This document shows positions 1 through 33,605 of a stretch of 33,605 nt of DNA, one piece after another; positions within the stretch are counted from its first letter, which is position 1; every line of letters begins with the position of its first letter. Source of the DNA: Nocardiopsis salina YIM 90010 (GTDB taxonomy: Bacteria > Actinomycetota > Actinomycetes > Streptosporangiales > Streptosporangiaceae); NCBI RefSeq assembly GCF_000341025.1, contig NZ_ANBF01000237.1, forward strand, positions 1 to 33,605. Reading direction: 5' to 3'. The position numbers and the translations under genes are program-made. The notes beneath the pieces were generated by a model. The model made no database searches. It was not told where the DNA came from and was given only the letters and a program-made list of their open reading frames with translations.

Positions 1-456
1 GGCGGGTCCTGCGACGCCTACGACCTGGCGACCCACACCGTCCTCGACCACAAATGCATCGGCGAGACCGCCATGCGCCGGTACAAGACCGAGGGCATCC
101 GCGAGCAGTACCGCGTTCAGGCCAACCTCTACGGCTTGGGCTTCGAACGCGCGGGCTACACCCCGCAGACCGTCGCCCTCGCGTTCTACCCGCGCGGCGG
201 GATGCTCGGCGGGCTGTGGGTGTGGACCGACGTCTACGACCGACAGGTCGCACTCGACGCGCTTGCCCGCCTGCGGTCCGTGCGTGACGCCGTGATCGCC
301 CTCGACCCCGAGGCCCGCCCCGCCATGTGGGAGCACCTCCCCGCGACCCCGGGCAGCGCCTGCCGGTTCTGCCCGTTCTGGAAACCCGGATCCACCGATC
401 TCGCCGTCGGCTGCCCCGGAAACACCGCACCCAACCAGGCCCAACAGGCCGCATAG
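1..456 (+). CDS. Cas4/RecB-like PD-(D/E)XK exonuclease, 5' truncated
   Basis: The reading frame is open from the first base, so the N-terminus lies outside the window; 151 residues remain. Visible motifs are those of the PD-(D/E)XK nuclease fold: an acidic stretch (D5, D8), then VLDHK with D16 and K18 as the metal-binding DxK, then QANLY (Q40 to Y44), the QxxxY motif of the RecB/Cas4 group. Near the C-terminus C121, C124 and C138 look like the cysteines that bind an iron-sulfur cluster in Cas4-type enzymes; the fourth ligand would be upstream. Phages with this gene generally use it in recombination or DNA end processing. It sits 15 nt before the next early gene and two genes before the primase-helicase, which supports a replication or recombination role. 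The family call is firm; the exact substrate is not known. Confidence 0.82.
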   Translation, partial: GGSCDAYDLATHTVLDHKCIGETAMRRYKTEGIREQYRVQANLYGLGFERAGYTPQTVALAFYPRGGMLGGLWVWTDVYDRQVALDALARLRSVRDAVIALDPEARPAMWEHLPATPGSACRFCPFWKPGSTDLAVGCPGNTAPNQAQQAA

Positions 457-471
457 GAAACAGGAGAAACC

Positions 472-993
472 ATGTCGTTCCCGTTCACCCAGCCTTCCAA
501 CAACGCCGGTGGCTTCTTCAAGCCCGCCGAGCACGACGGCCACCTGGTCCTCATCACTCAGGTGCACAAGATCGAAGACCGCTACGACCAGTTCAAGAAG
601 CACGAGGTGCCCGCCGCTACGTGCGACCTGGTTGACCTCGACGACTCCGCCCAGGAGCTTCGCGAGGGCGTCCTGATCACCCACACCGGGATCGTGAACC
701 GCCTCTCGCCCGGGGCGCACATGGTCCTCGGGCGCATCGGCAAGGCCCTGACGAAGAACGGGTTCGAGGCGTGGGTGCTCGGCGAGTTCGACCCCGCCGC
801 CGACCCGGCGCGTGCTCAGGCGTGGCTCGACAGCCAGAGCGGCGTCGCCCCCGCTGCTCAGTCTCAGCAGCAGACGCCCGCCCCGCAGGCCGCGCCCGTT
901 CCGGCTCCGCAGCAGCAGGCGCCCGCGGCGCAGGGGATGGCCGACCCCAATGACCCCGCTGTTCAGGCGCTGTTGCAGTCCCTCCAGAAGTAG
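472..993 (+). CDS. Early phage protein, possible SSB-like accessory
   Basis: A 173-residue protein with a good Shine-Dalgarno (AGGAGAA) just before ATG. Residues 1 to about 118 look like a compact beta-rich domain containing a GHLVLITQVHKIEDRYD segment and a central VLITHTGIVNRL strand. Residues 120 to 155 are a low-complexity Ala/Pro/Gln linker, followed by a short conserved-looking tail (DPNDPAVQALLQSLQK). An ordered domain, a disordered linker and a terminal peptide is also how single-strand-binding proteins are built, and the position between a nuclease and a primase-helicase fits. I do not recognise a named family, so the SSB idea is inference only. Confidence 0.6.
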   Translation: MSFPFTQPSNNAGGFFKPAEHDGHLVLITQVHKIEDRYDQFKKHEVPAATCDLVDLDDSAQELREGVLITHTGIVNRLSPGAHMVLGRIGKALTKNGFEAWVLGEFDPAADPARAQAWLDSQSGVAPAAQSQQQTPAPQAAPVPAPQQQAPAAQGMADPNDPAVQALLQSLQK

Positions 994-1025
994 CCACCCA
1001 CGACGGCCCGACCGGATCCAGCCGG

Positions 1026-1050
1026 CGCCCCGGGAGCAACGCCCGGGGCG
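1026..1050 (+). terminator. GC-rich hairpin after the early gene pair
   Basis: A 9-bp stem (CGCCCCGGG pairing with CCCGGGGCG) with a 7-nt loop lies in the 95-nt gap between two plus-strand genes. There is no U-tract after it, so it may be an intrinsic pause, an mRNA processing or stability element, or a weak terminator rather than a full stop. Confidence 0.45.
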
Positions 1051-1088
1051 GGCGCCACACACCAGCCGCACGACGACGAGGGGGAGAC

Positions 1089-1391
1089 ATGCAGGGAACC
1101 GCCGAGGGGCAACGCCTACGCGATGCCGGGATGAACGCCGCCGTCGAGGCTGCCGGTGCGGACGTGGCCGCGATCGACCTCCTCATCGCACGCGCCGCCG
1201 CCACCGGTCAAGTGTTCTCAGCGAACGATCTCCGCGCCCACCTGCCCGCCGACGTGCGCACCGCCGCGGTCGGCGCCCGGTTCGCCCACGCCCGACGCCG
1301 AGGCGTCATCGAGGCGATCGGCTACATCACCTCGACGGACCCCGGCACCCACGCACACCCCGTCCGCCAGTGGCGAGGCACCGCGCGATGA
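1089..1391 (+). CDS. Small early protein, winged-helix-like, function unknown
   Basis: A 100-residue protein preceded by GAGGGGGAGAC, a strong ribosome binding site. It is mainly helical and Ala/Arg-rich. The middle (VFSANDLRAHLPADVRTAAVGARFAHARRRGVIEAIGYI) has the look of a winged-helix domain: helix, recognition helix, then a GVIE-type wing leading into the tail. This arrangement is common in small phage proteins next to primases. Its stop codon overlaps the ATG of the primase-helicase by 4 nt (ATGA), so the two are probably translated together. No enzymatic motif is visible. Confidence 0.65.
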   Translation: MQGTAEGQRLRDAGMNAAVEAAGADVAAIDLLIARAAATGQVFSANDLRAHLPADVRTAAVGARFAHARRRGVIEAIGYITSTDPGTHAHPVRQWRGTAR

Positions 1392-3901
1392 GCGGCCCCA
1401 CACACCCCACGTCACACCAGCACGACCCGGACAGGACACCGACACCTGTGACTCACACGCTCGACGCCGCCCTCGCCCTCCACCACGCGGGTCTGTGCGT
1501 CATCCCCGCCGCGGCTGACGGCACTAAGGCGCCCGGCACCGGTCGGTGGCGCGACTACATGACCACCCGCCCCACCGAGGAGCAGCTCCACCAGTGGTTC
1601 GCCCACGGCCACCCCGGCGTCGGGGTTGTCGGCGGGGCCGTGTCCGGCGGGCTCGTGTGCCTCGACGTCGAAGGCCGCGCCGTCGACGAGGGTGTGTTCG
1701 CGCGGTACGTCGAGCTCGCCGACAACTCCGGTCTTGGCGAGACGCTCCGCGAGGTGATGGGCGGCTACACCGAGAGGACTGCCTCCGGCGGCCTCCACCT
1801 CCTCTGGAGGGTCGCCGACGGCAAGGGCGTGGAGAACCTGAAGTTGGCCCGGCGCCCCTCCACCGACGAGGAACTCGCCGACAAGCCCGGTCAGAAGATC
1901 CAGGTGCTCATCGAGACCAAGAGTGAGGGCGGGTTCCTCGTCGTCGCCCCCTCCTCAGGACCTGTCCACCCCACCGGGCAGCCGTGGAGCCTCCACGCCG
2001 GCGGGGCCGACACCATCGCCACCCTCGACCGCGAGGTCTCCGACGCCCTCCTCGAACTCGCCCGCATGTGCGACACCATGCCCGCCCCCGAGGCACCCGC
2101 GTTCGCCCAGCCCGCCCCCGCACCCCGTACCGACGACGGCAGCCTCAGCCCCGGCGACGACTACGAGAACCGCACCGACTGGACAGACATCCTCACCCCC
2201 CACGGGTGGACCGAACTGTTCCGCTCGGGCAACACCCGCTACTGGAGGCGCCCTGAGAAGCGGTTCGGGATCTCGGCCACCACCGGCCACGCCCCGGACA
2301 GGGACCGCCTGTTCGTGTTCACCACCTCGACCGAATTCGAGTCCGAGACGCCGTACACCAAGTTCGCCGCCTACGCCCTCCTCGAACACGGCGCCGATTA
2401 CAAGGCCGCCGCCCGTGCGCTCAAGGACTCGGGGTACGGGCGTCCCGCCCCCGAACCCGTCCGGCACCTGTCCGCGGTCCCCTTCACCCAACCCGGCACC
2501 ACCCCGGCCACCGACGGCACCGCCGCCCTCGCCATCGACGAACCCACCCCCGTCACCCAACTCGACACCTACAGCCGCACCGACGACGGCAACGCACTCC
2601 GTCTGGTCGACGAACACGCCCACGCGATCCGCTACGTCCCCGAACGCGGGAAATGGTTGGTGTGGGACGGGCACCGGTGGGCGTGGGACGACCGTGGTCA
2701 CGTCCCCGAGAAGGCCCGTGCCATCGCCCGCGCACTCCCGGACGAGGCCAAGGAAGACACCGCCCACAAGGCTCGGTCACTGGCCGCGCGCAATCTCGGC
2801 GCGATGGTGCAACTCGCCCGCACCGATCCCCGCATCGTTGCCCCCGCCGCCGACCTCGACGCAGCGCCCCACCTGCTCAACACCACCGGCGGCGTCGCCG
2901 ACCTGCGCACCGGCGAACTGTCGGCCCCTGACCCCACCCAGCTCCACACCCGCTCTGCCACTACCGCACCCGACCCCGACATGAGCACACCCCGGTGGCA
3001 CACCTTCCTCGCTGACACCTTCGGTGACGACACCGAGGTCATCGGCTACGTGCAGCGACTCGCCGGATACTCCGCCTCGGCTGACGTCGGCAGCCACGTG
3101 CTGCCCTTCCTCCACGGCGGCGGCCAGAACGGAAAGTCGGTCTTCCTCGACGTCCTACGGGCAGTGCTCGGCGACTACGCCACCACCGCACCCCACGACT
3201 TCCTCATGCACACCCGCTCCTCCCACGAGACTGAACTCGCCCGTCTCCAAGGGATGCGGCTGGTCATCTGCTCCGAGGTCAACCAGGAAGATCGGTTCGA
3301 CGAAGCGAAGATGAAGATGCTCACCGGCGGCGACACCATCACCGCCCGGTACATGCGCCAAGACCACTTCACGTTCGAGCCCACCCACCACCTGTGGCTA
3401 ATGGGCAACCACCAGCCCGAAGTGAAGTCCGGAGGAACGTCGTTCTGGCGACGTCTGCGGTTGATCCCCTTCACCCGCACGGTCCCTGCCGACAAGCGTG
3501 TGGAGAACCTCGCCCGCATCCTGGTCGAGGAGGAAGGCCCCGGCATCCTCGCGTGGATCATCGAGGGCGCCCGGCAGTACTTCACTGACGGTCTCGCCGA
3601 CCCCGAGAAGGTCAAGGCCGCCACCGAGACCTACGCCGCCGAGGAAGACCACATGTCCCGCTTCCTCGACGAGTGCTGCCACATCGGCGGAGGCGCCTTC
3701 GTGAAACTCGAAACCAAGAAGCTCCGCGGCGCCTACGAAACCTGGTGCATGGGCGAGGGCATCAAGCCCCTCGCCGCCTCCCCCTTCGGCCGGGAGATCA
3801 AGGGGCGAGGAATCGCCTCCAAGTCCTCCAACGGCAAGCGCTACTACATCGGCCTCGCCCTCCTCGCCGACGAAGACGACGACCCCCGCACGCCCGACTG
3901 A
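1388..3901 (+). CDS. Prim-pol primase fused to D5/P4-type SF3 helicase
   Basis: An 837-residue replication protein. The N-terminal part (about 20 to 205) is a bifunctional primase-polymerase domain: CLDVEG supplies the metal-binding D93 and E95, and SGGLH supplies H137. Residues 245 to 345 form a middle domain (from about WTDILTPHGW to the YGRPAP segment) typical of actinophage primases. From about 390 onward is a D5/P4-like superfamily 3 helicase: Walker A is GGGQNGKS (G577 to S584, K583), followed by LVICSEV as the probable Walker B region and WLMGNHQPEV, the sensor-1 asparagine segment. The start at 1388 is chosen because it overlaps the previous stop as ATGA; a longer frame exists upstream but runs through two other genes. 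It should prime and unwind the phage origin, and the repeat cluster immediately downstream is a candidate for that origin. Confidence 0.9.
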   Translation: MSGPTHPTSHQHDPDRTPTPVTHTLDAALALHHAGLCVIPAAADGTKAPGTGRWRDYMTTRPTEEQLHQWFAHGHPGVGVVGGAVSGGLVCLDVEGRAVDEGVFARYVELADNSGLGETLREVMGGYTERTASGGLHLLWRVADGKGVENLKLARRPSTDEELADKPGQKIQVLIETKSEGGFLVVAPSSGPVHPTGQPWSLHAGGADTIATLDREVSDALLELARMCDTMPAPEAPAFAQPAPAPRTDDGSLSPGDDYENRTDWTDILTPHGWTELFRSGNTRYWRRPEKRFGISATTGHAPDRDRLFVFTTSTEFESETPYTKFAAYALLEHGADYKAAARALKDSGYGRPAPEPVRHLSAVPFTQPGTTPATDGTAALAIDEPTPVTQLDTYSRTDDGNALRLVDEHAHAIRYVPERGKWLVWDGHRWAWDDRGHVPEKARAIARALPDEAKEDTAHKARSLAARNLGAMVQLARTDPRIVAPAADLDAAPHLLNTTGGVADLRTGELSAPDPTQLHTRSATTAPDPDMSTPRWHTFLADTFGDDTEVIGYVQRLAGYSASADVGSHVLPFLHGGGQNGKSVFLDVLRAVLGDYATTAPHDFLMHTRSSHETELARLQGMRLVICSEVNQEDRFDEAKMKMLTGGDTITARYMRQDHFTFEPTHHLWLMGNHQPEVKSGGTSFWRRLRLIPFTRTVPADKRVENLARILVEEEGPGILAWIIEGARQYFTDGLADPEKVKAATETYAAEEDHMSRFLDECCHIGGGAFVKLETKKLRGAYETWCMGEGIKPLAASPFGREIKGRGIASKSSNGKRYYIGLALLADEDDDPRTPD

Positions 3902-3906
3902 GGCAC

Positions 3907-4141
3907 TGCTGTCACTGCGGTGCTGTCACTGCCACCCCCGGATTCGCGCCCGAGATCGGCCGGGCAGTGACATCACCCCCTCCCCAGTGACAGCAGAGAG
4001 ACAGCAGAAAGTGACAGCAGCACAGAACGAAAGCGCAGGTCAGACGGTGAAAAGTGACAGCAGTGACAGCACTTGCACAGTTCCACTCTCACGCGCACAC
4101 GTGATCAGGGTTAACGACGAAACTCCCAGTGCTGTCACTGG
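3907..4141. repeat. GTGACAGCA iteron cluster, candidate replication origin
   Basis: The gap after the primase-helicase is packed with one 9-11 bp word in both orientations. TGCTGTCACTG occurs at 3907-3917, 3921-3931 and 4130-4140. GTGACAGCA occurs at 3987-3995, 4011-4019, 4054-4062 and 4063-4071, the last two exactly end to end. Degenerate copies are at 3966-3973 and 3998-4006. The last site sits in a CCAGTG/CACTGG palindrome (4126-4141). The stretch is also less GC-rich than its surroundings. Multiple short direct repeats beside a replication gene is the layout of iteron origins; operators for an autoregulated repressor are the main alternative. No gene seems to lie here. Confidence 0.7.
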
Positions 4142-4168
4142 TGTCTCTGCCTGCCCTCAGGGAGACCG

Positions 4169-4543
4169 ATGAAGGCCGCCACCATCCACGCCCGACTCGA
4201 CACCTGCCCCCGATGCGAGGCCGCCGTCATCGTCGCCCTCGACCACCACACCGCCGCACTCACCGTCCGCGCCGACCCACTTCCCCTCGGCGCCGAGGCC
4301 GAACTCCACGCACGACTGTCCGGACGCCTCACCTACAACGTCCTCGGCCGCAAAGACCTACAGCTCCACCTCCGCGACACCGAACACATGACCTCCCGGC
4401 CGCACCCCGTCGTCGCCACCCACACCTGTCCCGGCCCCATCCCCGCCACCGCCATAACGAGCACGCCGGCGCCTGCGGTCCCGGCCGAACCCGACCTCTT
4501 CACCCACATCGACGACGACGTCCCCGACGGCTTCCCGTTCTGA
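4169..4543 (+). CDS. Hypothetical early phage protein with N-terminal CPRC
   Basis: A 124-residue protein starting at an ATG behind GGGAGACCG, right after the iteron cluster. TCPRCEAAVIVALD near the N-terminus gives one Cys pair, with a single further Cys near residue 90 (HTCPGP), so a zinc site is possible but not certain. The rest is an alpha/beta-looking core rich in Ala, Leu and His, then a Pro/Ala linker and an acidic end (HIDDDVPDGFPF). No family recognised. It is the first gene of an early run that continues through six more closely spaced genes. Confidence 0.6.
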   Translation: MKAATIHARLDTCPRCEAAVIVALDHHTAALTVRADPLPLGAEAELHARLSGRLTYNVLGRKDLQLHLRDTEHMTSRPHPVVATHTCPGPIPATAITSTPAPAVPAEPDLFTHIDDDVPDGFPF

Positions 4544-4558
4544 CAAGGACCCCACCCC

Positions 4559-4762
4559 ATGAGTGACCTGCCGACCGGCGTCGCCTACTACACCGCCCGA
4601 GAACTCGCCGATCACCTCCGGGTCTCCACTATGACCATCCACCGAGCCATCGACACCGACGATCTCCCCGCCCTGCGCCTCGGCGCCGCCGTGCGCATCC
4701 CCGTCACAGACGCCCACGACTGGATCCTCACCCGCCTCACTCAGAAGGAGACAAGCCGATGA
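4559..4762 (+). CDS. Excisionase-like MerR-type HTH protein
   Basis: A 67-residue DNA-binding protein. YYTARELADHLRVSTMTIHRAI is a clear helix-turn-helix, followed by a short wing (LPALRLGAAVRIPV) and a last helix (DAHDWILTRL). This is the standard excisionase/HTH_17 layout in which the helix reads DNA and the RIP segment forms the wing. Such proteins act as recombination directionality factors or small transcription regulators. No integrase is visible in the window, so excisionase cannot be preferred over a regulator. The stop overlaps the next start by 4 nt (ATGA). Confidence 0.75.
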   Translation: MSDLPTGVAYYTARELADHLRVSTMTIHRAIDTDDLPALRLGAAVRIPVTDAHDWILTRLTQKETSR

Positions 4763-5085
4763 CCGACCGACTCCACGACGAGTGCGCCCTCCTCGGGAAT
4801 CGCATCGCCGACGCGTGGGCAGACGGGCGGCGCGCCGGGTACCAGGAGATGCGCGCCGAGGTGGCGGACCTGGAGGAGCGCCTCGACCGCGCCCGTCAGC
4901 GCGGCCGCTTCGCCGCCTCCGAGCTCGCGCGAGAGCGCGCCCAGCGAGAGATCGCGCAGGACTACCGCAACGCCGCGGTGCGCCACGCCATCGCCGGCGT
5001 CCTCGCCACCAAGGCGCCCACCCGCGCTCTCGCCGAGGACTGGGCCGACGAGGCAATGGACGCCATCCGGGAGGCCACGCCGTGA
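4759..5085 (+). CDS. Small coiled-coil early protein, unknown function
   Basis: A 108-residue, strongly charged and almost entirely helical protein. Residues about 30 to 70 (YQEMRAEVADLEERLDRAR onward) carry heptad-like spacing of Leu, Ala and Ile and probably form a coiled coil. The C-terminal helix ends in WADEAMDAIREATP. It overlaps the excisionase-like gene upstream and the zinc-ribbon gene downstream by 4 nt each, so it is translated as part of the same message. No catalytic motif. Confidence 0.62.
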   Translation: MTDRLHDECALLGNRIADAWADGRRAGYQEMRAEVADLEERLDRARQRGRFAASELARERAQREIAQDYRNAAVRHAIAGVLATKAPTRALAEDWADEAMDAIREATP

Positions 5086-5309
5086 GCGTCATCCTCACCG
5101 CCACGACCCACGGCCGCCTGTACCGCCTCCGGTGCGATGCGTGCGGCGCTGTCCACGCCCCGAACCTGGCGACCCGAACCGCTTCCGACGCCCGGCTTGT
5201 CGCCCGCCGCGACGGTTGGAGGGCCTCCTCCTCGAAACGGAAGAGGCCCACTCACGCTCAGCTCTGCCCGATGTGTCGACCGCCCCGACCTCACGGAGAC
5301 CCATCGTGA
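5082..5309 (+). CDS. Small zinc-ribbon protein
   Basis: A 75-residue protein starting at a GTG that overlaps the previous stop (GTGA). It has two CxxC pairs: RCDACGAVHAP near residue 18 and LCPMCRPP near residue 64, separated by a basic helix (DARLVARRDGW). This is the usual form of a phage zinc ribbon that binds one zinc ion. Such proteins may bind nucleic acid, but nothing here fixes a role. Its stop overlaps the next GTG (GTGA). Confidence 0.62.
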   Translation: MSVILTATTHGRLYRLRCDACGAVHAPNLATRTASDARLVARRDGWRASSSKRKRPTHAQLCPMCRPPRPHGDPS

Positions 5310-5560
5310 CTCACCGCCCCGAGTCATGGCTCGACGCCGGCCTCCCGCTCGAATGTCCGTGCCAGTGGGGCATGACCGGGCACTGCCACCAAGGACGCCA
5401 CACGGCCTGCACGGCCCACACCGTGACCATGCCCGAGACGTACCTCCCGCTCCCGTCCGGGGGCTACGACCCGCCCGTGTGGCTCGCCGACAGAGTGTGC
5501 CGGTGGCGCTGCGCCTGCGAGTGCCACGCCGGACCTGAACAGCTCGACTTGTTCGCCTGA
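5306..5560 (+). CDS. Cys/His-rich small protein with CxC and GHC motifs
   Basis: An 84-residue protein with a GTG start overlapping the previous stop. It has an unusually dense set of metal-ligand residues: CPCQWGMTGHCHQGRHTAC in the first half and CRWRCACECH near the end. That pattern resembles the DUF6248-type proteins of actinomycetes, though I hold that family name loosely. Two structural zinc sites are likely. The tail (EQLDLFA) resembles a clamp-binding peptide (QLxLF) that docks on the DNA polymerase sliding clamp, which is worth testing. No catalytic role is evident. Confidence 0.6.
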   Translation: MTHRPESWLDAGLPLECPCQWGMTGHCHQGRHTACTAHTVTMPETYLPLPSGGYDPPVWLADRVCRWRCACECHAGPEQLDLFA

Positions 5561-5588
5561 CCCACCACCACGACCAACCGGGGGGACC

Positions 5589-6269
5589 ATGACCAAGCAG
5601 CACCACTACCCGTGCGACCTGTGTGGCCGACCGTCCGGCGACGACGCCCCCGCCTGTACCCTGTGCGCCCATCGGGCCGCGACCGCTCTGAACGATATTG
5701 CCGAGTGGCTCGGGGAGGCGCTCATCGAGGCCATGGCGAAACAGACCGCCCTCGCCGAGGTCTCCGGCGGCAAGCCCACCAAGAAGTCGGAAATGCCCCT
5801 ACCCCTCGACCTGCGCGCCTCAGAAGCCCTCGCCGTCCTCCGGTCCACCCTCACCACGTGGGTTCGCGTCCTCCAGGGGGACGGCGCCACCACCCACCCT
5901 CGCGCGGCCACCGTCCGGTCCATGGCTGAGTGGCTCGCACCCGTGATCTCGTGGGCGCGGACACGCTCCTACGGCGCCGAGGTGGTCGACGAGATTCTCG
6001 CTGCCCACCACCAGGCCCTCACCGCGGTCGATCGGCCTCATCGGTGGGTGCCGCTGCCCACCCCGTGCCGGCACGTCACCCTCGACGAGGGGCGCCCCGT
6101 CCCGTGCGGTGGGCAGCTCCACGCCATCATCGCCCCCGGCCACAGGGCCGACGGCGAGATCCGGTGCACCCTCGACCGCGGCCACACCACCACCGTGCAC
6201 CACCTGGTCGACAAAAGGCGCCAACCGCGGTTGCGCGACTTGACAGACCTGCCTAAGTTGCGTGCTTAG
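5589..6269 (+). CDS. Conserved-type actinophage protein with two zinc knuckles
   Basis: A 226-residue protein with GGGGGACC before its ATG. The N-terminus has CDLCGRPSGDDAPACTLC, a classic four-Cys zinc ribbon. Residues about 35 to 150 are helical (ALNDIAEWLGEALIE, then a WVRVLQ and SMAEWLAPVISWAR region). The C-terminal part has a second Cys/His set (TPCRHV, VPCGGQLHAI, IRCTLDRGH) that probably forms another zinc finger. Two fingers flanking a helical middle are frequent in actinophage proteins that precede the lysogeny or late region, but no function is established. It is the last gene before a strong terminator. Confidence 0.65.
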   Translation: MTKQHHYPCDLCGRPSGDDAPACTLCAHRAATALNDIAEWLGEALIEAMAKQTALAEVSGGKPTKKSEMPLPLDLRASEALAVLRSTLTTWVRVLQGDGATTHPRAATVRSMAEWLAPVISWARTRSYGAEVVDEILAAHHQALTAVDRPHRWVPLPTPCRHVTLDEGRPVPCGGQLHAIIAPGHRADGEIRCTLDRGHTTTVHHLVDKRRQPRLRDLTDLPKLRA

Positions 6270-6287
6270 ATGGGACTTCTGCACTCA

Positions 6288-6312
6288 GGCCCCGGTACCC
6301 ACCGGGGCCTTT
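6288..6312 (+). terminator. Strong intrinsic terminator of the early operon
   Basis: Perfect 9-bp stem GGCCCCGGT/ACCGGGGCC with a 4-nt ACCC loop, followed by TTT, starting 18 nt after the last early gene. Confidence 0.85.
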
Positions 6313-6387
6313 GCAACGCCCTGTGGCCCCAGTCCACTCGACCACCGGGCGGGCTCTGGCCGCTCCGCACATCCTCTGGCATGGAGA

Positions 6388-6411
6388 GCTGCGGTAAACG
6401 TTTAGCGCAGC
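6388..6411. promoter_or_regulatory. 24-bp near-perfect palindrome, probable operator
   Basis: Arms GCTGCG (6388-6393) and CGCAGC (6406-6411) flank the perfect inner palindrome TAAACGTTTA (6395-6404); only one base pair breaks the symmetry. A CG-centred AAACGTTT core is typical of LacI/GalR-family operators. A TATGAT hexamer (6418-6423) a few bases downstream could be a -10 box, which would place the operator over a plus-strand promoter. No regulator of that family is in the window, so the binding protein would be phage- or host-encoded elsewhere. Confidence 0.6.
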
Positions 6412-6455
6412 ATGGCCTATGATTTCTTTCAGGTACAAAAAATGAGTGAGCCCCT

Positions 6456-6491
6456 GGCCAGGGAATCCGCTGCCACACGTCCTCCCTGGCC
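6456..6491 (-). terminator. Inverted repeat, likely terminator of the minus-strand small gene
   Basis: Perfect 9-bp arms GGCCAGGGA (6456-6464) and TCCCTGGCC (6483-6491) with an 18-nt loop. It starts 15 nt after the stop of the 44-residue minus-strand gene. On that strand a run of six T follows about 13 nt beyond the stem. The long loop and distant T-run make it a less than ideal terminator. Confidence 0.5.
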
Positions 6492-6505
6492 AAGAGCCCT
6501 GAGGA

Positions 6506-6640
6506 TCAGCCGCTCAACATGATGGCGATCGCGAGGATGGTCCGGCTGAGGGCGCCGAGCACTCCAATGAGCGCTCGGACGCTTTCCCGGGCACCTTCAC
6601 GCCTCCACCAAGCGATCTGCCTCTCCCTCTTCCTTGCCAT
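6506..6640 (-). CDS. 44-residue single-pass membrane peptide
   Basis: This small gene lies in an otherwise empty region on the opposite strand from the phage genes. The ATG has an excellent ribosome binding site on its own strand (GGAGGTGCGT then ATG). The N-terminal half is strongly basic (MARKRERQIAWWRREGARES) and the second half is a hydrophobic helix (ALIGVLGALSRTILAIAIML), giving a positive-inside membrane peptide. Its stop is followed by an inverted repeat. Small minus-strand membrane proteins in such positions are often expressed in the lysogen, for instance as exclusion factors or toxin-like peptides, but that is only a suggestion. Confidence 0.6.
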   Translation of the reverse strand: MARKRERQIAWWRREGARESVRALIGVLGALSRTILAIAIMLSG

Positions 6641-7153
6641 ACGCACCTCCGGGTGTTGGACGTCCTTCCACCCAGGCGATACCGACCGCCACGGGATCCC
6701 TGTGGCGGTGATCGTGCGTCGGCACACCCGATTCTATGGCTGCCTATTGACTGCAACTCCTGCCCTTTTATGCAGAGGGTGAATAGCGATCAAAAACATG
6801 AGGATCTGCGCCCTTTTCTCGCCTATTCAGTAACACACTGATAGGGATCTTTCAGAGCGAAAGCGTCTGGGCGGCAGGTCGTGCTGCCCTCGCCGAAAAA
6901 TGTGTCGTGAATCACATTGAAGAGGCGTGCCGGAGCGGCGGGCGTCCGACGCGATGCACCTCAGGCATCAAGACCGTCCGGCCGGGAACACCCAACCACC
7001 CTTGCCACTCCCGCGACCGGACACCCACGTCCCGCCTCCGTGCTCCGCCCCTCCGGGGGGTAGGAGCGTCGAGCACAGGGTGGGGCGCTAACGCAACCGG
7101 TAAACCTCGACGCGCGTCCAACGACGTACACACCCCCAACACGAGGACAGCCC
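6641..7153. other. Gene-poor AT-richer intergenic region
   Basis: About 510 bp with no convincing gene; the open frames across it have poor composition and no ribosome binding sites. Base composition is clearly less GC-rich from about 6740 to 6910. A possible plus-strand promoter is TTGACT (6747-6752), a 16-nt spacer and TATGCA (6769-6774), a weak match. The region separates the minus-strand membrane peptide from the plus-strand lipoprotein and probably holds the promoters of both. Confidence 0.4.
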
Positions 7154-7498
7154 ATGCGCCGTGCACTGCTCACCCTTCTCGCTGTACTTGCCCTCACCGC
7201 CACCGCCGCGTGTGGAGAAGGGGAGGACGCCCGAGCCGCACTGCCCGACCACGAACGCGAGTTCCTGGACTCAGTGGAGGAGTCCCTCAGCGCCGAAGGT
7301 GTCGCCCCCCGATACCTGGGCGCCAACGACGAGGAGAAGCTGGAGTTCGGGTACGCCGTGTGCGAGGACATCGACGGGGGCATGGCGCCCACCGAGGTGG
7401 TGCAGTCCATCGAACAGAGCGGGGACGGCGACACCCGCATGGCCGATGTCGCCCTGCCGCTGGTCGGCAACGCCGACGCCTACCTCTGCGGCCACTGA
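7154..7498 (+). CDS. DUF732-like lipoprotein
   Basis: A 114-residue exported lipoprotein with GAGGA before its ATG. The N-terminus MRRALLTLLAVLALTATAAC is a lipoprotein signal peptide with the lipobox ending in C20, the residue that would be lipidated. The mature part (HEREFLDSVEESLSAEGVAP, then EFGYAVCEDIDGGMAP, ending in ADAYLCGH) has the spacing of the DUF732 domain found in many actinobacterial secreted proteins, with two Cys that probably form a disulfide. It does not belong to any known phage structural step. Prophage lipoproteins such as Ltp of phage TP-J34 and Llp of T5 block superinfection, so a lysogenic-conversion role is a fair hypothesis. Confidence 0.7.
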   Translation: MRRALLTLLAVLALTATAACGEGEDARAALPDHEREFLDSVEESLSAEGVAPRYLGANDEEKLEFGYAVCEDIDGGMAPTEVVQSIEQSGDGDTRMADVALPLVGNADAYLCGH

Positions 7499-7576
7499 CC
7501 TGGGGTACCGCATCACGGGCCCGCTCCCCGTGACCCGCCCCGGCGGCGAGGCACCCCTCCTATGGAGGTGACCCCC

Positions 7577-7945
7577 TTGCCACCCAGGGCTTTGCAGACC
7601 TGCCCCACCCCCGGATGCCCCACCCTCACCCGCACAGGCAGGTGCGGCCCCTGCCAACGCACCGCACGCACACGCCGTCGCACCAGTAGCCAGGCAGGGT
7701 ACGGAGCCCGCTGGTACCGCACACGTGCTGCGTATCTGCGTGAGCATCCGCTGTGTGAGTGCGAGGAACATTCAGCTCAGCCGTGGATCATTCGGCCGCG
7801 AGCTGCTGAGGTTCATCACAAAGATGGGCTCGGTCCGCTCGGGCCGCGAGGTTTCGACTGGTCGAACTTGCAATCTTTGACGAAAAGCTGTCACTCGCGC
7901 CTGACCGCCCGTGACCAACCCGCTGGGTGGAACGACCGAGAGTGA
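7577..7945 (+). CDS. HNH endonuclease, packaging-associated
   Basis: A 122-residue HNH nuclease. The start is taken as TTG at 7577 because a strong GGAGGTGA lies 5 nt before it; an in-frame ATG at 7562 overlaps that site and has no ribosome binding site of its own. The N-terminus has zinc-binding cysteines (CPTPGC, CGPC). The catalytic part reads VHHKDG (H80, H81), NLQSL (N97) and CHSRLTARD (H106), the full HNH set. In many cos-type siphophages an HNH protein encoded just before terminase stimulates cutting at cos, and the gene sits 150 nt before the terminase small subunit here. Confidence 0.85.
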   Translation: MPPRALQTCPTPGCPTLTRTGRCGPCQRTARTRRRTSSQAGYGARWYRTRAAYLREHPLCECEEHSAQPWIIRPRAAEVHHKDGLGPLGPRGFDWSNLQSLTKSCHSRLTARDQPAGWNDRE

Positions 7946-7980
7946 GCGAGCCCGGGGGATGACCCCCACCCGACGATCTC

Positions 7981-8076
7981 CAAAAGGTCGCCGGGGAGGG
8001 CGCCGGGAAGTCGGGCAGGTTCAAAAGGTTCTGGCTGTCACGCAACGTGACGGCTCTCAGTGCTGCGCAACGCAGC
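7981..8076. promoter_or_regulatory. Paired hairpins and repeats before terminase (candidate cos/pac)
   Basis: The 150-nt gap between the HNH and terminase genes holds two hairpins of identical design, each with a 6-bp stem and a CAA loop: GTCACG-CAA-CGTGAC (8037-8051) and GCTGCG-CAA-CGCAGC (8062-8076). They share CGCAACG spaced 25 bp apart. Upstream, CAAAAGGT is repeated at 7981 and 8022. The last hairpin ends 20 nt before the terminase start codon. Sites bound or cut by terminase commonly lie here; an RNA role in translation of the terminase is the alternative. Confidence 0.5.
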
Positions 8077-8095
8077 TTTGATGGAGGAGGTCACT

Positions 8096-8581
8096 ATGGC
8101 GAGTGGAGGTGCACGCGCCGTCTCCGGCCCGCCGCCGGACCCCAACGCCCTGCGCCGTAACCGCAAACAGGACGCGTCCGGGTGGGCGACGCTGCCGGCC
8201 GAGGGCCGCACAGGACCGGTGCCGGGCTGGCCGCTCACCGAGGTTCGCCCGCGCGAGTGGGACCTGTGGCGGGAGCTCTGGTCACGGCCACAGGCCGTCA
8301 TGTGGGAGAGCCTCGGACTCGACATCGAGGTCGCCCTGTTCGCCCGCGCCCTCGCCGAGGCCGAGGAGCCCGAGCCCCGGGCTGATGCCGCCAAGCTCAC
8401 CAAGCAGTACATGGAGAGCCTCGGATTGACCGCACCGGGTCTGCTCCGCCTGCGCTGGAAGGTCGGCCCTACCGAGGACGCTCCGGCTGCCGAACCCGTC
8501 GAGCCGTCGAAGGCCAAGACGCCGCGCCGCAAGTCAGCGCGGGATCGGCTGAAGGTCGTATCTGATGGCGAAGGGGCGTAG
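8096..8581 (+). CDS. terS: Terminase small subunit
   Basis: A 161-residue protein. The ATG at 8096 is preferred because GGAGGAGGT lies just before it, whereas a longer in-frame ATG at 8060 has no such signal and falls in the hairpin region. The N-terminus (GPPPDPNALRRNR) and the middle (WPLTEVRPREWDLWRELWSRPQAVMWE, then LGLTAPGLLRLRWKV) are typical of actinophage small terminases. The protein recognises phage DNA and recruits the large subunit. It ends in a Lys/Arg-rich tail. The large subunit starts 17 nt before its stop, in another frame, so the two are translationally coupled. Confidence 0.82.
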   Translation: MASGGARAVSGPPPDPNALRRNRKQDASGWATLPAEGRTGPVPGWPLTEVRPREWDLWRELWSRPQAVMWESLGLDIEVALFARALAEAEEPEPRADAAKLTKQYMESLGLTAPGLLRLRWKVGPTEDAPAAEPVEPSKAKTPRRKSARDRLKVVSDGEGA

Positions 8582-10211
8582 TCCGAGCGCCGCTGACGCG
8601 TTCGTCGTCGACTTCCCGACCCTGTGGGTGGTTCCCGATTGGATGGAAGCGCACCTACCGGTACCCGGAGGTTTCCGGGCCGGTGAGCCCATGGAGCTCT
8701 ATCCCTGGCAGTTGTGGTGCACCGTGAACCACTACCGGGTCAAGCCCAAGGCCGTGTTCGGGCAGCGATCGACTGCCTTCCACTACCGGCGGTCTCAGGT
8801 CGTTGCTCCGCAGAAGACGGGCAAGGGTCCGTGGTCGGCGGCGATCACACTCGCAGAGATGGTCGGCCCGGTGGTGTTCTCCGGGTGGGCCGCCGGCGGC
8901 GAGGTCTACCGCTGTTCGGCCCACGGCTGTGGGTGCGGGTGGTGGTACGCCTACGAGCCCGGTGAGCCGATGGGTATGCCGTGGCACGACCCGTTGATCC
9001 AGATGCTCGGGGCGTCGTCTGACCAGGTAGAGACGAACGTGTACGGGCACCTGAAGGCGATGGTGAAGAACAGCCCGCTCGCCGACCTGTTGACCACGGG
9101 CGAGGAGTTCACCCGCATCTTGACCGGCGACGGGGGTGGCCGCGCGGACGTGGTCACGTCCTCGGCGCGGAGCCGGTTGGGCAACCCGATCGTGTTCGCG
9201 TTGCAGGATGAGACGGGCACGTACACGACCACGAACAAGATGATCAGCGTGGCCGAGGCACAGCGCCGCGGTCTGGCTGGCATGTCCGGGCGCTCGTTGG
9301 AGACGACGAACGCGTGGGACCCCTCGGAGGACTCCTACGCCCAGCGGACTGCCGCATCGAAGGCCAGGGACATCTTCCGGTACCACCCGCAGGCGCCGAA
9401 GGCTCTGCGGTACGACAATGCGCGTCAGCGCCGCAAGATCCACAGTTACGTCTACGCGGGCAGCTCCCATGTCGACCTCGACGCGATCGGCGCTGAGGCG
9501 ACCGAGCTCCTGGAGAAGGATCCAGCACAGGCAGAGAGGTTCTTCGGTAACCGGGTCGTGTCCGGAACCGGCTCGTGGTTGGACTCGGAGGCGTGGGCCG
9601 CTCGGGTCGATGCCCGTGAGGTTCCCCGCGGCACCCGGGTCGTGCTCGGGTTCGACGGCTCTGACATCGACGACCACACGGCTCTGAGGGCGGAGACCCT
9701 CGACGGCCACCAGTTCACACCGGTCTACGGCCCCGACCAGGCGCCCACCATCTGGAACCCCGCCGACTATCCCGGCGGGCAGGTACCGCGTCTGGAGGTC
9801 GACGCCGCCCTCGACGAACTCATGCGGCGGTTCGACGTGGTTCGGCTCTATGCCGACCCGCCGTACTGGGAGACCGAGGTCGACGAGTGGGTGGACCGGT
9901 ACGGCGAGCGCCGGGTGATCCGGTGGCACACGCGCCGGGTGGTGCAGATGCACGCTGCCGCCGAGCGGCTCAGGACCGACGTCCTGAAGGCCGACACGGG
10001 GTTCACCCACGACGGGTGCGAGCTCACCGCCGACCACATTGCCAATGCCCGCACTGCGGCGCGGCCGGGTGATCGGTACGTGCTCCGTAAGGCCAGTGAT
10101 CAGCAGAAGATCGACGCTGCCGTGACATCGGTTCTGGCGCACGAGGCGGCCATGGACACCATCGCCGCCGGCCTCGCCCGCAAGCGCAAGACCTACGTCT
10201 ACACCGCATGA
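8565..10211 (+). CDS. terL: Terminase large subunit
   Basis: A 548-residue packaging motor and nuclease. The ATPase half has APQKTGKG (A81 to G88, K87), a deviant Walker A typical of this terminase group, and FALQDET with the Walker B acids D215 and E216. The nuclease half has LGFDGSD with D364 and D367 and then IDDHTAL, which form the metal site. Between Walker A and Walker B lies an unusual Cys/His cluster (C117, H120, C122, C124; YRCSAHGCGCGWW) that could bind zinc. It is coupled to the small subunit upstream and followed 13 nt later by the portal gene. The protein pumps DNA through the portal into proheads and cuts it at the end of packaging. Confidence 0.92.
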   Translation: MAKGRSPSAADAFVVDFPTLWVVPDWMEAHLPVPGGFRAGEPMELYPWQLWCTVNHYRVKPKAVFGQRSTAFHYRRSQVVAPQKTGKGPWSAAITLAEMVGPVVFSGWAAGGEVYRCSAHGCGCGWWYAYEPGEPMGMPWHDPLIQMLGASSDQVETNVYGHLKAMVKNSPLADLLTTGEEFTRILTGDGGGRADVVTSSARSRLGNPIVFALQDETGTYTTTNKMISVAEAQRRGLAGMSGRSLETTNAWDPSEDSYAQRTAASKARDIFRYHPQAPKALRYDNARQRRKIHSYVYAGSSHVDLDAIGAEATELLEKDPAQAERFFGNRVVSGTGSWLDSEAWAARVDAREVPRGTRVVLGFDGSDIDDHTALRAETLDGHQFTPVYGPDQAPTIWNPADYPGGQVPRLEVDAALDELMRRFDVVRLYADPPYWETEVDEWVDRYGERRVIRWHTRRVVQMHAAAERLRTDVLKADTGFTHDGCELTADHIANARTAARPGDRYVLRKASDQQKIDAAVTSVLAHEAAMDTIAAGLARKRKTYVYTA

Positions 10212-10224
10212 GAGGGGGTCACCG

Positions 10225-11697
10225 ATGGCCGTCTCTCAGGCCGACGCTGTCGCACTGACCGAGGCCCTGGAGGCCGAACTATCGTCCCGGTGGGGGCGCA
10301 TCAGCACCCACCAGGCGTACTACAAGGGCCGCCAGCCGTTGAAGTTCGCAAGCGAGGAGTTCCGCAAGTACCACGGCGAACGGTACGCAGGGTTCTCCGA
10401 CAACTGGGTTCAAGTCGTTGCCGATAGCCCCGTGGAACGCCTGACGGTGACGGGCGTGACCCCGTCCGGGGACGATGTGGCCGATGACGAGTCGTGGCGG
10501 GTGTGGCAGGCCAACGGCCTCGACGCCGACAGCCAGCTCGGGTTTCTCGGGTCCGTGGTGTCCGGGCGTTCCTACGCGCTGGTGTGGGGCGACCCCGACG
10601 ACGAGGAAACTCCGGTGGTGACATTCGAGGACGCCTCGTCGTGCATCGTGGCCTACGAACCGGGCAGCCGTCGGCGCCGGCGGGCTGCCCTGCGGCGGTG
10701 GCAGGACGGCGCCACCGAGATGGCGGTGCTTTACCTGCCCGACCAGGTGTGGAAACTCGAACGCCCCCTCGTGAAGCAACAGAAGTCGGCGAACTTGGCG
10801 CAGGCGGACGAAGAGATCGCCTCGTGGGAACCGAGGGACACGGGCACCGAGCCCAACCCGCAGCCCAACCCCATGGGCGTAGTCCCGGTGGTGGAACTGC
10901 CTAACCGGCCGCTTCTGGCTGATGAGCCCATCTCGGACGTGTCCGGGGTCGTGGCTATGCAGGACGCGATCAACCTGTTGTGGTCCCAGCTGTTCACCGC
11001 ATCCGATTACGCGTCCTTCCCGCAGCGGATCGTGCTCGGCGCGGAGATGCCCAAGGTCCCCGTCCTCGACAGCCGCGGCGAAGTCGTCGGGGAGCGCCCG
11101 GTCGACTTGGAGCGGTTCGCGATTGACCGGGTGCTGTGGATCGACGGGGAGAACGTGCAGACCTCGGAGTGGTCCGCGGCGAACCTCAGTGCGTACACGG
11201 AGGTGATCGAGGTGGCGGTGGGCCACATCGCCGCCCAGACCCGCACCCCGCAGCATTACCTCGTCGGCCGTATGGCGAACCTGTCAGGCGATGCTTTGAT
11301 CGCCGCCGAGACCGGTCTCGTAAAGCGCACAGAGGAGAAACAGCTCTGGTTCGGCCAGGCACTCCGTGAGGTGTTCGCGCTGGTGGCGCTGGCTCAAGGC
11401 CGCACCGACAAGGCGCGGGCTCTGCGGGCCGGCCGGGTCATGTGGGCCGATGCCGAGTCGAGGTCTCACGCCCAGCTCACCGACGCACTCGTGAAGTTGA
11501 AGCAGATCGGTTTCCCGTTCGAGTGGGTGGCCCTGCGGTACGGGCTCACCCCGACCGAGGTCGCCGAGGTCCTCGCCATGCAGGAACGAGAGCAGGCCAT
11601 GGACCCGGTGGGGGCGATCGCCGACCAGATGGAACGTGGCTTCCGCCCCGCCGGTGACCCAGGCACCCCGGACGACCCCGAGGGTGATGGGGCGTGA
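10225..11697 (+). CDS. Portal protein (SPP1 gp6-like)
   Basis: A 490-residue portal. It starts at ATG behind AGAGGGGGTC. The early part (SSRWGRISTHQAYYKGRQPLKFASEEFRKYHGERYAGFSDNWVQVVADSPVERL) is the characteristic opening of SPP1-type portals in actinophages. The later segment (IEVAVGHIAAQTRTPQHYLVGRMANLSGDALIAAETGLVKRTEEKQ) matches the conserved region that includes the stem and clip. The acidic C-terminus (DPEGDGA) is probably disordered. It forms the dodecameric ring at one vertex through which DNA enters and leaves. The stop overlaps the GTG of the MuF-like gene by 4 nt. Confidence 0.9.
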   Translation: MAVSQADAVALTEALEAELSSRWGRISTHQAYYKGRQPLKFASEEFRKYHGERYAGFSDNWVQVVADSPVERLTVTGVTPSGDDVADDESWRVWQANGLDADSQLGFLGSVVSGRSYALVWGDPDDEETPVVTFEDASSCIVAYEPGSRRRRRAALRRWQDGATEMAVLYLPDQVWKLERPLVKQQKSANLAQADEEIASWEPRDTGTEPNPQPNPMGVVPVVELPNRPLLADEPISDVSGVVAMQDAINLLWSQLFTASDYASFPQRIVLGAEMPKVPVLDSRGEVVGERPVDLERFAIDRVLWIDGENVQTSEWSAANLSAYTEVIEVAVGHIAAQTRTPQHYLVGRMANLSGDALIAAETGLVKRTEEKQLWFGQALREVFALVALAQGRTDKARALRAGRVMWADAESRSHAQLTDALVKLKQIGFPFEWVALRYGLTPTEVAEVLAMQEREQAMDPVGAIADQMERGFRPAGDPGTPDDPEGDGA

Positions 11698-12677
11698 GCA
11701 CCCGGGCGGCACTGGCTCACCAGCGTGGGCAGGACCGGATCGCCCGTGGCGCCGCCGACGAGGTCGGGCAGGTGTGGGCGCAGATCGACGAACGCGATAT
11801 CCGTTCATCGTGGCTGGAACTCGTGCCCCGTGCCGCGACCATCCTGGCCGCCGCGCAACTGGCCTCGGCGCTGGGCGCCGAGGAGTACCTCGACGAACTG
11901 TTGGGCGTGGCTGCCCCGGTGGTGGCCGCCCCGGCGTGGGAGGAGATCACCGGTACCGCTTCGGACGGGCGGAGCCTGGACACACTCCTGCTCCAGCCCG
12001 GCATCCGGACGCTCACGGCGGTCCAACGCGGGGCGACGCCCCGGCGCGCGCTGATGGCGGGACGGATCCAGCTCGACACGATCGCCCGCACCCAGGTCAC
12101 CGACGCCGGGAGGGCCGCCGAACAACTCGGGGTCGCTGTGCGCCCCCGCGTGGTGGCCTACACCCGTGTGGTGGCCCCGTCGGCGTGCTCCCGGTGCATG
12201 ATCCTCGCCGGGCGCGAGTACTCGTGGAGCCAGGGGTTCCAGCGACACCCTCGCTGCAAATGCACCATGCGCCCCCTACGTCCCGGCGAGCGGGTCGACG
12301 GCGACAGCCCCCGGGCCCTGTTCGACGGACTCACCCGAGAGCAGCAAGACAAGCAGTTCGGCCGACATGCCGCGGAGGCGATCCGCGAGGGCGCCGACAT
12401 GTCTCAGGTGGTCAACGCGAGGCGCGGCATGCAACCGGCCACCGACCGGTCCCGGGGCCGGTACACCACCGAGGGCACGACTCGGCGAGGCTACGCCGGG
12501 CGGCGCCTGGGAGAGCTCACCGACACCTCGGGCCGGTACGCGCGGTCGCGCCGCCCACGGCTGATGCCCGAGGCGATCATGCGCGACGCCGCTGACCGCC
12601 AGCGGGCTTTGGAACTTCTGCATGAGCACGGCTATCTGACCGACCCGCCCCCGCCCGCAACGAGCGGCGGCAGCTGA
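11694..12677 (+). CDS. MuF-like minor head protein
   Basis: A 327-residue protein starting at GTG in a GTGA overlap with the portal stop. It is helical for the first 150 residues, followed by the Cys motif of Mu gpF-like proteins: ACSRCMILAGREYSW (C165, C168) and RHPRCKCTMRPL (C188, C190). The C-terminal part is basic. MuF-domain proteins sit near the portal and are injected or help head assembly. The gene order portal, MuF, scaffold, capsid is the standard one. The family call is firm; the precise role in this phage is inferred. Confidence 0.84.
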   Translation: MSTRAALAHQRGQDRIARGAADEVGQVWAQIDERDIRSSWLELVPRAATILAAAQLASALGAEEYLDELLGVAAPVVAAPAWEEITGTASDGRSLDTLLLQPGIRTLTAVQRGATPRRALMAGRIQLDTIARTQVTDAGRAAEQLGVAVRPRVVAYTRVVAPSACSRCMILAGREYSWSQGFQRHPRCKCTMRPLRPGERVDGDSPRALFDGLTREQQDKQFGRHAAEAIREGADMSQVVNARRGMQPATDRSRGRYTTEGTTRRGYAGRRLGELTDTSGRYARSRRPRLMPEAIMRDAADRQRALELLHEHGYLTDPPPPATSGGS

Positions 12678-12694
12678 CCCGCAACGGGAGAACC

Positions 12695-13324
12695 ATGAAC
12701 GACACCACCGAACCCGTCGAGGACACCACCGAGGCAGAGGCGCCGTCCGGGGGCGCCGAACAGGTCCCGGCGCCGGTCGAGGAGGACGCCCCCGAGGGCG
12801 CCCACGAGCTCGGCGACGCCGGCAAGAAGGCGCTGGACGCCATGAAGTCGAAGTGGCGTACCGAGCGCGACAAGCGCCGGGAACTGGAGGCCAAGCTCTC
12901 CGAGACCGACCAGGCTCAGCCTGACGAAGACGCTGTCCTCCGGGCCGCCGAGGCCGTCACCGCACAGGCCAACCGACGCGTGCTGCGCTCGGAGATCCGT
13001 GCCGCGGCGGCCGGGAAGCTCACCGACCCCAAGGACGCACTCAAGTTCCTCGACCTCGACGACTTCCAGGTCAACGACGACGGCGACGTCGACGCCGACG
13101 CGATCACCGAGGCTGTCGAGGACCTGGTCAAGAACAAGCCCTACCTGGCCGCGCAAAGCGGCAGCCGTCCCCGTTTCGAGGGGACCGCGGACTCCGGCGC
13201 CCGCAAGGGGACCGGTGCCACCCAGCTCACCCGCGACGACATCAAGCGGATGAGCCCCCACCAGATCATGAAGGCCAAGGCCGAGGGCCGCCTGAAGGAC
13301 CTGATGGGGACCGACAACCGGTAG
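12695..13324 (+). CDS. Capsid scaffolding protein
   Basis: A 209-residue, very acidic and helical protein between the MuF-like gene and the major capsid gene, where the scaffold is encoded in this phage type. The first 45 residues are Glu/Pro-rich and probably disordered. A coiled-coil core follows (MKSKWRTERDKRRELEAKLSE), then a Gly/Arg-rich linker. The C-terminal basic helix (RMSPHQIMKAKAEGRLKDLMG) is the segment that scaffolds use to hold the capsid protein. No protease is seen nearby, so the scaffold may leave intact or be cleaved by a host protease. Confidence 0.84.
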   Translation: MNDTTEPVEDTTEAEAPSGGAEQVPAPVEEDAPEGAHELGDAGKKALDAMKSKWRTERDKRRELEAKLSETDQAQPDEDAVLRAAEAVTAQANRRVLRSEIRAAAAGKLTDPKDALKFLDLDDFQVNDDGDVDADAITEAVEDLVKNKPYLAAQSGSRPRFEGTADSGARKGTGATQLTRDDIKRMSPHQIMKAKAEGRLKDLMGTDNR

Positions 13325-13344
13325 AACCCTGAAAGGAAGCCGAG

Positions 13345-14199
13345 ATGGCTATCGAGAACTTTGTCCCCGAGGTGTGGTCCGCCGAGCTCCTGGTCGAGCT
13401 CGAAAAGTCCCTGGTGTACGGCGCCTCCGGTGTCGTCAACCGTGACTACGAGGGCGACATCTCCCAGTACGGCGACACCGTGCACATCACCTCCCTGGCT
13501 GAGCCCACGATCGGGGAGTACTCCCCGCACGAGGACATCACCATCGAGGAGGTCGACGACGAGTCCCAGACTCTCTTGATCGACCAGGCCCGCTATTTCG
13601 CGTTCACGGTCGACGACATCGAGCGCAGGCAGGCCCGCGACGGCGGCGCTGTCCTGTCCGAGCAGGCCCGCAAGAGCGCGTACCGGCTGCGGGACGTGGC
13701 CGACCAGTTCCTCGCCTCCACCATGGCCGCAGGGGTGGCCGATGAGAACGTGCTCGCCGACGCGTTGGTGGCCGACCCGGGCGACGCCTACGACCTCCTG
13801 GTCGAGTTCGGGGTGCGCCTGGATGAGTCGAACGTGCCCGAGCAGGGCCGGTGGGTCGTGATCCCCCCGGCGTTCCACGGGATGCTTCTGCGGGACACCC
13901 GGTTCGTGGGCGCCGGTGACGAGTCCGGCGCCGCCACCCGCGCGAACGGCCTCGTGGGCACCGCGGCCGGGTTCGCCATCCACAAGTCCAACAACACCCC
14001 GACGGGGGAGTCGGGCCGGATGGTGCTGGCCGGGTACTCGGGGGCGACGACCTACGCCGAGCAGATCAACAACACCGAGGCCACCCGCAAAGAGCGCGGT
14101 TTCGCGGACATCGTCAAGGGGCTGCACCTGTACGGCGCCCGGGTCGTGCGCCCGACGGGGCTGGCCGCCGCTGATGTGACGATCGGCCAGAGCAGCTAA
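13345..14199 (+). CDS. Major capsid protein, HK97-fold
   Basis: A 284-residue protein with GAAAGGAAG before its ATG, placed directly after the scaffold gene. The start (AIENFVPEVWSAELLVELEKSLVYG) and the following SQYGDTVHITSLAEPTIGEYSP segment are typical of the P22-like branch of actinophage capsid proteins. DQARYFAFTVDDIERRQA and the late VVIPPAFHGMLLRDTRFV segments also match. There is no long cleavable N-terminal region, as expected where a separate scaffold is used. Many copies form the icosahedral head. Confidence 0.9.
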   Translation: MAIENFVPEVWSAELLVELEKSLVYGASGVVNRDYEGDISQYGDTVHITSLAEPTIGEYSPHEDITIEEVDDESQTLLIDQARYFAFTVDDIERRQARDGGAVLSEQARKSAYRLRDVADQFLASTMAAGVADENVLADALVADPGDAYDLLVEFGVRLDESNVPEQGRWVVIPPAFHGMLLRDTRFVGAGDESGAATRANGLVGTAAGFAIHKSNNTPTGESGRMVLAGYSGATTYAEQINNTEATRKERGFADIVKGLHLYGARVVRPTGLAAADVTIGQSS

Positions 14200-14217
14200 C
14201 CCAGAGGGGGTGGCGTC

Positions 14218-14805
14218 GTGGACCCGTTGGCCACAGTCGAGGACCTGGAGGCGCTCGGCGTCACCGTCGACGACGAGGAACGGGAGCTGGTCGGGCAGTA
14301 TTTGGCGGCGGCGTCCGCTTCGGTGCGCGCCGCCGCCGGGGTGCCGATCAGTCAGGCCACGTCCACGGTGGTGGTAGCCGGTCAGCGCGAGCCCCGCCTG
14401 TCTCTGCCCGGTCCGCCGGTCACTGCGGTCGAGGAGGTCCTCCTCGACGACGCCGAGCCAACCGGCTGGCGCCTGTCCCGGCCCCGGGCGTCCCTGTACC
14501 GGGCGGCCGGGTGGGGCACGGACGCGAGTGAGGTCGAGGTGACCTACACCCACGGCCTGCCGACCGTGCCAGCCGACATCGTCGCGTTGGTGTGCCGGAT
14601 CGCTGCGACGACTCTGATGTCCTACCGGTCCGATGAGACCGGTGGCGGTATCGGGGTGCGGCGGGTGACTCAGCTCCGCATCGGCGACTACTCGGCGAGC
14701 TTCGCCGACGACGGCACCATGACCGAACTCGAACTACCCGAGACGACACGGGCCCGGCTGCGGGCCCGGTTCGGCGGGGGCGCGGCGGTGGTGAGGTCCA
14801 CATGA
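14218..14805 (+). CDS. Head-tail connector, gp6/adaptor type
   Basis: A 195-residue protein from a GTG behind AGAGGGGGTGG. The N-terminus (LATVEDLEALGVTVDDEERELVGQYLAAASASVRAAAGVPI) is the helical opening of the HK97 gp6/SPP1 gp15 adaptor family. A beta segment (EPRLSLPGPPVTAVEEVLLDD) and an EVTYTHGLPTVPADIVALVCRIAAT helix follow, both standard in the family. It binds beneath the portal to form the first ring of the neck. The stop overlaps the next start by 4 nt. Confidence 0.85.
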   Translation: MDPLATVEDLEALGVTVDDEERELVGQYLAAASASVRAAAGVPISQATSTVVVAGQREPRLSLPGPPVTAVEEVLLDDAEPTGWRLSRPRASLYRAAGWGTDASEVEVTYTHGLPTVPADIVALVCRIAATTLMSYRSDETGGGIGVRRVTQLRIGDYSASFADDGTMTELELPETTRARLRARFGGGAAVVRST

Positions 14806-15146
14806 TGCCGCCCATCGGGATGCACCTGAACAGGCGACTCGAACAGTGGCGCCGACAGGAAACCGACGACGGGTCCGGCGGTGTCATCACCGAATGGGTC
14901 GAGATCGGCACTGTCCGGGCTCGCGTGTCACAAGCCGGGACCTCGCAGGCCGAGCGCATCGCCGCCCACCAGGCGGGGGCCGAGCTCACCAACCCGATCT
15001 ACGTGCAGCCGCGCGCAGACGTGCGGCGTGGCGACGAACTCCGCGGCCCCGAGGGGTCGTGGCGTGTGGTCGCGCTGTACCGCCCGTCCGAGCCGGTGTA
15101 CCTGCGGGCGGACTGCGAACTCGTGCAGGGAGAGGGGGAGCAATGA
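14802..15146 (+). CDS. Head closure / stopper protein
   Basis: A 114-residue protein starting at ATG in an ATGA overlap. RRLEQWRRQETDDGSGGVITEWVEIGTVRARVSQAGTSQAERIAAHQAGAE is the beta-rich pattern of the phage head-tail joining family (SPP1 gp16-like). The C-terminus VYLRADCELVQGEGEQ is acidic. It closes the neck after packaging. Its position between the adaptor and tail completion genes agrees. Confidence 0.8.
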   Translation: MMPPIGMHLNRRLEQWRRQETDDGSGGVITEWVEIGTVRARVSQAGTSQAERIAAHQAGAELTNPIYVQPRADVRRGDELRGPEGSWRVVALYRPSEPVYLRADCELVQGEGEQ

Positions 15147-15388
15147 CCCACCAGGATGATGACGGCCCGGCCGAGCGTGCACAGCGCATGAGGGACAGCG
15201 CCGAGCAGCAGATCCAAGGGCTAGCCGGTAAGTCGATGCTCACGGAAAGAATCACGGCATCCGCGACAGTGGCCTCGGCGAAAGCTCAGATCGCCATCGC
15301 CGACGCGATCCTGGCCGTGGCGGGAGAGCTGCGGGAGGGGCGGCGCCAGGATGCGCGCCAGGCCCGTAGGGAGGCGCGAGGTGGGTAA
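15143..15388 (+). CDS. Small helical neck-region protein, unknown
   Basis: An 81-residue protein whose ATG overlaps the previous stop (ATGA) and has GGGAGAGGGGGAG before it. It is almost all helix and highly charged, with an Ala-rich centre (ITASATVASAKAQIAIADAILAVAGEL) and a strongly basic tail (RRQDARQARREARGG). The next gene begins 8 nt before its stop. It is conserved in position in some actinophages, but I recognise no family. Confidence 0.6.
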   Translation: MTHQDDDGPAERAQRMRDSAEQQIQGLAGKSMLTERITASATVASAKAQIAIADAILAVAGELREGRRQDARQARREARGG

Positions 15389-15755
15389 GCGGCGCGTGCG
15401 GGTCGAGGGCCTGGAGGAACTGGAGCGCAAGCTCCGGGCTCTGCCCCGCAACCTGGAGTCTGAGGCCGAGACCGCGACCAAGGATGAGGCCGAGGAGGTG
15501 TACGAGGCGATGCGGGACCGTGTCCCTGTCGCTTCGGGCACGCTGCGGGGTGCGATCGGACGCCGCCAGACGGGGCCGCTCACGATGGAGGTGGGCGTGT
15601 TCGGCGCTAGGAGGGCGTGGTGGTCCGCGCTGGTCGAGTTCGGCACCAGTACACGCACCGCATCGCCGTTCGCTGAGCCGTCCGCCCGTGAAGCCGAACA
15701 GCGCTACCCGGACCGTATGGCGAAGTTCCTGAACAGCGAATTGCCGCCCTCATGA
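15381..15755 (+). CDS. Tail completion protein, HK97 gp10-like
   Basis: A 124-residue protein. GTG at 15381 is chosen because GGGAGG lies 7-8 nt upstream; an in-frame ATG at 15351 would give a longer basic N-terminus but lacks a good site. The sequence VEGLEELERKLRALPRNLESEAETATKDEAEEVYEAMRDRVPVASGTLRGAIG is the standard HK97 gp10 pattern, with VASGTLRGAI the most recognisable part. WSALVEFGT follows. It helps seat the tail terminator and seal the head-tail joint. Confidence 0.85.
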   Translation: MGKRRVRVEGLEELERKLRALPRNLESEAETATKDEAEEVYEAMRDRVPVASGTLRGAIGRRQTGPLTMEVGVFGARRAWWSALVEFGTSTRTASPFAEPSAREAEQRYPDRMAKFLNSELPPS

Positions 15756-16180
15756 GCGCGACGACACCCGCACGCCGGCCCATGGCGGATATTCAGAGCG
15801 CCCTGTATCAACGCCTGACCGCCGAGGACGCCGACCTCGGTGCGGCGGTGTACGACTACGTTCCCGAGCCGACCGCCGCCTCTTGGCCCTACGTGACGAT
15901 CGGTGAGGCAATCGAGACCCCGGCCAACGCTCACACATTCATCGGTCGGGACACGACGGTGAACTTGCACGTGTGGTCGAAGTATCGCGGTTTCGCCGAG
16001 GCGAACGCCGTCGCCAACCGGGTGACTGCTCTCCTCGACCACCGCCCCGCCGACCTCGACGTCGGCGACGGGCAGTACGTCACCAGTCTGCGGTTCGAGT
16101 TCGGGCAGACGCTCCGCGACGAGAACCCCGACATACGTCACGTCGTGACCCGTTTCCGGATCCGCACAGCACAGACCTGA
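15752..16180 (+). CDS. Tail terminator, DUF3168-like
   Basis: A 142-residue protein starting at ATG in an ATGA overlap with the tail completion gene. MADIQSALYQRLTAEDADLGAAVYDYVPE, then ASWPYVTIGEAIETP and VNLHVWSKYRGFAEANAVANRVTALLD, is the DUF3168 or lambda gpU-like pattern. An in-frame ATG ten codons in is possible, since the family usually begins near it, but the overlap favours 15752. The protein caps the tail tube at the end that joins the head. Confidence 0.85.
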   Translation: MSATTPARRPMADIQSALYQRLTAEDADLGAAVYDYVPEPTAASWPYVTIGEAIETPANAHTFIGRDTTVNLHVWSKYRGFAEANAVANRVTALLDHRPADLDVGDGQYVTSLRFEFGQTLRDENPDIRHVVTRFRIRTAQT

Positions 16181-16197
16181 CACCACAAACCACCACG

Positions 16198-16224
16198 AGC
16201 CCCGAGCCATCGGCCGGGGCTTTT
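16198..16224 (+). terminator. Intrinsic terminator between neck genes and tail tube gene
   Basis: Stem AGCCCCG/CGGGGCT extended inward by GCC/GGC across a single-base bulge, loop ATC, then TTT. It sits between the tail terminator gene and the major tail gene, so the abundant tail tube protein may be transcribed separately or partly attenuated here. Confidence 0.75.
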
Positions 16225-16244
16225 CGTATGCGAGGAGGGACCCG

Positions 16245-16664
16245 ATGGCGGGCCACGACGCTTTCAGCACGGTGCTGGAACGCATGACCGAGGGCGGCGA
16301 CTTCGAGGAGATCGCCAACGTCCACAACCTGAGCGGACCTGGGTTGGAGCGTGAGGAGTACGACGTCACCACCCACTCCAGTCCGGGGCAGTGGGAGGAG
16401 ATCATTTTCGGAATCAAGCGGACCGGAGAGGTGGAGTGCGAGGTCTATTTCGATTCCGAGCAACACCTCCATGTGATCCGTGAGGATTTCGCCGGGTCCG
16501 AGCCGAACGACTACCGCATGAGTTTTCCCGACGGCGGGTCCTGGGAATTCTCGGCTGGCCTCACCGGGTGCGAGTTCGAGTTCCCCCACGACGGGCCGAT
16601 GGAAGCCAGCATGACGTTCAAACTCTCCGGGCCGCCGAGCTTCATGGATGAGGAGACCTCCTGA
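16245..16664 (+). CDS. Major tail tube protein
   Basis: A 139-residue protein with GAGGAGGGACCC before its ATG, directly after a terminator. It is mostly beta sheet and acidic: DAFSTVLERMTEGGDFEEIANVHNLSGPGLEREEYDVTTHSSPGQWEEIIFG, then RTGEVECEVYFDSEQ, DYRMSFPDGGSWEFSAGLTGCEF and a MEASMTFKLSG ending. This is the simple tail-tube fold of siphophages in which stacked hexamer rings form the tube. Its position between the terminator protein and the tail chaperones is diagnostic. The last base of its stop is the first base of the chaperone ATG. Confidence 0.87.
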   Translation: MAGHDAFSTVLERMTEGGDFEEIANVHNLSGPGLEREEYDVTTHSSPGQWEEIIFGIKRTGEVECEVYFDSEQHLHVIREDFAGSEPNDYRMSFPDGGSWEFSAGLTGCEFEFPHDGPMEASMTFKLSGPPSFMDEETS

Positions 16665-17059
16665 TGGCCTTTCTGACTGCCGCTCAGATTGAGCAGGTCG
16701 ACGACCGCAAGTACGAGGACGTCGACGTCGAGGAGTGGGGCGGCACCGTTCGCGTCGTCGGACTGTCCGGCACCGACCGGGACGCCTACGAGGCGGCGTT
16801 CGTGGATGCCAAGGGCAAGCCCGCAGCGCAGCGCCTGCGGAATGTCCGGGCGAAGCTCCTCGTGAAGTGTCTGGTGGATGAATCGTTCGAGAGGCTGTTC
16901 ACCGACGACAAGGCCAAGGCCCTCGGTGAGAAGAACGGCGCGGTGGTCGACCGCCTATTCGACGTGGCCCGGCGCCTGTCCGGCATCGGTCAGGGGTCGG
17001 TCGAGGAGGGAAAAGGCGACTCCGAGAGCGACCCGAGCGACAGCTCTACCTCCGGGTAG
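16664..17059 (+). CDS. Tail assembly chaperone, short form (gpG-like)
   Basis: A 131-residue protein (unshifted product). DRKYEDVDVEEWGGTVRVVGLSGTDRDAYEAAF and VRAKLLVKCLVDESFERLFTDDKAKALGEKNGAVVDRLFDVARRLSG are the usual helical body. The last 20 residues are a low-complexity Ser/Asp/Gly tail that ends at a TAG. A heptamer GGGAAAA in the frame G GGA AAA lies at 17008-17014, so some ribosomes move back one base and continue into the next frame. The protein coats the tape measure protein before the tube assembles. Confidence 0.87.
   Translation: MAFLTAAQIEQVDDRKYEDVDVEEWGGTVRVVGLSGTDRDAYEAAFVDAKGKPAAQRLRNVRAKLLVKCLVDESFERLFTDDKAKALGEKNGAVVDRLFDVARRLSGIGQGSVEEGKGDSESDPSDSSTSG
17008..17014 (+). 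promoter_or_regulatory. -1 ribosomal frameshift slippery site GGGAAAA
   Basis: The heptamer fits X XXY YYZ exactly in the gpG frame (codons GAG, GGA, AAA, GGC). Slipping back one base continues with AGG CGA CTC in a frame that stays open to 17541. The spacing to the gpG stop is 43 nt. The downstream RNA structure that often stimulates shifting was not folded. Confidence 0.9.
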
Positions 17060-17541
17060 CCGCCCACCTAGGGATGCCCGTCGAGGAGATGCTCCGCCGC
17101 ACCTCCTCGGCTGAACTCACCGAGTGGGCGGCATACGAACAGCTCATCGGCCCCCTCGGCGGACAGCGCACGGACGTGCTGGTCGCCCAGTTGTGCGCGG
17201 TCGTGGCCAACGCCAACCGCGACAAGAAGTCCAAGAAGGCCAAGCCGAAGGACTTCCTGCCCCAGTGGGATCACGGCCGTGGCGCCCCGCAGTCTTGGCA
17301 GCAACACAAGTCGATCGCCAAGTCGTTGAACGCTGCGTTCGGCGGCGCCGAGAACGGACGCACACCCGCCCGTCGAGGGCAGCCCCGGTATCAGGTTCGC
17401 GATGACCAGGCTCTCCCGAGTGTGGTCGACACCGAGACGGGCCGCACCGAGTGGACCGGGCTGGACTCCGACCAGGCCCGCGAGGTCGCCGCAGGGCTCA
17501 ACACCACCGCCAAGAAGAACAAGAAGAAGACGCACGCCTGA
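17014..17541 (+). CDS. Frameshifted part of tail assembly chaperone (gpGT)
   Basis: This frame is read only after the -1 slip, giving a fusion of the first 117 codons of gpG with 175 more residues, 292 in total. The joined sequence RRLRERPERQLYLRVAAHLGMPVEEMLRRTSSAELTEWAAYEQLI is the classical T-domain. The ATG at 17074 sits inside that conserved block, which starts upstream of it, so it should not be taken as a real start. The end is Lys-rich (KKNKKKTHA). The T part is thought to bind the tail tube protein while the G part holds the tape measure. Confidence 0.87.
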   Translation, partial: RRLRERPERQLYLRVAAHLGMPVEEMLRRTSSAELTEWAAYEQLIGPLGGQRTDVLVAQLCAVVANANRDKKSKKAKPKDFLPQWDHGRGAPQSWQQHKSIAKSLNAAFGGAENGRTPARRGQPRYQVRDDQALPSVVDTETGRTEWTGLDSDQAREVAAGLNTTAKKNKKKTHA

Positions 17542-17552
17542 GGGGGTGAGCC

Positions 17553-19787
17553 GTGGCCACCCTCCAGGAACTCACCGTCGTCATCGGGGCGGACACCGGC
17601 GGTCTCGACGAAATCGACCAAGCCGCCGAGAAAGCCACGTCCGGGTTCGACAAGGTCCAGGATTCAGGGCGGCGTCTCACCGATGTCGGCAAAGGCCTGA
17701 CAGCTGGTGTGACGACTCCGATCGTGGGGCTCGGCACCGCGGTCGTGACCACCGCCGCAAGCTTCGAGTCCAGCATGAACGGCGTCAGAGCTGTCACCGG
17801 CGCGACCGGGCAGGACCTCGACGACCTCACCGGCCTCGCCCGCGAAATGGGATCAACCACCCAATTCTCAGCCTCCGAGGCGGCTGCCGGCATGGAGTTC
17901 CTCGGCATGGCCGGGTGGGACACCACCGAGATCATGTCCGGCCTACCCGACGTGCTCAACCTCGCCGCCGCCGGCGGGATGGAGTTGGCCAACGCGGCCG
18001 ACATCGCATCGAACATCATGAGCGGCTTCGGGATCGAGGCATCCGAAGCCGCCCGGGTCTCCGACGTACTCGCCGACGCCTCGGCGTCCGCGAACACGAG
18101 CGTCGAGCAGCTCGGCGGGGGGTTCACCTACGTGGGCCCGGTCGCCTCCAGCGCGGGGATGAGTCTGGAGGAGACCGCGGCGACCCTCGGCGTGCTCGCC
18201 GATGCAGGCATCCAGGGCGAGCAAGGCGGCACAGCCCTCCGCGGTGCCCTGTCCCAGCTGCTGAACCCCACGGCCCAGGTGCAGGGCGTCATGGACGACC
18301 TGGGTGTGTCCATCCAGGATGCGGATGGGGCGATGAGGCCTTTCCCGGACATCATGCGGGACCTGGAGGGCGCCGGCGCTGACACGTCGGAGATGATGCA
18401 GATCTTCGGTCAGGAGGCGGGCCCGGCGATGCTCGCGTTGTTGGAGCGTGGTGCCGACGACGTGGCCGCTTTTACCGAGCAGTTGGAGGGTTCCGAGGGC
18501 GCCGCTCAGGAGATGGCGGACATCCGAATGGAAGGCCTGTCCGGTCAGCTCAAGGCGCTTCAGTCCGCGGCCGAGGGCCTGATGCTGGAGCTCGGGGACA
18601 CGGGGTTGTTGAACGTCGTGACCACGGTGGTGGAGAAGTTCACCGAGTGGACGCAGAAGCTCAACGACACGAGCCCGAGGTTGTTGCAGATCGCTGTGGT
18701 CGTGGCCGCCGTCCTCGCTGCTTTGGGGCCGCTTCTCATTGTGGTCGGTATGACCATCACCGCGATCGGACAGATCGGCGGTGCCCTGAAGGTGGTGGCC
18801 GGGGCGTTCCGGATCGCGGCCGGGGCCAAGATGCTGTTCTCCGCTGCCCTGTGGGCCTCGCCGATCACCTGGATCGTCCTGGGGATCATGGCGCTCATCG
18901 CGGTGATCGTCCTGTGCATCGTCTATTGGGATGAGATCTCGGCAGCTGTGGGCAGGGCGTGGGATTGGATTGTCTCCAAGGTCGAGGGTGCGACGGCGTT
19001 GGTCTCGGCTCTGGTGTCACTGTTGGTCGCCTGGGTCCTCGACACCATCAACGGGTGGGGCGCCTCGCTCTCCTCCCTGGTCTCGGGCATCTGGGATTCG
19101 GTCACTGGGTTCTTCGCCTCTGCCCGGGACACTGCGGTCAGCGTGGTCTCCGGCATGGTCTCCAATGTGCTGGGCTTCATTGCCGGGCTCGCCGCCCTGC
19201 CGGGGATGGTGGGTTCCTACTTCGCGGGGATGGTCTCGACCGCGGCGGGTCAGATCTCGTCGCTGATCTCGCAGGCCGCTCAGATTCCGGGCCGCATCAT
19301 GAGCGCTGTGGGCAACCTCGGCAGCCTCCTGGTCGGTGCTGGGCGCAACGTCATCCAGGGGCTCATCTCGGGGATCACCAGCATGATCGGCCGGGTCGGC
19401 TCGGCCATGTCGAACGTGGCCTCGACGATCCGCGGCTACTTGCCGTTCTCGCCGGCCGAGGTCGGCCCCATGAGCGGGTCCGGCGCCCCCGAGGTGTCCG
19501 GAGCCCGCATCGCCGACCAACTCGGCGAGGGCATCATGTCCGAGCTCACCCGCATCGACCGTGCCGCCGACGCCCTCATGTCCCCGCTGGACGACCGGGT
19601 CGCCGCCATGCAGGGCGCCGCCAGCCGCATCCCCTCGAACGTCAACGCTGCGGCGTCCCGTGTCGAAGGCCAGGAGCAGCGTGTGGTGATCGACGTGACC
19701 GGAACCGACGGGGAGATGAAGAAGCTCATCCGCAAGATGGTCCGCACCGACGGCCGCGGCGATGTCCAGACCGCTTTCGGCCGGTAG
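17553..19787 (+). CDS. Tail tape measure protein
   Basis: A 744-residue protein from a GTG behind GAGGGGGTGA. The N-terminus (LQELTVVIGADTGGLDEIDQAAEKATSGFDKVQDSGRRLTDVGKGLT) and the GMEFLGMAGW and GGTALRGALSQLLNP segments are the TP901-like tape measure core. The middle has several strongly hydrophobic helices (LLQIAVVVAAVLAALGPLL onward to IVLGIMALIAVIVLCIVYW) that may enter the host membrane on injection. A later YLPFSPAEVGP segment is conserved in the family. At about 0.15 nm per residue the tail would be near 110 nm. No lytic peptidase domain is visible. Confidence 0.92.
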   Translation: MATLQELTVVIGADTGGLDEIDQAAEKATSGFDKVQDSGRRLTDVGKGLTAGVTTPIVGLGTAVVTTAASFESSMNGVRAVTGATGQDLDDLTGLAREMGSTTQFSASEAAAGMEFLGMAGWDTTEIMSGLPDVLNLAAAGGMELANAADIASNIMSGFGIEASEAARVSDVLADASASANTSVEQLGGGFTYVGPVASSAGMSLEETAATLGVLADAGIQGEQGGTALRGALSQLLNPTAQVQGVMDDLGVSIQDADGAMRPFPDIMRDLEGAGADTSEMMQIFGQEAGPAMLALLERGADDVAAFTEQLEGSEGAAQEMADIRMEGLSGQLKALQSAAEGLMLELGDTGLLNVVTTVVEKFTEWTQKLNDTSPRLLQIAVVVAAVLAALGPLLIVVGMTITAIGQIGGALKVVAGAFRIAAGAKMLFSAALWASPITWIVLGIMALIAVIVLCIVYWDEISAAVGRAWDWIVSKVEGATALVSALVSLLVAWVLDTINGWGASLSSLVSGIWDSVTGFFASARDTAVSVVSGMVSNVLGFIAGLAALPGMVGSYFAGMVSTAAGQISSLISQAAQIPGRIMSAVGNLGSLLVGAGRNVIQGLISGITSMIGRVGSAMSNVASTIRGYLPFSPAEVGPMSGSGAPEVSGARIADQLGEGIMSELTRIDRAADALMSPLDDRVAAMQGAASRIPSNVNAAASRVEGQEQRVVIDVTGTDGEMKKLIRKMVRTDGRGDVQTAFGR

Positions 19788-19813
19788 GCCGCCCTACATG
19801 AGAGGAGGCCCCA

Positions 19814-20194
19814 GTGGCCTTCACGAACGCCCTGTACCACCCGATGCTCTCCGCCGCCGCCGACACGGCAGTCGAGGCGTCGCTCCACACCGGCAACCCC
19901 GGCGACGACGGGTCCAACGAGATCGACGGCGGCGACTACGAACGCCAATCCGTCACCTGGAACAGCCCATCCTCCGGGGCGATCACTGCCGACGACGAGA
20001 TCGTCTTTCTCGTGCCCGCCCTCGGCTCCGACGAGGTCACCCACGTAGGCCTGTGGAACTCCGCTGGCGACTGGCTCGGGGACGCCCCCGCTTCGACGCC
20101 ACAGCCCTACCCCACGGCGGGCACCGCCACGGTCGAGGTGCTGACCCTGAACATGGGCAACGGGGCACTCACCGCGAGCATCCGCTCCCACTGA
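19814..20194 (+). CDS. Tail-associated beta-rich protein, unknown function
   Basis: A 126-residue protein from a GTG behind AGAGGAGGCC. The sequence is Ala/Asp/Gly-rich with alternating hydrophobic positions: LHTGNPGDDGSNEIDGGDY, then VTWNSPSSGAITADDEIVF and VTHVGLWNSAGDWLGDA. It resembles the small tail fibre or baseplate-associated proteins (the THVGLWN segment recurs in them) that follow the tape measure in actinophages. Location between the tape measure and the large tail protein supports a tail-tip role, which stays inferred. Confidence 0.66.
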   Translation: MAFTNALYHPMLSAAADTAVEASLHTGNPGDDGSNEIDGGDYERQSVTWNSPSSGAITADDEIVFLVPALGSDEVTHVGLWNSAGDWLGDAPASTPQPYPTAGTATVEVLTLNMGNGALTASIRSH

Positions 20195-20207
20195 CAGGAG
20201 GTGCCCC

Positions 20208-23200
20208 GTGGCGGTCGTGTGGCAGAACAGCTTTGACGGTGAGCCACTGACGCTCGTCTCCGAGGACCTGACCGGGCCCGGCACGTCCGGCGAGTGGGGC
20301 GACCCCATTGTGGACCTGCGTAACAGCGCGGATGTGTCGCATGTGCGCTACGGCGATCGGGCCTACGGCGGCCGGTCCTCGCTCATGCTCGGCGCCGATG
20401 ATGCCTTTTCCGGCAACCACGGGGACGTGCAACTCACCGAGGAGTTGACCGAGTGGTCCGTCAGCTTCTACCTGTACCGCACATCGGGCGGTTGGGTGCG
20501 TTTCCTCCAGTCCGGCCGGGTCAACGTCAACGACCTCTACCTCGACTTCGATTCGGGCGCCCATTTTGTCGGTTGGACGGAGCTGGACACGAGCGCCACG
20601 GATCAAATGCACGACCGGTGGGTGCGGTGCGAGGCGTCGCAGGGCTCGGAGGAGTGCACGTGGCGGTTCTGGTGGACCGACCCCGACAGCACCGGGGAAC
20701 CCGACTACGAGATCAGTGTCGAATCTTCCTCGGTCACCGGTTATCTGTTTGTGCAGGGCGGGGGCTCCGAGGCCGACTATCCGCCCGCCTACATCGACCA
20801 GGTGCGTGTCGGCGAGGGCGAGGGGCTCGGCCCCTGGCCTACTCACCAAACCTTCGCCGCACAGGCCAGCCTCGGGCTGACCTCCTCGGCGCAGATCCGC
20901 GCGGACCTGACCGGCGACGGCGTGGTCGCCGTAGCCACACTGCCCCTGTCCTCCTCGGCACGCATCACCCGTGCCGGCCGGATGGACGCCTCCGCCGACC
21001 TGCCGGTGGATGCCACCTCGCAGATCACCCGGCACGCCACGGTGGACGCCGCCGCCGACCTCGGCGAGCTGGGCGCTTCTGCGCGGGTCACCCGAGGTGG
21101 CCGGTTCACTGCCACCGGCGATCTCTCGGGGGTGAGTGGACATGCTGAGCTGCGGTCGCAGTTCCGCCCCACGTTCCCGCCCCGCCTGACCACGGAGCTC
21201 CTCCTCGACGGTGAGTGGGTCGACATCAGCGGTGACGTGCGCGCCACCGAGCCTGTGCAGATCACCCGCGGCCGAGCTGACGAGGCGTCCCAGGCGGACC
21301 CGTCGTCGTGTGCGCTGACCCTCGACAACCGGGGCGGCAAGTACTCGCCCCACAATCCACTCAGCCCGTACTACGGGCAGATCGGCAAGAACACACCGGT
21401 GAGGGTCCGCGTCGGCCCGCTGCCCGAGGAGGGCGCCACGGTCCTCGCCGACGGCTTCGGCCGCACCGTCACCGGCGGGTGGAGCGAGGCTGACAGCGGC
21501 CACACGTGGGAGCCCGCAGCCGGGCCCGACAGCTCGTACTCGGTCGAGGACGGCGCCGGGCACATCGCCCTCGATACCATCGCTGACGCTCGCGTCGTGT
21601 ACGCGCACGACGCCGACCTCACCGATTTCGACGTCACGTGCGAGGTGCGTCTTGACACTCCGCCCCGTGGAGAGGCCGGTGGGGCCACCTACCTCAGTCT
21701 CGCCGGACGCACCATGGACACCGGCGGCTCATCCGAGTCCGGGTACCGGATCAGCGTGGCGTGGAGAGTTGACGCCGGGCGCGGCCCCCACATCGTCCCC
21801 GACATCAGCCGGATGGATGACGGCAGTGGCTCCAATCTGACACCGGTTCGAGCGCCCATCCCCGGCATGGAGTACACGCCGGGCGATTGGGTGCGGGTGC
21901 GTGCTCAGGCGGTCGGTCCCGAGCTTCGTATTCGCGTGTGGCCGGACGGGTCTCCCGAACCTGAGGTGTGGCACGCGCAGGCACACGACACGCGGTATCG
22001 ACAAGGCGGCTTCGGGCTTCGAGGAACCATCACGGCCCAGGCCGACGCCACCGCCACGCCAGCGGTGATCTCGGTGCGCGACCTCCAGGTGAGGACCCTG
22101 CGGCAACAGGAGTTGCCGCACGTGGTGAGGTTCACCGGTGAGGTTTCCTCGTGGCCGTCCCGGTGGGACGTCGCCGACGTGGATGTGACCGCGCCCATCG
22201 AGGCGTCCGGGATCCTGCGTCGTCTCGGGCAGGGATCGAAACCCATCCGGTCGGTGACACGCCGCGCCGTCCCCTCGTTCCTTCCGGTTGCGTATTGGCC
22301 TATGGAGGAAGGCCGCACCGCTCGTTTCGCGAATTCCCCGACTCCTGGTGTAGAGCCGATGCGCGTAACGGGTCTGCATTTCTCCGAAGACGACTCTTTG
22401 GACGCTTCACGGCCGCTACCGACTGTGGGGGCTTCCGGCGCGACAATGTCGGCACCTATCCCGTACACCGACCCGGTGGGGTGGGAGGTGCATATGTTGG
22501 TGCATTTCCCGGATGAGCCGGAGGTGACGCCGTGGGAGTCTTCTGATGAGCCCAACCAGGCGGACTTTATGGCGATTGAGTCCACGGAGGTCCGGGCGAC
22601 CATGGATTTCGTCAACGTCGGTGATGATGACAACCCCAGCGTGGCGATGCGTTGGCGTCTTTACACCCTGGACGGGGATGAAATCGCGAGCACGCAGGCG
22701 TCCGCGTCGGATCTGTGGGGCGGGTGGCGGCGTTTGGCTTTCCGAGCCGCGCCTAACGGGTCTTCCACCGAGATGTCGATTCTGCGTACCTTTGTCGAGG
22801 TTGGGACCACGGTAGGCAACCTGGTCGTGCCGCAATCGTATTCCGGGCCTGTGGGTTCCCCGACTGCAATTACGGCGACGGTCAGTCCTGAACTTGAGGG
22901 TATCGCTATCGGGCATGTTGTGGTGTGGGGGAGTCACAACGTCTACCACTACATGGACGCGTCTGCTGGGTGGGACGGCGAGACAACGCGGCTCCGGCTC
23001 ACGCGAATGGCAAACGATTTCGACGTTCCTGTTCTGGTGAGCGGCATCGCCGGTGAACGGCTCGGTCCCGAAGAGGAAGGGACTTTCCTCGACGTCGTCG
23101 AGGAGGCGACGGCATCCGACCTCGGGTCACCCGGGGAGGACCGGGCGAGCCTGGCGCTCACCTACCGGGGTCGGGACCAGATGTACAACGCGAAGCCCGC

Positions 23201-24014
23201 CCTCGTGCTCGACTACGCGTCCGGGGAGATCTCCCCGCCGATGGAGCCCGAGGACGACGACCAGGCGCTCCGCAACGACGTTGAGGTGACACGGTCGTCC
23301 GGCATTGCTGTGCAGGTCGAGGACACCGACGGTCCTCTCGGCGTGGCCCGGGTCGGCCGGTACGACGAGAGCGTCACCTTGTCCCTGGCCACCGATAGTC
23401 AGGTCGACGACCAGGCCGGATGGAGGTTGCACCTCGGGACTGTTGATGAACTCCGGTGGCCGGTCATTCACCTGAACCTCGCCAACCCGAGATTGTCCGC
23501 GCGGATCGAGGACGTCCTCGCCCTCGATGCCGGCGACCGGGTCCGCATTCTCAACCCACCGCCGTGGACGCAGGAGCGCGCGCTCGATCTCATCGTGCAG
23601 GGCTACGAGGAACACATCGGCCTCTTCCAGTGGGACATCACCCTGACCTGCACACCGGCCTCACCATGGCAGGTCGGCCAGATCGGCGAGGAGGAGACCG
23701 AGGCCCCGCCGGACGCGCCGATGCGCGCCGATACGGCCGGGGCTGAGATCGACTACGGCCTCGACGAGACCGAGACGCTGCTCATCGTGTCGACCTCCCG
23801 CGGCCCCGCATGGGTCACCAGTGACACCCGCCCCGACTGTTTCCCGTTCGACATCACCGTCGGCGGGGAGATCATGCGGGTCACCGGCATCGTCGGGACC
23901 GGCGAGTCAGTCGGGCAGTCAGTCGAGGTCGAGCGCGCCATCAACGGCGTGGCCAAGAACCACGGCGCCGGCACGCCCGTGCGGTTGGCCTACCCGGCCA
24001 CCGCCGCCCTATGA
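20208..24014 (+). CDS. Large multidomain minor tail protein (hub/fibre)
   Basis: A 1268-residue protein from a GTG behind CAGGAGGTG. Domains in order: a jelly-roll LamG-like domain (about 1 to 205); a run of short beta repeats of about 21 residues with cores like ASADLP and SARITR (about 210 to 320); the actinophage tail core (VQITRGRADEASQADPSSCA, then LDNRGGKYSPHNPLSPYYG and GKNTPVRVRVG, about 340 to 400); a second LamG-like domain (about 425 to 630); a third jelly-roll (about 685 to 900); and a C-terminal conserved part (RIEDVLALDAGDRVRILNPP, then WDITLTCTPASPW). The gene probably makes the central tail tip structure that touches the host surface. The third jelly-roll is visibly less GC-rich than the flanks, suggesting domain exchange. 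Confidence 0.82.
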   Translation: MAVVWQNSFDGEPLTLVSEDLTGPGTSGEWGDPIVDLRNSADVSHVRYGDRAYGGRSSLMLGADDAFSGNHGDVQLTEELTEWSVSFYLYRTSGGWVRFLQSGRVNVNDLYLDFDSGAHFVGWTELDTSATDQMHDRWVRCEASQGSEECTWRFWWTDPDSTGEPDYEISVESSSVTGYLFVQGGGSEADYPPAYIDQVRVGEGEGLGPWPTHQTFAAQASLGLTSSAQIRADLTGDGVVAVATLPLSSSARITRAGRMDASADLPVDATSQITRHATVDAAADLGELGASARVTRGGRFTATGDLSGVSGHAELRSQFRPTFPPRLTTELLLDGEWVDISGDVRATEPVQITRGRADEASQADPSSCALTLDNRGGKYSPHNPLSPYYGQIGKNTPVRVRVGPLPEEGATVLADGFGRTVTGGWSEADSGHTWEPAAGPDSSYSVEDGAGHIALDTIADARVVYAHDADLTDFDVTCEVRLDTPPRGEAGGATYLSLAGRTMDTGGSSESGYRISVAWRVDAGRGPHIVPDISRMDDGSGSNLTPVRAPIPGMEYTPGDWVRVRAQAVGPELRIRVWPDGSPEPEVWHAQAHDTRYRQGGFGLRGTITAQADATATPAVISVRDLQVRTLRQQELPHVVRFTGEVSSWPSRWDVADVDVTAPIEASGILRRLGQGSKPIRSVTRRAVPSFLPVAYWPMEEGRTARFANSPTPGVEPMRVTGLHFSEDDSLDASRPLPTVGASGATMSAPIPYTDPVGWEVHMLVHFPDEPEVTPWESSDEPNQADFMAIESTEVRATMDFVNVGDDDNPSVAMRWRLYTLDGDEIASTQASASDLWGGWRRLAFRAAPNGSSTEMSILRTFVEVGTTVGNLVVPQSYSGPVGSPTAITATVSPELEGIAIGHVVVWGSHNVYHYMDASAGWDGETTRLRLTRMANDFDVPVLVSGIAGERLGPEEEGTFLDVVEEATASDLGSPGEDRASLALTYRGRDQMYNAKPALVLDYASGEISPPMEPEDDDQALRNDVEVTRSSGIAVQVEDTDGPLGVARVGRYDESVTLSLATDSQVDDQAGWRLHLGTVDELRWPVIHLNLANPRLSARIEDVLALDAGDRVRILNPPPWTQERALDLIVQGYEEHIGLFQWDITLTCTPASPWQVGQIGEEETEAPPDAPMRADTAGAEIDYGLDETETLLIVSTSRGPAWVTSDTRPDCFPFDITVGGEIMRVTGIVGTGESVGQSVEVERAINGVAKNHGAGTPVRLAYPATAAL

Positions 24015-24030
24015 GAGAGGAGGTGCCCCG

Positions 24031-24369
24031 GTGTCCCTGTACCAGTGGCGTGCCGGAGAGATCATCACCGCCGAGAAGCTTCGCAGCGGAGTCCAGTTCG
24101 GGCTGGTGAACGTCACGCCCGTCACCAGTGTCGGTAGCGGAGCCCTCGGCTCCTCGTACTACCGAGGCCGAGCAGACGTCACGTTCGATGTGCCCTTCGC
24201 CGAGATCCCCACGATCCAGGTGACCGCCCGCACCTCGGTGCCTGGTGGCACGTTCATCGAGGCCACGTACACCGACGTGTCCACCACCGGATTCACCATC
24301 GTGATCGCCCGGTCCAACGAGACCTCTACCAATGTGGATTGGTTGGCCATCGGTAGGCCCGACCTATGA
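24031..24369 (+). CDS. H-type-lectin-like tail tip protein
   Basis: A 112-residue protein from a GTG behind AGAGGAGGTG. The first 25 residues (LYQWRAGEIITAEKLRSGV) are the short attachment segment of actinophage tail proteins. The rest, FDVPFAEIPTIQVTART, then YTDVSTTGFTIVIAR and VDWLAIGRPDL, follows the H-type lectin pattern: a FxxPF strand, a VTTxGF strand and the closing WLAIG. H-type lectins bind sugars such as N-acetylgalactosamine as trimers. This is the smallest receptor-binding candidate in the window. The family match is by eye only. Confidence 0.7.
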   Translation: MSLYQWRAGEIITAEKLRSGVQFGLVNVTPVTSVGSGALGSSYYRGRADVTFDVPFAEIPTIQVTARTSVPGGTFIEATYTDVSTTGFTIVIARSNETSTNVDWLAIGRPDL

Positions 24370-24381
24370 GAGGGGCTGACG

Positions 24382-24633
24382 TTGCGCGATGACAGAGAGA
24401 CCCGCCCCATCCTGGGGCACACCGTGACGGCCGCGGACCTGTACGGGGAGCTCCGGCAGTTGTCCGGACAGCTACAGACCTCGATCACCCACCAAGAGGT
24501 GACCCGCACCCAGCTCCGCGACCACGAGCAGAGGATCCGCGCGCTGGAAGCGTGGCGCTACGCACTGCCGGTCAGTGCGTTCTCAGCGGTGGCCGCCGCC
24601 ATCGCCGCGATCATCAGCGCTTTCATGGGCTGA
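24382..24633 (+). CDS. Small coiled-coil protein with C-terminal membrane helix
   Basis: An 83-residue protein. The start is a TTG, since no in-frame ATG or GTG precedes the conserved-looking part; GAGGGG lies 7 nt before it. The body is a charged helix (YGELRQLSGQLQTSITHQEV, then QLRDHEQRIRALEAWRYAL) and the end is one membrane helix (SAFSAVAAAIAAIISAFMG). Encoded just before the endolysin, it may be a holin-like or spanin-like lysis accessory. It is followed by a terminator. Confidence 0.62.
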   Translation: MRDDRETRPILGHTVTAADLYGELRQLSGQLQTSITHQEVTRTQLRDHEQRIRALEAWRYALPVSAFSAVAAAIAAIISAFMG

Positions 24634-24666
24634 CCTGCCTCACCCCAAGCCGCATATTTGAAACCG

Positions 24667-24688
24667 CCCCGGCAACGTGCCGGGGTTT
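24667..24688 (+). terminator. Intrinsic terminator before the lysis genes
   Basis: Perfect 8-bp stem CCCCGGCA/TGCCGGGG with a 3-nt loop, then TTTCG. GAAAC before the stem also pairs with GTTTC after it, giving an A-tract/U-tract extension. Confidence 0.85.
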
Positions 24689-24711
24689 CGTCATGTCTGG
24701 AGGAGGCCCCT

Positions 24712-25548
24712 GTGGCCCGACCCACGAACTACGTCACCAGGTCTGATCTGGGGTGGCCGTCCACCAGCGGTGGCAACGCCGCCACGCCCCGGTCGGGGCT
24801 GGTGGTCCACTACGACAGCAGCGACCAGAACCTCGCTGCGAAACCCCACTCCGCGTGCGTGGACTACTGGAACCGCACCCGCTCCTTCCACACCGGCCCC
24901 TCCCGCGGCTGGGCGGACGTGGGATACAGCTTCATGGGATGTGCCCACGGCTACGTCATTGAGGGCCGCGGTCTCGGCCGTGAGCAGGCCGCACAGCCCG
25001 GCGGCAACACCTCCCACTACTCGGTGACGCTGGCGACCGGCCCGAACGACACCATCACCGACGACCAGATCAACGCCGTGCGCGAGCTGCGCCGATGGCT
25101 CATGGACGACCACGGCAACGCCGCCGCCGTGCTCGGACACCGCGACTTCACCGCCACCTCCTGCCCCGGCGACCGGGCGTACCGGATGGTGCAGGACGGC
25201 ACGTTCACCGGCGCCCCGGGCGCCATCACCAGCGAAGGAGATGAGGAAATGCTCGGACTCAGCCGTGGCGACAAGGGGCCCCGTGTGGAGGCCCTCCAGA
25301 CCAGCCTCAGGCACGCCGGGTTCGCCGACCTGCTCGGCGGACACGGCCCCCGCGGTGACGGGGTCGATGGCGACTACGGAGCCGGGACCTCCGATGCTGT
25401 CCTCGCTGCCCGGCAGTACGTCGGATCCGGCGCTTCCTCCGGCGACAGTGTGTCCGGTCCGGCAGCCGCGCAGATCCGCCGGGCGGTCGTGAAGCGAGAC
25501 ATCGCCCGCTTCGAGCAGGGCCTCGACCTGGATGAGGGGTCGTGCTGA
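24712..25548 (+). CDS. Endolysin: N-acetylmuramoyl-L-alanine amidase + PG-binding domain
   Basis: A 278-residue lysin from a GTG with GGAGGAGG before it; a longer frame to 24658 crosses the terminator. Residues about 10 to 165 are an amidase_2/PGRP domain: VVHYDSS (H33), GHRDFTATSCPG (H143, C151) give the zinc ligands. Amidases of this kind cut the bond between muramic acid and L-alanine. A Glu/Asp-rich hinge follows, then residues about 180 to 270 are a peptidoglycan-binding domain (LSRGDKGPRVEALQTSLRHAG). A strong ribosome binding site with an in-frame ATG lies in the hinge, so the binding domain may also be made alone. The stop overlaps the holin start. Confidence 0.9.
   Translation: MARPTNYVTRSDLGWPSTSGGNAATPRSGLVVHYDSSDQNLAAKPHSACVDYWNRTRSFHTGPSRGWADVGYSFMGCAHGYVIEGRGLGREQAAQPGGNTSHYSVTLATGPNDTITDDQINAVRELRRWLMDDHGNAAAVLGHRDFTATSCPGDRAYRMVQDGTFTGAPGAITSEGDEEMLGLSRGDKGPRVEALQTSLRHAGFADLLGGHGPRGDGVDGDYGAGTSDAVLAARQYVGSGASSGDSVSGPAAAQIRRAVVKRDIARFEQGLDLDEGSC
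25235..25251 (+). promoter_or_regulatory. Internal ribosome binding site in the endolysin gene
   Basis: AAGGAG (25235-25240), 8 nt, then ATG at 25249, in frame with the endolysin. Translation from here would give a 99-residue peptidoglycan-binding domain. Several known endolysins are made in two lengths in this way. Confidence 0.6.
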
Positions 25549-25766
25549 TGGGTGAGCACGAAGCGCCGAAGCCCGTGCCCAGCAAGCGCCCGGAGAAGAA
25601 GGTCGTCGCCAGCACCGCGAGCGGCGCCGGCGTGGCCGTGGTCATGTGGCTCGCCGCCCTCGTCGGGCTCGATGTCCCGGCCGGGGTGGCTGAGGCGGTC
25701 GTTGTTCTGGCCGTTGCGGTAGCCGGGTGGCTGGCTCCGCACACGCCCCGCGGCGAGGCGCCGTGA
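25548..25766 (+). CDS. Holin, two membrane helices
   Basis: A 72-residue protein. The ATG at 25548 overlaps the endolysin stop (TGATG). A basic, Pro-rich N-terminus (MGEHEAPKPVPSKRPEKK) precedes two membrane helices (ASGAGVAVVMWLAALVGL and GVAEAVVVLAVAVAGWLA) joined by a short DVPA turn. This is a class II holin layout and the position after the endolysin fits. It would open the membrane for lysin release. The stop overlaps the glycosyltransferase GTG (GTGA). Confidence 0.78.
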   Translation: MGEHEAPKPVPSKRPEKKVVASTASGAGVAVVMWLAALVGLDVPAGVAEAVVVLAVAVAGWLAPHTPRGEAP

Positions 25767-26401
25767 TCCCGAAGATTCTGCACGCTTGGTGGGGCGGTCC
25801 GGAGATGCCGCCCCACCTGGTCGCCTACCTCGACGAGTGGCGGAGGCTCCATCCGGGATGGGAGTTCCGCCTGTGGACTCCCGAGACCACACCGCACCTC
25901 GGTGCGTATCAGGACCTCTACGAGCACCCCGAGATCTACTCGCCCAAGAGCAACGTGTGGCAGTGGCGCTCTGACCTCGCGCGGTACCGGATCCTGCACA
26001 CCTACGGCGGGGTGTATGTCGACGCTGATCTCGAACCGCTCCGCCCGGTCGATGACCTCCTCGACAACACCGCGTTCATCGCCGAGGAGGGGCGGGGGTT
26101 CATCAACAACGCGTTCATGGGTGCCATCCCCGGATCCGCGTGGATGGAGGACGTGCTCGCGGGGCTCCGCGCCTCGGTGCTTGCACAGCCGCGGGCGCGG
26201 TCGAACCGCCAGCTCGGCGCCCACTACCTCACCCGAGTCGCCCGCAGGCACCCCGAACTCACGGTGTTGCCCACCGAGCTGGTGTACCCGTTCCACTGGA
26301 GCGAGCTCGACCAGCGCGACCGTCCCGCCGTCGACGGTGCTTACACGCGCCATCACTGGCACAACAAAACGACGCAGGTCGAGAGCGAGGTGGTCGTGTG
26401 A
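25763..26401 (+). CDS. DXD-type glycosyltransferase (OCH1-like)
   Basis: A 212-residue enzyme from a GTG coupled to the holin gene (GTGA). IPKILHAWWGG is the usual opening of the sugar-transferase family with DXD motif (Gly_transf_sug). SDLARYRILHTYGGVYVDADLEPL contains the metal/sugar-nucleotide binding D87 and D89 and is the most conserved part. INNAFMGAIPGSAWM follows. The donor and acceptor are unknown. It is encoded in the late operon, after lysis genes, so it may decorate virion proteins or change the host cell wall glycans, which would alter receptors. Confidence 0.84.
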   Translation: MIPKILHAWWGGPEMPPHLVAYLDEWRRLHPGWEFRLWTPETTPHLGAYQDLYEHPEIYSPKSNVWQWRSDLARYRILHTYGGVYVDADLEPLRPVDDLLDNTAFIAEEGRGFINNAFMGAIPGSAWMEDVLAGLRASVLAQPRARSNRQLGAHYLTRVARRHPELTVLPTELVYPFHWSELDQRDRPAVDGAYTRHHWHNKTTQVESEVVV

Positions 26402-27093
26402 GGCTGTCCGCCACGATCATGGCCCACCCCGTGCGTGAGGACAGCGCCGAGCGGGTCCGGGCCGCGCTCGATCGGGACGTGGAGATCATCTACGACACCG
26501 AGGCGGAGCCGTCGAAGGATCCTCGCCAGCGTTGGCGCACCGGCCGGCGCGCGTGGGAAGCCCACGACCCCGAAGCGGACTACCACCTCGTGCTCCAGGA
26601 CGACGCGCTCATCTCCCGCGACCTGATCACGGGACTGGAGAAGGCCCTCGACGTCCTGGGACCCGAAGGGCTGGTGTCCGCGTACACCGGCACCGGGCGC
26701 CCGAACCAGACGCACGTTCGTCGCGCCCTGTCCCGCGCCACGGACCGTGACGACGCGTGGATGACGACACGTTCACTGTGCTGGGGCGTCGCTATCCTCA
26801 CCCCGGTGCACACGATCGGCGACATGCTCCGCTGGTGCTCGCACGGGAGCAAAAGCCGGATGCCCTACGACATGCGCATAGGCAGGTACTACAGGGATCG
26901 GCTCCGGTGGCGCACCTGGTACACGGTGCCGAGCCTGGTCGAGCACCAGGACGGCGAATCCCTTTGCGGAAACGGCCGCGGCTCCTCGCGGGTGGCGCAC
27001 CAGTTCCTCGGCGAGGACGCATCGGCCCTGACGGTCGACTGGACACGCACCCCGCCGTCCGGGCTCCCGACCCTGCACACTGTCCCTGCTTGA
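26398..27093 (+). CDS. Second putative glycosyltransferase, GT-A-like
   Basis: A 231-residue protein from a GTG overlapping the previous stop (GTGA). LSATIMAHPVREDSAERVRAAL opens like a GT2-type fold, and the segment YHLVLQDDALISRDL carries an acidic pair (D68, D69) where a metal-binding DXD-like motif would lie. A later stretch (WMTTRSLCWGVAILTP) and VEHQDGESLCGNG complete the pattern seen in actinophage glycosyltransferases. No membrane segment. It is unrelated in sequence to the enzyme before it. The two are probably made from one message and may act in order on the same glycan; the target is unknown. Confidence 0.72.
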   Translation: MRLSATIMAHPVREDSAERVRAALDRDVEIIYDTEAEPSKDPRQRWRTGRRAWEAHDPEADYHLVLQDDALISRDLITGLEKALDVLGPEGLVSAYTGTGRPNQTHVRRALSRATDRDDAWMTTRSLCWGVAILTPVHTIGDMLRWCSHGSKSRMPYDMRIGRYYRDRLRWRTWYTVPSLVEHQDGESLCGNGRGSSRVAHQFLGEDASALTVDWTRTPPSGLPTLHTVPA

Positions 27094-27107
27094 GCCCTGG
27101 GTACACG

Positions 27108-27145
27108 ACCGCCCCCGCTCCACCTTCGTGGTGGGCGGGGGCGGT
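27108..27145. terminator. Strong terminator at the end of the phage late operon
   Basis: Perfect 11-bp stem ACCGCCCCCGC/GCGGGGGCGGT with an inner CCAC/GTGG pairing, then TTTCG on the plus strand. It lies between convergent transcription units and could stop both. Confidence 0.88.
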
Positions 27146-27154
27146 TTCGTCGTG

Positions 27155-27292
27155 TCAGGACTCGTCGGTCTCGTCGGCGTCGAGGTCGATGCCGAGGTAC
27201 TCGGCAATGGCGTAGGCGCCTTCAGCGCCCGTGGCGGTGAGGATCTCGGCGAGCTGGGCTTGGTCGTCCCGGGTCAGGGGGTCATCGTCCAT
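27155..27292 (-). CDS. 45-residue acidic peptide, last gene of the minus operon
   Basis: ATG at 27292, 18 nt after the acetyltransferase stop. The sequence is very acidic: DDDPLTRDDQAQLAEILT, then EGAYAIAEYLGIDLDADETDES. Residues 7 to 34 would make two amphipathic helices resembling a small carrier- or adaptor-like domain. The ribosome binding site is weak, so it may depend on coupling. It was not long enough for most gene callers, but it has coherent composition and fills the space exactly up to the terminator. It could be a second peptide substrate, an immunity or an accessory protein; none is shown. Confidence 0.5.
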   Translation of the reverse strand: MDDDPLTRDDQAQLAEILTATGAEGAYAIAEYLGIDLDADETDES

Positions 27293-27310
27293 GCACAGGG
27301 TGTACCCGGT

Positions 27311-27835
27311 TCAGGCTCGGGTGATCCGGCCGGAGAGCAGGCTGTCCAGGTCAGGACGTACCTCCGCTGCGCGCGTCAGGAACGTGCACACCTTGCCCCT
27401 GCGATCGACCTCCCGCAGGACCGTCCACCCCTGCACGCGCGTGTAGTACCGGACCAGCTCCGGAGCGAACGTGCCCCGTCGCACCTCCTGATGCCCGGTC
27501 CGAGCGGCGTGGCCAAGAGCCCACCGCGCCAATACCCACCCCAACCGGCGGTCGTTCGGGACGGTCCACGTCGAGGCGAGGAACACCGCCGGGATGTCTC
27601 GTTCCTCCTCGGTGAACGCCCACGCCGGCGATTCCGTGTAGGTGGTGGTGCAGCCTGCGATCTCACCGTCGTCGAGCAGGACCCAGTTTGGGGTCTCGTC
27701 GCCGGCCTGTTCGGCCATGGCGGCCGCGGCTCGGAGACTCACCCCGACCCGACGCTCCTCCAACCACTGCACGCGCCGGGACACCATGTCCTCGATGCCC
27801 TCGGCGTCGTCGGCGACCGCCGGTCGAATCTCCAT
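27311..27835 (-). CDS. GNAT-family N-acetyltransferase
   Basis: A 174-residue acetyltransferase. EIRPAVADDAEGIEDMVSRRVQWLEE is the GNAT opening, WVLLDDGEIAGCTTTY is the central beta pair, and NDRRLGWVLARWALGHAARTG matches the acetyl-CoA pyrophosphate-binding region in a slightly divergent RxLGW form. The end (ELVRYYTRVQGWTVLREVDR) has the usual FY-x-x-x-GW signature. The ATG at 27835 overlaps the stop of the asparagine-synthetase-like gene (TGATG); a GTG one codon earlier is possible. The cluster for albusnodin, an acetylated lasso peptide, also pairs a macrolactam synthetase with a GNAT enzyme, so peptide Lys or amine acetylation is a reasonable guess here. Confidence 0.8.
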   Translation of the reverse strand: MEIRPAVADDAEGIEDMVSRRVQWLEERRVGVSLRAAAAMAEQAGDETPNWVLLDDGEIAGCTTTYTESPAWAFTEEERDIPAVFLASTWTVPNDRRLGWVLARWALGHAARTGHQEVRRGTFAPELVRYYTRVQGWTVLREVDRRGKVCTFLTRAAEVRPDLDSLLSGRITRA

Positions 27836-29427
27836 CACACCCGTGTCCTTCCCCGCAAGCTGCGCACGCCCACTTCCAGTATCAACGGCCGGTACACATC
27901 AAAGGTCCTGCCACCGGTGGCTTCGAACTCCGCCGCGGAGCGGTGAAGCTCCTCGCCGTCGAGGTAGCCCTCCTCGACCAAGAGCGCCCCTTCATCCAAG
28001 AGGTCCCTCAGGAGGCGGCTGCCGTGGCGTCGCATCGACAAGTCCAAGACCTCTTGGAAGGTCTCTTTCAACTCCGGGTGCGAGACGTCTCGGGAGAACC
28101 CCGCCCGTGCCAGCCGGTCCCGCAGCAGACGCTTGTCCGATCTCCACTCGGCCGGCAGCGACTCAGCCAAGCGCACCACCTCGGGAGCCGCGAATGGGGT
28201 GATCGGCCAGATGCCGTGGCGCATGTGCTGGGGGTAGATCGCGGAGAAGCAAGCCAGGATCGACCACAGGGTCGGCCCCAAGGGCGCCGCCCCCTCGAAC
28301 CGGTGCGGGAGAAGCTCCCGGCCGCGGGGCCCGAGGAAGGCCGGCACGCCCCGGACGTGACGCAACGGTGAGTGCGAGGTGAGTCCGAGGGCCTCGCGTT
28401 CGGCCCGTCTGAGTTTCATGGCCTCATCACCACCGAGGCCAGTGAACAACACCCGCTTACCCGCGGACGCGTAGTCCTGGAGGAGGACGTCCCGGGCCTC
28501 GGCGTAGGGGCCTTCGTCGGGGTCGAACGGCACACCGCGACGCCGAGGACCGTCCGGGGCGAACGGTAGATGCTCGGCCATCTCGACCGTATGGTCAGGA
28601 CCGAACCCGTGCGCGAGGAACTCCGAGCGTCGGCGGCGCTGCTGCTTTCCCATGGCTCCGGGGAGCAGCATCGCGCCGGTGCCCACGCGCCCGGGGTAGA
28701 GCTGTGCCAGGGACAGGGCCACGTTGGTGGAGTCCATACCGCCGGACACGTCGGCCACGGTGTGGTCGGGATCGACCTCCCACCGGTCGACCACCCCGGC
28801 GAGCACCTGCTCGAACGCGGCCACCGGGTCAGCGTCGGGGCGGAGTTCACGCGGCAGGGCGTGCATCCCGGGTTCGGGGTAGGTGATCTGCACGTCCGCG
28901 CCGGTGTAGGTGGCGGTGGCTCGCTCGGTGAGGGTGACTACGTCGGCGAGCAGGGTCGCCGAGGAGTAGTAGTTCGCGTAGGTCAGGAACCGCACCACCG
29001 AGAGCGGATCGAGGCGACCGGGGTCGACGTGGTCGACGAGGTCGAGCATGTCCCACGAGCCTCGAAGCGTGCCGTCCGCGGTGGCCAGATGCACGGGCGC
29101 GCACCCCCATTTGCTCGCCTGGATCCTGGCCTTTCCGGCGGTGAGCTCGATGGTGAGGAAGCCCAGCGGCCAGTCATGCACGGTCTCGGCGCGCTGGGTG
29201 TACTCGTCGGCCGTCACGTAGTCGGTGCTGGTGTTCCAGTCGAGGCGACCGCGCACGCGTTCTCGGATGACCATGAGGGTTCGTCCCTCGGTCATGCTCA
29301 TGCGGGATTCGAGGCAGGGGTGCGAGTAGGGCGTGAGGGTGGAGCGCCCGGTCGCCCAACCGGTGGGGGTTGGCCGCCACCGGTCGGGGTGGTGCAGGTC
29401 CTCGGGATGGATGTGGAGCTTGAGCAC
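27835..29427 (-). CDS. Asparagine-synthetase-like ATP-dependent macrolactam cyclase
   Basis: A 530-residue protein from a GTG behind GAGAGGA. The C-terminal synthetase domain is intact: the PP-loop VSGGMDST (S228 to T234) binds ATP, GLGGDE (G330 to E335) is the second conserved loop, and ITPFAAPEVVRLAESLP with SDKRLLRDRL closes the site. Such a domain adenylates a carboxylate and joins it to an amine. The N-terminal domain starts MLKLHIHPED and has no catalytic Cys2, so it cannot release ammonia from glutamine, as in lasso-peptide cyclases and beta-lactam synthetases. With two tiny peptides upstream and a GNAT gene downstream, a peptide macrolactam product is likely. Other amide-forming roles on small molecules remain open. 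Confidence 0.78.
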   Translation of the reverse strand: MLKLHIHPEDLHHPDRWRPTPTGWATGRSTLTPYSHPCLESRMSMTEGRTLMVIRERVRGRLDWNTSTDYVTADEYTQRAETVHDWPLGFLTIELTAGKARIQASKWGCAPVHLATADGTLRGSWDMLDLVDHVDPGRLDPLSVVRFLTYANYYSSATLLADVVTLTERATATYTGADVQITYPEPGMHALPRELRPDADPVAAFEQVLAGVVDRWEVDPDHTVADVSGGMDSTNVALSLAQLYPGRVGTGAMLLPGAMGKQQRRRRSEFLAHGFGPDHTVEMAEHLPFAPDGPRRRGVPFDPDEGPYAEARDVLLQDYASAGKRVLFTGLGGDEAMKLRRAEREALGLTSHSPLRHVRGVPAFLGPRGRELLPHRFEGAAPLGPTLWSILACFSAIYPQHMRHGIWPITPFAAPEVVRLAESLPAEWRSDKRLLRDRLARAGFSRDVSHPELKETFQEVLDLSMRRHGSRLLRDLLDEGALLVEEGYLDGEELHRSAAEFEATGGRTFDVYRPLILEVGVRSLRGRTRV

Positions 29428-29449
29428 GGGGGTCCTCTCCGAAACGAGA

Positions 29450-29475
29450 GCGGGGCGGCCGTGTGGCCGCCCCGC
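29450..29475 (-). terminator. Strong hairpin between small peptide gene and cyclase
   Basis: Perfect 11-bp stem GCGGGGCGGCC/GGCCGCCCCGC with a 4-nt loop, in the 61-nt gap between the 40-residue peptide gene and the cyclase gene, on the minus strand. No U-tract follows. Attenuating hairpins after the precursor gene are common in RiPP operons, where they keep peptide mRNA high and enzyme mRNA low. Confidence 0.65.
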
Positions 29476-29488
29476 GGGGGGTAGAGGG

Positions 29489-29611
29489 TTAGATCTCGTC
29501 GTACTGCTTGGGGGCGTCCCCGTCGCCCTTGACCTTGGTGTACTCGTCGGCCTGGTCAGGGACGGCGAGCTTCTGGGGGGTCTGGAACAGGTCCTCGATG
29601 ATCTCGTTCAC
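29489..29611 (-). CDS. 40-residue peptide, candidate precursor peptide
   Basis: GTG start with AAGGA 8 nt upstream, 24 nt after the previous small gene and directly before the strong hairpin and the cyclase gene. The N-terminal part NEIIEDLFQTPQKLAVPD is amphipathic and leader-like. The C-terminal part (ADEYTKVKGDGDAPKQYDEI) is short, flexible and rich in Asp/Glu and Lys, so carboxylates and amines that an amide-forming enzyme could join are available. It does not match the standard lasso rule (Thr at -2 and Gly at 1 with Asp/Glu 7 to 9 residues on) in an obvious way. That it is the substrate is inferred from position and composition. Confidence 0.6.
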   Translation of the reverse strand: MNEIIEDLFQTPQKLAVPDQADEYTKVKGDGDAPKQYDEI

Positions 29612-29635
29612 GGGGCAGTCCTTCCAGTCGTTGGG

Positions 29636-29749
29636 CTACTTGCCGTTCTTCTTCTCGTTGCGAAGGCGGTCGGCCTCTTCCTCGGCCTCCTTCTCGGCCT
29701 TGGTCAGGGGGCGGTCGGCCCGGGGGTCGTCGGCGTCGTAGGTCTTCAC
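29636..29749 (-). CDS. 37-residue highly charged peptide
   Basis: GTG at 29749 with an excellent ribosome binding site (GAGGAGG) on its strand. The peptide is KTYDADDPRADRPLTKAEK followed by a helix of Glu/Ala/Lys (EAEEEADRLRNEKKNGK). It is too short and charged to be an enzyme. Its strong initiation signal, a structured leader in front, and the two-peptide arrangement before the cyclase suggest an abundant small product. It could be a second precursor, a carrier of the lysines acetylated by the GNAT protein, or an unrelated protein. No family recognised. Confidence 0.55.
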   Translation of the reverse strand: MKTYDADDPRADRPLTKAEKEAEEEADRLRNEKKNGK

Positions 29750-29779
29750 GTGGTTCCTCCTCGGCTGTGGTCGGGTGGA

Positions 29780-29846
29780 GGGTGCGGCCGGTTGGGGTGC
29801 CCCGTCTGGGGAGTCGGGGCGTTGTGTGTTGTCGCCGGCCGCACCC
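29780..29846 (-). promoter_or_regulatory. Nested hairpin leader before the small peptide genes
   Basis: Perfect 12-bp arms CCGGGTGCGGCCGG-type: GGGTGCGGCCGG (29780-29791) and CCGGCCGCACCC (29835-29846), enclosing an inner GCCCCG/CGGGGC hairpin. On the minus strand it ends about 30 nt before the GTG of the 37-residue peptide, in the roughly 200-nt gap that has no gene. It could be an attenuator, an mRNA stabiliser or a ligand-sensing leader. Confidence 0.55.
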
Positions 29847-29947
29847 GGCTGGTTGGAGGCGCCCGCCCGTGACACGCCCCTCGATATGTCCCGGGCGGGC
29901 TCCCCTGCGCCGACCCCCACGAGGGGAGGGGGCGGCGGGCTGGTTAG

Positions 29948-30136
29948 TCAGGCAGCGACCGGGATCGGCTCGGCGATCTCCAAGAGCGCCACGAGATTCA
30001 ACGCCTGCGTGTCCCCCGTCGCGACCCGCGCCTCCCACCGGCGGCGCCGGTGAAGGTGGTCAAGCACGTAGGGGCGCACGACCAGACGACCCGGGAGCGG
30101 GCGCTCGGCCGGAACAGTCAGCAGCTCCCTTGCCAC
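29948..30136 (-). CDS. 62-residue basic protein, unknown
   Basis: GTG at 30136, overlapping the end of the preceding small gene by 19 nt, with GGGGGTGG upstream. The middle is strongly basic (VVRPYVLDHLHRRRRWEARVATGD) and the end is hydrophobic (LNLVALLEIAEPIPVAA). No family recognised. Its place in a tight string of small genes behind the GntR-controlled promoter argues that it is real. Confidence 0.5.
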   Translation of the reverse strand: MARELLTVPAERPLPGRLVVRPYVLDHLHRRRRWEARVATGDTQALNLVALLEIAEPIPVAA

Positions 30137-30336
30137 GGGGCCACCCCCTGACCGATCGCCTTACCGGGGTCGTGGAGGCGTGCCTCCAGTTCCTGCGGGG
30201 TGGGCTCCATGAGCGTCGGCGTGACACCGGTACCGGAACGTCGTGGGTTGGCGATCCACCAGTTCGGAGTCCGCCAAATACGCCACGTCTTGCCGTAGGT
30301 GCGCTGGAGGTAGTCGAGCACGGGATCCTCGGTCAT
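30118..30336 (-). CDS. 72-residue small protein, paralogue of its neighbour
   Basis: ATG at 30336 overlaps the previous stop (ATGA). Sequence LDYLQRTYGKTWRIWRTPNWWIANPRR, then TPQELEARLHDPG. It shares the frame YGxxWxIxRT, WxAxRR and TxxELxAxL with the gene before it, so the two are tandem paralogues. Proteins of this shape (Trp-rich beta strands then a TxEEL helix) are common in actinomycetes next to GntR or XRE regulators; function is unknown. Confidence 0.62.
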   Translation of the reverse strand: MTEDPVLDYLQRTYGKTWRIWRTPNWWIANPRRSGTGVTPTLMEPTPQELEARLHDPGKAIGQGVAPWQGSC

Positions 30337-30566
30337 CGCGTCCTCGCCTCCGCGCACTCGATCGCGGCTCGGAGCTCCTCGGCGGTGGACGCCCGAAGCC
30401 CTTGGAGGCTGGGGCGGGGGTCGTGACGCCTCGCGAACCAGGCGCCGGGGGTGCCGCCGTGATCGGTGCTGCGGGTGATGGTCCACCCGGTGCCGTAGGC
30501 GGTGATGAGGGCGGTGAGTTCAGGATCAGCCGTGTCGACGGCGACGGGGGGTGCGGTGGCGTTCAT
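30333..30566 (-). CDS. 77-residue small protein, paralogue of its neighbour
   Basis: ATG at 30566 directly abuts the stop of the upstream gene. PELTALITAYGTGWTITRSTDHGGTPGAWFARRHDP, then LRASTAEELRAAIECAEA. The pattern YGxxWxI, WxAxR and TxEELxAxI matches the next gene, so the pair probably arose by duplication. Mostly a small beta sheet with a C-terminal helix. No function known. Confidence 0.65.
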   Translation of the reverse strand: MNATAPPVAVDTADPELTALITAYGTGWTITRSTDHGGTPGAWFARRHDPRPSLQGLRASTAEELRAAIECAEARTR

Positions 30567-30731
30567 TCACATCGCCCCCCGAGTGAGAAGCGTCCGGACC
30601 AAGAAGGCCAGGAGCGCGAGGTCTCCGGGTTGGTGCACGTAGGCCCGTACACGGCACGCTCGACGCGCCTTATGGCCACTGAACACGTCGCTCTTCGACC
30701 TCGAAACTGGATCCAGGACAGCAGCATTCAT
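30567..30731 (-). CDS. 54-residue basic protein, first gene of the minus operon
   Basis: ATG at 30731 with GGAG 8 nt upstream on its strand. A longer frame reaches 30941 but crosses the operator pair and lacks a site. The first part is Arg/Lys-rich (VLDPVSRSKSDVFSGHKARRACRVRAYV) and the second a hydrophobic helix (HQPGDLALLAFLVRTLL). It lies about 100 nt after the two operators. Unknown family; a membrane-associated peptide is possible. Confidence 0.5.
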   Translation of the reverse strand: MNAAVLDPVSRSKSDVFSGHKARRACRVRAYVHQPGDLALLAFLVRTLLTRGAM

Positions 30732-30827
30732 GAAGCACGCTCCAGGATTGGTGGCGCGCAACTGGTGGCAGGCGCGCCATGTGCACCACGGACCACAGAC
30801 CTCCTGTCGAGGTGCAGTCCCCATGTA

Positions 30828-30868
30828 CTCATGTATATAAGTTAGGCTGCACCACTTATGTACATGAG
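30828..30868. promoter_or_regulatory. Twin 14-bp palindromic operators for the GntR protein
   Basis: CTCATGTATATAAG (30828-30841) and CTTATGTACATGAG (30855-30868), 27 bp apart start to start, lie in the AT-rich gap before the minus-strand small genes. They are diverged copies of the perfect palindrome CTCATGTACATGAG found at the GntR/Nudix divergent promoter. One regulator probably controls both. Confidence 0.72.
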
Positions 30869-30912
30869 TCAACCCTGCGAGGAACAAAGGCCGGAGAAGA
30901 CCGGAGGGTGGC

Positions 30913-31692
30913 TCAGTCCAGGGCTGAAATCCGGTAGTCAAGTACGAACTGATCGGCGGCCATGATCGTGTCGCAGACTTCCACCACCCGACCGGACGTG
31001 GTAACCGCGTTACGGGTCAGGTGGATCACCGGAGCACCAGGACTCAGGGCTAGAGCGGTTGTCTCCTGTTTGGTAGCCAGTCGCGCCCGAACAGTCTCGG
31101 TGTACTCGGCGAACTCGTGACCGTGTTCCTCCAGGCGGGCGTAGATACCGCCTCCGCCGGGGTTCTCCTCGAAGAGCTCAGGGATGTCCCGTGCCACGCT
31201 CCAAGCCAAGTAGGAAGTAGCTTCTTCGGTCGGTGCGCCATCAGAGAAGTACAGCCGTCGACGAGCGAGCACCTTCTCCCCTTCCGCTACGCCGAGCCTG
31301 TCCGCGACATCCGCAGGCGCTTCGACGGGGCCGATCGAAAGCACCTTCACCGTTGGCTTGACGCCGGCCTGCTCAGTCTCGGCGATGTAGGCCGCCTTGC
31401 CCGCGCGACGGTGGGAGCGACGGAACCGATCCGAAGACTTACGTGTCACAGGAGGGCGCGACTTCACGTAGGAGCCCCGACCCTGGTGGGTCTCCACGAG
31501 TCCGATCGTCCGAAGGTGTGCCACTGCCTTCCGAACCGTGCCCGAAGAGACGCCGTAGCGGCGCATCAGGGTCGACTCACTCGGGACCTCTTCGGCGGGA
31601 GCCAGACGGCGACTCTTGATCTGCTCTTCGAGGTCGTCCGAGATCTGTAGATATCGAGGCTTCCCAGACCGCGCGCCTGCAACGCTCACCAT
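30913..31692 (-). CDS. GntR/HutC-family transcription regulator (KorSA-like)
   Basis: A 259-residue repressor. AAGGA lies 5 nt before the ATG. Residues about 14 to 80 are the GntR winged helix (YLQISDDLEEQIKSRRLAP, then PSESTLMRRYGVSSGTVRKAV and GRGSYV). Residues about 110 to 255 are a UTRA effector domain (EKVLARRRLYFSDGAPTEEATSYLAW, ending in ADQFVLDYRI), so a small ligand may release it from DNA. It is divergent from the Nudix gene with only a short gap holding a perfect palindrome. pSAM2 encodes a GntR-type repressor, KorSA, near a Nudix protein, Pif; this pairing suggests a related mobile-element control, though homology was not tested. Confidence 0.85.
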   Translation of the reverse strand: MVSVAGARSGKPRYLQISDDLEEQIKSRRLAPAEEVPSESTLMRRYGVSSGTVRKAVAHLRTIGLVETHQGRGSYVKSRPPVTRKSSDRFRRSHRRAGKAAYIAETEQAGVKPTVKVLSIGPVEAPADVADRLGVAEGEKVLARRRLYFSDGAPTEEATSYLAWSVARDIPELFEENPGGGGIYARLEEHGHEFAEYTETVRARLATKQETTALALSPGAPVIHLTRNAVTTSGRVVEVCDTIMAADQFVLDYRISALD

Positions 31693-31712
31693 GGTCCTTC
31701 CACCCTCCTATG

Positions 31713-31726
31713 CTCATGTACATGAG
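31713..31726. promoter_or_regulatory. Perfect 14-bp palindromic operator CTCATGTACATGAG
   Basis: Lies across the start codon of the Nudix gene and 21 nt upstream of the GntR start. It matches the two operators at 30828-30868. The ATGTACAT centre fits a symmetric GntR dimer site. Confidence 0.75.
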
Positions 31727-32192
31727 TAACAGCAGCGGAGATCAGCCGTCAACGCCACTGCATTCGGTGTCAGTCGCTGGAGCTGTCATCCGAGAAGACG
31801 GTCGGCTCCTAGCGATCCGGCGTGCTGACAACGGAAAGTGGGAGCTTCCCGGTGGAGTCCTGGAACTCCCTGAAACGCCGGAGGCCGGTGTGTGCCGGGA
31901 GATCTGGGAAGAAACCGGCATTAACGTAGAAATCGACCAGCTCACAGGAGTCTACAAGAACACAGCGCGGGGGATCGTCGCCTTGGTCTTTCGGTGCAAG
32001 CCGTCCGGCGGTGTCGCGCGCCCTTCATCCGAGTCGACTGCGGTCGAATGGCTCACTGCTGAGGAGATCACCGAGTGCATGTCCGAGGTCTATGCCGTCC
32101 GGCTCACCGACGCACTTGACCCGCAGCCCCCGCGTGTGCGAAGCCACGATGGCCAACGCTTGTTCACGGCCGAAGTAGGCGGGATCTGGTGA
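31722..32192 (+). CDS. Nudix hydrolase (Pif-like)
   Basis: A 156-residue protein. The Nudix box is complete: G45, E51, R59, E60, E63, E64 and G66 in GVLELPETPEAGVCREIWEETGI-type order. HSVSVAGAVIREDGRLLAIRRADNGKWELPGG is the usual opening. Nudix enzymes cleave nucleoside diphosphates linked to other groups. Start: ATG 31722 gives the usual length, but ATG 31710 and 31716 are in frame and none has a ribosome binding site, so the mRNA may be leaderless. The operator covers the start region, so expression is probably repressed by the GntR protein. In pSAM2 the Nudix protein Pif gives transfer immunity; a similar role is possible. Confidence 0.84.
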   Translation: MSNSSGDQPSTPLHSVSVAGAVIREDGRLLAIRRADNGKWELPGGVLELPETPEAGVCREIWEETGINVEIDQLTGVYKNTARGIVALVFRCKPSGGVARPSSESTAVEWLTAEEITECMSEVYAVRLTDALDPQPPRVRSHDGQRLFTAEVGGIW

Positions 32193-32294
32193 GGGTCGCG
32201 TACTCGGGGCAGGGAAACTACGCACCAGGCGCCTACTGGGCGAGTCCCCTTAGGTTGCGGCGTTGCGCTGTGGCCCTGGCGAGGCGTCCGGGAT

Positions 32295-32552
32295 CTACGC
32301 TTCGGCGCTACGGGGCTCGCGCGGCACGCCGGAGTAGATCTGCCCGTCAACCTCGGACACTTCGCCGGCGGGGATCTCGGCAACCTCCCACCGCCATGTC
32401 TCAGGGGAGTCGCGCCACTGAGCCACCCATGTGATCCGCGCACGGAGCCCGCCCGAGGTGTGCACCCACGCCAGAAGGTAGGCGAGTCCGCCCGCGGTGC
32501 GCGCACGCACCACGGGCGGGACGGTGGAGATTGCGGAGTGGTACCGGTCCAT
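32295..32552 (-). CDS. 85-residue hypothetical protein
   Basis: ATG at 32552 with GAGGA about 9 nt upstream on its strand. MDRYHSAISTVPPVVRARTA, then GLAYLLAWVHTSGGLRARITWVAQWRDSPETWRWEVAEIP looks like a small antiparallel beta sheet with several Trp. The frame continues further upstream but with poorer composition. No family recognised; no enzyme motif. Confidence 0.55.
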   Translation of the reverse strand: MDRYHSAISTVPPVVRARTAGGLAYLLAWVHTSGGLRARITWVAQWRDSPETWRWEVAEIPAGEVSEVDGQIYSGVPREPRSAEA

Positions 32553-32776
32553 GGCCGCGATCCTCACACCGCGGTGGACACCGGTGGAGGACCTACCGCT
32601 CGGCGGGGTGTCGGGGAGGACCAAAGTCCCGTTACGAAGATCCGACCGTGCGGCTCCTTCGCGCACTGGCTGAGGCCTGGTCCGCTGGTCCTGTGCCTCC
32701 GCCGAGGGTAGCCGCCACCCGCGGAGGCGCCGGGCTGTCCGTGGTCTCAAGGCTCAGGACGCCACGACGCCCGCAA
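32553..32776. other. Intergenic region without visible features
   Basis: About 220 bp between two minus-strand genes. I see no gene with a ribosome binding site and no clear promoter in it; it probably holds the promoter of the 85-residue gene. The terminator hairpin follows. Confidence 0.35.
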
Positions 32777-32814
32777 GGTCGGCGCCGGATCATCATGCCG
32801 GTCCGGCGCCGACC
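32777..32814 (-). terminator. 13-bp hairpin after the repeat-containing gene
   Basis: Perfect arms GGTCGGCGCCGGA (32777-32789) and TCCGGCGCCGACC (32802-32814), 12-nt loop, 16 nt after the stop of the minus-strand gene. No U-run, but the stem is very stable and its place is typical of a terminator. Confidence 0.7.
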
Positions 32815-32830
32815 CGTACCCCCCCGTGCC

Positions 32831-33605
32831 CTACACGGCCACCGGGAGATCGGCCATGGCCGCTCGGACCGTGGCCAGGATCCGACGCCCGGTGCGCTCG
32901 GACACGCGGCCGTGGCCAGACTCGGCCAGCAGCGCCACGATGTCCGCGCCGGTGGCCGAGTCCGCGGTCACCTCGGTCGCCGGGTCGGTCAGCCACTCCA
33001 TGACCCTCTCCTCTCGGTCCCCGATGGTCACGGGAGCCGGGGCGGACACAGCCACTGTGTCCGGGGACGTGGTCGTCGCCGCGGCGGCGCGGGTAGGGGC
33101 GAGGACCTCGACCGCGGACACGAGACGTCCGCCGCAGATGACCGGGCTCTCGTCGGACAGCGGCGCGACCAGTTCCTCGACAGTGGTCACCTGGTGGCAG
33201 ATCACCGGCCGGACGTCTTCATTGGCCACGGGCAGGGACTCGACGAGGCTGGCCACGGACACGATGGCGCCGCAGATCACCGGACGCGCGTCCGGCGCGG
33301 CCACGGGGACCGTCCCGGCCAGGGTGGCCACCGGCACCACGGGGCCACAGATGACCGGACGTGCGGACACGGCCGACGCCTCGCGCTCGGCCTGTTCCCC
33401 GCCCACTGCACGGGCAGCGGCCACGCGGACCATGACCGTGGCCACGGGGATGGTGCGGCCGCCGCAGATGGCCGGACGGCGATGGTCACCATGAGCGGAC
33501 ACACTGTGCGTGGCCATGGCCAACAGGTACGCCATCTCGGCCACAAGCGGGACCCACACGGCCGCGGCCACTCCCCGCCACCCGTATTGGAGGGCGGGGG
33601 CGGGG
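32831..33605 (-). CDS. Membrane/HTH protein with five RPVICG repeats, 5' truncated
   Basis: The frame is open to the window edge, and reading upstream of the first GTG (33571) gives PALQYGWRGVAAAVWVPLVAEMAYLLAMATHSV, so the gene starts outside. That segment looks like the last membrane helix of a DUF2637-type protein. Next come five repeats of 22 to 38 residues each beginning RPxICG or a variant (RPAICGG, RPVICGP, RPVICGA, RPVICHQ, SPVICGG) followed by Val/Ala-rich strands. The C-terminus (ADIVALLAESGHGRVSERTGRRILATVRAA) is a helix-turn-helix. Membrane part plus DNA-binding end is the shape of transfer or spread proteins of actinomycete plasmids and integrative elements. The role is inferred. 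Confidence 0.65.
   Translation of the reverse strand, partial: PAPALQYGWRGVAAAVWVPLVAEMAYLLAMATHSVSAHGDHRRPAICGGRTIPVATVMVRVAAARAVGGEQAEREASAVSARPVICGPVVPVATLAGTVPVAAPDARPVICGAIVSVASLVESLPVANEDVRPVICHQVTTVEELVAPLSDESPVICGGRLVSAVEVLAPTRAAAATTTSPDTVAVSAPAPVTIGDREERVMEWLTDPATEVTADSATGADIVALLAESGHGRVSERTGRRILATVRAAMADLPVAV

Follow-up and report, generated by a model that had tools for sequence, protein, structure and literature searches.

Beta-lactam and carbapenam synthetases, which lack a working glutaminase, act on small molecules. Triculamin, cyc(SKKSKPGD)GIRGKGVRG, and lariocidin, SKKSKPGDGKFGRGVKRG, are lasso peptides with a GNAT, and both carry Lys2 and Asp8 (PMC13192320, PMC12427821). The lariocidin lrc cluster contains B1, B2 and an ABC transporter, according to the available part of its description (PMC11451635), and excerpts of a review give Lys acetylation as the self-resistance mechanism for both peptides (PMC13352647). 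We analysed a 33,605-nucleotide stretch of Nocardiopsis salina YIM 90010 DNA (the window) carrying an intact minus-strand set of genes: a 40-codon ORF (A), a ligase (C) and an overlapping GNAT-like acetyltransferase (T). Every item listed by an earlier, sequence-only reading is present in the window on the minus strand:

29489..29611, minus strand: precursor peptide A, MNEIIEDLFQTPQKLAVPDQADEYTKVKGDGDAPKQYDEI, 40 aa, GTG start, with a leader-like part containing a conserved LF motif
29516..29536, minus strand: Lys26-x5-Asp32 core codons (K V K G D G D), the segment that would form the ring, with Lys26 and Asp32 invariant in alignment A4
about 29450..29475, minus strand: GC-rich hairpin between A and C, from minimum free energy (MFE) versus shuffles
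27835..29427, minus strand: ligase C, 530 aa, asparagine-synthetase/beta-lactam-synthetase-like (PF00733), with SGGMDST, GLGGDE and Lys432
27311..27838, minus strand: T, a GNAT-like acetyltransferase (profile A2) of 175 aa that shares 4 nt with the end of C
29636..29749, minus strand: 37-aa ORF, GTG start, an ORF call for which conservation was not found in 33 loci
27155..27292, minus strand: 45-aa ORF, an ORF call for which conservation was likewise not found in those loci

Of 298 genomes from the family to which N. salina belongs, 31 carried the ligase. The A-family profile matched 27 of the 298, all of them among those 31, and each match lay immediately upstream of the ligase, with no orphan copy. 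A match to T adjoined the ligase at all 33 loci fetched. The 40-aa ORF, the ligase and T are thus kept as a group in other genomes beyond chance, which upholds the RiPP-type set and the choice of the 40-aa peptide as substrate made in the sequence-only reading; a general lack of conserved small peptides near the homologues, the finding that would have told against that choice, was not what was seen. Distant relatives occur on plasmids of Streptomyces, Xanthomonas and rhizobia. On the rhizobial plasmids the set adjoins quorum-sensing, nif and resistance-like genes, a setting that points to a possible part in bacterial competition near roots. The 37- and 45-aa peptides, which had also been taken as parts, were dropped, as neither gave a significant match in the 33 loci. 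A PIMT-like methyltransferase (by eye) was also rejected as a part: it was found at 7 of 33 loci by clustering and at 6 by tblastn, at varying distances, and none was seen in the window. A phage gene set was rejected as well: none of 50,697 phage records gave a match, and the 104 pattern matches in viral contigs included no confirmed relative.

The precursors share a single rule. Lys-x5-Asp was present in all 27 divergent representative precursors and was the only residue pair common to all; the runner-up pair occurred in 18. In composition-shuffled precursors the motif appeared in a mean of 5.2 and a maximum of 12 of 27 (2000 shuffles), and 86 of 5348 background small ORFs contained it. With the rule fixed beforehand, Lys-x5-Asp was present in five of five testable new intact loci, where, as at L124, L128, L129 and L135-L140, the choice of precursor from several small ORFs was made knowing the rule. 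At L124 and L139 the annotated upstream small protein lacks the motif, and at two new matches with only a partial ligase (G899 and G876) no Lys-x5-Asp ORF was found. All 19 plasmid loci examined had the motif, in 10 of them within a small protein already annotated. In alignment A4, of 29 actinobacterial precursors, Lys26 and Asp32 are invariant, and so is a Phe in the N-terminal part, within an LF-type motif. Because this N-terminal part is kept in all 29, the suggestion of a leaderless family is unsupported. None of seven precursors matched NCBIfam. Purine-rich, RBS-like stretches precede most A homologues (by eye). Neither the Lys-x5-Asp rule nor the spread to rhizobial plasmids had been remarked on in the earlier reading.

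The ligase matches PF00733 (Asn_synthase) at 29.8 bits against a cut-off of 21. The GG.DS and G.GGDE motifs are invariant in alignment A1 (27 ligases) and kept in alignment A5, where the final Glu is nearly invariant. The Lys aligned with Lys432 is invariant in A1, yet is Arg in L128, L130 and L131. Position 2 is Leu in the window ligase, not the glutaminase Cys; across A1 it is Leu in 23, Phe in three and Trp in one (L055, whose start is uncertain), so that the Cys of asparagine synthase is absent throughout. An AlphaFold model of the ligase built from three sequences had a mean pLDDT of 34.8. Comparison with lasso cyclases gave an hhalign probability of 98.7 at 16% identity, i.e., distant homology. 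In a tree, the ligases were set apart from ten lasso cyclases (triculamin and lariocidin cyclases not included) with support of 100/100, and in a separate tree the 27 homologues fell on their own side, away from lasso cyclases. Two of the 27 A1 members match NF033535, weakly, and 20 match NF033561, the albusnodin cyclase family, at E ≤0.01 (best E 2.4e-8). The window ligase scored 14.3 bits against NF033561, whose cut-off is 300, and the T profile had no match at E 1 among 11 lasso/albusnodin loci (L107-L117; AlbT itself lay outside the comparison). The filing of this locus with albusnodin was therefore not supported.

T gave no meaningful match to Pfam or NCBIfam. Its best profile match among solved sequences was puromycin N-acetyltransferase (E 0.002; no individual stretch passed), and a named GNAT followed at E 0.0073; these weak profile matches suggest that T is a GNAT. 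The 61-nt gap between A and C has an MFE of -34.9, versus -22.3 (sd 3.0) for dinucleotide shuffles. The hairpin is probably a partial terminator or an element setting the expression ratio; it was not found at seven loci whose gap is about 42 nt long (L036, L038, L040-L042, L045 and L051).

The earlier observation that no lasso B1 or B2 gene accompanies the ligase was supported across 31 genomes. Neither B2 (PF13471) nor an RRE (PF05402) was found within 240 kb of the ligase on the same contig, although some ligase contigs are short (5.5 kb in G277, 8 kb in G071), so that a B gene could lie near across the contig ends there. PF13471 matches occur in 23 of the 31 genomes, none near the ligase, the closest on the same contig being about 244 kb away (G297); the other eight genomes have no PF13471 match at all. 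PF05402 matches occur in 18 of the 31, again none near the ligase.

We consider it quite probable that the locus encodes a peptide macrolactam pathway in which the Asp of Lys-x5-Asp (Asp32 here) is the acyl donor. Whether the Lys (Lys26 here) is the nucleophile is an evenly balanced question. The best single explanation, which we hold with about even confidence, is that A, C and T form an undescribed RiPP family whose ligase would join the Asp to the Lys side chain, removal of the leader not being a prerequisite. C would bind the N-terminal part of A directly and use ATP to adenylate the side-chain carboxylate of the invariant Asp32. The Lys26 side-chain amine would then attack the activated Asp32 to give a Lys-Asp macrolactam with about 26 atoms in its ring and a short tail behind it. 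Once the ring is closed, the leader would be trimmed by a general peptidase, and T would acetylate the product at its newly exposed N-terminus or some other amine, probably for self-protection, while the A-C hairpin would hold substrate in excess of enzyme. If the nucleophile is a side chain, a dedicated protease (B2) and RRE (B1) would not be required before ring closure. The related enzymes, i.e., beta-lactam synthetase, CarA and the lasso cyclases, form intramolecular amides. Against this reading, no enzyme of the asparagine-synthetase fold is known to us to employ the Lys side chain of a peptide, and at L002 the invariant Lys is the only Lys of the core, so that T would need a different target there.

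The main rival, possible but clearly less probable, is a lasso-like ring. A general host protease would cut just before residue 1 (Thr25), and the freed amine would be joined to Asp8 (Asp32) in a ring of eight residues and 25 atoms, whose short tail might or might not be threaded; T would acetylate Lys2 as self-resistance, in the manner that the review, in excerpt, describes for triculamin and lariocidin (PMC13352647). Provided that the core begins one residue before the Lys, the Lys2/Asp8 spacing of those two peptides is found in all 27 precursors, and residue 8 is Asp in every one (the lasso rule being Asp or Glu at 7-9). This spacing is compatible with a ring from residue 1 to Asp8 and to that extent counts against a Lys-Asp lactam, and the rhizobial IKGGKPGD and PKRRLPGD are notably similar to triculamin and lariocidin. 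The distant relationship of the ligase to lasso cyclases also favours such a ring, as does the Tyr, Phe or Trp in many, though not all, tails, which could serve as plugs. Against it, B1 and B2 are absent near the ligase and eight genomes lack PF13471, whereas the lariocidin cluster, as far as its available description goes, has both genes (PMC11451635). Residue 1 is not fixed either, and the core departs from the usual lasso rule, as the sequence-only reading had said: the residue preceding the Lys is K in eight precursors, T in seven, D in three, P in three, E in two, I in two, H in one and M in one, with Pro in two rhizobial lineages. An N-terminal nucleophile would hardly tolerate such variation, and Pro least. 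Further, the Lys is retained at L123-L125, L158, L160 and L162, where an A2-type GNAT was not found, so acetylation by that GNAT does not explain the Lys. Under a cut before Thr25 the penultimate residue of the leader would be Glu in the window, rather than the usual Thr.

Another amide on A, with the second Asp (Asp38) or the C-terminus activated and joined to a small amine or to a Lys, rather than the Lys-x5-Asp ring, is improbable. Asp38 is likewise invariant in the 29 A4 precursors, and the window's precursor group has a fixed YDE[IM] ending, both of which speak for it; several plasmid precursors that lack the second Asp nevertheless keep Lys-x5-Asp (e.g., TKFLVRGDSARYRY).

We give little credence to a small-molecule pathway in which the ligase resembles beta-lactam or carbapenam synthetase and the small ORF encodes a regulatory or attenuator peptide. 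The nearest solved sequences are indeed beta-lactam synthetase (E 8.4e-13), a hydroxyamidotransferase and CarA (E 1.7e-6), and 11 of 26 loci have a strong hairpin downstream of the ORF (gap MFE at least 2 sd below shuffles). The core residues of A are, however, kept over great distance, including at loci without the hairpin, and no small-molecule genes were seen by eye among the ORF clusters common to the loci. Equally hard to credit is an albusnodin-type cluster that has lost its B gene and relies in trans on the B of the genome's second cluster (G000:C87, which reaches 479 bits against the albusnodin cyclase family and has a PF13471 match and, by eye, its own GNAT), since the 27 ligase homologues keep to their own side of the tree, eight of the 31 ligase genomes have no PF13471 match and the precursors are, by eye, unlike lasso precursors.

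In sum, the family seems to be undescribed, its products may be peptide antibiotics, and it reaches from a soil bacterium to the nodule bacteria of legumes. More tentatively, at somewhat less than an even chance, we propose a new RiPP class across Actinomycetota and rhizobial and Xanthomonas plasmids, in which an RRE- and protease-free asparagine-synthetase-type ligase would link the side chains of Lys(i) and Asp(i+6) in a lactam similar in size to the lasso ring and perhaps threaded. Its products would be antibiotics guarded by acetyl- and phosphotransferases. If a Lys-Asp lactam is indeed made, two genes, for a 40-aa peptide and one ligase, would yield an isopeptide macrocycle with no need of a leader protease, a very simple and easily engineered machinery for macrolactam RiPPs. 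Genome mining seeded on lasso B proteins would overlook the family; the Lys-x5-Asp rule makes it searchable and its chemistry directly testable.

With triculamin and lariocidin the family shares an asparagine-synthetase-like cyclase, a GNAT, a short core and the Lys2 and Asp8 spacing, and differs in having no B1/B2 match nearby and no fixed residue 1; their cores, moreover, are strongly cationic. The albusnodin-type lasso clusters (NF033561, gene order A-C-B-T) share the ligase superfamily and a GNAT gene, whereas here there is no B, the ligase lies far under the cut-off, the precursor is unlike theirs and the T profile does not match. Microviridin-type graspetides contain a side-chain Lys-to-acid macrolactam, like the product proposed here, but their ring is closed by an ATP-grasp ligase; the candidate ring closer here is asparagine-synthetase-like (PF00733), and no ATP-grasp gene was seen by eye among the ORF clusters common to the loci. 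Beta-lactam and carbapenam synthetases are related in sequence and form an intramolecular amide, as is proposed for the ligase described here, whereas that ligase is tied to a gene-encoded peptide.

The sequence-only reading described a minus-strand peptide, a hairpin, an asparagine-synthetase-like ligase (C) and an overlapping GNAT-like gene (T), and took two further small peptides as parts of the pathway. The operon and its surroundings contain the following.

25727-26401, plus strand: ORF after the phage holin, resembling a sugar-transfer enzyme by eye; no PHROG match
26140-27093, plus strand: listed ORF after the phage holin, overlapping the preceding one
27155-27292, minus strand: 45-aa ORF, present in the sequence; conservation not seen
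27311-27838, minus strand: T, GNAT-like; 4-nt overlap with the ligase
27835-29427, minus strand: ligase C (PF00733)
about 29450-29475, minus strand: hairpin between A and the ligase
29489-29611, minus strand: precursor A, 40-aa ORF
29636-29749, minus strand: 37-aa ORF, present in the sequence; conservation not seen
30118-30336, minus strand: 72-aa ORF lying upstream of the operon; related ORFs also occur beside some other ligase copies
32831-33571, minus strand: ORF with about five (R/S)P(A/V)IC(G/H) repeats by eye; no PHROG match

The peptide, hairpin, ligase and overlapping T were found as described. A search of 33 loci gave nothing significant for the 37- and 45-aa ORFs, and the proposal that they belong to the pathway was not borne out. 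In Pfam, the sole match of the window ligase was PF00733, at 29.8 bits. From its sequence, T is tentatively a GNAT. Of nine ORFs tested, seven match phage families, all of them to the left of the operon, between 812 and 25766 on the plus strand (primase, terminase, portal, major head, tape measure, endolysin and holin), and the operon adjoins the right side of these genes. By eye, no phage genes were seen near the homologous locus L002.

A search of 298 genomes from the taxonomic family found the ligase in 31, the N. salina genome (G000) included. Two named relatives, both Nocardiopsis, were 68% (L002) and 65% (L003) identical over the best segment. In a phylum sample the ligase profile (27 rows; partial ligases L057-L062 excluded) matched 9 of 396 genomes, strongly only in G000 and G468, the others at E 2e-9 or weaker. 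A T match adjoined the ligase, same-strand or convergent, at 33/33 fetched loci, a set that includes the window, the two named relatives and some broken ligases; the weakest was a 32-residue piece (L061). ORF clustering around these loci, read by eye, gave ligase, T, precursor and regulator-like genes, the last in 16 and 15 of 33 loci, and no shared transporter or peptidase. Relatives of the window 72-aa ORF were found at L040 (E 9e-7), L045 (E 9e-6) and L038 (E 7e-4). The clustering also gave a PIMT-like methyltransferase in 7/33 loci, its distance to the ligase varying; by eye, such genes lie a few kb from the ligase in L037, L038, L039, L041, L055 and L058. In other RiPPs, methyltransferases of the PIMT kind are associated with forming aspartimide.

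When small ORFs upstream of ligase homologues were collected, they fell into a single conserved precursor family. The window group has an EYTKxxGxSDxPxxYDE[IM]-like pattern and most others [EN]YKKxxGSSDxAxTYDTxxx; at L044 (9444-9703) two tandem precursor genes with different cores precede one ligase. In the alignment (29 precursors, 28 loci; the L050 precursor, a by-eye frame translation, was left out), Phe9 of an LF-type leader motif, Lys26, Gly29, Asp32 and Asp38 are invariant. The precursor profile matched 27 of the 298 family genomes, every one among the 31 with a ligase, at 29 places, each directly upstream of a ligase; no orphan precursor was found. These matches are themselves expected, because most of the matched sequences went into the profile; the informative part is that no ligase-free genome gave a peptide at E 0.01. 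In the four ligase genomes lacking a match (G143, G165, G263, G286), the ligase is fragmentary or contains a stop. Judged from the sequences compared, peptide, ligase and acetyltransferase form a conserved set and are no artefact, which strengthens the core of the sequence-only reading. The open-licence literature searched yielded no account of this family, which is not proof of novelty.

Lys26 and Asp32 (Lys-x5-Asp) would be Lys2 and Asp8 of a core starting one residue before the Lys. The pair occurs in 27/27 representative precursors, some of them close relatives, so the count overstates the number of independent events; no other residue pair exceeds 18/27. In 2000 composition shuffles the mean was 5.2 and the maximum 12, and in 60 shuffled sets the best of any pair reached at most 17. 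Background small ORFs carried the motif in 77/4813 cases with core-like strings removed, and in 86/5348 (29/3101, 53/1968, 4/279) with just precursor tails removed. The rule was stated first and then tested on new loci obtained with a broad profile, which matched 13 of 394 class genomes at E 1e-25. The motif lay upstream of five of six new intact ligases (L148-L152), the sixth, in G816, having only N there, and upstream of a broken second copy in G900; it was not found upstream of the partial ligases in G899 and G876.

With the window ligase, tblastn found 43 plasmid records at 26.5-35% identity (24 Rhizobium, 12 Bradyrhizobium, 3 Streptomyces, 2 Mesorhizobium, 1 Aminobacter, 1 Xanthomonas); two further queries gave 54 and 50. 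By eye, a small ORF with the Lys-x5-Asp spacing lies upstream of the ligase in all 19 plasmid loci examined (L123-L141, some near-identical). This ORF was already an annotated protein in ten (L123, L125-L127, L130-L134, L141) and was chosen from several small ORFs in L124, L128, L129 and L135-L140; L124 and L139 also have an annotated small protein lacking the motif. In Rhizobium L132-L134 and L141 an AHL synthase gene (rhiI-type) comes directly before the gene for the 52-aa peptide, and the ligase follows; the gene in the leading place in L126 is annotated GNAT. In these five loci the peptide-ligase genes lie near rhiA or nifHDK. In R. leguminosarum 3841, rhiI (pRL100164) was reported to be rhizosphere-induced (PMC3333776), and the word asparagine is absent from the main text of that article. 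The ligase gene of R. johnstonii 3841 pRL10 (L132, 4791-6374) has a broken reading frame and is annotated as encoding a truncated protein, so the product may be lacking in this strain. The T profile (A2) had no match in L123-L135. Downstream of the ligase, L130 and L136-L138 have genes annotated phosphotransferase and GNAT, and L128 and L139 a phosphotransferase; these look like self-resistance genes.

The N. salina genome also has an albusnodin-type cluster (contig C87; L107, 4407-7439), which comprises a cyclase at 479 bits (NF033561), a precursor-like ORF, a match to PF13471 and what by eye is a GNAT. Another lasso-type locus lies on C204 (198 bits; PF13471 and PF05402 matches). The window ligase scored 14.3 bits against the NCBIfam albusnodin/ikarugamycin cyclase model (cut-off 300). 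The family profile matched lasso-locus cyclases weakly (best E 3.4e-7); profile-profile comparison gave a probability of 98.7 at 16% identity. Two trees, both built from 27 family ligases and 10 lasso cyclases (L116, a doubtful ORF, left out), set the two groups apart with 100/100 support. The nearest solved sequence was beta-lactam synthetase (E 3.7e-9; broader profile 8.4e-13). Matches to the leader protease family PF13471 (B2) and the RRE family PF05402 (B1) occurred in 23 and 18 of the 31 ligase genomes, on other contigs or distant, the closest on the same contig about 244 kb away (G297). PF13471 had no match in G071, G099, G136, G176, G202, G204, G224 and G232, and neither family matched in G176, G202 and G204; the ligase genomes are draft assemblies, some incomplete (G136, 84%) and some with short ligase contigs. 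By the profile scores, trees and B1/B2 searches run here, the operon lies outside the known lasso families.

We infer that the ligase acts on the peptide, and the Lys2 side chain would be joined to Asp8 in a ring of 26 atoms by our count. A lasso-like ring of nearly equal size (25 atoms, likewise counted) would instead use the residue-1 amine. Lys is the preferred nucleophile because every representative precursor has it, whereas residue 1 varies (K, T, D, P, E, I, H or M), because the Lys is kept where an A2-type GNAT was not found (L123-L125, L158, L160, L162), and because no dedicated protease able to free residue 1 was seen. Pseudomycoidin can reportedly arise with neither a leader nor a leader peptidase. 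At the alignment position of window Lys432, L128, L130 and L131 have Arg instead of Lys, which argues against uniform catalysis. The less preferred residue-1 ring draws support from triculamin and lariocidin, for both of which Lys acetylation is described as self-resistance (PMC13352647), a role put forward as a hypothesis in the lariocidin preprint (PMC11451635). Among known systems, microviridin lactams are closed by ATP-grasp ligases (PMC4979651), and albusnodin is acetylated at Lys10, with gene order A-C-B-T (PMC9266682, PMC8498205). Triculamin, cyc(SKKSKPGD)GIRGKGVRG (PMC13192320), and lariocidin, SKKSKPGDGKFGRGVKRG (PMC12427821), have the same Lys2-Asp8 spacing as the core proposed here.
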